A stretch of DNA of 55,790 bases, from the NCBI GenBank assembly GCA_028715605.1, contig JAQURM010000012.1, positions 1 through 55,790 on the forward strand, read 5' to 3'. A program made the position numbers and the translations under genes. Positions 1 through 55,790 of the stretch are shown piece after piece. The notes beneath the pieces are model-generated. The model had not been told where the DNA came from and searched no databases. It worked only from the letters and a program-made list of their open reading frames with translations. Every line of letters begins with the position of its first letter. Position 1 is the stretch's first letter. This DNA comes from Desulfovibrionales bacterium. Lineage in GTDB: Bacteria > Desulfobacterota > QYQD01.

Positions 1-295
1 GATATTGAATTTGGGCAAATTCTTTTTCTTCTTAACAGGAGGATTCTTTTTGGGGTAGATAGATAATTATTTTTTTCTATGCCACCATTGAGGGTATGAT
101 CTCTCGATCGCCCTATATATAACGTTGTTTCTCAGAATGCAAAAGTCGGTGAATTCAAGTTGCAAGTGTACCACTTGATGTCTGCCAGAACACTTCATGT
201 GGAGACCGGTAGTTGAGGCACTTTCTTGGTCTATGATTAAGCTTTTTTACTGCAAATGCAAGATCTTCTTCAGTGATCTTTCGTAAACTGGGAAA
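1..295. other. Left-edge stretch, no gene recognised
   Basis: AT-rich DNA between the window edge and the DUF188 gene. No reading frame with family resemblance was seen on either strand. A short motif near 158-176 faintly resembles 41455-41475 but is too short to interpret. Confidence 0.5.
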
Positions 296-760
296 CTAAA
301 GGACATCCCCATTCGCGCGTCCTTTTGCAAAAAATTTATCCAATTGATTGGCGAAAGCCTGCCGGTCTTTGAGGTTAAACGTGGCGGGGCCACCCGTGTT
401 GGCGCCTTGGCTGCGCAACTGATCCATGAGATTCCGCACCGCAAGGCGGTGTTTGATCGTTTCCTCGGTATAGAAGTCGCCTCTCGGATCCAGGGCCACG
501 GCGCCCTTGCTGACCACCCGGTCGGCCAGCGGAATATCGGCGGTCACCACGAGATCGCCCGCTTCCACCAGCTCGGCAATCTTATCATCCGCGGCATCCG
601 GGCCGCCGGGCACGTTGATGCCGCTGATATTGGAAGCGGCCGGAACCTGCAGATTCAGATTGGAAACCATAATCAGCGGAACCTTGACCCTGGCAACCGC
701 CCGGTAGAGTATTTCCTTAATGGCTCTGGGACAGGCATCCGCGTCGACATATAAGCGCAT
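296..760 (-). CDS. YaiI/YqxD family (DUF188) protein
   Basis: This 154-residue protein belongs to the DUF188 (YaiI/YqxD) family, a PIN-like fold of unproven biochemical role. The N-terminus MRLYVDADACP is the family hallmark, with an acidic pair expected in a metal-dependent nuclease-like site. Further acidic clusters follow (VTADIPLADR, near residues 72-81) together with the family's usual GPATF segment near the C-terminus. The open frame continues 27 codons upstream, but the start at 760 puts the conserved VDADACP at the N-terminus as in relatives and has an AGGGAG-like ribosome site upstream. It stands alone on the minus strand. Family assignment is firm; function is not known. Confidence 0.88.
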   Translation of the reverse strand: MRLYVDADACPRAIKEILYRAVARVKVPLIMVSNLNLQVPAASNISGINVPGGPDAADDKIAELVEAGDLVVTADIPLADRVVSKGAVALDPRGDFYTEETIKHRLAVRNLMDQLRSQGANTGGPATFNLKDRQAFANQLDKFFAKGRANGDVL

Positions 761-926
761 GAACCGGCGGCACTCCCTTTCCTCCGAATAGGCATGGGTT
801 AGACACATATATATAACCCATACGAACCTCAAGTAAACCAATTATTACCGGTTAAAAAGCGAAGATTGTCAACGGAGATCAATTTGGATAAGATATTGGG
901 GACAATCCTAAGCTTATAAGTTACTA

Positions 927-1625
927 TCAATACTGCGCGCCAAGAGCTGACAAGGCCTGTTCGGCCAGGTCGCTTACCCGGCGGACGGTAAGCTCATCAT
1001 CCAGATAAAGAGCGATTTCGGCATTATCTGCCAGAAGACCTTCGAGCAGTGGGCGGGCCGTTTCCGCCCGAAGCAGACCCATAGTCCATACGGCCAGTCC
1101 CCTGACCGTGTCATCTTTGGATTCCAGGTAAGGCAGGAGGTGGGGGATGCAATCCTGTATCAAGTCCGGCCTTGCCTGGGCCAGCCTCCCTAACGCCCAG
1201 ACGGCGCCGCGTTGCAGTAATTCATGCTCCAGGAAATTTCCGTCCGGCCTGACATAGGATACCAGCATATGGGCATATTCCCTGGCCGGACCGTCGTGGC
1301 GGGCCATAATCTCGGCCATGGCCTCGGGTGCGCCCCATCCGATGCCCCCGGATTCGTCGTTCAAACTCCACATTAGACGCCGCATTATGACGCGGGCCCC
1401 TTCCATATCTCTTGCGGCCATGCGGGCTACAACCACCCCCATGGCTGTAACGGCGTGCCATCTCACGGCCGGGTCAGTGGCGGACAGGAAGGAAAAGAGA
1501 GGGTTTATCACCTGGCGGGCCGGCAACCGGCAGAGTTCAACAAGCGCCGGGTTAATATCGGTAGAGGCGAGGAGTTCCATAAGCCGACGCTTGAGATCTC
1601 TGCCTTTTTGTTTTGTAGTATCCAC
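927..1625 (-). CDS. HEAT-repeat protein, DVU0298-like
   Basis: A 232-residue all-helical protein with HEAT-like repeats, for example VRWHAVTAMG, LLQRGAVWALGRLAQ and VRGLAVWTMGLL, spaced about 35-40 residues apart. This composition matches the DVU0298 family found in sulfate reducers and relatives. HEAT proteins act as binding scaffolds, and no catalytic residues are apparent. There is no signal peptide, so it is likely cytoplasmic. It is monocistronic on the minus strand between the DUF188 gene and rubredoxin. The family call rests on recalled resemblance and repeat pattern; the partner is unknown. Confidence 0.75.
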   Translation of the reverse strand: MDTTKQKGRDLKRRLMELLASTDINPALVELCRLPARQVINPLFSFLSATDPAVRWHAVTAMGVVVARMAARDMEGARVIMRRLMWSLNDESGGIGWGAPEAMAEIMARHDGPAREYAHMLVSYVRPDGNFLEHELLQRGAVWALGRLAQARPDLIQDCIPHLLPYLESKDDTVRGLAVWTMGLLRAETARPLLEGLLADNAEIALYLDDELTVRRVSDLAEQALSALGAQY

Positions 1626-1948
1626 AGCGCTCCCTCAGGTTAACACTTATTCATAACTAATGCGGCAACGTAACACTTTAGGCGTTTGAAACCGTCCTAC
1701 ATTCAGAAAAGGCTATTAATCTGGAACTCATGAACTCATGAAAGAACAGAGCAACTAGGAGCCGAACTGCTGAAAATCAATTTTCCAAAATACTTTCCTG
1801 ATTTTCTGAGTTCCTGATTCAAACGTCTTTCTGAATTCTTTCAAGCCCTCTCCTTCCTGATTCCCTGATTTGATATGCTTCCTTGCACTTGTTATCATGC
1901 ATTTTCAAAATGCTGAATTGTTAAGTGGCAACAAGTGAGTAGTATTGC
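1626..1948. other. Intergenic stretch with short degenerate repeats
   Basis: No gene seen. It holds a lone terminus of the 162-bp GTAACACTTTAG element at 1670-1691 and loose direct repeats of TTCCTGATT around 1796-1870. These look like remnants of mobile or repeat DNA. Confidence 0.5.
1670..1691 (+). repeat. Solo terminus of the 162-bp MITE-like element
   Basis: GTAACACTTTAGG followed by GTTTGAAA matches the left end of the elements at 17661, 36570 and 46249. No matching right end is found within the next few hundred bases, so this is a fragment or a chance match. Confidence 0.45.
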
Positions 1949-2107
1949 CTACTGTTTTTTAAACTGGTCCTTTGCAGCCCCGCAGACCGGGCAGGTCCAG
2001 TCATCGGGGAGGTCTTCAAACCGGGTGCCGGGCGCTATTCCGTTATCCGGGTCTCCGATGTCCGGGTCATACACATAGCCGCAGACTGTGCATTCATACT
2101 TATCCAT
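1949..2107 (-). CDS. Rubredoxin
   Basis: A 52-residue rubredoxin, too short to be picked up by a typical open-frame cut-off but unambiguous. It starts [15 protein letters not shown] and carries the second CPVCGAAK knuckle, so the four iron ligands are Cys6, Cys9, Cys39 and Cys42. Length and ligand spacing are exactly those of one-domain rubredoxins. An AAAGGAGG ribosome site lies about 9 bases before the ATG. Rubredoxins are cytoplasmic one-electron carriers, in anaerobes often feeding superoxide reductase or rubredoxin:oxygen oxidoreductase. No such partner is adjacent here; copA lies upstream on the same strand behind a repeat-filled spacer. Confidence 0.96.
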
Positions 2108-2129
2108 AGCCGTAAGCCTCCTTTAAAAC

Positions 2130-2292
2130 TGATTAGGACGCAGATTTTCGCTGATACCCGCAGATGTCATTCCTGCCCCCCATAAACAATCTTATGGATT
2201 CCCATTTCCCGATCAGGTCGAGGATAGGTTTCGCGGGAATGACAAAAACGGCAATATAACATCTGCGTAAATCTGCGTTCATCTGCGTCCAA
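2130..2292. repeat. Inverted CGCAGAT repeat between copA and rubredoxin
   Basis: The left part reads GGACGCAGATTTTCGCTGAT...CGCAGATG. The right part, at 2259-2290, reads CATCTGCGTAAATCTGCG...CATCTGCGTCC, a long imperfect inverted repeat around a spacer. Such CGCAGAT palindromes are common in spacers of this lineage. The right arm encodes the last residues and the stop codon of copA. Confidence 0.7.
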
Positions 2293-4570
2293 AATAGGAA
2301 CGCATCCATAATCTCCTCAGGCGCAGAGAGTTCCCCACTACGGAGACCGAGCTCATGGCCATGGCCGCCGCCGCAAACACAGGATTCAAGAGTATTCCAA
2401 AGAAGGGATACAATATCCCGGCTGCGATGGGGATCCCGAGGCTATTGTAGAAAAATGCCCAGAAGAGGTTCTGTTTGATTACCTTCATGGTCTGGGATGA
2501 CAGCTTGATGGCCGTGGGCACCAGCCGCAGGTCGTCAGTGATGAGCGTGATGTCGCTGGCCTCTATAGCCACATCCGTCCCGGCGCCGATGGCAATCCCG
2601 ATGTCTGCTGTAGTCAGGGCCGGGGCATCGTTGATGCCGTCTCCAACCATGGCCACTACCTGGCCTTGCTCCTGCAAACGCCGTATCTCTCTGGCTTTGT
2701 CGGCAGGCAGTATCTCGGCCATAACCTGATCGATGCCCACGGCCCGGCCTATGGCGCGGGCGGTCTTCTCATTATCTCCGGTAATCATGGCCACATGCAG
2801 CCCCATACGCTTAAGGGCCGAAACCGTATCCCGGGCAGATTCCCTGGGGACATCGGAAAGGGCAATAAGGCCGGCCGCTGTTTCTTCTTCGACCACGAAA
2901 ACACAGGTCTTTCCTTCGCCAGCGAGCCTTTTGGCGTTCTGATCCAAACCTTGCATCGCTACTTGCTCTTTCTCCATGAGCCGAAGGTTCCCAAGGGATA
3001 CATTCTTGCCGTTAAAGGTGGCTTTAGCCCCGAGACCGGAGAGGGCCTCGAAGTCATGGACAGGGTAGGGGGACACCTCTTCCCGCCGGCCTCTTTCCAC
3101 GATGGCCTGGGCGAGCGGATGTTCGGAGAGGGCCTCAATGGATACCGCGATCCTGAGAACGTCTTTTGGTTGCAGGCCCCCTGCCGGTAGTATATCCGTG
3201 ACCTCCGGCTCTCCCTTGGTCAATGTCCCTGTCTTGTCAAAGACAATCGTTGTAAGCTTGTACGCCTTTTCCAGGCTTTCACCGCCTTTGAACAGGATGC
3301 CGTTTTCAGCCCCTAAGCCGGTTCCCACCATGACCGCCGTGGGTGTAGCCAGGCCCATGGCACAGGGGCAGGCAATGATCAGGACGGATACAAAATTCAG
3401 GAGGGCGCGGCTAAGGATCGGTTCCGGGACAAGAAAGTACCAGATAATAAAGGTGATCACGGCTATAGTGAATACCACCGGGACAAAGACAGACGCCACC
3501 TTATCTGCGAATCGCTGGATGGGCGCTTTAGAACCCTGGGCCTCTTCGACCAATCGGATGATCTGGGCCAGGGCAGTCTCCGCGCCCACTTTAACGGCTT
3601 TGAAGGTGAAACTCCCGCTCTTGTTCAACGTGCCGGCAAATACTTCGCTCCCGGCCTGCTTGGTCACAGGCAGGCTTTCTCCGGTAAGCATGGATTCGTC
3701 TACCCCGGAGGCCCCGGAGATAACCATGCCGTCCGTGGCGATCTTTTCTCCCGGCCGCACCAGGACAATATCCTCTTTCACGAGGGCCTCAATAGGGATG
3801 TCCATCTCCTTGTCATCCCGGATAACACGGGCCGTCCTTGGCTTAAGCCCCATCAGCTTCTTTATAGCGGCAGAAGTCTTTCCTTTGGCCCGGGCTTCCA
3901 GAAAGCGGCCCAGGATAACCAGAGTAATAATCATGGCTGCGCCGTCAAAATAGATATGTGGCGCGATACCGGCACGCGTAAAAAAATCAGGCCAGAAGGT
4001 AGCCACGGCAGAATAGAGGTAGGCGGATAGGGTGCCCACGGCCACCAGGGTATTCATATCCGTTGTTTTTTGTCTGGCGGCCTTGAGGGCGCCCACATAA
4101 AAGCGGCTCCCTACCCAGAACATCACCGGCGTGGCAAGGATAAGGAGAGAAAAGAGCATGGTCTGTCTGGGAATGGATTGAAGGAATGGGAACCAATGTT
4201 GCATGGAACCCGCATGGATAAGGATGCTGAGAACCACGCCCACGTATAATTTTACTTTAAGTTCTTTTATCTCTTTTTTTCGGGCCGCCTCGGCCGGGTC
4301 TCCAGATATCTCACCCAGGACACCTAAGAACTCGTATCCTGTGTCAGAGAGTATTTTTCTTAGTTCTTCTACTCCGGACCATTCCGGGCTGTGGGTTAAG
4401 GTAGCCCGTGCTGTGGCCAGGTTTACATTGGCTTCTGTGACGCCATGGGCTGATTTCAAGGCTGATTCTACACGCCGTACGCAGGCGGCGCAGGTCATGC
4501 CGCCCACAGAAATAGTGGTCTTTTCGTCGCCGCTCTTGTCTTTGGTATGGACCATGACCTGGTCAGCCAA
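2279..4570 (-). CDS. copA: Copper-exporting P1B-type ATPase CopA
   Basis: A 763-residue P1B-ATPase that exports Cu(I) across the inner membrane using ATP. In order it has one N-terminal heavy-metal-associated domain (GMTCAACV near residues 24-31), an MA/MB helix pair, the TGES actuator loop, the CPC transmembrane copper site (near residue 400, [12 protein letters not shown]), the phosphorylated Asp in [11 protein letters not shown] (near 444), the SEHPLA motif of the nucleotide-binding domain, and the [10 protein letters not shown] hinge. This set defines P1B-1 copper pumps. It follows copZ with an 8-base overlap, so the two are translated as one operon. The last three residues (GRR) and the stop are encoded by a dispersed CGCAGAT repeat, so the native C-terminus may have been altered. 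Confidence 0.97.
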
Positions 4571-4760
4571 CCTCGTACCCTGCTTTTTTTATCTGCTCTT
4601 TGATCATGCTTACGTCGACTGGTTTCTCTTCAATAAAAGTAGCTTCACCCTTAGCCAGATCGACTTTGACATTCTTAATGCCTTCGATGCTGTTCAATAC
4701 CTTGGATACAGCTCTTACACAGTGATCGCAGGACATGCCTTTTATCTTGATCGTGGTCAT
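4563..4760 (-). CDS. copZ: Copper chaperone CopZ (HMA domain)
   Basis: A 65-residue single heavy-metal-associated domain. It begins [18 protein letters not shown], with the Cu(I)-binding pair Cys11 and Cys14 in GMSCDHC and the usual beta-alpha-beta-beta-alpha-beta length, ending KKAGYEVG. It binds Cu(I) in the cytoplasm and hands it to CopA, whose frame overlaps the copZ stop by 8 bases. A GGAGGAG ribosome site lies just upstream of the ATG. A relative binding another soft metal is possible, but the copA neighbour favours copper. Confidence 0.95.
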
Positions 4761-5005
4761 AATCTCGTCTCCTCCTGCATCTATATAGATAAAACCGTTT
4801 AATACCTGTAAGGTCGGGTGGTACCGGTTCGCATTGGCGTTGCCACCTTTTCGAAAGCCAACACCAAGGTCTGTTGCCTTAGATTTTTGAGCCTTTAATT
4901 TAATCTTAAAGCAAGCTTGTGCCTTTTTTCAACTCCTTTCCTGTTTTTTCCACCCCATCACTTCTAAATGACAACAAGAAGATGTCCCCGTGTGGACTTC
5001 AGATA
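4761..5005. other. Divergent spacer between copZ and the first cytochrome
   Basis: No gene seen. It must hold the copZA promoter on the minus strand. Reading that strand, a segment near 4820-4850 folds as GGTGG...CCACC, and ACCTTACAGGT (4807-4817) is a near-palindrome in the promoter zone. Neither matches a copper-sensor operator that I can name with confidence. Confidence 0.4.
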
Positions 5006-5089
5006 TTAAAAAGAGGTGGAAAAACATTTACCTGCAAAAGGAAATGATTTTCCACTGAGTTGGTATTTTGGTTCTCTTTTTCTATTGTC

Positions 5090-5118
5090 TTGACGCTCCT
5101 TCGCTATCCCGGTAAAAA
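5090..5118 (+). promoter_or_regulatory. Possible promoter of cytochrome copy 1
   Basis: TTGACG at 5090 is followed after 17 bases by TAAAAA at 5113. This would give a 5' leader of about 300 bases. The -10 box is weak, so this is a candidate only. The same sequence is present before copy 2. Confidence 0.35.
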
Positions 5119-5273
5119 TATAACCATCGGATATAACGGATATTTTTCTTTTTTAAGATTATTCCGCAGGTTACGGCACAGGTTTTGCTTTTGTCTAGCC
5201 AGACAGGATAGAAAAGAATGGCCTCGGCTCATAAATTAAAGAGTTAGCCCGAACATGCCGATAAACACAATAA

Positions 5274-5301
5274 GCCAGAGTGCGGAAATTTGGTCTCTGG
5301 C
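5274..5301 (+). promoter_or_regulatory. Hairpin in the cytochrome 5' leader
   Basis: GCCAGAG at 5274-5280 and CTCTGGC at 5295-5301 form a perfect 7-bp stem with a 14-base loop inside the long leader. No T-run follows, so it is not a simple terminator. The identical hairpin sits at 19102-19129. Confidence 0.4.
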
Positions 5302-5427
5302 CAGTGTATTTTGCCCAATTTTACTAGACAATGAAACTTACATGTGCTACGAGAACAAAAGAAAAAATTCTGCCATTAAAAGTTGGGTATGGAAATTTAG
5401 TTCCAGCTCCGCTTGGAGGTATGAAAA

Positions 5428-6570
5428 ATGGTAGGTAATCCAGCACCGCAGGCTACTTTAAGAATACCCCTTCAGGGGATAAATATATCGTCACTGTCAG
5501 CTACGCTGGCGTTGGTTGTTTTCTTGATATTGTCTATTCCGGTGACTGCTATTGCCGCAGTCACCGGCCCCTGTGTCAACTGCCACACTATGCACAACAG
5601 TCAGGGTGGGGCAGCCATGGCTACATATGGGGGTGAAACAGGCCCTAATTCTTTGCTTACTCGCGGAAGCTGTATAGGTTGCCATGCCCAAGGCACCGCT
5701 AGCAAGATTGTAACTATAGGTGGTAGCGATATTCCCCAGATTTATCACACGGATGGGTCCGGGGATTTGGCTGGTGGAAATTTTAAGTATCTTGATACAG
5801 ATGATAACAGGGGGCATAATGTCAGTGATTTCGGCAACCCCGATGGCACCTTGAATAGTGCGCCAGGTCATCATTCTACTACTGAGCCCACAACAAATAC
5901 ACTTACCTGTGCCGGACATAACGGCTGCCATGGTTATCGCAGATTTAACTACGGGAGTGGTTTGTCCACGTTAAAAGGTGCTCATCATGGGAATGTGGAT
6001 GGCAAGTGCGACTCTGCCACTACTGTAGCAAACTCATACCGGTTCCTATACAATGTTAAGGGCTTTGAAAACATGGGAGCAAATAAGTATCAGAACCTGA
6101 ATGCCACTGATCATAATGAATATTTTGGCACAACCAGCCCGGGGGAGACCGGGTGCCTTGACTGTCATGACATGGCCGATGACATGAAAATAAAGTCTCC
6201 TAATAACACAATAAGCGGTTTTTGCTCTACCTGCCATTACAATTTTCATAAGTTAAGCGGGATAGGGGGTAGCACCACGGGGCCCTTCACGAGACATCCA
6301 ACTGATGTTGTTTTACCTGACGATGTTGCTAAAGAATACAAGGACTATACAACTTACAGTGTAGAAGCCCCAGTTGGCAGGACAACAGTCCCTGATGCAC
6401 CAAGTGGTACCGTCACGCCGGGAACAGATGTTGTCACCTGTCTTTCCTGCCACGCCGCCCATGCCACGAATTACCCTGACATGCTAAGGTGGGACTACAC
6501 AACTATGATTGCAGGCGGGGGATCTAATACTACCGGATGCTTCACCTGCCACACGCAGAAGGACGACTGA
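5428..6570 (+). CDS. OmcS-like secreted multiheme cytochrome c, copy 1
   Basis: A 380-residue exported cytochrome. After a signal peptide (hydrophobic stretch about residues 22-44, AIAA before VTGPC) it has six CxxCH heme sites at residues 49, 82, 243, 266, 338 and 371, plus one CX5CH site (CAGHNGCH, 161-168), so up to seven hemes. Shared signatures with Geobacter OmcS, a filament-forming cytochrome, are CxxCHTMHNSxGGA at the first heme, GHN, the YRRF after the third heme, a YR(F/I)L...G segment, RHP, CLSCHxAHA, and a last CxxCH within a few residues of the C-terminus. The start is fixed by GGAGG 8 bases before the ATG. It is convergent with the MetE-like gene. The nanowire role is inferred from these motifs. 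Confidence 0.9.
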   Translation: MVGNPAPQATLRIPLQGINISSLSATLALVVFLILSIPVTAIAAVTGPCVNCHTMHNSQGGAAMATYGGETGPNSLLTRGSCIGCHAQGTASKIVTIGGSDIPQIYHTDGSGDLAGGNFKYLDTDDNRGHNVSDFGNPDGTLNSAPGHHSTTEPTTNTLTCAGHNGCHGYRRFNYGSGLSTLKGAHHGNVDGKCDSATTVANSYRFLYNVKGFENMGANKYQNLNATDHNEYFGTTSPGETGCLDCHDMADDMKIKSPNNTISGFCSTCHYNFHKLSGIGGSTTGPFTRHPTDVVLPDDVAKEYKDYTTYSVEAPVGRTTVPDAPSGTVTPGTDVVTCLSCHAAHATNYPDMLRWDYTTMIAGGGSNTTGCFTCHTQKDD

Positions 6571-6596
6571 TCTACCTTATTTTCCTGGACAGGTCT

Positions 6597-7619
6597 TTAT
6601 CTTCTGTATTTTTCACGAAGCCTCTGGGATAATGCGCGGATCGTTGCAAAGGCCTTTTCCACTGTTTTTTCCACATCCGGGTTGACAAGACAGCAGGTAG
6701 CCGGGGAGAGCATACTCCTGGACAGAAGAAATTCGCGGTCGATACCGGCCTTAACGAGGGCAGTCCATAATTCAGCGAGGCGTGCCTCAAGCGAATCAAG
6801 GCCCTCTTTTTCAAACGGTTCGACATTAGTCGGCACCATCCCCCAGACAATGACCCCGCCGCGTTCCAGGAACTTACGGATAGACCGGGCATAAGACACA
6901 AAGACTTCTCCGTTGGAGTAGGTGTCCAGAGACAACACGTCCATATCCAGCCCTAATAAGAAGTCCCAATCCGGGTTGCCGCAAAGATGCACGCCACGGG
7001 GTCTTTCCATCATGGAGAAAAAGGTCTCCATATCTTTTTTTGCCGCCACATCTCCGTAGCCGGCCATACCGCTGAATATAAACTGTAGCCCCGGCTCGTC
7101 CACAAACATGAAGGCATTGGCATTTAATTTTTTGAGGCGGTTCAACTGGGCGTTTATCCGCCTGGCCAGTATCTCAAGCATAAGCGGGCGGATGGTGTCG
7201 TTAAACAGAATAGGGCGGTTGTCCTGATCCAGTACGTTTAACCCGAAACTGATAGGGCCTTCGAGTTGCCCCCGTATGGCCGGACGATCTGACAGATCCA
7301 TGGCCAGGAAACGGCTATAGACCTGTGAATAGGTGTCGCTGATATCGAAATATCCCGGCTCATTGAAATGGGCTATGGCCCCCTCAAACTCACTTACAAA
7401 TTTTTCCATAGAAAAACGGAGGGTGCGCCTTTCCAGATCAAGCACGATACCCGGGAAGTGCTCCGAGGCCTGGACGTACATGTCTTCATAGTAGCTCAGG
7501 CGGGGAAGTTGAGGCCAGAAGGGCACGTCTAAAGACAGGGCCATCTGAAGGGCCCGGTCCACATCCTTATGCGGCATGACCGCCATAGCAGTAGTGAGCA
7601 GGTTACCGGGGATAGGCAC
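6597..7619 (-). CDS. MetE-like (cobalamin-independent methionine synthase / UroD superfamily) protein
   Basis: A 340-residue TIM-barrel protein of the superfamily uniting uroporphyrinogen decarboxylase and the MetE catalytic domain. It lacks the N-terminal half of full MetE (about 750 residues). The zinc-site pattern of MetE is recognisable: His211 and Cys213 in HLCGNPDW, an acidic residue in DVLSLDT, and Cys309/Cys310 in LSPATCCLVNPD. This suggests a zinc-dependent thiol methyltransferase. Whether it makes methionine or serves a corrinoid-linked methyl transfer is unknown. Its start overlaps the peroxiredoxin gene by 17 bases, so they are co-transcribed. A decayed copy of its 3' end follows the second cytochrome. 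Confidence 0.8.
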   Translation of the reverse strand: MPIPGNLLTTAMAVMPHKDVDRALQMALSLDVPFWPQLPRLSYYEDMYVQASEHFPGIVLDLERRTLRFSMEKFVSEFEGAIAHFNEPGYFDISDTYSQVYSRFLAMDLSDRPAIRGQLEGPISFGLNVLDQDNRPILFNDTIRPLMLEILARRINAQLNRLKKLNANAFMFVDEPGLQFIFSGMAGYGDVAAKKDMETFFSMMERPRGVHLCGNPDWDFLLGLDMDVLSLDTYSNGEVFVSYARSIRKFLERGGVIVWGMVPTNVEPFEKEGLDSLEARLAELWTALVKAGIDREFLLSRSMLSPATCCLVNPDVEKTVEKAFATIRALSQRLREKYRR

Positions 7620-8220
7620 GGTTTAGTTTTTCCATCTCCTGGATAAGGACCCCGAGGTCCGGCCTTTGATTGATATCATGTACGTCTATATAACGAATGG
7701 CGCCTTTTTTATCGATTATAAATAAGGCCCTTTCCGAGACCCCGTCAGAACGCAGCACACCATAACTGTTTGCTACTGCTCCATGGGGCCAGAAATCAGA
7801 AAGGACCGGGAACCATAGCTCCCCCATCTGTCTGGTCCAGGCATAGAGCGTAGGTATATTGTCTACGGTAATCCCTATAATTACGGCATCGTTTTGGTCA
7901 AAAATATCCTTTACGATGCTGTACCCGGGCCACTGATCTGAACAGACCGGCGTCCAGGCAGCAGGAACGAATGAGATGACCACGTGCTTTTTCCCCCGGT
8001 AATGGCTAAGTGATACCTTTCCTCCGGAGACGGCCGGCAGGGTAAAGTCAGGGGCAGGGTCGCCCACCTTGAGTTTGGGCACGCTGTCCCGCGGCTTTAA
8101 GTCTCCGACCTGGTAAATATTCTCCCTGTACACATCTGAGAGCCCGTAGGCCGGCGAGATAAACGAAAATAGGGTAAATCCAATTACGAGTATGAACCAG
8201 GTTCCTTTTTTACCGGACAT
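7603..8220 (-). CDS. Exported one-Cys peroxiredoxin (AhpC/TSA family)
   Basis: A 205-residue thioredoxin-fold peroxidase. An N-terminal hydrophobic segment (residues 7-25, ending near AYG) predicts export to the periplasm. The peroxiredoxin core starts at VGDPAPDFTLP, and the peroxidatic cysteine is Cys93 in PAAWTPVC, the canonical PxxxTxxC active site. It is the only cysteine in the protein, so recycling needs an external thiol partner; the TlpA-like protein encoded 2 bases upstream is a candidate. It likely removes peroxides outside the inner membrane. Confidence 0.88.
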   Translation of the reverse strand: MSGKKGTWFILVIGFTLFSFISPAYGLSDVYRENIYQVGDLKPRDSVPKLKVGDPAPDFTLPAVSGGKVSLSHYRGKKHVVISFVPAAWTPVCSDQWPGYSIVKDIFDQNDAVIIGITVDNIPTLYAWTRQMGELWFPVLSDFWPHGAVANSYGVLRSDGVSERALFIIDKKGAIRYIDVHDINQRPDLGVLIQEMEKLNRAYPR

Positions 8221-8221
8221 A

Positions 8222-8809
8222 TTAATCCTCCTGCTGCAAGCCGGATAATTTAAGCATCATCTCCAGGAATTCGTCGGCCTTTTCAACCCCGCCAAGGTTA
8301 GAATAGAAGACCTTGTACGTGCCGTCTTTATTGTTTTTGATCCCAATGAAATAAGGAGTTCTGACTTCACCCAGGGCCTTGTGGACAGAATAATCAATAT
8401 CTGCGAAAAGGGGAAAGGATATGTCATATTTTTTTCTGAATATTTCGACTTCGTAAGAAGAATTCCCTGCCCCGATGCCAATTAATTTGATCTTGTCTTT
8501 AACATATGGATTATCTTCAATAATCCGATATAGTTTATTTACTTCGGGGGCATTTTTTTGACAGTGGGGGCAATACATGCTGAAGACTTCAACAATTACA
8601 ACCGGGGCCTTGATTTGTGATATCTTGAAATGCCCTGTCCCGGAAAGTCCCAAATAACTCCTTTCGTGAGGGCGTTGCGGTACCGGGAGTTTGATCGCTG
8701 CCGGGGTATCGTCTCTTATCGACGGGGCACTGGCCGCTCGCGCCGGATGATCGAATATTGGAAAAAAGACAACAAAGATTCCCAGGTATATCAAGATCTT
8801 TTTTATCAT
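8222..8809 (-). CDS. TlpA-like periplasmic thioredoxin-fold protein
   Basis: A 195-residue protein with a signal peptide (MIKKILIYLGIFVVFF, cleavage near ARA) and a thioredoxin-like domain whose redox motif is CPHC at residues 80-83 (FSMYCPHCQKNAPEVN). The later RTPYFIG segment provides the cis-Pro of the fold. An upstream GTG at 8839 would extend it by 10 residues, but GGAGG five bases before the ATG at 8809 decides the start. It probably reduces or isomerises disulfides in the periplasm. Its gene ends 2 bases before the peroxiredoxin gene, suggesting that it reduces that enzyme. Confidence 0.86.
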   Translation of the reverse strand: MIKKILIYLGIFVVFFPIFDHPARAASAPSIRDDTPAAIKLPVPQRPHERSYLGLSGTGHFKISQIKAPVVIVEVFSMYCPHCQKNAPEVNKLYRIIEDNPYVKDKIKLIGIGAGNSSYEVEIFRKKYDISFPLFADIDYSVHKALGEVRTPYFIGIKNNKDGTYKVFYSNLGGVEKADEFLEMMLKLSGLQQED

Positions 8810-8936
8810 CTTGTCCTCCAGCCAACGTCTTATGGCCACTCCCTTTCCCTGTGGCGGTAGGCAGTATGGGAGCGGCCTGGATTATTTTCTTGTTATAAAA
8901 ATTATTGCACAGATGATTAGAAATTGGCAAGCATTC

Positions 8937-10064
8937 TCATTCTGAAAATAAAAGCGGGAGGCGGTCTGCTACCGCAAATCCTTCACGGGTAGGTAAGGCC
9001 CGGTTTTGTAGGACCCTTACCAATCCTGATTCTTGCAGCCGGGACAAAATCCGGTCTGCTTGAGGGCTGCTATTGTGGAGGATTTCCATAGACACCCCGT
9101 CCCTGGTTCGGAAGCCCAGGTAAAGCGCCTCCAGTCTGAGCTGTTCCGTAGAAAGTGTCTCAGTCCCATCAACCGGTGGCTTTCCTTCTGCGAGCGCCCG
9201 GCAATACTTGCGGATGGACCTGTAATCCCACCAGCGGACGCCGTCCTGGAATGAATGGGCAGAAGGGCCAAGCCCCAGATAGGGGACGTGCTGCCAGTAT
9301 TTCTGGTTGTGGCGGGAAAAGAATTCCTCACTCCTCGCAAAATTAGAGATTTCGTAATGTAGGTATCCGTGCTCCTCAAGGAACCTGGAGGTAAGAAGGA
9401 AGAAATCCCTTTCTTTCTCTTCTTCCAGGGGTTTGATCCGGCCCTCTGCCAGCATTTTGCCAAAAGGTGTCCCCTCTTCGGGCGTCATCTGATAGCAGGA
9501 GAGGTGTTCCGGTTCAAAAGCAAGGGCGTGTTTCATGGTCTGCATCCAGTCTGCCTCAGTCTGGCCGGCAAATCCATACATCAGGTCCACCCCTGCATTG
9601 GTAAAGCCGGAGACCCTGATCCACTCCAGCGCCTTGTCCGTCTGCCGGGCAGTGTGTCTCCGGCCCAGGTATTGAAGCTCCCGGTCATCGAAAGACTGGG
9701 CACCGAGGCTGATGCGGTTTACTCCCAGATCCCGCAGGAGCGTCAGCTTTTCCAGGGTGACGTCGTCAGGATTGGCCTCTATGGTTATCTCTGTATCGGG
9801 TGAGAAGGTAAAATACCGGAAAAGGCCATCCATCAAGGTGGCGAGTTCATGCCCGGCGAGCAAGGTCGGGGTGCCGCCTCCCAGATAGAGGGAATCGAAG
9901 GCGGTAAAGCGGTCTTTATAGATAAGGGCCTCTCTGCGCAACCCATACATCCATTCAGAGACAAGAGAAAGGGAGGTCACCGAATAAAAATCGCAATAGG
10001 GACACTTTGTCCGGCAAAAAGGGACGTGTATATAAAGACCAGGGTTTTTGCTGTCACTCATCAT
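8937..10064 (-). CDS. hemW: HemW-like radical SAM protein
   Basis: A radical SAM enzyme of about 375 residues. The iron-sulfur motif CRTKCPYC follows YIHVPF near the N-terminus, then YLGGGTPT, the EANPDD and GVNRISLGAQSF segments, and the RHNQKYW motif characteristic of HemW, ending with the HemN C-terminal domain. HemW binds and transfers heme, while HemN oxidises coproporphyrinogen. The HNxxYW motif and the presence of only three clustered cysteines followed by Asp favour HemW. A GTG at 10091 could extend the protein by nine residues; ATG 10064 or 10061 is preferred by homology, as no clear ribosome site is seen. Confidence 0.9.
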   Translation of the reverse strand: MMSDSKNPGLYIHVPFCRTKCPYCDFYSVTSLSLVSEWMYGLRREALIYKDRFTAFDSLYLGGGTPTLLAGHELATLMDGLFRYFTFSPDTEITIEANPDDVTLEKLTLLRDLGVNRISLGAQSFDDRELQYLGRRHTARQTDKALEWIRVSGFTNAGVDLMYGFAGQTEADWMQTMKHALAFEPEHLSCYQMTPEEGTPFGKMLAEGRIKPLEEEKERDFFLLTSRFLEEHGYLHYEISNFARSEEFFSRHNQKYWQHVPYLGLGPSAHSFQDGVRWWDYRSIRKYCRALAEGKPPVDGTETLSTEQLRLEALYLGFRTRDGVSMEILHNSSPQADRILSRLQESGLVRVLQNRALPTREGFAVADRLPLLFSE

Positions 10065-10091
10065 CAAATTGTCCGAATAATATATTACCAC

Positions 10092-10409
10092 GATGAAAAC
10101 AGCCGGGGAAGAGGAGAAGTGAACCCCCGGTCTCTTCGCTTCACGGCTTGCGCAGCGACCCTTTCAGAGTTCGCAGGCGGGGAATGCTTGCCCCTTCCAG
10201 CCACTAAAGGGCTGGCTTTCCCCTTCCTGCTCGCTCTCGAAGGGTGCCCCGCTGCTCCAGCAAGTTTCGCTCAGAACCATAGGGGTTCCCTAAGGCTCAG
10301 GAAATTACAATCAACTCAGACCTTGTATTTTGGCCGTAGAAATAGTAGTAATCGGATGAATTTTAAGGCGAGGTTTAATATAGGCGGACTTGGTTCCGGG
10401 CACATAGGC
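10092..10409. other. Spacer with a dispersed intergenic repeat
   Basis: No gene seen before about 10357. The stretch 10128-10300 is a repeat also found at 47195-47275 and 49240-49380, recognisable by CTGCTCCAGCAAGTTTCGCTCAG. Open frames through it are repeat-derived and not genes. Confidence 0.6.
10128..10300 (+). repeat. Dispersed intergenic repeat, copy 1
   Basis: It contains GCAGGCGGGGAATGCTTG, a CCAGCCACTAAAGGGCTGG hairpin, CTCGAAGGGTGCCCC and GCTCCAGCAAGTTTCGCTCAG. It shares these blocks with 47195-47275 and 49240-49380. No coding potential or transposase. Confidence 0.75.
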
Positions 10410-10449
10410 ATGACTTTTTATCCGGTAAGGGCCAGGACTCATCTGAGGT

Positions 10450-10773
10450 ATGCGCAGAAACTCCTGGCTGAGGCCGTGGAGGCAGAACAGTCGGGGCATA
10501 CGCAGAGTTTTTAAGAGATGCCTGGATGCATCGGAACATGCCTTAAAGTCCATTTTTAACATCACCGGCGTTGATATGGAAAAGTACAAAGACCTGGAAG
10601 AGGCGGTGACTCGGGTGTTAAATACGGTCTTTGATAAGGCAACACTTAACCGGATAAAGAATTATTATTCAACCCTTAAGCTATCCGCCTCTCCAGAGGC
10701 GGATGCGTCCGAAGCCATAGAAAAGGCGTCGTTTCTTATAAAAAAGGCCGCGGAATTTGTCCAACCGCAATAA
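10450..10773 (+). CDS. Small helical protein of unknown function, probably frameshifted
   Basis: The uninterrupted frame encodes 107 residues, and its second half (MEKYKDLEEAVTRV onward, from 10576) reads as a natural helical protein. The first residues of this frame (MRRNSWLRPWRQNSRG) look out of frame. The other forward frame from the ATG at 10410 reads MTFYPVRARTHLRYAQKLLAEA and stops at 10512. Removing one G from the GGGG run near 10493 joins the two into a smooth helical protein of about 120 residues, 10410-10773. I do not recognise the family. It lies 20 bases upstream of the aminotransferase and may be co-transcribed with it. Confidence 0.5.
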   Translation: MRRNSWLRPWRQNSRGIRRVFKRCLDASEHALKSIFNITGVDMEKYKDLEEAVTRVLNTVFDKATLNRIKNYYSTLKLSASPEADASEAIEKASFLIKKAAEFVQPQ

Positions 10774-10793
10774 GCGGGGAGGAATTGACTACT

Positions 10794-11981
10794 ATGTCTG
10801 TTTCGACCAGGATGCATGATTTTATGACCAGGGTCTCGTGGATACGCAGGATGTTCGAGGAAGGACTGGCCTTAAAGGCCCAATATGGCCCCGATAATGT
10901 CTATGACTTCAGTCTGGGGAATCCGGACCTTCCGCCGCCGGCCTCTTTCCGTCAATCGCTCCTGGAGGCCGTCAATAATGAAACACCCAACTGTCACAGC
11001 TACATGCCCAATGCCGGTTACACAGAGGCGCGAGCGGCCGTAGCCCGCCATCTATCATCTGAACACGGCCTGATGTTTTCTGCGCAGGATATAATCATGA
11101 CCTGCGGCGCGGCGGGGGCTTTGAATGTGATCCTTAAGGCCATACTCAATCCTGGAGATGAAGTTATAATCCCGGCCCCCTACTTCGTCGAATATAATTT
11201 CTATGTCGATAACCATGGCGGCAAAGCGGTCATAGTCAGGACGAAAGAGGATTTCTCCCTCGACCTCCCTGCTATCGAGGAAGCGATTACTCCTCGTACT
11301 AAAGCGGTACTCATTAATTCGCCTAATAACCCCACGGGCCAGGTCTATGATCGGGATTCCATCCGGAGACTGGGCGAGCTTTTGGCCGATAAGACGCAAG
11401 GCCGGGGCCAGACTATTTATCTTATCGCCGACGAACCTTACCGCTACATCGTCTATGACGGCATAGAAGCGCCCAGTGTCTTTGCTGCCTACCGGGAGAG
11501 CATTGTCGCTACTTCTCACTCTAAAGACCTTTCCCTCCCCGGAGAACGCATCGGCTATATCGCCGTCCATCCGGAAGGCATGGATAGGGATGACCTCGCC
11601 TCCGCCATGACCCTGGCCAACCGCATCTTAGGATTTGTGAATGCGCCGGCCCTGATGCAGCGTGTAGTGGCCGGGCTCCAGGGACAGACCGTGGATGTCT
11701 CCATCTATCAAAAGAGGCGGGACATGCTCTGCGAGGCCCTGGCCGGCTATGGTTATCAGTTTCTGAGACCTAAAGGGGCCTTTTATCTCTTCCCCAGAGC
11801 CCCCCTGCCTGACGATACAGCATTTGTAAAGACCCTCCAGGAAGAAAATATCCTCACCGTGCCCGGCAGCGGCTTTGGATGCCCGGGATATTTCCGCATC
11901 GCCTTCTGTGTGCCTGAAAAGACTATCGAGCGGGCGCTCCCGGGTTTTGAGAGGGCTATGGGACGGTATCCGGATAAGTAG
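10794..11981 (+). CDS. Class I/II PLP-dependent aminotransferase
   Basis: A 395-residue fold-type I aminotransferase of the aspartate aminotransferase superfamily. It contains the GNPDLPPP loop near the N-terminus, the SPNNPTGQVY motif, the Asp/Tyr pair in IADEPYRYIVYD that holds the cofactor, and the Schiff-base lysine in SHSKDLSLPGERIGY (near residue 243), with the C-terminal Arg in YFRIAF that binds the substrate carboxylate. The substrate cannot be read from the sequence. The ATG at 10794 with GGGGAGG 11 bases upstream is preferred over the TTG at 10785, which is too close to that ribosome site. Confidence 0.92.
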   Translation: MSVSTRMHDFMTRVSWIRRMFEEGLALKAQYGPDNVYDFSLGNPDLPPPASFRQSLLEAVNNETPNCHSYMPNAGYTEARAAVARHLSSEHGLMFSAQDIIMTCGAAGALNVILKAILNPGDEVIIPAPYFVEYNFYVDNHGGKAVIVRTKEDFSLDLPAIEEAITPRTKAVLINSPNNPTGQVYDRDSIRRLGELLADKTQGRGQTIYLIADEPYRYIVYDGIEAPSVFAAYRESIVATSHSKDLSLPGERIGYIAVHPEGMDRDDLASAMTLANRILGFVNAPALMQRVVAGLQGQTVDVSIYQKRRDMLCEALAGYGYQFLRPKGAFYLFPRAPLPDDTAFVKTLQEENILTVPGSGFGCPGYFRIAFCVPEKTIERALPGFERAMGRYPDK

Positions 11982-12072
11982 TGACCGCTTCATGAAATTG
12001 TCACATCCTGCCCGTAATCACGTCACATTTTCCCGGTATTCTCCCTCCAAAAATAATCGCAGGAGGTAGTAA

Positions 12073-13341
12073 ATGAAAAATCGTTTAGTGAAAAAGGCCG
12101 TTATGATCCTGAGCTTGATGCTGTTTGCCATTACTCTGAAAGGCCCTTTGAGTTATGCGGCAGATCCTTTGCTGGAAAAGCTGAAACAAAAGGGCGTGCT
12201 GACCGAAGAGGAAGCAGCGCAAATTGAAAAAGAAAATGAAAAAAAAGAGGCAAAGCTACCCAAAGGCCTCGAAGGAGTAAGCCTTGGCGCCCTGGCCTAT
12301 ATCGATTATTCGGCCGGTAATAGCCTGAGCAGCGGGAGTCAGAGCAGCTACAATCAATTCGCGGTCACGCGCGGTTACATTAATTTCACAAAACAGGTTA
12401 CTCCCTGGTTTTCCGTACGCGTCACGCCTGATATATTTCAGGAAACCGTAAATGATGGTTCTAAAGCTTATGGTAGCTGGCTGCTCAGGTTCAAGTATTA
12501 CTACGCCCAGTTCAATCTGCCGGACCTGGGATTGGTTACCAATAATAAAACGGAACTTGGGATGGGCCATATGGCCTGGCTGGATTTTCAGGAACACGTC
12601 AATCCCTACCGGTGTCAGGGGACCATGTTTCAGGAAAGATTCGGTAACTTTAACTCATCGGATATAGGCATAGGCATTATGGGTTATTTCGGCGGTGAGA
12701 TGGATGAAGACTATAAGAAGGACGTCAGTAAATATTATGCGGGTAAGTATGGCAGCTATCACCTCGGTGTTTACAATGGGAGCGGGTATCATGCCACGGA
12801 AAACAACAACGACAAGGCGGTGGAATACCGGGTTACGGTGCGGCCCCTGCCCGATGTGTTGCCCGGTCTGCAATTGAGCTATTTCGGCGTCACCGGAAAA
12901 GGTAACAGCGCTACCTACACGGACAGTAATGCCCCGGACTGGCATATAAATACAGGTTTCATCAGCTACGAGTCCAAATATTTCACGGTTACCGGTGAGG
13001 TCTGCCGAAATAAAGGCAATCAGGCCGGGACCTGGCTTACTACCGGCAGCAACCCAAAGACGGTCGAAGGCTATTCCTTGTTCGGGTTTGTGAGGGTTCC
13101 GGGCCTGGAAAAACTGAGGGTACACGGCCGTTATGATTATTTTGATCCGAATGTGGATATCTCAGATGACTCTGCGCGCCTGCTTATCGCCGGGTTGAGT
13201 TATGACGTCTACAAGCATAATATGGTCATGGTGAACTACGAACGTTACAACTATGACGTTAACAATAGCAAGGTCGGAGGCCTGGCGAACGCAGACGATT
13301 ACGAGCACAAGGTTCAGTTCGTCTATCAGATAAGCTTCTGA
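12073..13341 (+). CDS. Outer-membrane porin-like beta-barrel protein
   Basis: A 422-residue exported protein: a signal peptide of about 29 residues (ending SYAA), a short helical segment (LLEKLKQKGVLTEEEAAQIEKEN) typical of the periplasmic start of OprP/OprO-like porins, then alternating amphipathic strands and a terminal Phe (YQISF), the usual outer-membrane insertion signal. A GGAGG site precedes the ATG. It probably forms a diffusion channel for anions or other small solutes. It follows the aminotransferase after 91 bases without a clear terminator. It lacks the conserved features of conduit-type (MtrB) barrels. Confidence 0.8.
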   Translation: MKNRLVKKAVMILSLMLFAITLKGPLSYAADPLLEKLKQKGVLTEEEAAQIEKENEKKEAKLPKGLEGVSLGALAYIDYSAGNSLSSGSQSSYNQFAVTRGYINFTKQVTPWFSVRVTPDIFQETVNDGSKAYGSWLLRFKYYYAQFNLPDLGLVTNNKTELGMGHMAWLDFQEHVNPYRCQGTMFQERFGNFNSSDIGIGIMGYFGGEMDEDYKKDVSKYYAGKYGSYHLGVYNGSGYHATENNNDKAVEYRVTVRPLPDVLPGLQLSYFGVTGKGNSATYTDSNAPDWHINTGFISYESKYFTVTGEVCRNKGNQAGTWLTTGSNPKTVEGYSLFGFVRVPGLEKLRVHGRYDYFDPNVDISDDSARLLIAGLSYDVYKHNMVMVNYERYNYDVNNSKVGGLANADDYEHKVQFVYQISF

Positions 13342-13382
13342 TGCAGAAAACAGCCATCGACGCTTGGCAAGATATAAAAATC

Positions 13383-13411
13383 TTGACAACAGCGCATCCA
13401 CGGTTTATTTT
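13383..13411 (+). promoter_or_regulatory. Promoter of the tRNA-Glu gene
   Basis: TTGACA at 13383-13388, a 17-base spacer and TATTTT at 13406-13411. The start of transcription would fall about 17 bases before the mature tRNA 5' end. This is the best sigma-70-type promoter match in the window. Confidence 0.65.
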
Positions 13412-13434
13412 CGAACCCGTAACAGTCAGTTATA

Positions 13435-13510
13435 GGTCCCATCGTCTAGCGGCCTAGGACATCGGCCTCTCACGCCGAAAACACGGGTTCGAGTCCCGTT
13501 GGGATCACCA
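13435..13510 (+). tRNA. tRNA-Glu (anticodon CTC)
   Basis: A 76-base cloverleaf including an encoded CCA. The acceptor stem GGTCCCA pairs with TGGGATC, the D arm is TCGTCTAGCGGCCTAGGA, and the anticodon stem TCGGC/GCCGA carries loop CTCTCAC with anticodon CTC at 13469-13471. The T arm is ACGGGTTCGAGTCCCGT. The overall sequence resembles bacterial tRNA-Glu closely. It decodes GAG. Confidence 0.96.
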
Positions 13511-13518
13511 GAAAATAT

Positions 13519-13561
13519 AACCCCTTGACTTTACTTAATAGAGTCAAGGGGTTTATTTTTT
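13519..13561 (+). terminator. Rho-independent terminator after tRNA-Glu
   Basis: AACCCCTTGACT (13519-13530) and AGTCAAGGGGTT (13542-13553) form a perfect 12-bp stem with an 11-base loop, followed by TATTTTTT. Confidence 0.92.
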
Positions 13562-14167
13562 CTCTCCAACTCTTAAGGTATTACTTATTTCCCTTTGCCG
13601 CATTATGATCGAGGCTGCGATAGAACGTCTTGACCATAACTGAGGAGATATGCTGGTGGGATATCATGGATAAGATACGAGGATTGACCGACGACTTAAC
13701 CAGTCGTTCATAAAGGTTGGTATTTACAAGTTTATTAAATAGGTTCGTAAGGATCAACTCCTGGTGTCGCTATCCTTCGCTCTCTCAAGTCCTCCGGCAC
13801 GCGGTACACATATCCATCTATTGTACTTTTCGGCACTTTCTACTGATAAGATGAATAATTTGTGTTCGTTCGGGTCGCTCAAAGGGCGGTTAGACAGTAT
13901 CCAGAGCCGATATACGCACTTGGTGAAAAAAAGCTGGCTTTTTCGTGCATTGTTATGTATAGTAACAAATTCCTATCAGGAGTAACGTTTCGTCTCTGAC
14001 CTTCCCCGCTGTTCTTTACCGCAGGTTTTCTGGTTGGCGACGTCCATGCCGTTGGCTTACAACGGCTTGGGGAACCTGGCGGTAATCCCTGCCACAAACT
14101 GCCCAGCAAAACGGTTTATCCTTGGTAATTTTTATTCCGCCTGTGGCGGGCGGAGAAGGGTATTACT
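13562..14167. other. Gap before rhlE, no gene recognised
   Basis: About 600 bases with no convincing frame; a 73-codon frame at 13764 has no recognisable composition or ribosome site. The last 60 bases are the rhlE leader. The tRNA-Glu and terminator just before make this a plausible integration point, but no integrase or att repeat was found. Confidence 0.5.
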
Positions 14168-15421
14168 TTGTCGTTTCAAAGATTCAATCTCGATCCACGT
14201 TTGTTGCGCGCTGTCGCAGCAAGCGGTTACACCATTCCCACTGAGATCCAGAGCCAGGCTATCCCGGTAGCCATGGAAGGCCGCGACCTGATGGCCTCGG
14301 CACAGACCGGTACGGGAAAGACAGCGGTGTTCGTGCTGGCTGCGCTCCAACGGCTGGTCGCGCCCCCAACGCTTCGGGGCCGTGGCGCGCGGGTGCTGGT
14401 GCTTACGCCCACCCGGGAACTGGCGCTTCAGGTCACCCAGACTGTCCATCAACTCGGTCGTTTTACCCAACCACGGGCCGGCGCTATTGTTGGCGGTGTC
14501 CCCTACGACGCTCAGGAAAAATTGCTCCGCATGCCCCTGGATTTTCTTGTCGCTACCCCGGGTCGTCTTATTGACCACATGCAGCGCGGGCGGGTGGATT
14601 TTTCCCGTGTAGAGCTCTTTGTTCTGGATGAGGCCGACCGGATGCTCGATATGGGCTTCATCGACGATGTAGAACGTATTGCCTCGGCAGTCCCCAAGTC
14701 CCGGCAGACAATGTTGTTCTCGGCAACGCTTGAGGGCGGTGTACAGGGTATTGCCCCCCGGCTCCTTCGGGACCCGGCGCGCATCGAATTGGCGCGGGTG
14801 AAGGAGAGGCATGCCTCCATCGAACAGCGGATGCACTGCGCCGATGGTCTTGGGCACAAACAGGCCCTGCTGGCTCATCTGCTTGGCGACCGGGAGGTTT
14901 CACAGGCCATTGTCTTTACTGCGACCAAGCGGGGCGCCGAACAAGTGGCGGCGATTCTTGCCGCCCAAGGACATGCCTGCGCCGCCCTTCACGGCGACAT
15001 GAGTCAGGGCGCGCGCAACCGCACCATGGAACGTATGCGGCGTGGAGGAGTGAGGGTTCTGGTGGCTACCGACGTGGCCGCACGAGGCCTGGACATCAAA
15101 AGCGTGAGCCATGTCATTAATTTCGACTTGCCCATGAGGGCGGAGGACTATGTCCACCGTATCGGGCGGACCGGCCGTTGCGGGTTATCGGGAATTGCCG
15201 TATCCCTGGTCAGTCCCCAGGACAGGGACAAGCTGGCGTGCATCGAACATTACACGGGCCAGCACCTGGACCGGCAGGTGATTCCGGGTCTGGAGCCGGT
15301 TATCCCGGAGCCGCGCAAAGGCCAGGGGTCTAGCTGCGGCCGCGCCTTTAAAGCGCAGGGTACACGCAGAAACTATAGAACGTCCGGGCGCTTCGCGCAA
15401 AAGGCGAAGTCCCGGCATTAA
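14168..15421 (+). CDS. rhlE: DEAD-box RNA helicase, RhlE type
   Basis: A 417-residue ATP-dependent RNA helicase that remodels RNA or ribosome-assembly intermediates in the cytoplasm. The motifs are in order: Q motif (FxxFNL...PTEIQSQAIP), Walker A ASAQTGTGKT (residues 43-52), PTRELALQV, VLDEADRMLDMG (near 152), SAT (near 180), VATDVAARGLDI and HRIGRTGR, then a short basic tail. The start is TTG at 14168, which gives the family-typical MSFxxF and has GGAGAAGGG upstream. The gene is more GC-rich than its neighbours, which may indicate transfer. A short terminator-like hairpin follows at 15495. Confidence 0.94.
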   Translation: MSFQRFNLDPRLLRAVAASGYTIPTEIQSQAIPVAMEGRDLMASAQTGTGKTAVFVLAALQRLVAPPTLRGRGARVLVLTPTRELALQVTQTVHQLGRFTQPRAGAIVGGVPYDAQEKLLRMPLDFLVATPGRLIDHMQRGRVDFSRVELFVLDEADRMLDMGFIDDVERIASAVPKSRQTMLFSATLEGGVQGIAPRLLRDPARIELARVKERHASIEQRMHCADGLGHKQALLAHLLGDREVSQAIVFTATKRGAEQVAAILAAQGHACAALHGDMSQGARNRTMERMRRGGVRVLVATDVAARGLDIKSVSHVINFDLPMRAEDYVHRIGRTGRCGLSGIAVSLVSPQDRDKLACIEHYTGQHLDRQVIPGLEPVIPEPRKGQGSSCGRAFKAQGTRRNYRTSGRFAQKAKSRH

Positions 15422-15995
15422 GGCCGGGTATGACGCGCCGGAAAAATCGATTAAAACACTCATCCGCCGCGGCGGACAAAGAACAATGAAAACAATTCCC
15501 CGGCCCCCTTTTTTTGATGAAGAGGGGGTACGGGGATTTTCAGGTGAACATGAGTAGCAAGCGTATTCGCCGTCCGCCCCAGGCGGACTGCGGGGAGCTT
15601 CAAAACTAAAAGCGGTAATTTTCCCCGGCTGAAATCTGCAATCTTGACCGTCCACTCGCCCTCCGAACAGGATGACCGGCTTTCCCGGTAATTTTTGCTT
15701 GTACATCATAATTATTGAGTGCTAATATTATAATTATACGCTTTGTGTTCATTCGGCGTCTCCTGCGGGATTCTCAAGAAGTAATCGGGCGCGCGCTGTA
15801 CGTCTCTCTCCGACCGTTGACTCCGGGGTTCGACACGATATTCCTCCTCTTTCTGCGTTATAGCGTTTACACCAGCCTATAGTCTGCTGACAAACAGCTT
15901 ATTTTCTGTCTTGCTATGCAGCGGTGCGTTTCAAGATGTGTGTCGGGAAGCCGTCAAACTTTGATTTTTTACGAGATCATCAGTCTTGAGATAAA
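15422..15995. other. Spacer between rhlE and cfa
   Basis: No gene seen. It holds the hairpin at 15495-15541 and a GTCCGCC/GGCGGAC palindrome near 15570-15586 followed by GGGGAGCTTCAA, a block that recurs near 40590-40615. A 174-codon minus-strand frame here overlaps rhlE and is not credible. Confidence 0.5.
15495..15541 (+). terminator. Terminator-like hairpin after rhlE
   Basis: ATTCCCCGGCCCCCT pairs with AGGGGGTACGGGGAT across a T-rich loop and is followed by a short T stretch. It sits 74 bases past the rhlE stop. Confidence 0.5.
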
Positions 15996-17141
15996 ATGCT
16001 TATGAAGGCAGCGAAAGCCAAAGAAATTCTTCAGGCCGTCCTGGCCCAGGCCGGTATCGTCATAGACGGCAAGGGAGATTCTGATATTAGGGTCAGGGAT
16101 GGACGTTTTTATGAGCGGGCGCTTGCCCGCGGGGCTTTGGGCGTGGGCGAGGCCTATATGGACGGCTGGTGGGAGACGTACAGACTGGATGTCCTGGCAG
16201 AGAAGGCGTTAGCGAAGGACATAGAGTTTAGTATAAATGATCTCAGCCTGACCAGCAGGGCAGCGCTCGCATGGGGATGCCTTTCGGCCCGGGTTCTTAA
16301 TCAGCAGAACGAGAGACGCTGCCTCTGTGCCGCTGCCCATTATAATCTGGATAACGAGCTGTTTCGCTCCATGCTCGATAAACGGATGGTCTATAGTTGC
16401 GCCTATTGGAAAAACGCAAGGACATTGGACGAGGCCCAGGAAGCCAAACTGGAACTGGTTTGCAGGAAACTCTATCTGCGTCCGGGCATGCGGGTTTTGG
16501 ATATTGGCTGCGGGTGGGGCAGCTTTGCCAGGTTCGCTGCCGAGAACTACGGCGTTTCAGTCGTGGGGATAACTATCTCCAAAGAACAATGTGCGCTGGC
16601 CGAAAAAATGTGCGCCGGATTACCGGTCCAGATCAGGTTGCAGGACTATCGTGCGCTCCGTAGCGACGGCGCTTTCGATGCCGCAGTTTCGCTGGGGATG
16701 CTGGAGCATGTCGGCTTCAGGAATTATCGCAGGTACATGAGCGTCGTCAAGCGCAATCTCAGGCCGGGCGCGCTCTTTCTCATACAAACCATTGGCGGTA
16801 ATATTTCAGTAACCGATATGGACGCCTGGTTCAACAGGTATATCTTCCCACGCGCCATGTTGCCCTCCGTATCCCAGATTGCCAGGGCGTGCGAAGGGAT
16901 ATTTGTGATCGAAGATTGGCACAATTTTGGGCCTGACTACGACAAGACGTTGATGGCCTGGTTTCAAAACTTCGATAAAAACTGGAACAAGTTTCACGGG
17001 AAATACGGGGAGACATTCTATCGAATGTGGAAGTACTACCTTCTCACCTGCGCAGGGTCGTTCAGGGCCAGAAAGAACCAGCTTTGGCAGATTGTGCTCT
17101 CTGATTCCGGGGTCAGGGGAGGCTATGTGCCTGTCCGGTAA
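15996..17141 (+). CDS. cfa: Cyclopropane-fatty-acyl-phospholipid synthase
   Basis: A 381-residue SAM-dependent enzyme that adds a methylene bridge to unsaturated acyl chains of membrane phospholipids. It has the family N-terminal region (GVGEAYMDGWWE near residue 50), YSCAYW before the methyltransferase domain, the SAM-binding loop VLDIGCGWGSFA (near 167), and C-terminal FIFPRAMLPS and YDKTLMAW signatures. The length matches E. coli Cfa (382). Two in-frame ATGs (15996 and 16002) are equally possible. No operon partner. Confidence 0.95.
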   Translation: MLMKAAKAKEILQAVLAQAGIVIDGKGDSDIRVRDGRFYERALARGALGVGEAYMDGWWETYRLDVLAEKALAKDIEFSINDLSLTSRAALAWGCLSARVLNQQNERRCLCAAAHYNLDNELFRSMLDKRMVYSCAYWKNARTLDEAQEAKLELVCRKLYLRPGMRVLDIGCGWGSFARFAAENYGVSVVGITISKEQCALAEKMCAGLPVQIRLQDYRALRSDGAFDAAVSLGMLEHVGFRNYRRYMSVVKRNLRPGALFLIQTIGGNISVTDMDAWFNRYIFPRAMLPSVSQIARACEGIFVIEDWHNFGPDYDKTLMAWFQNFDKNWNKFHGKYGETFYRMWKYYLLTCAGSFRARKNQLWQIVLSDSGVRGGYVPVR

Positions 17142-17182
17142 TAGCCGGATGGCCGGTTTTTTTGCCTCCGGGCGCTTTGGGC

Positions 17183-17608
17183 CTACTCCTCAGAGGGGTG
17201 GATTAGTCGTCGCATGCGTTTGGTCTGACTGCGCCGCTGTTTTGCTTCTATGCGGCGTCTCCGTGACGCAAGGGGGGCCATGGTCTTACGGCGAGGCTTC
17301 GGTATTTCTGCCGCTCTGCGGATCAGCGCTGCCAGTCGATCGATTGCGTCCTGGAGATTTCGTTCTTGCGTGCGAAAGCGTTGAGCCTGGATAATGAACA
17401 TCCCGGACTCAGTGACCTTCTTCCCGGCGATGCGCAGCAGCCGCTCACGAATCTCGGGCGGAAGTGAAGGGGAGCGGATTACATCGAAACGGAGCTGAAC
17501 GGCAGTTGCTACCTTGTTTACCTTCTGCCCGCCGGGTCCGGAGGAGCGCACAAACCTGAAGTGAAGCTCGTTATCGTCCAGCATAATTTTTGACGAGACC
17601 CGAATCAT
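17183..17608 (-). CDS. arfB: Alternative ribosome-rescue factor ArfB
   Basis: A 141-residue peptidyl-tRNA hydrolase that frees stalled ribosomes lacking a stop codon. The catalytic GGQ is at residues 26-28 in SSGPGGQKVNK, as in class I release factors. The C-terminus is a long basic tail (RRKTMAPLASRRRRIEAKQRR...) that in ArfB threads into the empty mRNA channel. Length equals the E. coli YaeJ protein (140). It lies convergent to cfa and stands alone. Confidence 0.94.
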   Translation of the reverse strand: MIRVSSKIMLDDNELHFRFVRSSGPGGQKVNKVATAVQLRFDVIRSPSLPPEIRERLLRIAGKKVTESGMFIIQAQRFRTQERNLQDAIDRLAALIRRAAEIPKPRRKTMAPLASRRRRIEAKQRRSQTKRMRRLIHPSEE

Positions 17609-17660
17609 ATCTTACTCCGCTTACTCACTATGGGCTTATCTTCCCCAGCCATTCGAGGAT

Positions 17661-17822
17661 GTAACACTTTAGGTTCTTGGAAAATTGCCTTGGGCAAGGC
17701 GCTATAAGGTCCAAAATCCCCCTCAATCCCCCTTTTCCAAAGGGGGAAGCGTTTTTCCTCCCTTTGAAAAAGGGAGGTCGGGAGGGATTTTAAAATACTT
17801 TTTCAAACAGCTAACCCGTTAC
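17661..17822 (+). mobile_element. MITE-like element, copy 1 (162 bp)
   Basis: The left end GTAACACTTTAGG and right end CTAACCCGTTAC are imperfect terminal inverted repeats of about 25 bases. Inside are two hairpins: CCCCCTTTTCCAAAGGGGG and CCTCCCTTTGAAAAAGGGAGG. It is flanked by TCGAGGAT (17653-17660) and TCGATGAT (17823-17830), an 8-bp target duplication with one mismatch. It has no coding capacity. The full-length counterparts are at 36570 and 46249. Confidence 0.85.
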
Positions 17823-17969
17823 TCGATGATTATGCGACGCGTAAGGGAATTAACAGAACTAACACGACTGCGTTCCCCCTTATCCATAATACTCCCAACC
17901 GGCCGGCGTCAGGTGCATTGACTACTTAAGCTACCCGCCTTACAACAATGGAACAGATGTGCCACTCAA

Positions 17970-18527
17970 TTATGAGAACGTTCTCTCGAATAACTCGGCG
18001 ATTGCCTTCTTGCCGTTTTCTTCGAGAAAGCGCGTCCCTGTTCCTGCGAAATGAACATGGGTGATGACCGGCTCATTTCCCCTCTCGCGCTCAACCCAGT
18101 CTGTCTGAGTCCAACTGAACCACGCATTACGTTTCTGGTCGAATACGTATAATGGTTTGTTGCATAGTTTGGCGAACTCGGCGCCCCATCCTGTGCCACC
18201 CTTTACGGTTTTGTCCTCCAGTATCTCTCCAATCACGTAAATTTCCTGTCCGTTGTTAATCTGATACCAGATGCTTTGCAGAATTTTGCGAAATATCGGG
18301 CTGCTGGTGTAGCGGCGATTCATCAGCCGCGAAACGTATTCCAGGCTCACGTCCCCATTTTTTAGCTCTTCGTGGTTCAGTACCCGCAAGCCTCGTTGGC
18401 GAACGATGTTGTGTCCTTCAAATGTGAAGTTCACTTCTTCAATTCCAAAACGCTCCGCATTCGCCCCAAATTCCGCCTCAGCCCCTTTAACGCCGCCACT
18501 AAACAGAATAAACCCTTCCTTCTTCAT
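17970..18527 (-). CDS. Possible SLOG-superfamily (nucleotide-binding) protein
   Basis: A 185-residue cytoplasmic protein that I cannot name. It opens with GFILFSGGVKGAEAEFGANAER, a Gly-rich loop after a beta strand. It later has a second element KGGTGWGAEFAKLCNKPLYVFDQ followed by NAWFSW, an arrangement like SLOG/MoCo-carrier-type Rossmann folds that bind nucleotides or related ligands. That assignment is inference from motif layout. The ATG at 18527 is chosen over a TTG at 18545 because AAAGGA lies seven bases before it. It is alone on its strand, next to the second cytochrome locus. Confidence 0.7.
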   Translation of the reverse strand: MKKEGFILFSGGVKGAEAEFGANAERFGIEEVNFTFEGHNIVRQRGLRVLNHEELKNGDVSLEYVSRLMNRRYTSSPIFRKILQSIWYQINNGQEIYVIGEILEDKTVKGGTGWGAEFAKLCNKPLYVFDQKRNAWFSWTQTDWVERERGNEPVITHVHFAGTGTRFLEENGKKAIAELFERTFS

Positions 18528-18832
18528 GCTCGTTCCTTTCTTCAAATCCTGTGTTTTTATTTGTGCGCTGAATGAAGCATAGGTATGGCCTCACACGACT
18601 CAATTTATAACTTACCATGCCAGGGTTGATTCTTGAAAGGACTTTTCGTGGCACAGGTCGTACTTTATTCGATAATCATAAGGATATATAGGATAGGGAC
18701 GTTGTGCATAACCCCTCACCCCGCCTTCTATCCAATTGCTTGCGCGATATCGGCGAGATTTACTTCTTTTGCACTCTTTTTCAAATCAAAAGAAAAGCAA
18801 TGTGAGAAACAACGTTACTCTCTTACTCCCTC
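18528..18832. other. Spacer before the second cytochrome locus
   Basis: No gene seen. Small frames here lack ribosome sites and recognisable products. It ends at the left limit of similarity with 5006. Confidence 0.5.
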
Positions 18833-20430
18833 TTAAAAAGAGGTAGGGAGAACATTTCTCTACAAATGGAAACGATTTTCCACTGAGTTGGTATTTTGGT
18901 TCTCTTTTTCTATTGTCTTGACGCTCCTTCGCTATCCCGGTAAAAATATAACCATCGGATATAACGGATATTTTTCTTTTTTAAGATTATTCCGCAGGTT
19001 ACGGCACAGGTTTTGCTTTTGTCTAGCCAGACAGGATAGAAAAGAATGGCCTCGGCTCATAAATTAAAGAGTTAGCCCGAACATGCCGATAAACACAATA
19101 AGCCAGAGTGCGGAAATTTGGTCTCTGGCCAGTGTATTTTGCCCAATTTTACTAGACAATGAAACTTACATGTGCTACGAGAACAAAAGAAAAAATTCTG
19201 CCATTAAAAGTTGGGTATGGAAATTTAGTTCCAGCTCCGCTTGGAGGTATGAAAAATGGTAGGTAATCCAGCACCGCAGGCTACTTTAAGAATACCCCTT
19301 CAGGGGATAAATATATCGTCACTGTCAGCTACGCTGGCGTTGGTTGTTTTCTTGATATTGTCTATTCCGGTGACTGCTATTGCCGCAGTCACCGGCCCCT
19401 GTGTCAACTGCCACACTATGCACAACAGTCAGGGTGGGGCAGCCATGGCTACATATGGGGGTGAAACAGGCCCTAATTCTTTGCTTACTCGCGGAAGCTG
19501 TATAGGTTGCCATGCCCAAGGCACCGCTAGCAAGATTGTAACTATAGGTGGTAGCGATATTCCCCAGATTTATCACACGGATGGGTCCGGGGATTTGGCT
19601 GGTGGAAATTTTAAGTATCTTGATACAGATGATAACAGGGGGCATAATGTCAGTGATTTCGGCAACCCCGATGGCACCTTGAATAGTGCGCCAGGTCATC
19701 ATTCTACTACTGAGCCCACAACAAATACACTTACCTGTGCCGGACATAACGGCTGCCATGGTTATCGCAGATTTAACTACGGGAGTGGTTTGTCCACGTT
19801 AAAAGGTGCTCATCATGGGAATGTGGATGGCAAGTGCGACTCTGCCACTACTGTAGCAAACTCATACCGGTTCCTATACAATGTTAAGGGCTTTGAAAAC
19901 ATGGGAGCAAATAAGTATCAGAACCTGAATGCCACTGATCATAATGAATATTTTGGCACAACCAGCCCGGGGGAGACCGGGTGCCTTGACTGTCATGACA
20001 TGGCCGATGACATGAAAATAAAGTCTCCTAATAACACAATAAGCGGTTTTTGCTCTACCTGCCATTACAATTTTCATAAGTTAAGCGGGATAGGGGGTAG
20101 CACCACGGGGCCCTTCACGAGACATCCAACTGATGTTGTTTTACCTGACGATGTTGCTAAAGAATACAAGGACTATACAACTTACAGTGTAGAAGCCCCA
20201 GTTGGCAGGACAACAGTCCCTGATGCACCAAGTGGTACCGTCACGCCGGGAACAGATGTTGTCACCTGTCTTTCCTGCCACGCCGCCCATGCCACGAATT
20301 ACCCTGACATGCTAAGGTGGGACTACACAACTATGATTGCAGGCGGGGGATCTAATACTACCGGATGCTTCACCTGCCATACGCAGAAGGATGACTGATC
20401 TACCCTATTTTCTCTTCAGAATCCCCTTTA
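18833..20430 (+). repeat. Direct repeat, copy 2 (cytochrome locus)
   Basis: The partner of 5006-6601. Bases 18874-20379 are identical to 5046-6551. Upstream similarity fades at about 18833, and downstream it continues, diverged and frameshifted, to about 20602. Confidence 0.95.
19256..20398 (+). CDS. OmcS-like secreted multiheme cytochrome c, copy 2
   Basis: Its 380-residue product is identical in every residue to the cytochrome at 5428. The DNA is identical except for two silent changes in the last codons. It has the same signal peptide, six CxxCH sites plus one CX5CH, the same GGAGG ribosome site and the same long leader, so both copies should be expressed alike from matching promoters. 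Here the downstream MetE-like gene is only a remnant, and the next intact gene is a histidine kinase on the same strand 532 bases away. Two identical genes could raise the dose of an abundant extracellular protein. An assembly artefact in the identical core cannot be excluded. Confidence 0.9.
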   Translation: MVGNPAPQATLRIPLQGINISSLSATLALVVFLILSIPVTAIAAVTGPCVNCHTMHNSQGGAAMATYGGETGPNSLLTRGSCIGCHAQGTASKIVTIGGSDIPQIYHTDGSGDLAGGNFKYLDTDDNRGHNVSDFGNPDGTLNSAPGHHSTTEPTTNTLTCAGHNGCHGYRRFNYGSGLSTLKGAHHGNVDGKCDSATTVANSYRFLYNVKGFENMGANKYQNLNATDHNEYFGTTSPGETGCLDCHDMADDMKIKSPNNTISGFCSTCHYNFHKLSGIGGSTTGPFTRHPTDVVLPDDVAKEYKDYTTYSVEAPVGRTTVPDAPSGTVTPGTDVVTCLSCHAAHATNYPDMLRWDYTTMIAGGGSNTTGCFTCHTQKDD

Positions 20431-20450
20431 TTGCCCCAGCCATTTCTCTA

Positions 20451-20602
20451 ACTTCTGTATTTTCCTCTCAGCCGCCGGCATAGCTCACGGGTCATGCGAA
20501 ACGCCTTTCCACTGTCTTTTCCACATCCGGGTTGATAAGACAGCAGGTGGCCGGGGAGAGCATACCTCGGGACAGAAGAAGCTTACGGTCGATGCCGCCT
20601 TT
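20451..20602 (-). pseudogene. Remnant of the MetE-like gene 3' end
   Basis: It aligns with 6600-6750, the C-terminal coding part of the MetE-like gene. It still encodes MLSPATCCLINPDVEKTVE, then a one-base deletion in the AAAGG run breaks the frame. No upstream part is present. Identity is clearly lower than in the adjacent cytochrome repeat, so this piece has diverged for longer. Confidence 0.85.
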
Positions 20603-20930
20603 CCTTTCGCTATAATGTTTGTCCAAATTCAACTGAAATACCATACATTAAAATTGCGGTTCCCAAAAACCTATGATATGCATCCCATATCGGTAATGGA
20701 TTTGTCAAAATGGCAAGGCTCAGGATGGCAAGCTATACATAATTTTTTAGCTGAAGGAATAGCCCTCTTATTACTTTTCGACCAGGTAACCCTTACGTAG
20801 GACGAAATGATTGTGTAAGTGTGAACCCTGTAGAATGTTGACAATCTCGCCGATATTATGGGAGTTATTTAAAACCGAACCCGCCTGGGAATAGCAAGGT
20901 AAAATTGTCGGTTAATCTGGGAGTTGCAAG
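20603..20930. other. Spacer before the histidine kinase
   Basis: No gene seen. A 61-codon frame at 20615 has no family resemblance. The kinase promoter probably lies here, but no strong -35/-10 pair was found. Confidence 0.45.
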
Positions 20931-23801
20931 ATGAAAGATGAAGATAAGACAAAAAAGCAACTGCTGAATGAATTATTAGAATTGCGGCAGCGGATATCTG
21001 AACTGGAAGCATCAGGAGAGGAGTGCAATCGGGCAGAGCAGTCATGGAGAGAAAGCGAAGAACGATTTCGGACTATTGTAAATTCCGCACTGGATTCAAT
21101 TTTCATTAAGGACGGTTCCTGTAAGTATCAGTTTGTGAATACTGCCATGGAGAGGCTATTTGGTGTTCCGGCTTCGGAGCTATTGGGAAAAACCGATGAG
21201 GAACTCTTCGGGAAAGATGCGGGAAAACATATAAGTGAAATAGACCGTCGTGTACTCCAGGGGAAGGTTGTGGAAGAGGAGCACACGAAACCTGTGCATA
21301 ATGTTTTGACAACCTTCCACGTCATAAAAGTACCGATGAAGGATACTGACGGTAACATTGTTGGCTTATGTGGCATAGCCAGAGACATCACCGAGCGCAA
21401 GCAGGCCGAGCAGGCGCTGAGAAAGGCCCATGAGGAGTTGGAACGTCGTGTGGAGGAGCGTACCGCCGAGCTGGCCGCCAAGAACGAGCAGTTAGAGTTG
21501 GAAATCACCGAGCGCAAGCGAGCTGAGGAAGCTCTGCGGGCCTTGTCCGGCCGCCAGGAAGCCATGCTGGCCGCTATTCCTGACATTATTATGGAAGTGG
21601 ATGCCGACAAGGTCTACACTTGGGCGAATGAAGCGGGTTTTGGTTTTTTTGGCAAGGACGTCATTGGTAAAGATGCCGCTTATTATTTTGAAGGGGAACA
21701 AGATACTTACCAGGTTGTTGACCCGCTTTTTAGCGGCGAAGAGAATGTGTTTTATGTCGAAAGCTGGCAGAGACGCCTGGATGGAGTACCGCGATTGCTG
21801 GCATGGTGGTGCCGGGCGGTTAAGAATGAAGCGGGGGTAGTGACGGGCGCGATATCGACGGCGCGTGACATCACCGAGTGCAAACGGCAGGAGGAGGCGC
21901 TGCGGGCAGCAATCAGGACAGCAGAAAATGAGCGGCTCAAAGCCGAATCAATTATCGAAAGCATAGGGGAGCCGCTGGGCATCATAGATACCGACTTCAG
22001 GTTTGTGTATCAGAACAAGGTTCACAGAGATTCTTATGGAGAACATGCAGGCCAGATCTGTTACAAGGCAATTAAGAACAGAGATGAGATCTGCGAAGGT
22101 TGCCAGATGGCCAAGTCTTTCAGTGACGGCAATATCCACACAACCGAAAGAATTGTGCCGAGGAGAGACGGTCCATTATACGTCGTGAATACCGCTTCTC
22201 CCTTAAGAGATTCGACCGGAAAAATCGTAGCAGGTGTTGAAATCATAACTGATATTACCGATTGGAGGCAGGCCGAGGAGGCGCTGCGAAAGGCGGAAGA
22301 AGAAAAAAGGATTATTTTGGAAACCATGTCAGAACTTGTAATTTATGTGGACACGAACATGAATATCTTATGGGTAAATCGGGCCGCAGCTGACTCGGCC
22401 GGCTCAACAGCCGATGTACTGGTGGGGAGTTATTGCTATAAAGAGTGGTTTCAGAGAAGCGAACCCTGTCCCCACTGCCCGGCCCAAAAAATCTTGGAAA
22501 CCGGCCAGCCGCAGGAAGGGGAAACATATAGTCCCGATGGGAGGGTGTGGCATTTTCGAGGTTATCCGGTTAAGGATGACAACGGAGAGATCGTAGCGGT
22601 TGTAGAAGTAGTGCAGGAAATTACCGAGCGAAAGCGCATGGAGGAAGAAAAAAAGAAACTTGAAGCCCAACTCCAGCAAGCCCAGAAAATGGAGGCCATC
22701 GGTACTCTTGCCGGTGGTATCGCCCACGACTTCAATAACCTCCTCATGGGCATTCAGGGATATACGTCCTTGATGTTGCTGCACATTAACTCCAACCATG
22801 CTTATTTTGAAGATCTCAAAAGGATAGAGGCTGCGGTTGGAAAAGGAGCAGATCTTACCAGGCAACTCCTGGGGTTCGCCAGGGGCGGCAAATACGAGGT
22901 AAAGGCAACAGACCCAAATATGTTCATTGAGAAGAATCTGGGCATGTTTGGCCGTACCCGGAAAGAGATAAGGATTCATAAGAAATACCAGAAGGACATT
23001 TGGCCGGTCGAAGTGGATCAGGGGCAGATTGATCAGGTGTTGTTAAACCTTTGTGTCAATGCCTGGCAGGCCATGCCCGGTGGAGGAGACCTCTATATCG
23101 AAACAAGCAATGTTGTGCTTGACAAAGACTATGCCAGTCCGTTTGGTGTGAAAGCCGGCAATTATGTGAAGATATCGCTGACCGACACCGGGGTGGGCAT
23201 GGATGAGGCCACCCAGAAGAGGATATTTGAGCCCTTTTTTACCACCAGGGAGATGGGCCAGGGAACAGGACTGGGTCTTGCCTCTGCCTACGGGATCATC
23301 AAGAATCATGGCGGCATCATCAATGTTTACAGTGAGAAGGGCAAGGGGACTACCTTCAACATCTACCTGTCGGCCTCAGGGAAAAAGGTCGAGACAGAAG
23401 ATAAGAATCCGGCCGATGAGATGTTAAGGGGCGCAGAGGCTGTCCTGCTCGTTGATGATGAGGATATGATTCTTGGTGTTGGCGAAAAGATTCTCAGGGC
23501 AATGGGCTACAAGGTATTGCTGGCCGCATCCGGGAAGGAAGCGGTAGAAGCTTATAAGAAACACAAGGATGAGATTAATCTGGTTATCCTGGACATGATC
23601 ATGCCGGACATGAGTGGCAGTGAGGTCTATGACATAATTAAGGAGATTAACCCTGCTGTAAGGGTGCTTCTTTCCAGTGGCTACAGCATAACCGGCCAGG
23701 CAGCCGGGATATTGGAACGTGGTTGTGATGGTTTTATCCAGAAACCCTTTGATATCAAAGCACTGTCGCATAAGATAAGGGAGGTTTTGGAGAGGCAATA
23801 G
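20931..23801 (+). CDS. Hybrid histidine kinase with four PAS domains and a receiver
   Basis: A 956-residue cytoplasmic sensor with no membrane segment. It starts with a coiled coil (1-40), followed by PAS domains at roughly 45-155, 205-315, 335-450 and 465-580 joined by ITERK-type linkers and a long coiled coil. HisKA follows with the phospho-acceptor His near 597 (GGIAHDFNNLL), then HATPase_c (NLCVNAWQAM, DTGVGM, GTGLGLA) and a C-terminal receiver with Asp near 886 (LDMIMPDMSG). PAS 3 and PAS 4 each carry Cys clusters (CYKAI...CEGC and CYKEW...CPHC), suggesting a metal or redox input. No DNA-binding output is encoded nearby. It may sense redox state, but the signal is not readable. Confidence 0.92.
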   Translation: MKDEDKTKKQLLNELLELRQRISELEASGEECNRAEQSWRESEERFRTIVNSALDSIFIKDGSCKYQFVNTAMERLFGVPASELLGKTDEELFGKDAGKHISEIDRRVLQGKVVEEEHTKPVHNVLTTFHVIKVPMKDTDGNIVGLCGIARDITERKQAEQALRKAHEELERRVEERTAELAAKNEQLELEITERKRAEEALRALSGRQEAMLAAIPDIIMEVDADKVYTWANEAGFGFFGKDVIGKDAAYYFEGEQDTYQVVDPLFSGEENVFYVESWQRRLDGVPRLLAWWCRAVKNEAGVVTGAISTARDITECKRQEEALRAAIRTAENERLKAESIIESIGEPLGIIDTDFRFVYQNKVHRDSYGEHAGQICYKAIKNRDEICEGCQMAKSFSDGNIHTTERIVPRRDGPLYVVNTASPLRDSTGKIVAGVEIITDITDWRQAEEALRKAEEEKRIILETMSELVIYVDTNMNILWVNRAAADSAGSTADVLVGSYCYKEWFQRSEPCPHCPAQKILETGQPQEGETYSPDGRVWHFRGYPVKDDNGEIVAVVEVVQEITERKRMEEEKKKLEAQLQQAQKMEAIGTLAGGIAHDFNNLLMGIQGYTSLMLLHINSNHAYFEDLKRIEAAVGKGADLTRQLLGFARGGKYEVKATDPNMFIEKNLGMFGRTRKEIRIHKKYQKDIWPVEVDQGQIDQVLLNLCVNAWQAMPGGGDLYIETSNVVLDKDYASPFGVKAGNYVKISLTDTGVGMDEATQKRIFEPFFTTREMGQGTGLGLASAYGIIKNHGGIINVYSEKGKGTTFNIYLSASGKKVETEDKNPADEMLRGAEAVLLVDDEDMILGVGEKILRAMGYKVLLAASGKEAVEAYKKHKDEINLVILDMIMPDMSGSEVYDIIKEINPAVRVLLSSGYSITGQAAGILERGCDGFIQKPFDIKALSHKIREVLERQ

Positions 23802-24204
23802 GCTAAAGTGCTCCACTATCCTTCGTGGCCGCGGGCTTAGGCTTGCATATAACCTGACAGGTGCTGCCTGAAAACAGGCAGATTCACTTGCTATGCGCTT
23901 TTTTATATTCTTCCTTCTCTTAACATCTTTAGTCAATTACGTAGAAAACTCTTTTTAAATCCCCCCAGCCCCCCTTTTTCAAAGGGGGGGTAAAGATGTT
24001 TCCCCCTTTGCGAAGGGGATAGGGGGATTTTCATCGTTCGAGGGTGCTTATATGAGCATGGAAATTTGTATGGAAATTGTGGCCGGATTTTTGTCGCAAG
24101 AATGTCCTTCCGGCAAAGGAAGGCAGCCATAGTTGGCTTTAATTGACTTTGTTTGTGGATGGTGGTAATAAAAAAGCGCTTTTCTGAGCGTAGGGAGCTA
24201 ACTG
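23802..24204. other. Spacer between the kinase and glyQ
   Basis: No gene seen. CTGCCTG-AAAA-CAGGCAG near 23862-23882 is a compact hairpin, possibly the kinase terminator although its T-run is poor. A CCCCCTTT palindromic repeat occupies 23957-24032. The glyQ promoter must lie in the last 150 bases. Confidence 0.5.
23957..24032. repeat. CCCCCTTTG palindromic repeat
   Basis: AAATCCCCCC...CCCTTTTTCAAAGGGGGG and CCCCCTTTGCGAAGGGGATAGGGGGATTTT form nested palindromes. It resembles the interior of the 162-bp element but lacks its GTAAC ends. Confidence 0.65.
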
Positions 24205-25044
24205 ATGGACTTTCAGACCTTGATTTTTTCGTTGCAGCAGTTCTGGTCAGACCAGGGCTGTGTGATCCAGCAGCCTATAGATATTGAGGTTGGGGCGGGG
24301 ACATTTCATCCCGCCACATTCCTCCGCGTCCTGGGACCGGATCCCTGGAAGGTGGCCTATGTCGAGCCGTCCAGGCGTCCGGCGGACGGCCGCTATGGCG
24401 AGAATCCCAACCGCCTCCAGCATTACTATCAGTTTCAGGTGATTATCAAGCCCTCTCCCCTGGAGATTCAGGACATCTATCTGAAGAGTTTAGAGGCCCT
24501 GGGGCTGAATCCTAAGGAGCACGACATCCGTTTTGTAGAGGATGACTGGGAATCGCCGACCCTGGGGGCCTGGGGCCTGGGCTGGGAGGTGTGGCTGGAC
24601 GGCATGGAGGTTACTCAATTTACTTACTTCCAGCAGGTAGGGGGTATAGACCTCCAGCCCGTTTCTGTAGAAATTACCTATGGGCTGGAGAGGCTGGCCA
24701 TGTATCTCCAGGCCATAGACAATGTCTATGATATCGCCTGGAGGAACGGGGTCAAGTACGGCTATATCCACCGCCGCACTGAATATGAATTTTCCAGATA
24801 TAATTTTGAGGAAGCCGATATCCGGATGCTCCTGAAACTATTCGACACCTATGAGGCAGAGGCCCTTCGCCTGGTTGATAAGGATTTGGTCTTGCCTGCC
24901 TATGAATATTGTTTGAAGTGTTCGCATACCTTCAACCTTCTCGAGGCCCGCAAGGCCATCAGCGTCACAGAGAGGACGCATTTCATCGCCCGTGTGAGGA
25001 ATCTGACCAGGGCCGTGGCCGAAAAATATGCCGGTCAGACATAA
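24205..25044 (+). CDS. glyQ: Glycyl-tRNA synthetase alpha subunit
   Basis: A 279-residue catalytic subunit of the bacterial alpha2beta2 glycyl-tRNA synthetase, which charges tRNA-Gly with glycine. It opens with [19 protein letters not shown] and has [12 protein letters not shown], the [19 protein letters not shown] block, [18 protein letters not shown] and the class II motif [10 protein letters not shown]. The length is typical (about 290-300). The TTG-rich start region is in good agreement with relatives. It pairs with glyS downstream, from which it is separated by a 208-base repeat-filled spacer instead of the usual tight junction. Confidence 0.97.
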
Positions 25045-25047
25045 CTG

Positions 25048-25230
25048 GTTTTCGTCCGGAAACCTTAGGGTTCCGGACGAAGCGATCAGCAGTCAGCTAT
25101 CAGCTTTCAGCTTAATGTTTTGTTTTCATAGATTTTTGCTTACAGCTAATCGCTGATCGCTGAAAGCGTGAAGTTCGCCCCGGCGGATCTGCCTCTGGCA
25201 CGACCGGAAACTGTAGTTTCCGGATGAACA
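25048..25230 (+). repeat. Composite palindromic repeat between glyQ and glyS
   Basis: It begins with the hairpin TTCGTCCGGAA (25051-25061)/TTCCGGACGAA (25071-25081). AGTCAGCTATCAGC-type repeats and CGCTGATCGCTGAAAGC follow, and it ends with CCGGATGAAC (25220-25229). The same outline occurs between smc and ftsY at 31021-31222, and a shorter relative at 52740-52860. Confidence 0.75.
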
Positions 25231-25252
25231 TTGATTAAATTGGAGTCATAGT

Positions 25253-27322
25253 ATGGTTCACGAATTGCTCCTGGAAATCGGGACAGAAGAACTCCCGGCC
25301 GGTTTTATTTCTGATGCCCTGGCCCAGATGAAAGAGATAGCCGCCCGTCTATTAAGTGAAAAAAACATCTCCTTCGGGAGCGTAAACGCTCTGGGAACTC
25401 CGCGGCGCCTGGCCCTGGTTGTATCCGACCTGGCCGCCCGTCAGCCCGACCAGTCCAGGGAGATTACCGGCCCGCCCAGGCGGGTGGCCTTTGACGCTGA
25501 CGGCAACCCTACCCCGGCCGCCATAGGTTTTGCCCGGTCTCAAGGGGTGGATGTCTCCGCCCTCGCCACGATCCAGACCCCCAAGGGGGAATATCTGCTC
25601 ATAAAGAAAGACGAAAAGGGTGAGGAGACGGCTGTTCTCCTGAAGGCCCTTTTGCCGGAAATCTGCCGCACCATTTCATTTCCCAAGTCCATGCGCTGGG
25701 GTTCGGAGACGATAAGTTTCGCGCGCCCTATCCACTGGATACTGGCTGTCTATGGGGGAGCGGTTATCCCTTTTAATTTTGGTTCGATCAAAAGTGGCAG
25801 GTCGACCTATGGCCATCGCTTCACAGCGCCTGACTCTGTAGAGGTCACAGACTTTGCCGACTATAAAGACAAACTCTCCCGGTCCGGCGTAATCGTCGAT
25901 CCTGAGGAACGCAAGTCGATAATCATAAGCGGAATCGCTCAGGCGGCGGCCGCAGCCGGGGGCCAGGTTTTGCCGGACGAAGACCTTTTAAACACCGTCA
26001 CTAACCTGGTAGAGTATCCGGCCGCGGTCTGCGGCTCCTTTGCCGCGGAATATCTCTCTATTCCCAGGCCCGTGCTCATAGCCGCCATGCGGGAACACCA
26101 GAAATATTTCGCGGTGGTCAATGCCGAAGGGGAACTTCTCCCCTATTTTATTGCGGTCAATAATACCCCTGTCGCCAACCCGGCTATGATTACCAGGGGC
26201 CACGAAAGGGTCTTGAGGGCCAGGCTCCAGGACGCCGGCTTCTTCTTCGCGGAAGACCGGAAAGAGTCCCTGGCCGCCCGGACCGAGAGATTAAAAGGGG
26301 TTATTTTCCATTCCAAACTCGGCACCTCCTATGAAAAGGTTATGCGCATCAAGGAGCTGGCGGTTTTTCTGGCCGAAAAGATTTGCCCGGACAGGTTGGC
26401 TGACGTGGAAAGGGCGGCTTACCTCTGCAAGGCCGACCTGCTCACGGCCATGGTGGGCGAATTCCCCACCCTGCAGGGGATAATGGGCCGTGAATACGCC
26501 CTCCTCTCCGGCGAGAAAAAGGAGGTGGCTGAGGCCATCCTCGAACATTACCGGCCCGCTTTTGCCGGTGACGCCCTTCCGGCCGGTCAGATAGGCTGCA
26601 TCCTCAGCGTCGCAGACAAAATGGACACTATAGCCGGCTGCTTCGGCATCGGGCTGACGCCCTCGGGCACGGCCGATCCCTATGCCCTGCGCCGGCAGGC
26701 CCTGGCCATATTGCACATTATCCTGGGCCGTTCGTTCGATGTCTCTCTGAAAGAATTGATAGCCCGCAGCACGACCCTCCTGGCCGGCAAGATTACCGGG
26801 GATATAGATAAAACCGGGGAAGATGTCCTCTCCTTCTTCCGAACGCGTTATCAGCATCTTCTAAGCGGCCAGGCGGATGCAGACGTCATAGAGGCCGTCA
26901 CATCTCTCCACTTTGACCGTCTCCGGGAGACCCAGGGCAGGATAGAGGCCCTGCAGCAATTCAAATCGCGGCCTGAATTCCAGGACCTTTCGACCTCCTG
27001 CAAGCGGGCAGTGAATATCTCACGTGATAATAAAGAAACAGACATTGATCCCGGCCTTTTTGTCCATCCGGCGGAAGGCCGCCTCTATACCGGCTATGGT
27101 CAAATAAATGAGAAGGTCCGGGCACAGATGGAAAGGCGTGACTACCCGGGCGCATTACAGGAGACCGCTGGGCTGAAAAAGTCCATAGATGAGTTCTTTG
27201 ATGCGGTCATGGTCATGGATAAGGACGAACGGCTGCGCCGAAACAGGCTGAACCTCCTTACTCTCATCACAAATCTGTTTAAGAACGTCGCTGATTTTGG
27301 TAAATTGCAATCCGCGTCGTGA
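25253..27322 (+). CDS. glyS: Glycyl-tRNA synthetase beta subunit
   Basis: A 689-residue beta subunit, which recognises tRNA-Gly and is needed for activity of the tetramer. Family signatures visible are LLEIGTEELPAGF at the N-terminus, GTPRRLAL, SMRWGSET...FARPIHWI, YGHRF, MREHQKYF, RVLRARLQDAGFF, and LTAMVGEFPTLQGIMGREYA with the HD-like region, then the DALR-type anticodon-binding region near the C-terminus. The length matches the family (about 690). It follows glyQ on the same strand. Confidence 0.97.
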   Translation: MVHELLLEIGTEELPAGFISDALAQMKEIAARLLSEKNISFGSVNALGTPRRLALVVSDLAARQPDQSREITGPPRRVAFDADGNPTPAAIGFARSQGVDVSALATIQTPKGEYLLIKKDEKGEETAVLLKALLPEICRTISFPKSMRWGSETISFARPIHWILAVYGGAVIPFNFGSIKSGRSTYGHRFTAPDSVEVTDFADYKDKLSRSGVIVDPEERKSIIISGIAQAAAAAGGQVLPDEDLLNTVTNLVEYPAAVCGSFAAEYLSIPRPVLIAAMREHQKYFAVVNAEGELLPYFIAVNNTPVANPAMITRGHERVLRARLQDAGFFFAEDRKESLAARTERLKGVIFHSKLGTSYEKVMRIKELAVFLAEKICPDRLADVERAAYLCKADLLTAMVGEFPTLQGIMGREYALLSGEKKEVAEAILEHYRPAFAGDALPAGQIGCILSVADKMDTIAGCFGIGLTPSGTADPYALRRQALAILHIILGRSFDVSLKELIARSTTLLAGKITGDIDKTGEDVLSFFRTRYQHLLSGQADADVIEAVTSLHFDRLRETQGRIEALQQFKSRPEFQDLSTSCKRAVNISRDNKETDIDPGLFVHPAEGRLYTGYGQINEKVRAQMERRDYPGALQETAGLKKSIDEFFDAVMVMDKDERLRRNRLNLLTLITNLFKNVADFGKLQSAS

Positions 27323-27492
27323 CCTTATAGCAGCCTACCCAATATATAGTATATAGCCCTTGAGACTATACCCCTTATTGTACTTTATCCTTTACAGATT
27401 GCCACATCTTTGCTATTATATAAAATTAAGGTAATGTGTCATATATCCGGCCTGGGTACAGGCAATCAACAGCCGAAGGCGGGTGCTTATCG

Positions 27493-30400
27493 ATGAAAAT
27501 AAATCGTGTGGAGATGTTTGGCTTTAAATCCTTTGTCAACAAGACGAGTGTCTCCTTTAGCGAAGGTATTGCCGCTATTATTGGCCCGAATGGTTGTGGC
27601 AAGAGCAATATCGTCGATGCCATACGCTGGGTTTTAGGCGAACAGAGCCCAAGGCAGCTCCGTGGAAATGCCATGGAGGACGTCATCTTTGCGGGCAGCG
27701 AAAGCCGGGCCCCTTTAGGGGTGGCGGAAGTAACCATAACCTTGGCCAACGGCAACGGCAGCGCCCCTCCGCCCTTTGAAAATATGAGCGAGATCGCCGT
27801 AACCCGCCGCCTTTATCGTTCCGGAGAGAGCGAATACCTGATAAATAAGGCCCCTTGCCGGTTGAAAGACATCGTCTATCTCTTCATGGACACCGGCGTG
27901 GGGACAAGGGCCTATTCCATTATCGATCAGGGGCAGATCGGGAGCTTTGTAGAGGCCAAGCCGGGAGAAAGAAGGATATTGGTAGAAGAGGTGGCGGGAA
28001 TCAGTAAGTTTAAATTCAAGAAAGACGAGGCCCTTCGAAAGATAGAGCACACCAGGCACAACCTTCTGCGCCTTGAAGATATCCTGGGCGAGATAAAGAG
28101 GCAGATGAACAGCCTGCACAGGCAGGCCAAAAAGGCAGATCGATACCTGGAGCTTAAGCAGAATCTAAAGGGGCTGGAGCTATTCCTGGCCTCTGCCGAC
28201 TATGCTAAGTGGCAGGATATCCTCACCCGGAAGGAGGAGGTTATCACCCTCGAGAGTGAGAAGGAAAACGCCCTGGCCGCCCGGATAGCGCAGTTGGAAT
28301 TACAGACGGAGGAACTGGAGCTGGCGAGCCTGGAGCAGGAGAAGCTCATCGAAGAGCAGAGGAGCAAGACGCATCATTTGGAAAAACTTATTCAGGACAA
28401 AAAAAATCGTATTGAATATCTTAACCATAGCCTGGAGGAGATAAAGCGCCATCTGGCCGAGACGGCCCAGGGCCTGGAACGTGAAGAGCAGCACAAAGAG
28501 GAGATCGCTGCGCAGAAAGAGAGGTGCATAAAGGAGTCCGAGTCGCTAAACAGCACGGTGGCGGAAAGGCATACGGAGCTTGCCGGGGCGGAAAAGCGAC
28601 TGCAAGAACTGCGTACAGAGCAAAAGACCATATTGGATGAGCTTGAAGATCACAAGATGGAGATGGTCGGCCTTCTTTCCCGTGAAACCCACTACCGAAA
28701 TCGGATACGAACCATAGAGCAGACCATGGCCGCTCTGAATCAAAAGCGCCGGAGAAATCAGGAAGATCGCCGGGAGGTCGCATCCGCCCGGGAGATAACC
28801 CGTCAGGAACGCGCGGCCAGGGCCAATGAACAGGCAGAATTAGAAGGGGAAATTAATGCCATACCCCCGTTTATTTCCCGCCTGAAGGCCCGGGAAGAGA
28901 CCCTGGAAGAAAGGCTTCAGGCCCTGCAAAAAAAACTGCGGGAGATTACGCAGGCCCATACCCAAAAAACGGCCAAACTGGATCTCCTGAAAAACCTGCA
29001 AACCAACCTGGAGGGTATCCCGGCGGGAACCAGGACCTTGCTCCATAATAATCAAGGCGGCCACGGGATACAGGGGCTTCTGGCCGACTTCCTGGAGACT
29101 GAACCCGGGCTTACCATGGCCATAGAATCTGTCCTGGGCAGCAAACTGCAGTCGCTGGTGGTAGAAGATGTGGATCGGGCTATTGAGGCCATAACCTGTC
29201 TAAAGGACCGGGAAGGCGGACGGAGCGGGTTCCTCAGCCTTGCCGGGGAAGAGGCCGCTGCGCCGGCGGAGCCGGGTCATTTGCTCGTTCACCGGATCAA
29301 GGCCCTTCCTCCTTACCATAACCTGGTCAGGCAGTTACTGAGGGATGTCTATTGGTTTGAAACCATTCAGGAGGCCCGGACGTTCTGGGAAGGTCGGGGC
29401 GGTCGATGTACGGTAGTCACGCGCGATGGAGACATGATAGATCAGTCCGGCTTTATCGAAGGCGGCAGCCGCCAGGGAGCGCCCGCCGGGTTCTTCTCAC
29501 GCAAAGAAGAGATACGGCAATTGACCGGGGAAGTGGATGAGCTGCGAAGCGCCATAGAGGAGACGAAAAAAGACCTTAAAGAGACGGAAACCAACTTTGC
29601 TGATATACAGACCGAACGAAGACAGAAAGAAGGGGAACTGGCGCAAAAGCAATTCGAGCATCGCCTCAAAAAGCAGAAACTGGAACAACTGGCGCAGACG
29701 GAGGAGATACATAAAAAGAGGCTGGCCCTTTTAGAACAGGAAGAGGCTGAATTTGACCGGGAAGGGGCCGCGCTTACGCGGGAACTCGCAGAGGTCAGGG
29801 AAGAGCTTGAGGAAATGCAGTCTGCAAAGTCCTCACTCCAGGCGGAGATAGACCTTCGGGAAAATGACGCGGCGGCCATGGAGAGCGAGATGGAAGGCAG
29901 TCATGCCCGTGTTACAGAGGCCAAGATGGAACTGACCGCCCTGAAGGAAAAAATCCGCCATCTGGAATCCGAAGCGGATCGCCTCGGTCAGGAATATGAA
30001 AGGCTGGGTGCGCTGGGTCAAAGATTGCAGGCCAAGATGGAAGAGTTTGTCGGTCAGCAGGACAAAATAGCCGGGGAGATCGCCGGCGCCGAAGGCAGCC
30101 TGACCATCGATACGCAAAAACAACAGGAAGCGGGTGAATTGTTACAGGATTACCTCCGGCAACATCAGCAAAAAAAAGAGTCCCTCATGCAAATTCAGGC
30201 CGCATTAAAGGCCGGGCAAAAGGATTTAAAGGAGGTTCAGACCGGCCTGAATTCCCTCTCGGTAGAGAAGACAGAGGCACAGTTAAATATACGGCATCTT
30301 GAAGACAAGATACAGGAGACCTATCATATCTCTTTGCGGGAAGAATATTCTGCCCATGCAGATTCAGCGCTTTCTACGGACGAAGCCCTGGCCGAGGCAC

Positions 30401-31020
30401 AGCAAATCAGAGAAGATATCGCCAGGATCGGAGAGGTAAACCTGACCGCCATCCAGGAGTATAAGGAGCTGGAGGAACGGCACGCCTTCCTCTCCACCCA
30501 ACAACAGGACCTTGTCTCCTCTATACAGTCCCTGGAACAGGCCATCCAGAAGATAAACCGGACCTCAAAAGAACGCGTCTATGAGGCCATCAAGGCCATA
30601 AATGAAAAGCTCTCTCTTACATTTCCCACGCTCTTGGGAGGCGGCCAGGCCGAGCTTGAATTGACCGACCCGGATGACCCGTTAGGCGCCGGTATTGAGC
30701 TATATGTCCAGCTCCCGGGCAAAAAACTGACCAATCTCAACCTGCTTTCCGGCGGCGAAAAGGCCCTGGCTACCCTCGCCTTACTTTTTGCGGTCTATAT
30801 GGTCAAACCCAGCCCGTTCTGTCTCCTTGATGAGGTGGATGCCCCTCTGGATGAGGCCAATACAGAGCGCTTCAATAGTATGCTCAAAGAGATCGGGAGA
30901 GAGGCCCAGATCATACTCATCACCCATAATCAGAAGGTTATGGAGGCAGCCGACGTCCTCTACGGTGTGACCATGGAGGAGAAAGGCATATCAAAACTGC
31001 TTTCGGTGCGTTTAAACTAG
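27493..31020 (+). CDS. smc: Chromosome segregation ATPase SMC
   Basis: A 1,175-residue SMC protein, which with ScpA and ScpB compacts and segregates the chromosome. The Walker A GPNGCGKSN is at residues 31-39. Long coiled-coil arms (about 170-505 and 680-1020) flank a hinge that includes GIQGLLADFL and GGSRQGAPAGFFSR. The C-terminal head has the ABC signature LLSGGEKALATLAL (near 1082) and Walker B CLLDEVDAPLDEAN (near 1110). The open frame extends 19 codons upstream, but the ATG at 27493 begins the conserved MKINRVEMFGFKSF. ScpA and ScpB are not in the window. Confidence 0.96.
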   Translation: MKINRVEMFGFKSFVNKTSVSFSEGIAAIIGPNGCGKSNIVDAIRWVLGEQSPRQLRGNAMEDVIFAGSESRAPLGVAEVTITLANGNGSAPPPFENMSEIAVTRRLYRSGESEYLINKAPCRLKDIVYLFMDTGVGTRAYSIIDQGQIGSFVEAKPGERRILVEEVAGISKFKFKKDEALRKIEHTRHNLLRLEDILGEIKRQMNSLHRQAKKADRYLELKQNLKGLELFLASADYAKWQDILTRKEEVITLESEKENALAARIAQLELQTEELELASLEQEKLIEEQRSKTHHLEKLIQDKKNRIEYLNHSLEEIKRHLAETAQGLEREEQHKEEIAAQKERCIKESESLNSTVAERHTELAGAEKRLQELRTEQKTILDELEDHKMEMVGLLSRETHYRNRIRTIEQTMAALNQKRRRNQEDRREVASAREITRQERAARANEQAELEGEINAIPPFISRLKAREETLEERLQALQKKLREITQAHTQKTAKLDLLKNLQTNLEGIPAGTRTLLHNNQGGHGIQGLLADFLETEPGLTMAIESVLGSKLQSLVVEDVDRAIEAITCLKDREGGRSGFLSLAGEEAAAPAEPGHLLVHRIKALPPYHNLVRQLLRDVYWFETIQEARTFWEGRGGRCTVVTRDGDMIDQSGFIEGGSRQGAPAGFFSRKEEIRQLTGEVDELRSAIEETKKDLKETETNFADIQTERRQKEGELAQKQFEHRLKKQKLEQLAQTEEIHKKRLALLEQEEAEFDREGAALTRELAEVREELEEMQSAKSSLQAEIDLRENDAAAMESEMEGSHARVTEAKMELTALKEKIRHLESEADRLGQEYERLGALGQRLQAKMEEFVGQQDKIAGEIAGAEGSLTIDTQKQQEAGELLQDYLRQHQQKKESLMQIQAALKAGQKDLKEVQTGLNSLSVEKTEAQLNIRHLEDKIQETYHISLREEYSAHADSALSTDEALAEAQQIREDIARIGEVNLTAIQEYKELEERHAFLSTQQQDLVSSIQSLEQAIQKINRTSKERVYEAIKAINEKLSLTFPTLLGGGQAELELTDPDDPLGAGIELYVQLPGKKLTNLNLLSGGEKALATLALLFAVYMVKPSPFCLLDEVDAPLDEANTERFNSMLKEIGREAQIILITHNQKVMEAADVLYGVTMEEKGISKLLSVRLN

Positions 31021-31222
31021 TTTTCATCCGGAAACTCAACGTTTCCGGCCTACGGTCGGCCTAAGGCCGGATGGAGCAGCCAGCAGTCAGCTATCGGCAT
31101 GAAGCCGGTCTACCGTTCACTGTTGACTGTTTACCGAAAGAAAATGTCGGATAACGGATAACGGATAACAAACATGCTGACGGCTGACAGCTGATAGCTG
31201 AAAGCCTGAATCCGGATGAACA
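31021..31222 (+). repeat. Composite palindromic repeat between smc and ftsY
   Basis: The ends are TTTTCATCCGG at 31021 and TCCGGATGAAC at 31211. Inside are GTTTCCGGCC...GGCCGGATGG palindromes, GTTCACTGTTGACTGTTTACC, tandem GGATAACGGATAACGGATAAC and GCTGACAGCTGATAGCTGAAAG. It shares its outline with 25048-25230. The central block recurs inverted at 47340-47465 and in part near 42945-42975. Confidence 0.75.
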
Positions 31223-31248
31223 CTAATCTAAGAAAGGCATAAATTACC

Positions 31249-32217
31249 ATGTTCAAATGGTTTCTAAAGAATAAAGAAAAACCGGTAGAAAAGGCGGAGG
31301 AAGAGCGCGGCCTTTTTCAGCGCCTTAAGGACCAGATAGCCAGGACCAGGGAATCCTTTGTCAAACAGGTGGACAGACTCTTCCTGGGTAAAAAGGAGAT
31401 TGACGCCGATCTCCTGGACAGGCTGGAAGAGATATTGATCACCGCAGACCTTGGAGTATCCACCGCTACTGAACTCATAGAGCGCATCCGGGAGAAGGTA
31501 AAGCGCAAGGAACTCTCCGATGCCTTTGCCCTTAAGAATTATCTCCGGGAAGAGATACTCACCTTGCTGCGTTCTCCGCAAAAAGAAGGGGAAGAGATCA
31601 CGGCAAGCCCGTTTGTCATACTCGTTATAGGTGTAAACGGCACAGGAAAGACCACTACCATCGGGAAGCTGGCCCACAGATTCAAAGGCCTGGGGCAGAA
31701 CGTCATGCTTGTGGCGGCGGATACCTTTCGCGCCGCGGCCATTGAACAACTGGAGATATGGAGCAAACGGGCCGGTACCGATTTTATTAAACAGAAAAGC
31801 GGTTCCGATCCTTCTGCGGTGGTTTATGATGCCCTGGAGGCCGCGCAATCCCGGAAAACAGACGTAATGATTATAGACACGGCGGGGCGGCTGCACACCA
31901 AAGTAAATCTCATGGAGGAACTGAAAAAGGTACAAAGGGTTATTCAGAAAAAAATGCCCGGAGCGCCTCATGAAATCCTTTTGGTGCTGGATGCCACTAC
32001 CGGTCAGAATGCCATCTCCCAGGCCAAGCTATTTAACAGCGCTTTGGGTGTTACCGGCATGGTCTTGACAAAACTGGATGGTACCGCCAAAGGAGGGGTT
32101 GTGGTGGGCATCAGCAATGAACTCAATATCCCGATCCGTTTTATCGGCATCGGAGAGAAGATAGAAGACCTAAGAGAATTCGACCCGGATACCTTTGTCA
32201 GCGCCTTATTCGACTAA
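31249..32217 (+). CDS. ftsY: Signal recognition particle receptor FtsY
   Basis: A 322-residue SRP-family GTPase that docks SRP-ribosome complexes at the SecYEG translocon. A short charged N-terminus (about 20 residues) replaces the long acidic A domain of E. coli. Then come the four-helix N domain and the G domain with [15 protein letters not shown] (near 127), [13 protein letters not shown] (near 209) and [10 protein letters not shown] (near 272), ending [11 protein letters not shown]. The last 12 bases overlap the convergent macro-domain gene. It lies downstream of smc, a common arrangement. Confidence 0.97.
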
Positions 32218-32739
32218 CCTGCCTAATACCTTACAATAAACGTCAAATACCGCCCGGCTGAAGAGTACAAAGCGAACCGTGTTGATCTCCGGGTGCTCTC
32301 TGAGGTAGCTGATAACTGTGGTCAAGGCAATCTCTGCGGCCTCCTCCACCGGATAACCGTACGCCCCGGTGCTTATAGAGGGGAAGGACAGGCTTTTAAG
32401 TCCATAGCGGGAGGCCAGGCGCAGGCTTTCCCGGTAGGCGCCGGCCAGAAGCTGGGGCTCATGTCTGGCGCCTCCCGTATAGATGGGGCCCACGGCGTGA
32501 ATTACAAACCTGGCCTTAAGGTTACCTGCGGTGGTAATTACGGCCTGCCCGGTCGGACAGCAGCCGATAATCCGGCATTCTGCCATAATTTTCGGGCCGC
32601 CGGCCCGGTGTATGGCCCCATCCACTCCACCCCCGCCGGCCAGGCGGTCATTGGCCGCATTTATCAGCGCCTCGGTCTCTTCGCTTGTGATGTCCCCTTG
32701 CACCAACACCAGAGTGGATTTATTAACAGATACCTTCAC
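32206..32739 (-). CDS. Macro-domain protein (probable O-acetyl-ADP-ribose deacetylase)
   Basis: A 177-residue single macro domain that binds ADP-ribose. It carries [19 protein letters not shown] with the catalytic-type Asn, [15 protein letters not shown] for the distal ribose, [18 protein letters not shown] and [15 protein letters not shown] around the phosphates. This set matches the MacroD/YmdB group, which hydrolyses O-acetyl-ADP-ribose and mono-ADP-ribose. It is cytoplasmic, convergent with ftsY and overlapping it by 12 bases. An AAGGAAG ribosome site precedes the ATG. Confidence 0.94.
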
Positions 32740-32809
32740 GGCATCACTTCCTTTCTATTCGTATCCGGGGCAATTCCTGTCCAACTTGCTGATTCATGTG
32801 CTGTTGCCT

Positions 32810-32905
32810 TCAAATCCCCCTTGATCCCCCTTTTCCAAAGGGGGAAAATACCGCTAATCCCCCTCTTTGGAAAAGAGGGGGCAGGGGAGATTTTAAAAAT
32901 CTTAT
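32810..32905. repeat. CCCCCTTTG palindromic repeat
   Basis: CCCCCTTTTCCAAAGGGGG followed by CCCCCTCTTTGGAAAAGAGGGGG. It is similar to the interior of the 162-bp element but without its terminal GTAAC repeats. It lies between the macro-domain gene and mltA. Confidence 0.65.
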
Positions 32906-34179
32906 TTTGGACAGATGTGATCCGGGTTAATTCCTGCGCGCTTTTTGACCAGGAAAAACAGCCTTCCCGTGTGTTTAAGGTTGCCGGCGGCCGCCTCTGC
33001 GTAAGGACCTGACCCCCAGAAGATATCCACACGCCCCGGTCCCTTTATGGCCCCTCCGGTATCCTGGTTCAGGACAAGGCGTGTAAATGACGTCCATCCC
33101 TCAATACAGCCATTATTATTCAACGCTGGTTTTTCGGCTGTTATCAGGGCAATAGCCCCACGTGGAAGCATTTGGGAATCCGTGGCAATAGAACGCCCCG
33201 GAGTCAGCATCTCGCCTAAACAACCGCGTGGTCCATCCTCCGCCAACTGGAAAAATACATAACTCTCATTATAGCATAAAATTCTCTCCTGTTCCTCCGG
33301 ATACTTCTTCAGATAATCCTTCAGGCTGAACAGGGACACCTCTGAAGGCTCCATCTTGCCTTCTTCAATAAACAAGTTGCCGATGCTGCGGTACGGGCGC
33401 CCGTTTTTGGCCTGATACTGGGCAAACAGCGATTTGCCGTCTTCCAGTTCAATACGCCCGGAGCCCTGGATCTGCAAAAAGAAGGCCTCAATAGGGTCTG
33501 CGAGATAGAGTAGTTCAAGGCCCTTCCCCTGCAAGGCCCCCTGATAATCTATTTCACGCCGTGTATAATAGGGCACCAGCCTCCCTTTGCACGGCCTTCC
33601 CACCAGTGTCTTTGCCGGGTAATCAAGGCCAAAATCCTGAAGGTTTACGTAAAGCATATCGTCGGGCCGGCGATAAAGCGGATAAACGTATCCACCGGCA
33701 CGCAGCCGGCTTCCCTTGAGAACCGGCAGATAGTAGCCGGTAAAAAGTACATCGCCCTGGCCGGTGCGGCCGCTGGATTGGTAAAAAGAAAATTTTTCTT
33801 TTACCAGGCGGGTGAAATCTTCCGGCGCAGCGCCGGTATTTATTATCTCCACGAGTGTCTTGACCGAATCGATGACCTCATCACGGCTGTAAATATCATC
33901 CCCGAACTGGAAACTTTCCTTGACCGGCAACCGTTCTAAATAGCCAAGGCTTTTTAGAGCGGCCTGACGCAGGGAGTCCAGATCCATATCATCCTGGAAT
34001 GGAGGTATATCCCCTTCCGGCGTAAGGACGAGCGGCGGAGGTGGTGGGGGAGGTACAGGTGCCGGAGGAGGCGCAGGCGGCGGTACGGCCACCTCTTTTA
34101 CCGCCGGCATACACCCGCCAAGTATAAGGATAATAACCGATAGCAGATAAATGAGGTTACGGATTTTTCCGGTCTTCAT
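32902..34179 (-). CDS. mltA: Membrane-bound lytic murein transglycosylase A
   Basis: A 425-residue lipoprotein that cleaves the peptidoglycan glycan strand to 1,6-anhydro-muropeptides. The signal peptide ends in the lipobox LGGC (Cys near residue 23). A proline-rich linker (PPPAPPPAPVPPPPPPP) spans the space to the catalytic part. The MltA barrel domain begins near FTGYYLPVLKGS, and the C-terminal 3D domain holds the family's Asp residues (SIATDSQMLPRGAIALI, NQDTGGAIKGPGRVDIFWG). The stop lies just inside a flanking palindromic repeat, so the extreme C-terminus may be variable. Confidence 0.95.
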   Translation of the reverse strand: MKTGKIRNLIYLLSVIILILGGCMPAVKEVAVPPPAPPPAPVPPPPPPPLVLTPEGDIPPFQDDMDLDSLRQAALKSLGYLERLPVKESFQFGDDIYSRDEVIDSVKTLVEIINTGAAPEDFTRLVKEKFSFYQSSGRTGQGDVLFTGYYLPVLKGSRLRAGGYVYPLYRRPDDMLYVNLQDFGLDYPAKTLVGRPCKGRLVPYYTRREIDYQGALQGKGLELLYLADPIEAFFLQIQGSGRIELEDGKSLFAQYQAKNGRPYRSIGNLFIEEGKMEPSEVSLFSLKDYLKKYPEEQERILCYNESYVFFQLAEDGPRGCLGEMLTPGRSIATDSQMLPRGAIALITAEKPALNNNGCIEGWTSFTRLVLNQDTGGAIKGPGRVDIFWGSGPYAEAAAGNLKHTGRLFFLVKKRAGINPDHICPK

Positions 34180-34464
34180 TTTTTCTCCCTTTATTCCCCG
34201 AGTACTGCCAAGAATCTTGCCACAGAGGGCACAGAGAACACAGAGTTATCAGTAGGTTAATACAGAATTTGGTTCCTTCCCTCCCCAGCTTCTCCAATGT
34301 TGTTGTTTGTCCCCAGAAAATGACTTAATCATAGCTCTGGAGAGTGCACAAGTCCCGGAGATACCAATAAAACTATCTCGTTCTTAACTGCTCTGTCTTT
34401 TTCTTTTGATTTCTTTACGTGGCTCTGTGTTCTCTGTGGCTTATTTTTTGTGAAACTTTTGGCA
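34180..34464. repeat. Spacer with inverted CACAGAG repeats
   Basis: GCCACAGAGGGCACAGAGAACACAGAG near 34218-34244 and its inverse GGCTCTGTGTTCTCTGTGGC near 34421-34440 could pair over a 180-base loop. No gene seen. This CACAGAG palindrome type is common in spacers of environmental proteobacteria. Confidence 0.6.
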
Positions 34465-35871
34465 CTACTTTGTTCTGGACACGCCGGTCTTGCGTGCGGC
34501 AATAATGGCGGCCTCAGCCACTTTCCCGGCTACCTCCGGGTCAAAAACACTGGGGATGATATACTCCGGGCCCAGTTCATCCTTTTTTACCGCGCCGGCT
34601 ATGGCCCGGGCCGCCGCCAGCTTCATTTCTTCGTTTATGTCTTTCGCCCGGCAATCCAGGGCCCCTCGGAATATCCCCGGGAAACAAAGCACGTTATTGA
34701 TCTGATTGGGGTAGTCAGAGCGCCCGGTGGCCGTCACCGCTGCATACGAGGCAATATCCTCCGGCATGACCTCCGGGACGGGATTGGCCAGGGCAAAGAC
34801 GATAGCCTGAGTCGTCATCTTCTTTATATCATCCGGCGTTACAATCCCTGGAGCCGAGACACCGATAAACACATCCGCTTCCTTCAGGACGGCCGCAACA
34901 CCCCCCTTTTCCCGCGCAGGGTTGGTCCGCCTTGCGTATTTCTCCTTGACGGGAGACATGTGTTTCCTTCGACCCCGGTAGATAGCCCCGGCCCTGTCAC
35001 AGCCGATGATATTTTTGACCCCGGCGGCCAGCAGGATATTGGTCACGGCCACGCCGGCCGCGCCTACCCCGCTTATGACCACTTTAATATCCGGCATCTT
35101 TTTGCCCACCACTTCAAGGGCGTTCATCATGGCCGCCAGCACCACCACCGCCGTGCCGTGCTGATCGTCGTGGAAGACAGGGATGTCCAGTTCCCTCTTA
35201 AGACGCTCTTCTATAGTGAAACACCGGGGGGCTGAAATATCTTCCAGGTTAATGCCGCCGAAACCAGGGGCTATGGCCTTGACCGCCGCTACTATCCCGT
35301 CTTCATCCTTTGTATCCAGACAGATGGGGAAGGCATCCACCCCTCCGAATTCCTTAAAAAGTATGGCCTTACCCTCCATGACCGGAAGCGCGGCCCGGGG
35401 CCCGATATCCCCCAGACCGAGCACGGCGGTGCCGTCCGTAACCACGGCCACGGTATTCGCCTTGGTCGTGAAGTCGAAGACCTTGTCTTCATCCTCATTT
35501 ATTACCTGGCAGACCCGCGCCACACCGGGGGTATAGGCCATAGAAAGCTCGGTCTTGGTTTTCAGTTGTATGCGGCTTTTTATCTCCAGCTTGCCCCTTT
35601 CGTGCAGTCTTAATACCTCATCCACTACTTCCAGAATCCGCACCCCTTCTATTTTGCCTATTTTTTCCAACAGGGCCTGGGCATGTTGTTCGTCACGGGC
35701 ATGGAAATTGGCCTGCGCCTGGACAGCATTCCGGGCCTCACTTAAGATGTGAATATCTATGAGACGGCCGGCACCACTTTCAATGGCCGCCGCGACCTTT
35801 TCCGGCCCGGAGCGATCCGGTGACTTCAACCGGACCGTAAAATTATAGGCAGGGCTTAACGGCTTTTTCAT
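34465..35871 (-). CDS. NAD(P)-dependent malic enzyme with N-terminal ACT-like domain
   Basis: A 468-residue enzyme that decarboxylates malate to pyruvate with reduction of NAD(P). The first 90 residues (FTVRLKSPDRSGPEKVAAAIES) resemble an ACT-type regulatory domain. The catalytic part has SMAYTPGVARVC, VTDGTAVLGLGDIGP, the metal-binding FGGINLEDISAPRCF and FHDDQHGTA, the dinucleotide loop SGVGAAGVAVTN, and NPVPE. It lacks the phosphotransacetylase tail of MaeB. Cofactor choice cannot be fixed by eye. It probably links the C4 dicarboxylate and pyruvate pools. It is monocistronic. Confidence 0.94.
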   Translation of the reverse strand: MKKPLSPAYNFTVRLKSPDRSGPEKVAAAIESGAGRLIDIHILSEARNAVQAQANFHARDEQHAQALLEKIGKIEGVRILEVVDEVLRLHERGKLEIKSRIQLKTKTELSMAYTPGVARVCQVINEDEDKVFDFTTKANTVAVVTDGTAVLGLGDIGPRAALPVMEGKAILFKEFGGVDAFPICLDTKDEDGIVAAVKAIAPGFGGINLEDISAPRCFTIEERLKRELDIPVFHDDQHGTAVVVLAAMMNALEVVGKKMPDIKVVISGVGAAGVAVTNILLAAGVKNIIGCDRAGAIYRGRRKHMSPVKEKYARRTNPAREKGGVAAVLKEADVFIGVSAPGIVTPDDIKKMTTQAIVFALANPVPEVMPEDIASYAAVTATGRSDYPNQINNVLCFPGIFRGALDCRAKDINEEMKLAAARAIAGAVKKDELGPEYIIPSVFDPEVAGKVAEAAIIAARKTGVSRTK

Positions 35872-36128
35872 ACTTATAAAGTTAACAAAAGGGGCTAGTT
35901 ATGTCAATTTTGTTTTCCCTCCTCGCTTGTTGACAGCCCCACGCTCATTTGGTAAAAGGTAACACCATAATTAAGACAGCTTCGTAAAAAAACCTTTTCA
36001 CCGCTGAGCACGCAGAGTCCGCAGAGAAAAGCCGTAAACTATTCAATATGTTATCTCAGCGTCCTCTGCGGTAAAATTTTACTTTTTACGAGATCATCGA
36101 TTATAATTATTTGAGACACGCTGGCAAA
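35872..36128. other. Divergent spacer with CGCAGAG repeats
   Basis: Between the malic enzyme and mvhD. ACCGCTGAGCACGCAGAG...CGCAGAG near 36000-36030 and CTCAGCGTCCTCTGCGGT near 36055-36073 form a long inverted repeat; half of the same repeat occurs at 46203-46235. Promoters for both flanking genes should be here. Confidence 0.5.
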
Positions 36129-36563
36129 ATGGGGAAAAAATCACAGGGCTGGGAGCCCAAGATCATCGCCTTTCTTTGCAATTGGTGCAGCTACGCCGCG
36201 GCTGATCTGGCCGGCGTCAAGCGGCTCAAGTATCCGGAAAATGTGCGCATCGTGCGCGTCCCCTGTATAGGCAGCGTAAGCCCCTATTTCATACTGTTTG
36301 CCCTGCGGCAGGGGGCAGATGGCGTAATTGTATCCGGATGCGCCCCGGGAGATTGTCATTACCGCAGCGGTAACCTTTACGCCCGCCGCCGGTTTCAACT
36401 ATTCAAAAATCTGTTTAATTTTATGGGCATGGAGGAGGATCGCCTGCACTTTGCCTGGATTTCTGCGTCAGAAGCAGAACTCTTTGTAAAAACCATGCAG
36501 GAAGTTACCGACCGGGTAAGAACCCTCGGCCCGTTAAAATATCTCAAAAAAAGCCGACCTTGA
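36129..36563 (+). CDS. mvhD: MvhD-type hydrogenase/heterodisulfide-reductase iron-sulfur subunit
   Basis: A 144-residue protein of the MvhD (FrhD-like) family, a small [2Fe-2S] subunit that passes electrons to HdrA-type flavoproteins in electron-bifurcating complexes. Conserved cysteines appear in FLCNWCSYAAAD, VPCIGS and SGCAPGDCHY, as in the family. The start at 36129 (MGKKSQG) is preferred over the TTG at 36111, though no strong ribosome site is seen. The next gene is an FdhB-like protein, now separated by a 162-bp element; without the element the two genes would lie about 14 bases apart. HdrA itself is not in the window. Confidence 0.9.
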   Translation: MGKKSQGWEPKIIAFLCNWCSYAAADLAGVKRLKYPENVRIVRVPCIGSVSPYFILFALRQGADGVIVSGCAPGDCHYRSGNLYARRRFQLFKNLFNFMGMEEDRLHFAWISASEAELFVKTMQEVTDRVRTLGPLKYLKKSRP

Positions 36564-36569
36564 TGGTTT

Positions 36570-36731
36570 GTAACACTTTAGGTTTTTGAAAAATATGCCT
36601 AAGCAAGGCGCTATAAAGGCCGAAATCCCCCTCAATCCCCCTTTTCCAAAGGGGGAAGCGTTTCTCCTCCCTTTGAAAAATGGAGGTTGGGAGGGATTTA
36701 AGAATACTTTTTCAAACAGCTAAACTGATAC
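36570..36731 (+). mobile_element. MITE-like element, copy 2 (162 bp), inside an operon
   Basis: Ends are GTAACACTTTAGG and CTAAACTGATAC, with about 20 of 25 terminal bases matching as inverted repeats. It is flanked by a perfect 8-bp duplication GATGGTTT at 36562-36569 and 36732-36739. The interior has the same two palindromes as copies 1 and 3. It lies 6 bases past the mvhD stop and 16 bases before the next start codon. Confidence 0.9.
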
Positions 36732-36747
36732 GATGGTTTAAAAGTCA

Positions 36748-37752
36748 ATGCCTACCGAAGCCATACGAAGCATAGCGGCGAAGGCCCTGGAAGAGAAAAG
36801 GGTTGACCTGGTTATAGGTTTCACGCCGGGAGCAACCACGCTTATTACTCAGCCGGCGTTTATAGAAGAGTCTTCCGCAGCGGGAAAGCTCATCTGGAAT
36901 GACTTCTGTGTGAGCAACCTGGCCAAGCATCTGCTCAGGCGGGATAAGAAGATCGGCATTATCGCCAATGGCTGCACCTCACGCAATATCGTGGTTTATA
37001 TCGTAGAAAGTCAAATCAGAAGGGAAGACATCTATATTATAGGCGTTCCCTGCCAGGGGATGCTGGACAGGCATAAGATTAAGGCGCTCTCAGGCAAAAA
37101 AAAGATAAAAGACATCAGGACGGAATCCGACCGGGTGACATTGTCCGGTGATGCCTTCACCAAGGAATATCCGCGCCGCGAGATCCTCCGTCAGAGTTGC
37201 CTTTATTGCCGGCATAAAAACCCTGTCATCTACGACATCCTGGTTGGAGAGCCGGTCGGTAGATCCGCCGAGAGGAGGGGGGATGAAGATAAAGAAACGG
37301 CCGATCAGGATATAGAGGTGCTGGAGGCCCAATCTGCAGAAGAACGTTTAGAATACTTCCGAACTCTATTTGACCGCTGCAAGCTGTGTTATGCCTGCCG
37401 TAATGCCTGTCCGGTCTGCTATTGTCCGACCTGTTTTACGGATCGAACCGATCCCAAGTGGTTTGATAAACCGCCCGCCTCCGGAGACGCCTTTACCTTT
37501 CACCTTCTCCGCGCCATGCACTCGGCTGGCCGCTGCACAGACTGCGGGGCCTGTGAGAGCGCCTGTCCGGTGGGCATACCAATAACCAAACTCACCCGCA
37601 AGTTGAATAAGGACATACGCACGCTTTACAACTTTGAGGCGGGATTGAGCATCGAGACGCCCTCACCCCTTTCTGTGTATGATCTGGAAGACCCGCAGGA
37701 TTTCATACTCACCGAAGAACTCAAAAAGAAAGCCAAAACCAGCGCCTCCTAA
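36748..37752 (+). CDS. FdhB/FrhB-like iron-sulfur electron-transfer protein
   Basis: A 334-residue cytoplasmic protein combining an F420-hydrogenase/formate-dehydrogenase beta-like region with a two-cluster ferredoxin domain. Early cysteines occur in NGCTSRN, GVPCQGM and QSCLYCRHKNP. The ferredoxin domain holds CKLCYACRNACPVCYCPTC (about 210-230) and GRCTDCGACESACPVGIP (about 258-275), enough for two [4Fe-4S] clusters. With MvhD it probably feeds electrons into an Hdr-type complex or a formate dehydrogenase, which is inference from family context. A 162-bp insertion just upstream may have replaced the original leader, and no clear ribosome site is visible. Confidence 0.85.
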   Translation: MPTEAIRSIAAKALEEKRVDLVIGFTPGATTLITQPAFIEESSAAGKLIWNDFCVSNLAKHLLRRDKKIGIIANGCTSRNIVVYIVESQIRREDIYIIGVPCQGMLDRHKIKALSGKKKIKDIRTESDRVTLSGDAFTKEYPRREILRQSCLYCRHKNPVIYDILVGEPVGRSAERRGDEDKETADQDIEVLEAQSAEERLEYFRTLFDRCKLCYACRNACPVCYCPTCFTDRTDPKWFDKPPASGDAFTFHLLRAMHSAGRCTDCGACESACPVGIPITKLTRKLNKDIRTLYNFEAGLSIETPSPLSVYDLEDPQDFILTEELKKKAKTSAS

Positions 37753-37984
37753 AAGTGAAGACCCTACCGCCCATTCTTTCTTGATATCATTACAAAATTG
37801 CATGATATTGGCTCATAATATTCAAGAAAATATCAAGAATAAAAATTGATTTTATATGACAGGCTTGATAATAGGTATGATATACAGAAACTATACAATA
37901 ACTTGTTTCCCCCTCCGCTACGCTCCGGTGGGAATGCGGCAGTTAGGTGGCTGAACGAGATAGTTTTATGAAGCAAGGCACAAT
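37753..37984. other. AT-rich spacer at the start of an accessory island
   Basis: TTCTTGATAT (37778-37787) and ATATCAAGAA (37830-37839) are a perfect 10-bp inverted repeat and may terminate the previous operon. The attC-like segment at 37896-37948 follows. No gene. Confidence 0.5.
37896..37948 (+). other. attC-like site upstream of an orphan gene
   Basis: It ends in GTTAGGT (37942-37948), which fits the integron core GTTRRRY. It begins with CAATAAC, an imperfect match to RYYYAAC, and between them TTCCC/GGGAA could pair around GC-rich bases. Size (53 bases) fits a short attC. The left core is weak, so this is a candidate. Confidence 0.4.
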
Positions 37985-38914
37985 ATGAGTAGTCCCTACC
38001 ATACCGATTTGCAAAGGCAATTGGACGCAATCTGTGATGCATTGGAGAAGACGAACACAATCTCAAAGATTCTCGACAAAGAATGGTGCGAAACAATACG
38101 AGGTGAAATAGTCAATTTTAAGACAGATGGCGTTTTCTCGAGTGATTCAGCGCTCATGTTTTTTCACCTTAAACACCCTTTCCGAGGAGTTCCATGGTTT
38201 GAGAATGCCCAGTCGCTTGTCTTAAGCGGCAGAGTAGAAAAGCTGAATTCTAACGAGAGATTAGCTTTGGCTTTTATTGGCTTGGATCCTCTTAAGGTCT
38301 TCTTGCCTATCTGTGACGAAAGACTCACTGCGCTTGCAAAACTGCCTTTTCAAACTGAGAAAATCGCGGGTAAATTCCATCAGCTAAAGGAACGTCGATT
38401 CGCCCCTGATTTTCGCAATCATCTCTTCGAATTGCTCGTTTTGGGCTTTTTTGCGAAAGAAGGCGTCCTCATTGACATAGAGCCAGCAGACACCATGGTT
38501 GATGGTGTCATAAATATAGACAACCGTCAAATAATTCTGGAGGTTACCTTCACTTCCCAGGAGCTCTTGTCCGACCAGCCTGGGGTGCACTGTGGTGACA
38601 TGGATGCCTTAATCGGTCAAGTGGTTTATAAGGCCAGAAAAAAGGCTGCGAATGGATGTCAGCTTGCTCTTGCTAAAGGTGTACCTGCCATTTTGATTCT
38701 CGGGTTGAATCGGCTTGGTGCAGATGATGTAATTTCAAGAATTGGAATAGAAATGTGTTTTGATGATTCTGACTTTTTTAAGCTTTCTGGCGTGGTCGTG
38801 TCGGATACCTGGAAAGTAATGACAACACGATTTTATAGAGGAAAGAGGCCTGAAATATCTTTGTCTGAGGCTGAATCTAAGGCCTTAACTACTTGGTTTG
38901 GTGAGCAAATCTAG
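37985..38914 (+). CDS. Orphan protein with a PD-(D/E)xK-nuclease-like region
   Basis: A 309-residue protein that I do not recognise as a named family. The region from about residue 145 (FELLVLGFFAKEGV), through VDGVINIDN (about 175), to IILEVTFTSQE has the order of secondary structure and acidic residues of PD-(D/E)xK nucleases, but Thr stands where Lys is usual. It has no signal peptide or membrane segment. It is preceded by GTTAGGT 36 bases upstream and followed by ATCTAAC 10 bases after the stop, the pattern of an integron cassette. A defence role is possible but unproven. Local base composition is more AT-rich than the flanks. Confidence 0.8.
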   Translation: MSSPYHTDLQRQLDAICDALEKTNTISKILDKEWCETIRGEIVNFKTDGVFSSDSALMFFHLKHPFRGVPWFENAQSLVLSGRVEKLNSNERLALAFIGLDPLKVFLPICDERLTALAKLPFQTEKIAGKFHQLKERRFAPDFRNHLFELLVLGFFAKEGVLIDIEPADTMVDGVINIDNRQIILEVTFTSQELLSDQPGVHCGDMDALIGQVVYKARKKAANGCQLALAKGVPAILILGLNRLGADDVISRIGIEMCFDDSDFFKLSGVVVSDTWKVMTTRFYRGKRPEISLSEAESKALTTWFGEQI

Positions 38915-38924
38915 GATTCGGACC

Positions 38925-38981
38925 ATCTAACCTGTCGCTCCATCTGACAGCGAAAGCCTTGCGGTTTCGCTGTCGGTGAGC
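38925..38981 (+). other. attC-like palindrome after the orphan gene
   Basis: ATCTAAC (38925-38931) matches RYYYAAC. GACAGCGAAA (38946-38955) and TTTCGCTGTC (38965-38974) form a perfect 10-bp stem, with GCTC.../GGTGAGC as an outer imperfect arm. The expected closing GTTRRRY is missing, so it is at best a degenerate attC. It could also act as a terminator. Confidence 0.45.
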
Positions 38982-39015
38982 TTTTCATTCTCCCTATAAT
39001 AAGAGGCCATACAAA

Positions 39016-39539
39016 ATGAAAAAATGCCCATTCTGTGCCGAGGAAATTCAAGATGATGCTATTAAATGTAAGCATTGTGGGGAATGGATCAATAAAACAA
39101 ACATTCCGCCCGTCAGTAATAAAGATGAAGAAAAGAAGATTGATAAAGTAACTCAGGCAATTATTAATGATGCACAGACTAAACAAAAAGGGTTTGGTTG
39201 GGGTAATTTTTGGATATTTATGGGATTTCTTCAGGGGGGAATTGCATTAACTTTTGGTTTCATCTTTGGAGTGACAACGGAATACATTCCAAATAGATGG
39301 ACAGGATTGATAATAGGTATTTTAGGTCTTGGTTCAGTTTTTTCTTAATGAAAAGAAAAAAGATCGGTCTTTATTTTGTGTATTTGATATTGTTTATTAC
39401 TCTTATTGGTGGTTTGTTTGATACATTTAATTCCGATCCAGTCGCTCAAACTGTAGATTTTGTGAAGGGGTTAATTTTTATTTTAATTCCACCGCTATGG
39501 TTTCTTTATTTTTGGCGTAGAAGGCAACGGTTCAATTAA
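39016..39539 (+). pseudogene. Zinc-ribbon membrane protein, frameshifted
   Basis: The first frame (39016-39348) encodes a zinc ribbon (MKKCPFCAEEIQ...CKHCGEW, four Cys) and one to two membrane helices (FWIFMGFLQGGIAL, TGLIIGILGL) and stops at 39346. The overlapping frame from 39297 continues with LMKRKKIGLYFVYLILFITLIGGLF and a last helix with a basic end (FWRRRQRF). Adding one T to the TTTTTT run at about 39338 joins them into one protein of about 174 residues. It may be a real break or a sequencing error. Such small zinc-ribbon membrane proteins are often carried on accessory DNA. Its function is unknown. Confidence 0.65.
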
Positions 39540-39879
39540 ATGGGGACAAAGGGCACGTTGTTGACGATGTTGAATAAGGACGAGGCCGATAACGTTGGTT
39601 CTTACGTTGCATAACTTATTTATTCCTTTCCATTTTCTCAATGATACGGAAGCGCCAGGCAGGGCACTGTTTGGGTGTCAACTCAGCAGGGTCGCATGGG
39701 ATTCAGATCAACAAATAAACAACACTGATCTGCTCCTTCATTACAATTTGCCCGATGCTTACCATGGGTTATCCCCAGCGAAACAAAAATCCTGGGGAAA
39801 GTTTCTATCCTTGTTAGTCTTGACAATTGTATATAGATAATATAGTATTTGTATATACAAACAGGAGGAGGTAGACAGT
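39540..39879. other. Spacer with the vapBC promoter and operator
   Basis: No gene seen in the first 280 bases; an 81-codon frame at 39595 is not convincing. The last 60 bases hold the promoter and palindrome described separately. Confidence 0.5.
39820..39861 (+). promoter_or_regulatory. Promoter and palindromic operator of vapBC
   Basis: TTGACA (39820-39825) and TATAGT (39841-39846) are 15 bases apart. TTGTATATA (39827-39835) is repeated inverted as TATATACAA (39852-39860), and TTTGTATATACAAA (39848-39861) is itself a perfect palindrome. The arms overlap the promoter, as expected for VapB autorepression. Confidence 0.6.
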
Positions 39880-40074
39880 GTGAAGCCCTCGGTGAAAATG
39901 ACATCAATTAGGCTGGATACCAAGCTTGCCGATGACGCAGCGAAGGCGCTAGGTGTAAAGAGCAGAACCGAAGCGGTTCATATAGCCTTACGCGAGATCG
40001 TAGCCCTTAATAAATTTAAAAGGTTAATGTCCAGGCACGGCGGAAAATTAAAGTTTGAGGCTCATGGCGGGTAA
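39880..40074 (+). CDS. vapB: VapB-type antitoxin
   Basis: A 64-residue ribbon-helix-helix antitoxin of the DUF2191/VapB type. TSIRLDTKLADDAAKALGVKSRTEAVHIALREIVAL forms the DNA-binding strand and helices, and the C-terminal RLMSRHGGKLKFE is the toxin-binding tail. It starts with GTG at 39880, 8 bases after GGAGG; an internal ATG at 39898 is the alternative. The vapC start lies within its last codons. It neutralises VapC and probably represses its own palindromic operator. Confidence 0.88.
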   Translation: MKPSVKMTSIRLDTKLADDAAKALGVKSRTEAVHIALREIVALNKFKRLMSRHGGKLKFEAHGG

Positions 40075-40474
40075 GATTATCATCTTCGACACATCAATTT
40101 TTATCGACCACTTAAGGACTAATAGGTTCAGTAATAACTTCCAGAACCTGAACGGTATTATAAGAAACTCTGCCGTCGTCTTATCCGAATTGGCACGCGG
40201 TGCTACCAAAGAAGCGGAGAGAGGCTTTGTAAGTGCGCTGGCGAAGAATCATCCCATACTTATCCCTACAGAGAAAAACTGGCTCGAATCCGGTGAGATA
40301 CTATCAAGGATTTATAAAGATAAAGGATTTTCTCCCGAGAAACTGAGAGACTTGCATTTTGATGTCCTGATAGTGCTTACTGCCAGAAACTACGGGGCAA
40401 CCGTAATCACTTCAAACAGAATGGATTTTGAACTGATAAAGGCATACAGAGGATTTAATATCGAAATCTGGTAA
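40064..40474 (+). CDS. vapC: VapC-type PIN-domain ribonuclease toxin
   Basis: A 136-residue PIN toxin, a metal-dependent RNase that in known systems cuts tRNA or rRNA. The acidic site is visible: Asp in IIFDTSIFIDHL, Glu in VLSELARGA and Asp in LHFDVLIVLTAR with a final TSNRMDFE. The ATG at 40064 overlaps the vapB stop by 11 bases, the usual coupled arrangement; a TTG at 40055 is less likely. All catalytic positions are present, so the toxin should be active. Its island setting fits a mobile toxin-antitoxin module. Confidence 0.92.
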   Translation: MAGKIIIFDTSIFIDHLRTNRFSNNFQNLNGIIRNSAVVLSELARGATKEAERGFVSALAKNHPILIPTEKNWLESGEILSRIYKDKGFSPEKLRDLHFDVLIVLTARNYGATVITSNRMDFELIKAYRGFNIEIW

Positions 40475-40789
40475 AAACCCAGGAATATAGAACGGCCAAT
40501 GGGGACAATTTTTTTGGTATCTGAATCACGGCTGTCCGGTTAACTGTTGAACAAATTCAATCGGTTACTTACAATTGGTTCCAATTCTTGCAGGCGGATT
40601 GAGGGGAGCTTCAAGCTTTCATTATCAGGGGTAAGTTTGTCTGTAAAGCGAGGAGAAAAGATCGCGCACAATTACGGCTATGAACTTAGCGATCCTTAAA
40701 CTGCAAAAGTAAGGGGCGTTTTTTGCCATATTGAATTAGGCTGCGCCCAACTCAGCATAGAATCTTTATCGTTAGGCGTAAATGAGTCT
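40475..40789. other. Spacer with a short attC-like motif
   Basis: No gene seen. AGGCGGATTGAGGGGAGCTTCAA near 40590 recurs near 15580. The candidate recombination motif is at 40747-40779. Confidence 0.45.
40747..40779 (+). other. Short attC-like motif
   Basis: CGCCCAAC near the left end fits RYYYAAC, and GTTAGGCG at the right end fits GTTRRRY; the two can pair with one mismatch. Only about 20 bases lie between them, which is shorter than known attC sites, so it may be a deletion derivative or chance. Confidence 0.3.
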
Positions 40790-41434
40790 ATGGAAATTGA
40801 CATAGGAAAAGTAATATCAGTTATAACGGCCATGATTGGATTGGCGTCAACGTGGGTTGCTTACAAAATGACGGTGGCCAAATGGGATAAAAACTTTGCT
40901 GATGCTAGTGATCTTGTACGACTCGACAACCCCAATATTTCAATCTCTCGTTGGTCAAAATCCACTGTATGGTGGCTCTGGGGGCCTGCGATATTACTCC
41001 ATGTGTTTAATGGCATTATTTCACTGAAACTAGAAATTGATGTGCTTCCGGTTGTTAGCTTTATTGCGGTCGCTATTGGGTTATTTTTTGTATTGCCCAT
41101 GTATTTTCAAGATCCCGACGCTTCGACAAAGAAGGCGGAATTTGAATTGTTAGCAACCAAAGATGATGTTATTAGAAAGGTTATCAAAGCACTAAGTATG
41201 TCAGGCGTGAGAATAGGAAGCGTGTCGGTAGATGATGGATTAGTACAAGGCAAAAGAGGGTTAACTTGGAGGAGCTGGGGGGAAATAATCAAAATTAACA
41301 TAGAAGAAGTAAACGGTGGCAAGTCAAGAATCCTGATACAATCATCGCCGGTGGAACCAGGTAGGCTGATTGATATGGGGGCTAGTCGTCGCAATATTTC
41401 AGATTTTCAAAAAAATCTTATAGGTCTAAATTAG
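40790..41434 (+). CDS. Orphan membrane protein
   Basis: A 214-residue protein of no recognised family. The N-terminal half has three hydrophobic segments (about residues 9-25, 64-80 and 87-106), the second starting STVWWLWGPAILL. The C-terminal half (about 115-214) is a soluble alpha/beta domain beginning KAEFELLATKDDVIRKVIKALS and containing LTWRSWGEIIKINIEE. The start at 40790 follows GTTAGGC by about 10 bases, again cassette-like. It has no operon partner. Function cannot be inferred. Confidence 0.75.
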   Translation: MEIDIGKVISVITAMIGLASTWVAYKMTVAKWDKNFADASDLVRLDNPNISISRWSKSTVWWLWGPAILLHVFNGIISLKLEIDVLPVVSFIAVAIGLFFVLPMYFQDPDASTKKAEFELLATKDDVIRKVIKALSMSGVRIGSVSVDDGLVQGKRGLTWRSWGEIIKINIEEVNGGKSRILIQSSPVEPGRLIDMGASRRNISDFQKNLIGLN

Positions 41435-41512
41435 ATTTTTTTTCGGTGAATTCTACTTCAAAGTGCACCATTTGAGGTGCCCAGATATAACCCTGCCCAA
41501 TAGTCCCGTTAC

Positions 41513-41539
41513 TGTGTATAATATGGGCGATTATACACA
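41513..41539 (+). promoter_or_regulatory. Operator palindrome of the second vapB
   Basis: TGTGTATAAT (41513-41522) and ATTATACACA (41530-41539) form a perfect 10-bp inverted repeat with a 7-base spacer. It includes TATAAT and lies 14 bases before the antitoxin start. This is the expected place for autorepression. Confidence 0.65.
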
Positions 41540-41552
41540 TAGGAGGCAAGAA

Positions 41553-41747
41553 ATGAGAACGAATGTAGTTCTTGATGACGATTTAATGGAATCCGCCCTC
41601 AAGGTATCCGGCCTAAAGACAAAAAAGGATGCCATAGAAGAGGGGTTAAAATTGTTAGTGCAATTGAAAGGCCAGAAGAAAATCAAGGGCTTTCGAGGAA
41701 AACTCAAGTGGACTGGTAGTCTCGACGCGATGCGGTTAGACAAATGA
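41553..41747 (+). CDS. vapB: VapB-type antitoxin (second module)
   Basis: A 64-residue ribbon-helix-helix antitoxin: MRTNVVLDDDLMESALKVSG and KTKKDAIEEGLKLLVQLKGQ form the dimer, and GFRGKLKWTGSLDAMR is the toxin-binding tail. The ATG at 41553 is preceded by AGGAGG at 8 bases. It overlaps the start of the vapC fragment by ATGA. With its toxin truncated, it may survive as a lone antitoxin able to neutralise incoming relatives. Confidence 0.88.
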   Translation: MRTNVVLDDDLMESALKVSGLKTKKDAIEEGLKLLVQLKGQKKIKGFRGKLKWTGSLDAMRLDK

Positions 41748-41850
41748 TTCTCATTGATTCGTCCGTCTGGATCGACCACTTCAACGGCAATAAAATGGCG
41801 CAGACGGATTGGCTGGATTCTTCTCTTGAACAAAGTTCCCAGGCACAAAC
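41744..41850 (+). pseudogene. vapC: Truncated vapC toxin gene
   Basis: It begins MILIDSSVWIDHFNGNK, the start of a PIN toxin with the first catalytic Asp, and keeps about 30-35 residues. Then it runs into unrelated sequence at the 3' end of the YkgJ-type gene. The remaining three acidic positions are lost, so it cannot be an active nuclease. The junction at about 41835-41865 marks the right limit of the accessory island. Confidence 0.8.
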
Positions 41851-41872
41851 AGCCCGTATATCGCCGGACCTG

Positions 41873-42772
41873 TCAAGCCGAAGCCGACTCGTTCGCCTTT
41901 ATTTTCACAATCTTCGTGGGCTGACCTTCTTCACCTTCCAGCCGGTAACCGTAGGCAGACAGCGTCTGGAGGGCAGGGCGTCCAAAAAGGAAATCCATAT
42001 CCTCCTTCTTTATGCCTAACGTTTCCTCCATAAACATGCGGACGTGCAGGTCGTAGAGAATTATATCCAGGGCCTTATCCTCAGATGTATGATCCAGTTC
42101 CTGACCTTTCTCCAGGATGGAACTCAATAATTCGTGAGAACACCGTTTTTCATGCGCCGCGATCACTTCCCACAGGGGGTTGTCTTCGGGGAGAATGGCC
42201 TTTCTGTCCAGGGGGGTAAGTGATGAAAATACCTCAAAACTTTCCGGATTCCAGCATTCCAACGTCCGGCATTGCCGGGGACGGTTTTCATAAATGCCGC
42301 ACCCCTTATCTTTGTAAAATATACACGGACCTTCGTCGCCTTCCTCTTTTACTTTTATCAGTTCCTCAGTCAATATCACCGTGCGCCCTTCCTTGGGTGA
42401 ATAGCCGATCTCGCCTTTTCTGAGCGTCATAATATCTTTCTTATCCAGGACGCCGTTCATCAAAAGGGCTAAATCCTCTTCGTAGAGAGTAGGGCTGCTT
42501 TCCTGGCAACAATCGCCGCAGCGTACACAATAAGGCCGGGTGGCATAAATCGCCTTGGTCATCAAGGTATTCGTCTTTTGCCAGGCCTCGGCCATTTCTT
42601 CCGGGGTAAGGCCGTCCCATTTTTCATAAATCTCTTTGTAAGCCGGATCCTCCTCCACAGCCTTTATTACCTCGGTTAATTTGGCCTTGGAATGCGCCGC
42701 TTTTAAAAGACTGGACATGATCTGCCGCCACAATATACCGAATTGGTCTCTATCGATTCTTTCAGTTAACAC
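41873..42772 (-). CDS. YkgJ family cysteine-cluster protein
   Basis: A 299-residue protein with the YkgJ-type (PF03692) cysteine cluster. The first block is YCVRCGDCCQES (about residues 82-93), followed by GPCIFYKDKGCGIYENRPRQCR and LECW (about 148-176), together able to bind a metal or Fe-S/Zn centre. The flanking regions are helical. The family's biochemical role is poorly known. It is cytoplasmic with no signal peptide. Its stop lies about 20 bases from the truncated vapC, so its 3' side is an island boundary. Confidence 0.85.
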   Translation of the reverse strand: MLTERIDRDQFGILWRQIMSSLLKAAHSKAKLTEVIKAVEEDPAYKEIYEKWDGLTPEEMAEAWQKTNTLMTKAIYATRPYCVRCGDCCQESSPTLYEEDLALLMNGVLDKKDIMTLRKGEIGYSPKEGRTVILTEELIKVKEEGDEGPCIFYKDKGCGIYENRPRQCRTLECWNPESFEVFSSLTPLDRKAILPEDNPLWEVIAAHEKRCSHELLSSILEKGQELDHTSEDKALDIILYDLHVRMFMEETLGIKKEDMDFLFGRPALQTLSAYGYRLEGEEGQPTKIVKIKANESASA

Positions 42773-42960
42773 TTTGGTCCTCCCGGATGATTCTTTCTTT
42801 GATGTGTTTTTTACATCACAAAGGCTGCCAATGCCACCTTTTTTTGCGGAGGGTGTAAGATCGCCCGTCTCTACCTACTCTTAAGGGAACCCCATGTCCA
42901 GAAACTAATTGCATTTTTTGCGACTTCTATATATTAATTGTAACCGTTTACTGTTCACTG
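42773..42960. other. Spacer after the YkgJ-type gene
   Basis: Divergent spacer. GTTTACTGTTCACTGTTGACC near 42945-42967 is a block of the composite repeat also seen at 31110-31130 and, inverted, at 47405-47430. Confidence 0.45.
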
Positions 42961-43149
42961 TTGACCGTTCACCGGAAAGACGTTCCTCGTGCTTTTCAGG
43001 GGATATTAGGCTCATGGACTCTGGTCCAGGGTCTTTTGGACCAAGGACTGGAGGCCGAAACGGAATACGCGATCACCGTTACTCTTTGCCAAAAAGACGC
43101 TTTTCGGGTTCTTGCGGACAACGGTGAACAATTACTATTAATTGCTTAA
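42961..43149 (+). CDS. Possible small protein of unknown function
   Basis: The last 45 codons (VQGLLDQGLEAETEYAITVTLCQKDAFRVLADN...) read like a folded small protein, with helix and strand alternation. The N-terminal part comes from repeat DNA and no ribosome site is clear. It ends 25 bases before the lipoprotein gene on the same strand. It could be the 3' remnant of a longer gene. Confidence 0.35.
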   Translation: MTVHRKDVPRAFQGILGSWTLVQGLLDQGLEAETEYAITVTLCQKDAFRVLADNGEQLLLIA

Positions 43150-43174
43150 AAATAGTTCTTGCATAAGGGGTTAT

Positions 43175-43522
43175 ATGAGAAGGCATTTTGGTTTCTATCT
43201 ATCATTTATGGTTGTACTTTTCCTTTTGTCGGCGTGCAGCGGGACGCCGGTAAAATACTATGCCTCAGATGCCTGTCTGGTCAAAAGGGGGGAAACGACC
43301 AAAAAGGATATCATGGCGCTATTTGGCCAGCCGAACAGCGTGGAAAATCGGCCGGACGGTTCTGAATGCTGGTATTATAGTAATGTGAAAAAGGACCTTA
43401 TGGGTAAGATACCCTATCTGGGAGAAAAACTGTCAAAGAAAGAGATAGAGACAATTAAAATCGAATTTACAGGTGAAGTGGTCTCCAATTGTTATTACAC
43501 GGTGAAAGAAGACGTGCGGTAA
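43175..43522 (+). CDS. BamE/SmpA-like outer-membrane lipoprotein
   Basis: A 115-residue lipoprotein. The signal peptide ends in the lipobox LLSAC (Cys near 21). The mature part has the BamE-like pattern: CLVKRGETTKKDIMALFGQPNS (a helix-turn entry with GxTxxDIxxLFGxP), then ECWYYSN and IKIEFTGEVVSNCYY as strands. BamE supports beta-barrel assembly, but many relatives have other roles, so only the fold is claimed. AGGGG five bases before the ATG at 43175 decides the start. It leads a same-strand run with pcm, dedA and pcnB. Confidence 0.82.
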   Translation: MRRHFGFYLSFMVVLFLLSACSGTPVKYYASDACLVKRGETTKKDIMALFGQPNSVENRPDGSECWYYSNVKKDLMGKIPYLGEKLSKKEIETIKIEFTGEVVSNCYYTVKEDVR

Positions 43523-43579
43523 AGTGGTCTATCCCTGGTTTTTCCCGAGACAAGCCAGATTAAAACCAGGTGTAAAATT

Positions 43580-44254
43580 ATGCTCCTTGATATCCCCATA
43601 GATTACGATAAGGCCCGCCAGAGGATGGTGGAAACCCAGATTATAGCCCGTGGTATAAAAGACCCGCGGGTTATCGGGGCCATGCGTAAGGTGCCGCGCC
43701 ACTGCTTCATTGAAGAGGGCCTATACAGCCAGGCGTACAGTGATTATCCCCTGCCTATTGGTGAAAAACAGACTATCTCCCAACCTTACATAGTGGCCCT
43801 AATGACCGAGGCCCTGGAACTGAAAGGCACTGAACGGGTGCTGGAGATCGGCGCCGGATCAGGCTACCAGACTGCTATCCTGGCCGAGTTAGCCCATAAG
43901 GTTTACTCCATAGAACGCATAAATAATCTGGTCATACGGGCCCGCCGGACCCTGGATGCACTGGGATATCGGAATGTCATTATCAAGTTTTCAGACGGGA
44001 CTCTGGGCTGGAAAGAGGAAGCCCCCTTTGATGCTATTATCGTCACGGCGGGCGCTCCGGCCATCCCTCCCCCTCTAATCGGCCAACTGGCCAGTCCGGG
44101 AAGGCTGGTCATTCCGGTGGGAGACCGCTGGTCCCAGTCGCTTATAAGAATCATAAAAGAGGGCGATAAGATCAGAGAAGAAGACCTGGGTGGAGTGCGC
44201 TTTGTAAGCCTCATCGGAGAATGCGGCTGGGAAGAAAATAATCATGATCGCTGA
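43580..44254 (+). CDS. pcm: Protein-L-isoaspartate O-methyltransferase
   Basis: A 224-residue SAM-dependent methyltransferase that starts repair of isoaspartyl residues in aged proteins. Motifs: [16 protein letters not shown] at the N-terminus, the family [21 protein letters not shown], the SAM loop [18 protein letters not shown], and [10 protein letters not shown] with [12 protein letters not shown]. The length agrees with the family. The cytoplasmic enzyme is encoded in a run with dedA, which overlaps its end by 11 bases. Confidence 0.96.
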
Positions 44255-44897
44255 GCTGATTGAAATCTTAAGCCGGTTTATTATTGATACAATCAATGTC
44301 CTGGGCTATTGGGGTATTGTCTGTCTCATGGCTATTGAGAGCGCCTGTATTCCTCTGCCCTCGGAAATCATTATGCCCTTCTCCGGCTATCTGGTTTTAA
44401 CGGGGAGGCTCGATCTCTGGGTTGCGGGCCTCATGGGCGCGTTGGGCTGTGTAGCCGGTTCGGCCGTGGCCTACACAGCGGGTATTTATGGCGGCCGTCC
44501 CTGGTTGGAGAAATACGGCCGTTATATCCTTATCTCACACCGGGACATCAGAATGGCCGATCAGTGGTTCAGCCGTTATGGAGAGGCGGCTATCTTTTTC
44601 AGCCGTCTTTTGCCTGTAATCCGCACCTTTATTTCCCTGCCCGCGGGGATAGCCCGCATGCCCTTCTGGCGTTTCATTATATACACCTTTCTGGGCTCAT
44701 TTCCCTGGTGTCTGGGATTGGCCTACATAGGACTGCAACTTGGACACAACTGGCCTTCTCTGCGGGACTACTTCCATAAATTCGATGTGGTAATCGGCTT
44801 GGCGGTCGTAGCCGCTGTCGTATGGTACGTCCATCGGCACCTGCGGCATTTAAAAGAAACAAAGGCCGATTTACGCGATGAAAGAAGGGCCGAGTAG
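44244..44897 (+). CDS. DedA family membrane protein
   Basis: A 217-residue inner-membrane protein of the DedA/VTT family, which includes undecaprenyl-phosphate and phospholipid translocases. Family signatures are [19 protein letters not shown] (early re-entrant segment), [13 protein letters not shown], and [27 protein letters not shown] with its conserved Arg residues, plus a long final helix ([15 protein letters not shown]). It overlaps pcm by 11 bases, and its stop shares a base with the pcnB start, so all three are translationally linked. The exact substrate is unknown. Confidence 0.93.
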
Positions 44898-46177
44898 TGA
44901 TTGACCGGGGCAGAGATACAACACAACAACGCCCGGTCACAGTCATCCCCAGGTCAGAGCACCCCATCTCGCGCAAAGACATTGACCCGGAGGCATTAAG
45001 GGTGCTTTATAAGCTAAAAAACCATGGCTATCTGGCCTATCTGGTGGGAGGAGGCGTCCGGGACCTTTTCCTGGGCCGAAAGCCCAAGGATTTTGACGTG
45101 GCTACCAATGCCCGGCCCAGCGAGATTAAAGAACTATTCCGTAACAGTCGCCTTATCGGACGCCGATTCCGGTTGGTACAGGTATTCTTTAAAGGGGGTA
45201 AGGTGGTGGAGGTTTCGACCTTTCGATGCCGTTCGGAATTTGACCCTGCCGATGAGGCCCTGCAGGATAATAATACTTATGGAATGCCGGGGGACGACGC
45301 CTTACGCCGCGATCTGACTATAAACGCCCTTTTCTATAATATCGCGGATTTTTCGGTGCTGGACTATGTGGACGGGGTAGAAGACCTCAAACACGGGATC
45401 GTCCGGGTCATCGGAGAACCGGAGGCCCGGTTTCTTAGAGACCCGGTGCGCATGATGCGCGCCATACGGCATGCGGCGCGCACCGGCTTTACCATAGAAG
45501 AAAATACCTTTCGGGCCATAGAGAAAAACAGGGACAGGATCTGGCTCTGCCCGGTATCGAGGATACGTGATGAATGGCTCAGGGACTTCACCGGCGGCAG
45601 CGCTGCCGCGTGTGTGGAATTAATGATAAGAACCGGTTTCTTTTTCTCCCTCTTTCCCTTTTACGAACCGGCGTTTAAGAAAGAACCGGAGAATTTAACC
45701 CCTTTCCTCCTGGCGCTCCTGCGCAGACTGGACAGGCTTTGTTCCGAGGGTACGCCGGTTAGCCAGGCATTTATGTTTGCCCTTTTTCTACTCCCCTGGT
45801 TCCGTGCATCCGGCCTGGCCTGGTCGCCATCAGCTCCACCGCCCAACCCCTGGTTTACAGAAGATATACGGCAGGCCGGACACGCGGCCTTAGGAATATT
45901 TGATATTAAGCGATCTGACCGGGAAAACGCATCCCACCTTCTTGCGGCGCAGCCTGTCCTTTCAGAAATAGCGGCCAGCGGACAGATTCCCCGGCGTATC
46001 AGGCCGCGCCGGTATCCCCTTGAGGCCATAAGGCTCTTCTTGCTGGCGGCAGAGGCCGAAGATAAATCAGTTTCACTATCTACCATAAGACTCCTTTATA
46101 AACCCTCACGCAGCACAAAGAAGCAGCCATGGCGCAGGCGTAAAAAACGCCGGCCACAGCCCCAATTACCTTCGTAA
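44897..46177 (+). CDS. pcnB: Poly(A) polymerase PcnB
   Basis: A 426-residue class II nucleotidyltransferase. It has YLVGGGVRDLFLGRKPKDFDVAT with the GG and DxD active-site motifs, RRFRLVQVFF and VVEVSTFR, the RRDLTINALFYN motif, then GEPEARFLRDPVRMMRAIRHAARTGF, and a basic C-terminus (RSTKKQPWRRRKKRRPQ) typical of PcnB and absent from CCA enzymes. It adds poly(A) tails that promote RNA decay. Because tRNA-Glu here encodes its CCA, a poly(A) polymerase is plausible, although CCA activity is not excluded. The start is GTG at 44897, overlapping the dedA stop. Confidence 0.9.
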   Translation: MIDRGRDTTQQRPVTVIPRSEHPISRKDIDPEALRVLYKLKNHGYLAYLVGGGVRDLFLGRKPKDFDVATNARPSEIKELFRNSRLIGRRFRLVQVFFKGGKVVEVSTFRCRSEFDPADEALQDNNTYGMPGDDALRRDLTINALFYNIADFSVLDYVDGVEDLKHGIVRVIGEPEARFLRDPVRMMRAIRHAARTGFTIEENTFRAIEKNRDRIWLCPVSRIRDEWLRDFTGGSAAACVELMIRTGFFFSLFPFYEPAFKKEPENLTPFLLALLRRLDRLCSEGTPVSQAFMFALFLLPWFRASGLAWSPSAPPPNPWFTEDIRQAGHAALGIFDIKRSDRENASHLLAAQPVLSEIAASGQIPRRIRPRRYPLEAIRLFLLAAEAEDKSVSLSTIRLLYKPSRSTKKQPWRRRKKRRPQPQLPS

Positions 46178-46248
46178 AATAGATCAATTCGTAAAAGCCT
46201 TTTCACCGCTGAGTACGCAGAGCCCGCAGAGAAAAACTTTAAACTCGT
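46178..46248. repeat. CGCAGAG repeat fragment
   Basis: TTTTCACCGCTGAGTACGCAGAGCCCGCAGAGAAAAA matches the left half of the inverted repeat near 36000. The third 162-bp element directly follows. Confidence 0.6.
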
Positions 46249-46410
46249 GTAACACTTTAGTTGTTTGAAAAGAGCTAGTCGTCCAGAAAACAGCGCTTCA
46301 AAAATCCCCCTCAATCCTTCTTTCCCAAAGGGGGAAGCGTTTTTCCTCCCTTTGGAAAAGGGAGGTTGGGAGGGATTTAAGAATACTTTTTCAAGCAGCT
46401 AAACGGATAC
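46249..46410 (+). mobile_element. MITE-like element, copy 3 (162 bp)
   Basis: Ends are GTAACACTTTAG and CTAAACGGATAC, with the same length and internal palindromes as copies 1 and 2. Flanks AAACTCGT and TACTTTTT do not match, so no target duplication survives. Its last base is also the final base of the stop codon of the neighbouring DUF4398 gene. Confidence 0.85.
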
Positions 46411-47015
46411 TACTTTTTTAATCTCTTTTTCTTTTTGGCCCTGATGTCCGGGATGGAGGTCTTTTTTATGGCCGGTTCAATTTCTTTCTCCAATCCCAAA
46501 AGGGCAGAGCTCAACCTTTGGCTCTCTTCCAGGACCGCCGGATATTCACCCCTTTTAATCTGAAAGTCAGACTCGGCCAGGGCCAGCTCTATATCCTCCA
46601 GCCGGTAATTGAACTTGTCTCTGTCCTTGTCCCGGAGATTAGATGCCCCGGCCAGCATCTTTCTTGCTTTGTCTAGATTGACTTTTAATTCAGCCAATGC
46701 TTTTTCAGCCTGAGCCTTCGCTCTGGACTTATTCTCTTTGGCTGTCTTTAATGCTGCTTCTGCCCGGGCCCTGGCCAGGAGTGCGGCCTCTTTCGCCTCC
46801 TTATGCCTTCCCTCTCTTATCTCTGTTTGGATACGCGCAAGGGCCTTTCGCGCTGAGCCAAGCTCTTCCTTGGCATAAATCTCAGCCCGGGCATTGAGGG
46901 CCGCCTTATAGGCCCTATCCGCCGCCTCTATCTCTTTTTGGGGCGGCTCGGAGCAGGAAGCCAGGACTACCAGAGCGACAAAGGTCAACAAAAAATAACG
47001 GGTCAGAAAGTACAT
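46410..47015 (-). CDS. DUF4398-like coiled-coil lipoprotein
   Basis: A 201-residue exported lipoprotein. The signal peptide ends with the lipobox VLASC (Cys near 21). The rest is a charged alanine-rich coiled coil (KEIEAADRAYKAALNARAEIYAKEELGSARKAL...), as in DUF4398 proteins, which are thought to be envelope or peptidoglycan-associated spacers. The tail is strongly basic (RAKKKKRLKK). The stop codon is completed by the last base of a 162-bp mobile element, so the present C-terminus may differ from the ancestral one. Confidence 0.82.
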   Translation of the reverse strand: MYFLTRYFLLTFVALVVLASCSEPPQKEIEAADRAYKAALNARAEIYAKEELGSARKALARIQTEIREGRHKEAKEAALLARARAEAALKTAKENKSRAKAQAEKALAELKVNLDKARKMLAGASNLRDKDRDKFNYRLEDIELALAESDFQIKRGEYPAVLEESQRLSSALLGLEKEIEPAIKKTSIPDIRAKKKKRLKK

Positions 47016-47483
47016 GATGATCTTAATGCCTTATGATACTGCATAGTTTTTAACAAACAGAATATCTTATACCCTAAAAATCAGGTATATTGGAATATTA
47101 TTTTTGATAACAGTCTTCGGCGACGTGGGGTGGGCTCCGCCCACCAAAACTGCGCTACGCCTCCAATGATGGTGGGCAAAGCCCACCCTACGTCTTCCCC
47201 TTTCCTGCTCGTCCTCGAAGGGTGCCCCGCTGCTCCAGCAAGTTTCGCTCAGGAACAAAGGCTTCCATAAAATCTTTGGGGAAATCCATCTATTTTTAGC
47301 TTGCCTGAGGATAAGGCCATTTGTTATAGGTAAAAAAACAGCTATCAGCAATCAGCGCTTAGCTGTCAGCATGTTTGTTAACCGTTGTCCGACATTTTCT
47401 TTCGTAAACGGTCAACAGTGAACGGTGAACCGGCTTCATGCCGATAGCTGAGTGCTGAAAACACATCTATACTGAGGTGATAC
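47016..47483. other. Repeat-filled spacer before nadK
   Basis: No gene. It holds a GGTGGGCTCCGCCCACC palindrome near 47118-47185, the dispersed repeat at 47195-47275, and GCTATCAGC-type repeats at 47340-47465 that are the inverse of 31085-31215. Confidence 0.6.
47195..47275 (+). repeat. Dispersed intergenic repeat, copy 2 (short)
   Basis: TCCTGCTCGTCCTCGAAGGGTGCCCC and GCTCCAGCAAGTTTCGCTCAGGAAC match 10226-10290. It lacks the left half found in copies 1 and 3. Confidence 0.7.
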
Positions 47484-48302
47484 ATGCGGAAGATAGGCCT
47501 GGTGATAAAAGAGGATAGAAAACCAAAGCAGGTGGCTCGCAGTCTGAAAAAATGGCTCAGGCAACACGGTGTCGAGGTTTTTACGGACATTTCCAGACCT
47601 GACCTGGACGCCGTAATCGTCCTGGGAGGCGACGGGACTCTGCTTAGGGCGGCCCGGGTGCTTGGTAACAAAAGGATTCCAGTGTTGGGGGTCAATCTGG
47701 GCAGCCTCGGTTTTCTGACCGAAGTCAGCTATGATACCCGCCTTTACACGATGCTGGAGCGGTTTCTGGCCGGTGATTTCACCGTGGGGAAAAGGATGAT
47801 GCTCCAGGCTACGGTATTTTCAGAAACTTCCGAGCGCTGGACCGGCAGCGCCCTGAATGAGATAGTCATCAGTAAAGGGGCCCTTTCCAATATGATTAAG
47901 CTTTTCGTTTGGGAAGATGACGAGCTTATCACCAGCTACGAGGGTGACGGCCTGATCATCTCCACGCCCACCGGTTCAACGGCTTACAACCTTTCGGCCG
48001 GAGGGCCTATCGTCCATCCGGAACTAAAGCTGATTATAATGACGCCTATTTGTCCCTTTATGTTGAGCAGCCGTCCGATCATACTTCCTGATTCGGCAAA
48101 TATAAAAGTAAAAGTAACTGCCAGGTCTCCGGATGTACACCTGATCCTGGACGGGCAGGTCAACTATGAGTTGGGCCGGGGTGAATCCATAACTGTGAAT
48201 ATCTGCCGGGCAAAGGGGCTGCTGCACATAGTAAAATCACCGGCGAGAGGTTACTTCTCTATATTACGTAACAAACTGAAGTGGGGGGAACAGGAGATTT
48301 AG
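47484..48302 (+). CDS. nadK: NAD kinase
   Basis: A 272-residue ATP-NAD kinase that makes NADP. It has the GGDGTLLRAAR motif with the catalytic Asp (near residue 49), GVNLGSLGFLTEV, ALNEIVISKG, and the NAD-site motif ISTPTGSTAYNLSAGGPIV followed by PHxLSSRPI-like MLSSRPIILP. The length and motif order fit the bacterial family. It is encoded alone, with repeat DNA upstream. A TGAGGTGAT ribosome-site-like sequence precedes the ATG. Confidence 0.95.
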   Translation: MRKIGLVIKEDRKPKQVARSLKKWLRQHGVEVFTDISRPDLDAVIVLGGDGTLLRAARVLGNKRIPVLGVNLGSLGFLTEVSYDTRLYTMLERFLAGDFTVGKRMMLQATVFSETSERWTGSALNEIVISKGALSNMIKLFVWEDDELITSYEGDGLIISTPTGSTAYNLSAGGPIVHPELKLIIMTPICPFMLSSRPIILPDSANIKVKVTARSPDVHLILDGQVNYELGRGESITVNICRAKGLLHIVKSPARGYFSILRNKLKWGEQEI

Positions 48303-48348
48303 TTTCCCCTTCCCCCCTCTTTATGGGGCCTAAGCCGGAGCTCTTCGT

Positions 48349-48699
48349 CTAATCTGTTGCGGTAGTAGTCTCTGATTCTGTCGCAGAAAGCCTCGACTTT
48401 TCCTTTTCCATGGCCTCCCTGCCGGCTTCAATGGCCGAAGACAATATATGTTTCTTTTGTTCGTAATATTCTTTGCCATGTTCAAAAACATGCGCGGCCT
48501 TCTCTTTCAGCTCTCCGCCGAGGCCGGCGATGCGGTCTTTACCGGTGTCGGCCCATCCCTTGATCTTTTCCCGCGTTTCTCTCCCTGAAGCGGGAGCCAG
48601 GAGAACCGCCAGGCCCGCCCCGACCAGGCTGCCGATAAAGAACGAAAGAACTACCGCCCCTGCGCTATAACCTCTGTCATCACTCGCCATGTTTGCCAC
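48349..48699 (-). CDS. YtxH domain protein
   Basis: A 116-residue protein with the YtxH pattern: a single membrane helix rich in Gly and Ala (GAVVLSFFIGSLVGAGLAVLLAPASG), the family's LLAPxSGxETR signature, and an amphipathic helical tail (REKIKGWADTGKDRIAGL...). YtxH proteins are small membrane-anchored general stress or envelope proteins of unclear mechanism. It overlaps the DUF948 gene upstream by 20 bases, and the pair is a common arrangement. Confidence 0.88.
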   Translation of the reverse strand: MANMASDDRGYSAGAVVLSFFIGSLVGAGLAVLLAPASGRETREKIKGWADTGKDRIAGLGGELKEKAAHVFEHGKEYYEQKKHILSSAIEAGREAMEKEKSRLSATESETTTATD

Positions 48700-49087
48700 C
48701 TCCCCTGCCTATGCGTTTGGATAAGAAATCAAAGACGGCCTCGAAACCGGCAGCCGCACTTCTAACGTATGTGGTTGTGGATGCCACCCCTTCTCTGATA
48801 AGGTGGGAGACCATGGCCATTGCCTCGCTCGTGTCTTTTATGACGGCAAAGAGGGCATCGGTCTGGTTAAGCTTTTGATCTACATTCTCCGACAGTTGCG
48901 AGATCTTCTGCGAGGCATTACTCAAGTCCGTAATGAGTGGCGCCAGGTCTCTCTGTATATTATCAAAAAAGTTTTCCAGGGCTGCGGCCATGCGCTTGGC
49001 TTGCCGGAATATCAGCACAAAAAAAATGGTCCATATAGTGATTACCAGGGCCAGAATCCCTAAGATGATGGTGGTGGTGTCAATCAC
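48680..49087 (-). CDS. DUF948 domain membrane protein
   Basis: A 135-residue protein with one N-terminal membrane helix (IILGILALVITIWTIFFVLIF) and a coiled-coil region (LENFFDNIQRDLAPLITDLSNASQKISQLSENVDQK) that matches DUF948, a family of bitopic membrane proteins with methyl-accepting-like helices. It overlaps and precedes the YtxH gene, so they are co-translated. The function is unknown. Confidence 0.85.
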   Translation of the reverse strand: MIDTTTIILGILALVITIWTIFFVLIFRQAKRMAAALENFFDNIQRDLAPLITDLSNASQKISQLSENVDQKLNQTDALFAVIKDTSEAMAMVSHLIREGVASTTTYVRSAAAGFEAVFDFLSKRIGRGGGKHGE

Positions 49088-49425
49088 GAGACGACCTCCA
49101 ACTTTATGAATTTATTATATTCTATGCGTATTTTCTGTCCAAAGCAAGCAAAAAGAAGACGAGCCTTTCCCCTAAAACATTAACGAATTTTACTTAACAT
49201 ACTGATTTTTATTAGGATGCTTCATTCCAGAAATGGAATTCTTCGTTCCTTCGCTTCATGGCTTCCGCAGTGACCCTATCGGGATTCGCAGGCGGGGAAT
49301 GCTTGCCCCTTCCTGCTCACCCTCGATCCGCCTGCGGCGGACTGCTCCAGCAAATTTCGCTCAGGAACGCCGGATTCCATAAAAAATGGGAAAAGTCCAG
49401 AAAAGAAGACCCCGCAACAATAAAT
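49088..49425. other. Spacer with a dispersed repeat
   Basis: No gene. The dispersed repeat occupies 49240-49380. A 169-codon plus-strand frame through it is antisense to rdgB and not credible. Confidence 0.55.
49240..49380 (+). repeat. Dispersed intergenic repeat, copy 3
   Basis: GCAGGCGGGGAATGCTTGCCCCTTCCTGCTC, GATCCGCCTGCGGCGGA and CTGCTCCAGCAAATTTCGCTCAGGAAC match copy 1 at 10128-10300, with a shorter centre. Confidence 0.75.
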
Positions 49426-50082
49426 TTAGTGGTCGTGATCGTGGTGGTCACAAGGCGGTTTTGTTTCAGCCAGCCTTTGTTTAATCCAGGTAAGGGCCTT
49501 GTCAAATTCCTGTTTAAGTTCGGCCAGGGCTCTGCCCCGGTGGCTTACCGTATTTTTCTCTTCGATAGACATCTCGGCAAAGGTCTTTTTCAGGGGCGGG
49601 TAATAGAATACGGGATCGTATCCAAAACCATTTTCCCCGGAAGGGGTTTCGGCAATGAGACCTTCACAGCGGCCTTCATAGGTAAGGGCCGGGCCGGAAG
49701 GTACGGCTACGGAGATGACGGAGACAAAATAAGCGGCCCGGTTTGTTTTACCTTTCATTTTTTTTAAAAGTTTGGCAATATTTTCTTCGTCCGTAGCCTG
49801 TTCGCCGGCATAGCGGGCGGAATAAACGCCCGGAGCCCCATCCAGGGCCTCGACCACAAGCCCGGAATCTTCCGCGACCACCGGAATACCCAGCACCTTG
49901 GCCGTAAAGGAGGCCTTCTTATAGGCATTGTCATCAAATGTCTCGCCGTCTTCTTCCGCCTGAGGGATGGAACCAACATCGTTCAGGCTTTTTATCTCTA
50001 CCGGGAATTCCCTGAACATCTCACGGAATTCAGCGACCTTCCCTTTGTTGCGCGTAGCCAAAACCATCAATATCTTTCCCAT
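49426..50082 (-). CDS. rdgB: XTP/dITP pyrophosphatase (RdgB/HAM1 family)
   Basis: A 218-residue house-cleaning enzyme that hydrolyses non-canonical purine triphosphates such as dITP and XTP. It has VLATRNKGKVAEFREMF at the N-terminus, ETFDDNAYKKA, the catalytic AEDSGLVVEALDGAPGVYSARYAG, GENGFGYDPVFYYP, and SHRGRALAEL near the end. A His/Asp tail (CDHHDHDH) extends past the usual C-terminus and could bind metal. Cytoplasmic and monocistronic. Confidence 0.96.
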   Translation of the reverse strand: MGKILMVLATRNKGKVAEFREMFREFPVEIKSLNDVGSIPQAEEDGETFDDNAYKKASFTAKVLGIPVVAEDSGLVVEALDGAPGVYSARYAGEQATDEENIAKLLKKMKGKTNRAAYFVSVISVAVPSGPALTYEGRCEGLIAETPSGENGFGYDPVFYYPPLKKTFAEMSIEEKNTVSHRGRALAELKQEFDKALTWIKQRLAETKPPCDHHDHDH

Positions 50083-50303
50083 GATATCAGTCTCCGCTCA
50101 TAAAATTCAGTTTATTAAGGTATGCTTAAATTACAATCTTGAACTTAAGTAGTAAAGGGAAATGTGGTGAGTCGGATATGGGGCCGGATAGATTGTTTGC
50201 TTTGTGGACAAGTTTTATAAGGCTTTTCTTGCCATAAGATCATCCTCTGTGCTATCCTTCCCCATAAAGACCCCATCGAGAATAATAGCCGGTTGAGACC
50301 TAA

Positions 50304-52730
50304 ATGAAAAAAAGCTCCTCTAAGCGTTTCATCTGTATACACGGGCACTTTTATCAGCCGCCCCGGGAAAATCCGTGGCTGGAAGCCGTTGAAATTCAAG
50401 ATTCCGCCTTTCCCTATCACGATTGGAATGAACGCGTCAATACTGAAGGCTACGCACCCAACAGTCGATCCAGGATGCTTGATAATGAAGGCCGCATAAT
50501 AAATATTGTCAACAACTATGATTTTATAAGCTTTAATTTTGGCCCCACTCTCCTTTCATGGATGTCTGAGTATGCCCCGGAGACTCTGCGATGGATAATA
50601 GAAGGTGATTGTCTTAGCTGCGAGAGATACAACGGACACGGTAACGCCGTAGCCCAGGCCTATAATCACGTTATCATGCCGTTAGCCGGCAGTAGAGATA
50701 AGGAAGCGCAGGTTAAATGGGGCATAGCTGACTTCCGATATCGCTTTGGCCGCCAGCCGGAAGGAATGTGGCTGGCGGAAACGGCTGTGGATACCGCGAC
50801 ACTGGAGGCACTGGCTGCTGAAGGCGTCCGTTTCACCATACTGGCTCCGCGGCAGGCCAAGCAATGCCGGCCACTTGGTAAAAAGATGTGGACCGCGTTG
50901 GATGGTAATATTGATACCCTGGTTCCTTATCTTTGCCGTTTGCCATCAGGAAGAGAGATTGCTATTTTCTTTTACCATGCCGCTATCGCTCACTCTGTGG
51001 CCTTTGAAGGGTTATTGAATAATGGTGACAACTTCTATAATCGGCTTCTATCTGCCTTTGACTGGAAAGAGGACAATGTCCAGTTGGCCCATGTCGCTAC
51101 GGATGGTGAGTCATACGGCCATCACCATCGCTTCGGCGATATGGCCCTGGCCTATGCCTTGAACCAGATCCACAAGGACCCCCGTGTAGAAATAATCAAT
51201 TATGCCGCTTTTCTTGAACAGCATCCTCCACAGTGGGAAGTAATGATTCATGAAGATTCATCATGGAGTTGTGTCCACGGTGTCGAGCGCTGGCGGGCGG
51301 ACTGTGGCTGTAATGCCGGACATCCGGGATGGCACCAGGGGTGGCGGGCGCCCCTTCGCCTGACATTGGATAGTCTTAAGAAGAGGCTTGACCGGCTTTT
51401 TGTGTTGAAAGGTGCAGGGTATTTTGCTGATCCCTGGGCCGCACGCAATGCCTATATTAATATTATCCTGGATCGCAGCCCTGAATCCATAAACAGGTTT
51501 TTTAAGGAGCAGGGCAGGGGAGTGATGAGTCAGGAATCCAGGGTGAGCGCCCTCAAACTACTTGAAATGCAGCGCCACAGCCTGCTCATGTTTACCAGTT
51601 GCGGCTGGTTCTTCGATGAAATCAGCGGTCTTGAGACGACACAGATTTTAAAATACGCCTGTCGCGCCATCCAGTTAGCGCGTGCTTTTGGAGAGGACCT
51701 CGAAGGTGAGTTCGTTACGTCTCTGGAAAAGGCTCCGAGTAATGTCGGGGAATACAGTAATGGCAGGGGTGTTTGGGAGAAAATAGTAAAACCGGCCATG
51801 GTAGATCTGGAAAGGGTTCTGGCGCACTATGCCGTAAGTTCCATTTATCATGAGCGCCTCGATCAAGATAGGATTTACTGTTTTGACATAACCTGTCATG
51901 ATATACAGGTAGATTCACACGGTTCGTCCGACCTGGCCGTAGGCAGGCTTTCCGCCTTTTCCCGATTGACCTTGGAAGAAAAGGACATGACCTATGCTGT
52001 TCTTCATTTCGGCGGACTTGATTTTCACTGCGTCCTCTGTCCATCCAGATCACCTGAGGAATATGAGGAATTAAAGAGGCAGCTTTTCAAAAACTTTAAG
52101 GACGGTTCTCCAGGGAATGTTTACGCTGTTATGCTTAAAGAATTTCCGGAGAGTACCTATCGATTAGAAGATATCTTTATTGAGGAACGGCGCAGGCTGA
52201 TCGAGATAGCCCTGGGGCCTCGCCTTGAAGAATATAACGAGACTTTCGAACGGCTGGCCAGGCAGGATGAAGGTACGATTCGCTCATTGGCAGGTTTATC
52301 TTACCCTATTCCCAGGCAGATGCTGGTTGCTATCTCCAATGGCCTTGACTGGCATTTGGTGCAAGCAGCACAAACACTGCCTTCTACCGGGACCTTCCAG
52401 GAGATAAGCGCCCTATGGGAGTATGGCCGGAGATGGAACTATCAGCCGCACAGGGAGAAGCTTAATAGGATATTAACCCTGAAATTAGAAGAGGTTTTAG
52501 AGAAACTTAGGCAACTAGATTCCAAAATGGTATTGGCGTCGGCGCACGAGGTACTGGAGGTGGCCGGGATGTTCAATATTTCATTAGATCTCTGGCGGTC
52601 ACAGAATCTTTTCCTGGATTTTTGTTCTGAATGCGCAAGACCTGAGCCTGCCCTCCGAAAAAGTTTTGAAGATTTTGCCCTAAGGATAGGATTGTCTAAA
52701 GAAATATTGAAATGGCCGGGTTGGGCGTAA
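50304..52730 (+). CDS. Glycoside hydrolase family 57 protein with DUF3536
   Basis: An 808-residue GH57-type protein. The catalytic fold starts with FICIHGHFYQPPRENPWLE, with further conserved pieces SFNFGPTLLSWM, GHGNAVAQAYNHVIMPL, PEGMWLAETAVD (carrying the predicted nucleophile region) and VATDGESYGHHHRFGDMAL. The C-terminal half (about 330-800) is a helical DUF3536-type region. GH57 enzymes are alpha-amylases, branching enzymes or galactosidases; this subgroup is commonly found near glycogen genes, but the substrate is not certain. It is cytoplasmic with no signal peptide. Confidence 0.92.
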   Translation: MKKSSSKRFICIHGHFYQPPRENPWLEAVEIQDSAFPYHDWNERVNTEGYAPNSRSRMLDNEGRIINIVNNYDFISFNFGPTLLSWMSEYAPETLRWIIEGDCLSCERYNGHGNAVAQAYNHVIMPLAGSRDKEAQVKWGIADFRYRFGRQPEGMWLAETAVDTATLEALAAEGVRFTILAPRQAKQCRPLGKKMWTALDGNIDTLVPYLCRLPSGREIAIFFYHAAIAHSVAFEGLLNNGDNFYNRLLSAFDWKEDNVQLAHVATDGESYGHHHRFGDMALAYALNQIHKDPRVEIINYAAFLEQHPPQWEVMIHEDSSWSCVHGVERWRADCGCNAGHPGWHQGWRAPLRLTLDSLKKRLDRLFVLKGAGYFADPWAARNAYINIILDRSPESINRFFKEQGRGVMSQESRVSALKLLEMQRHSLLMFTSCGWFFDEISGLETTQILKYACRAIQLARAFGEDLEGEFVTSLEKAPSNVGEYSNGRGVWEKIVKPAMVDLERVLAHYAVSSIYHERLDQDRIYCFDITCHDIQVDSHGSSDLAVGRLSAFSRLTLEEKDMTYAVLHFGGLDFHCVLCPSRSPEEYEELKRQLFKNFKDGSPGNVYAVMLKEFPESTYRLEDIFIEERRRLIEIALGPRLEEYNETFERLARQDEGTIRSLAGLSYPIPRQMLVAISNGLDWHLVQAAQTLPSTGTFQEISALWEYGRRWNYQPHREKLNRILTLKLEEVLEKLRQLDSKMVLASAHEVLEVAGMFNISLDLWRSQNLFLDFCSECARPEPALRKSFEDFALRIGLSKEILKWPGWA

Positions 52731-53040
52731 AAATTTCGGATGAGCTGTCAGTGCTCAACAATCAGCGTTCAGCTTAATGTGTTGTTTGTCTTAGGGTTTT
52801 GTAAAAGCTGATCGCTGTAAGCGTGAAGTTCGCCCCGACGGATCTCCGACATGAAAACCGGACATTTCTATTTTGACTTGACAATGTCCTATTTTTTAGT
52901 TGCATAATATATAATTCGTGTTAAGCTACAAAACTTTATATAATTTTATTCCTTTACAAGCCGGCAGACAGTGATTAAAATTTAACATAAAACAAATACA
53001 TATCTGCCGGCCACAGGCCGACCGGGGGCCGGATATTTTA
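52731..53040. other. Spacer upstream of the sigma factor
   Basis: The first 120 bases are a shortened composite repeat (GCTGTCAGTGCTCAACAATCAGCG...CGTGAAGTTCGCCCCGACGGATC) related to 25090-25195. The likely promoter is at 52878-52908. No gene. Confidence 0.5.
52878..52908 (+). promoter_or_regulatory. Possible promoter of the rpoD-like gene
   Basis: TTGACA at 52878-52883 and CATAAT at 52903-52908 with 19 bases between; TGCATA at 52901 would give 17. It lies about 130 bases before the start codon. Confidence 0.4.
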
Positions 53041-54411
53041 ATGGATTTAGCAATCGGTGAGCCGTACGTGCATATGAATAAACTGGACAAAGTAAGATTA
53101 CTGAAAGCTGTCGGTAAAAAAGAGCAGATTACGTATGAGGATCTGAACGAATTGCTGCCTTCAGACGTCAACGATCCCCACGAGATCGAAGAGATTTTCG
53201 AATTTTTGAGTAAGAACGATATCGAGGTGGTTGAAGAAGCACCCGCAATAGAGGATCTCGATTCTGCCGAAGCCGAATGGCCGAAGGGCAGGGATAAGGA
53301 ACAGGTGGAAGAAGTGGTGGAAGCCGCCGAACTTGTTGAAAAGGAGACAGAGGAGTTTGAGGAACCGTTTGAGGTGACGACGACCTACTTGCGGGAGATG
53401 GGGCGGTTCCCCTTGCTTACACCTGGAAAAGAGGAGGAGCTGAGCCGCATTATTCAGTCGGGCTACGAAATGCTTCTCCATGTAGTGCTCAAGACCCGTG
53501 GCAGGGAACCGGAATTAAAGGCCATCCATGAGCGAATTAGCACCTGGAGGGAACGGGATCCCTCGCTTAAACCTAAAAAACAGCATCTCAATTACCTTCT
53601 CAAAAATGTCAGAGAATTGGCCGCCCGGTACCCTGAACCAAAAAAAATTAAGAAGTTGTTGGCCGGTGTAACCAAAGAGATTGAAGCCATTGAGAAGGCC
53701 AAGGATGAGATGATCAGGGCTAACCTCCGCCTGGTGGTGAGCATTGCCAAGAAGTATATGTACCAGGGTTTAAATCTTGCCGACCTTATCCAGGAGGGAA
53801 ACCTGGGTCTTATGCGGGCAGTTTTCCGGTTCGATTATAGTAAGGGCAATAAATTCAGCACCTACGCCAGTTGGTGGATACGGCAGGCCATAACCCGGGC
53901 TATCCTGGACAAGACGAGGACTATAAGGCTGCCGGTGCATTTCCTGGAGTTACGCAGCCAATTTTTTAAGGCTTATTACGCCCTTCTCAAGGAATTGGGA
54001 AGAGATCCTACGCCTTATGAGCTGGCGGAGAGGACTGCTCTTCCCATGGACAAGATTATTTCTATCCTGGAAGCGTCCCGGGAGCCGATTTCATTAGAGA
54101 CTCCGGTAGGCGATGAAGACAGTACTCTGGGAGATTTTATTGAAAATCAAAAATCCTTATCTCCTTATGATACAGTAAAAGAACAGGAACTGTCGGAGAG
54201 TGTCAAGAGTATTTTGTGCACTCTCAGCCCTCGTGAGGAGAAGATCATCCGTTTGAGATTTGGGATTGGAGAGGATGCTGAATATACACTTGAAGAGATT
54301 GGAAAGCGGTTTAACGTCTCGCGTGAACGTATAAGACAGATCGAAAAAAAAGCGCTCAACCGGCTGCGTCATTCTACCCGTAGGGAGAAGTTGAGACATT
54401 TCCACGACTAG
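53041..54411 (+). CDS. rpoD: Sigma-70 family RNA polymerase sigma factor (RpoD-like)
   Basis: A 456-residue sigma factor. A region 1.1-like domain is present (LDKVRLLKAVGKKEQITYEDLNELL...), then region 1.2 (YLREMGRFPLLTPGKEEELSR) and region 2 (NLRLVVSIAKKYMYQGLNLADLIQEGNLGL, then FSTYASWWIRQAITRAI). Region 3 follows, and region 4 ends with the helix-turn-helix YTLEEIGKRFNVSRERIRQIEKKAL. At 456 residues it is shorter than typical deltaproteobacterial RpoD (about 600), mostly through a small non-conserved insert. It could be the primary sigma or a group 2 paralogue; region 1.1 favours the primary one. The ATG follows a repeat-like spacer with little ribosome-site signal, and a second ATG at 53074 is possible. 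Confidence 0.9.
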   Translation: MDLAIGEPYVHMNKLDKVRLLKAVGKKEQITYEDLNELLPSDVNDPHEIEEIFEFLSKNDIEVVEEAPAIEDLDSAEAEWPKGRDKEQVEEVVEAAELVEKETEEFEEPFEVTTTYLREMGRFPLLTPGKEEELSRIIQSGYEMLLHVVLKTRGREPELKAIHERISTWRERDPSLKPKKQHLNYLLKNVRELAARYPEPKKIKKLLAGVTKEIEAIEKAKDEMIRANLRLVVSIAKKYMYQGLNLADLIQEGNLGLMRAVFRFDYSKGNKFSTYASWWIRQAITRAILDKTRTIRLPVHFLELRSQFFKAYYALLKELGRDPTPYELAERTALPMDKIISILEASREPISLETPVGDEDSTLGDFIENQKSLSPYDTVKEQELSESVKSILCTLSPREEKIIRLRFGIGEDAEYTLEEIGKRFNVSRERIRQIEKKALNRLRHSTRREKLRHFHD

Positions 54412-54483
54412 AGATTAACGGCCACTGCGTTGTCTGCCGTGCTCCTGTAAAGGCTGGCTATTCCTGATATGGATGGCCGGCCT

Positions 54484-55790
54484 TTATTTTTTCTTATCTT
54501 TGAGCGCCTTGCCTTTCGCAGATGCGCCAAGGCGCGCCCCTCGCCAGATATAGACAATAGGGCTGGCTACGAATACCGAGGAGTAGGTGCCCACCATAAC
54601 GCCGATGAGGAGGGCCAGTGCGAAATCACGGATGACTATACCGCCCAGGCTGAGAAGGGCCACCAGTACGATAAAAACGGTGGCGGTAGTAATGATCGTT
54701 CGCGCCAGCACTTCGTTCACACTGAGATTGACAATGTCTGCAAAGGACATCTTGACCTGTTTTGTCATATTTTCACGTATGCGGTCAAAGACGACTACCG
54801 TGTCAGTCAAGGAATAACCGGCCAGAGTAAGGAGGGCCGTAACGATCAGCAGGGTAATTTCCTTGTCCAGGATATAAAGAATGCCCAGGACGGCCAGGAC
54901 ATCATGGAACGTGGCTATAGCCGCCGCTACTCCAAACTTGAGGTCAAAGCGTATGGCCAGATAGACGATGATTCCAGCCAGGGATATGGCAATGGCAATA
55001 AGGGCCTTTCCCCTTAATGCCTTGCTGACGGATGCGCCGATTTCTGCCCGGCTTTCCAGGGCAAATTGTTTCTGCGGCATCTCCCGTGCAAGGACGCTGC
55101 TGATAGTTTCGGCGACGTTACCCACCACGTTTTCAGTTTTTTTTACCCGCACCATGAGGATATTGTCCCCGGTCACCTGTTGAAGCTCACAATCTTTGAG
55201 ATTGTTTTTGATAAGAATTTGCCGTACCTCGTTAAGATCGAAAGGCGCCTTGGCCTTGAGCTGCAGCATTGTCCCGCCGGCGAAATCAACCCCTAGGTTG
55301 GCCTGCCCCCGCCAGATCTGAATAAAGGCTATCGCCCCCAGAAGCATAAAAACGCCGGACAGGATAAACGCATAACGCCGCAGGCCGATAAAATTAATGC
55401 TTGGCTTTTTTAAGAAACTGACAAAATTTAGTTTTTTAAGCAGGCGGTTGAAGTTCAGGTAGTCATAGACGATTTTGGTGCCAAATAATGCCGTGAAAAG
55501 ATTGAATATCACGCCTACGCTCAGGGTCACCGCAAAGCCTTTGATCGGGCCGGTGCCAAAGAGAAAGAGGGCAAAGGCCGTAATCAGAGTAGTTACGTGG
55601 GAGTCAATGATCGTCCATAATGCCTTGTCAAAGCCGCCGTCAATGCCTGCCTTGAGGGGTTTTCCCAGGGCGAATTCTTCACGCATACGCTCGAATATAA
55701 GGATGTTGGAATCGAGGGCCATCCCAATAGAGAGGATAATGCCGGCGATGCCCGGCAACGTAAGGGTGGCATTAAATAAAGAGAGGGCGG
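54484..55790 (-). CDS. secDF: SecD-SecF fusion protein, partial (C-terminal part)
   Basis: The frame is open to the right edge of the window, giving at least 435 residues. The first 110 are the end of SecD ([30 protein letters not shown], then the last membrane helices). The remainder is a complete SecF ([48 protein letters not shown], six membrane helices, basic tail). In most Proteobacteria secD and secF are separate; here no stop or start separates them, so this is a SecDF fusion. It uses the proton gradient to aid late steps of Sec export. The true start lies outside the window. Confidence 0.92.

Follow-up and report, generated by a model that had tools for sequence, protein, structure and literature searches.

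The OmcS protein of Geobacter sulfurreducens (GSU2504, PDB 6EF8, 6NEF) contains six CX2CH heme sites, and one of its twelve axial histidines is supplied by the neighbouring molecule, where it binds the fifth heme (PMC6584659). Geobacter genomes encode several homologues of OmcS, among them the hexaheme GSU2501-like proteins, OmcT and OmcJ, but OmcS alone is known to form a wire, unlike its close homologues OmcT and OmcJ (PMC12977616). GSU2501 is encoded upstream of a gene block, GSU2500–GSU2493, that has been linked to maturation and secretion of OmcS (PMC12977616). Further extracellular heme wires are formed by OmcE, in which a heme is ligated by a histidine of the neighbour, and by OmcZ, in which 14 residues separate the cysteines of one heme site (PMC9473688). 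In syntrophic sulfate reducers of the Desulfobacterota, OmcX, OmcS-like and Apc2a cytochromes were proposed to be extracellular filament proteins; their genes occur pairwise, close to porin and cytochrome conduits (PMC10553843).

We analysed a window of 55,790 nt, contig JAQURM010000012.1 of the assembly GCA_028715605.1 (Desulfovibrionales bacterium), which harbours two copies of a gene for an OmcS-related cytochrome with seven predicted heme sites (Table 1). All positions refer to this window unless another contig is named.

A seven-heme relative of OmcS

The 380-residue reading frame at 5428–6570 that a preliminary description of the sequence had reported was confirmed by ORF calling and translation. 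It is preceded by a GGAGG ribosome-binding site (5415–5419, ATG 8 nt further on) and encodes seven CXnCH motifs. All motif cysteines and histidines are invariant across 20 sequences of the group of relatives termed group I below, which share 47–68% identity with the copy A protein, and the seven motifs are thus more than chance occurrences. Pfam searches returned general multiheme domains only. Residues 20–41 form a hydrophobic N-terminal helix in the AF2 model and resemble a Sec signal peptide.

OmcS (6EF8) was the best phmmer match in the PDB (E = 2e-6, residues 47–367), and a family profile aligned to it over most of its length (E = 5.5e-32, profile positions 38–337 on OmcS 8–348); the same profile matched OmcE with E = 0.037. 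The AF2 model, calculated with a 106-row alignment, had a pLDDT of 79 and a pTM of 0.78, with the region of heme 1 at about 50. Foldseek against the PDB retrieved OmcS as sole match (E = 5.9e-5), at a TM of 0.42 that is not calibrated because the control model of an OmcS orthologue (L128, pLDDT 41.6) failed; unlike OmcS, neither OmcE nor OmcZ gave a fold match. Homology to OmcS, as first proposed, is therefore borne out by both sequence searches, and the single fold match points the same way; alignments with OmcS likewise recovered the OmcS-like heme order and the CHTMHNS, RHP and CLSCHxAHA signatures. The YRRF that had been read as a further OmcS-like signature after heme 3 is carried by the copy A protein alone within the group I alignment. 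The preliminary description had also placed extra heme binding near the middle, at residues 243 and 266; the site at 243 is indeed additional to OmcS, whereas the one at 266 corresponds to OmcS heme 4 (C239–H243).

A signal peptide by itself targets a protein to the periplasm only, and neither a lipobox nor an anchor was seen in the copy A translation, as would suit a soluble shuttle that carries electrons in the periplasm and has no role outside the cell. We consider such a shuttle improbable, given the homology and fold match to OmcS and the outer-membrane and secretion genes with which relatives are associated.

Table 1. Positions of the cytochrome gene copies, their shared DNA and the predicted heme-binding features in the window.
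Feature	Position	Strand	Remarks
Upstream region common to both copies	5046–5427	+	~90–95% conserved in two genomes of the same genus
1,506 bp identical to 18874–20379	5046–6551	+	Imperfect similarity 5006–6752
Copy A, cytochrome gene with seven heme sites, CX5CH family, group I	5428–6570	+	380 aa
Probable signal peptide, residues 1–43	5428–5556	+	Helix 20–41 in model; cleavage point inferred from sequence
Heme site 1, CVNCH, residues 49–53	5572–5586	+	
His56, aligned to OmcS His16	5593–5595	+	Candidate ligand of the neighbour subunit's heme; alignment; 20/20 group I
Heme site 2, CIGCH, residues 82–86	5671–5685	+	
His107, candidate distal ligand for the additional heme	5746–5748	+	Invariant in group I
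Heme site 3, CAGHNGCH (CX5CH), residues 161–168	5908–5931	+	
Heme site 4, CLDCH, residues 243–247	6154–6168	+	Absent from OmcS and six-heme relatives
Heme site 5, CSTCH, residues 266–270	6223–6237	+	Corresponds to OmcS heme 4
Heme site 6, CLSCH, residues 338–342	6439–6453	+	Corresponds to OmcS heme 5
Heme site 7, CFTCH, residues 371–375	6538–6552	+	Corresponds to OmcS heme 6
Identical partner of 5046–6551	18874–20379	+	Imperfect similarity 18833–20601
Copy B, second gene	19256–20398	+	Identical 380-aa protein

A family with CX5CH at the third heme site

A contig scan identified 74 loci of related genes, to which searches of whole genomes added more, and an alignment was made of 136 sequences of full or nearly full length. 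Almost all of them share six heme sites. Three sequences are of the OmcS type and the others fall into three groups: group I (n = 22) with seven sites, the extra one at the position of residue 243; group II (n = 76) with six sites; and group III (n = 35) with seven sites, the extra one just after site 3. C161, C167 and H168 of the CX5CH motif are kept in 135, 133 and 135 of the 136 sequences, respectively. The third site, which had been called unusual, instead follows the rule of the family: its spacer is five residues long in all 22 sequences of group I and in 72 of the 76 of group II. Group III has spacers of 2, 3, 4 and 5 residues in 16, 4, 13 and 2 sequences. The placement of the two motifs in the site-3 region of group III differs between the first 106-row alignment and a local-pair alignment; we used the latter because the unaligned sequences fit it better, which remains a judgement. 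Judged by its sequences, the CX5CH family is thus a large and poorly described one of at least 133 members with CX5CH as its rule.

In a tree built by a quick method, with branches assessed by SH-aLRT support only, OmcS and the three OmcS-type proteins were split from groups I–III by long branches. Group I lay on one side of a branch with a support of 67 (95 for 19 of 20 members) and was nested among group II, while group III, including one sequence scored as group II, formed a branch with a support of 100. Since group I is nested in group II and group III branches separately, the seventh heme site was most likely gained twice independently, at different positions in the two groups. A search for OmcS within the class of genome G057 retrieved one relative only.

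With seven sites, one of them CX5CH, in place of six CX2CH sites, and a position outside OmcS in the tree, the copy A protein is, by sequence, a new variant with seven hemes that belongs to a sister family of OmcS. It resembles OmcS in its homology over most of its length, in the order of the six shared heme sites and in the secretion block that accompanies its relatives, and differs by the extra site at 243–247, its shorter length and the location of its gene apart from the block. It could also belong to the OmcX, OmcS-like or Apc2a groups, with which it was compared by description only, as it was with the GSU2501-like proteins, OmcT and OmcJ (PMC12977616); the latter differ from it in being hexaheme.

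Heme sites 3 and 4 and candidate axial ligands

Spacers of site 3 vary from 2 to 5 residues in the family and those of site 4 from 2 to 7 in group I (2, 3, 4, 6 and 7 residues in 7, 5, 6, 1 and 3 sequences), while both cysteines and the histidine are invariant, which argues that both are real heme sites. In phmmer, profile and MAFFT alignments alike, the CX5CH stretch aligned ungapped to CSSCHDPHG of OmcS, and its motif histidine therefore falls on OmcS His147, not on His144. The register of site 3 thus appears shifted relative to OmcS in the alignments; the heme roles of these residues are putative.

CX5CH might alternatively be a former heme site whose cysteine pair is structural, leaving a protein with six hemes. 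The heme-free model shows strands (160–163, 166–169) around the motif, unlike the usual helical heme turn, and a literature search, weak because most subscription papers lay outside it, found CX5CH neither as a named motif nor with shown heme attachment. H168 is nevertheless conserved together with the cysteine pair, group III homologues have CX2CH, CX3CH or CX4CH at the same position, and a c-type heme tolerates a much longer loop, such as the 14 residues of OmcZ (PMC9473688). We accordingly give little credence to the loss of this site and regard CX5CH as a putative heme site. As site 3 is CX5CH, counting CXXCH motifs alone miscounts the family: only six of the seven sites of the copy A protein are found, and in nearly all six-heme relatives site 3 goes unnoticed.

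Ten non-motif histidines are conserved in group I and eight each in groups II and III, which is enough for two histidines per heme and, in the copy A protein, for bis-His ligation at all seven sites. The additions of group I over group II are His107 and, in 18/20 sequences, His149. His107 is present in 22/22 group I, 20/76 group II and 0/35 group III sequences (the Fisher value for this association is only indicative, the sequences being related) and is probably the distal ligand of the seventh heme, as judged from this distribution. His56, His130, His290 and His345 aligned to the conserved OmcS residues His16, His110, His257 and His335 in a MAFFT alignment with nine OmcS-family proteins, whereas the positions of the conserved His186, His187 and His229 are occupied by other residues in OmcS. 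The OmcS axial histidine that bridges subunits is, we assume, His16, the equivalent of which (His56, in the CHTMH position) is present in 20/20 group I sequences. It is missing in 6/74 six-heme relatives, possibly members that do not polymerise.

Two identical copies and their upstream region

Copy B was absent from the preliminary description. Copies A and B lie within identical stretches of 1,506 bp, outside of which about 40 bp upstream and about 200 bp downstream are still similar with many mismatches; the similarity at 18833–20601 includes a degenerate piece resembling the end of the gene at 6597–7619. Because the flanks of the identical copies differ, this pattern suggests recent gene conversion, although an assembler may instead have merged a repeat. 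The neighbours of copy A on the opposite strand are a methionine-synthase/uroporphyrinogen-decarboxylase-like gene (so judged by eye; Pfam gave no hit), two genes of the AhpC/TSA family and one resembling hemW. Copy B is followed by a gene for a PAS histidine kinase with a receiver domain.

Both loci are present in a genome of the same genus (G001), with about the same upstream region and flanking DNA that is mostly 92–99% identical. The gene at position A there is of group III and the one at position B of group I, with 68% protein identity, a pattern consistent with repeated replacement or conversion of genes at both loci. At the counterpart of the copy A locus, on contig 20 of that genome (L121, 3890–5463), the upstream region and gene start are ~88% identical over 600 bp and are followed by the group III seven-heme cytochrome; this locus looks like the replacement of a cytochrome cassette between conserved flanks.

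Within the genus, the coding DNA is only 66–72% identical, compared with ~90–95% for the non-coding upstream region. A sigma-54-like site, CGGCACAGGTTTTGCT, is located at 5174–5189, and four loci retain its GGCAC and TTTTGCT elements; the number of sigma-54-like sites in the window is by itself not beyond chance. A riboswitch or structured leader RNA upstream of the gene was not supported, as there was no Rfam match of note and folding was no better than that of shuffled sequences (z = -0.78). An interspersed repeat of ~90–160 bp (75–93% identical) occurs between genes in both orientations at 17660–17822, 23945–24031, 32809–32906, 36569–36731 and 46298–46411.

Secretion genes and predicted function

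The genome encodes ten CX5CH family genes and, on contig 1 (G000, about 312–325.5 kb), a block of nine genes that adjoins neither copy A nor copy B and matches, in full, the gene block linked to OmcS secretion. Its products are a propeller lipoprotein, a 762-aa predicted barrel, three LpoB/TolB_N-like proteins, a PPIase, cytochromes with 26 and 16 hemes and an NHL protein. Elsewhere in the phylum, other genomes have homologues of the block in the same order beside OmcS homologues, with 22–36% identity among the non-heme proteins; a counterpart of one small lipoprotein was not found in the blocks compared. For the Geobacter block, roles of the individual GSU2500–GSU2493 proteins were reportedly described by Shen et al. 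2025. Like GSU2501, some genes of groups I, II and III are located upstream of such blocks, and group I genes are at or near a block in 7 of ~20 loci (L005, L006, L010, L011, L012, L018 and L028). A six-heme family gene adjoins the block of this genome on the opposite strand (L124 and L113, contig 1, ~312000–326200). The genome also contains a dsrA above the curated cut-off, and sulfite reduction or its reverse is therefore likely.

We lean, with modest confidence, towards copy A encoding an exported seven-heme c-type cytochrome that assembles into an OmcS-like heme filament outside the cell and uses the OmcS-type secretion block; export and electron transfer are likely, and filament formation is plausible. 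In such a polymer, heme would be attached at CX5CH, His56 would ligate a heme of the neighbouring subunit and the seventh heme would lengthen or branch the chain. The remote block on contig 1 would serve the protein, and electrons would pass along the filament between the cell and an acceptor or partner outside it.

With ten family genes in a single genome, a division of labour is likely, and the copy A protein might accordingly be a non-polymerising extracellular or cell-surface cytochrome similar to OmcT or OmcJ, either relaying electrons as a monomer or serving as the cap or adaptor of filaments built from another member. Copies A and B both stand alone, and the functions of the Geobacter OmcS homologues are not established (PMC12977616). 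The invariance in group I of the histidine that some six-heme relatives have lost, and the location of group I members at secretion blocks elsewhere, speak against it, and we regard a non-polymerising role as rather unlikely.

More tentatively than for the filament subunit itself, and as a possibility that we still view with some doubt, the family as a whole may be a widespread one of wire-forming proteins whose c-type heme attachment departs from the CX2CH rule. Site 3 would be shifted in register, with the residue opposite the conserved non-motif OmcS His147 now serving as the motif histidine of CX5CH, site 4 would tolerate spacers of 2 to 7 residues, and a seventh heme gained twice, at different places, would give seven-heme subunits with a chain unlike that of OmcS. 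If the copy A protein polymerises, OmcS-type wires would have a second lineage, with a different number of hemes, in uncultured Desulfobacterota and Nitrospirota, and the natural spacer-length variants of the CX5CH family would be material for testing how far heme attachment stretches.
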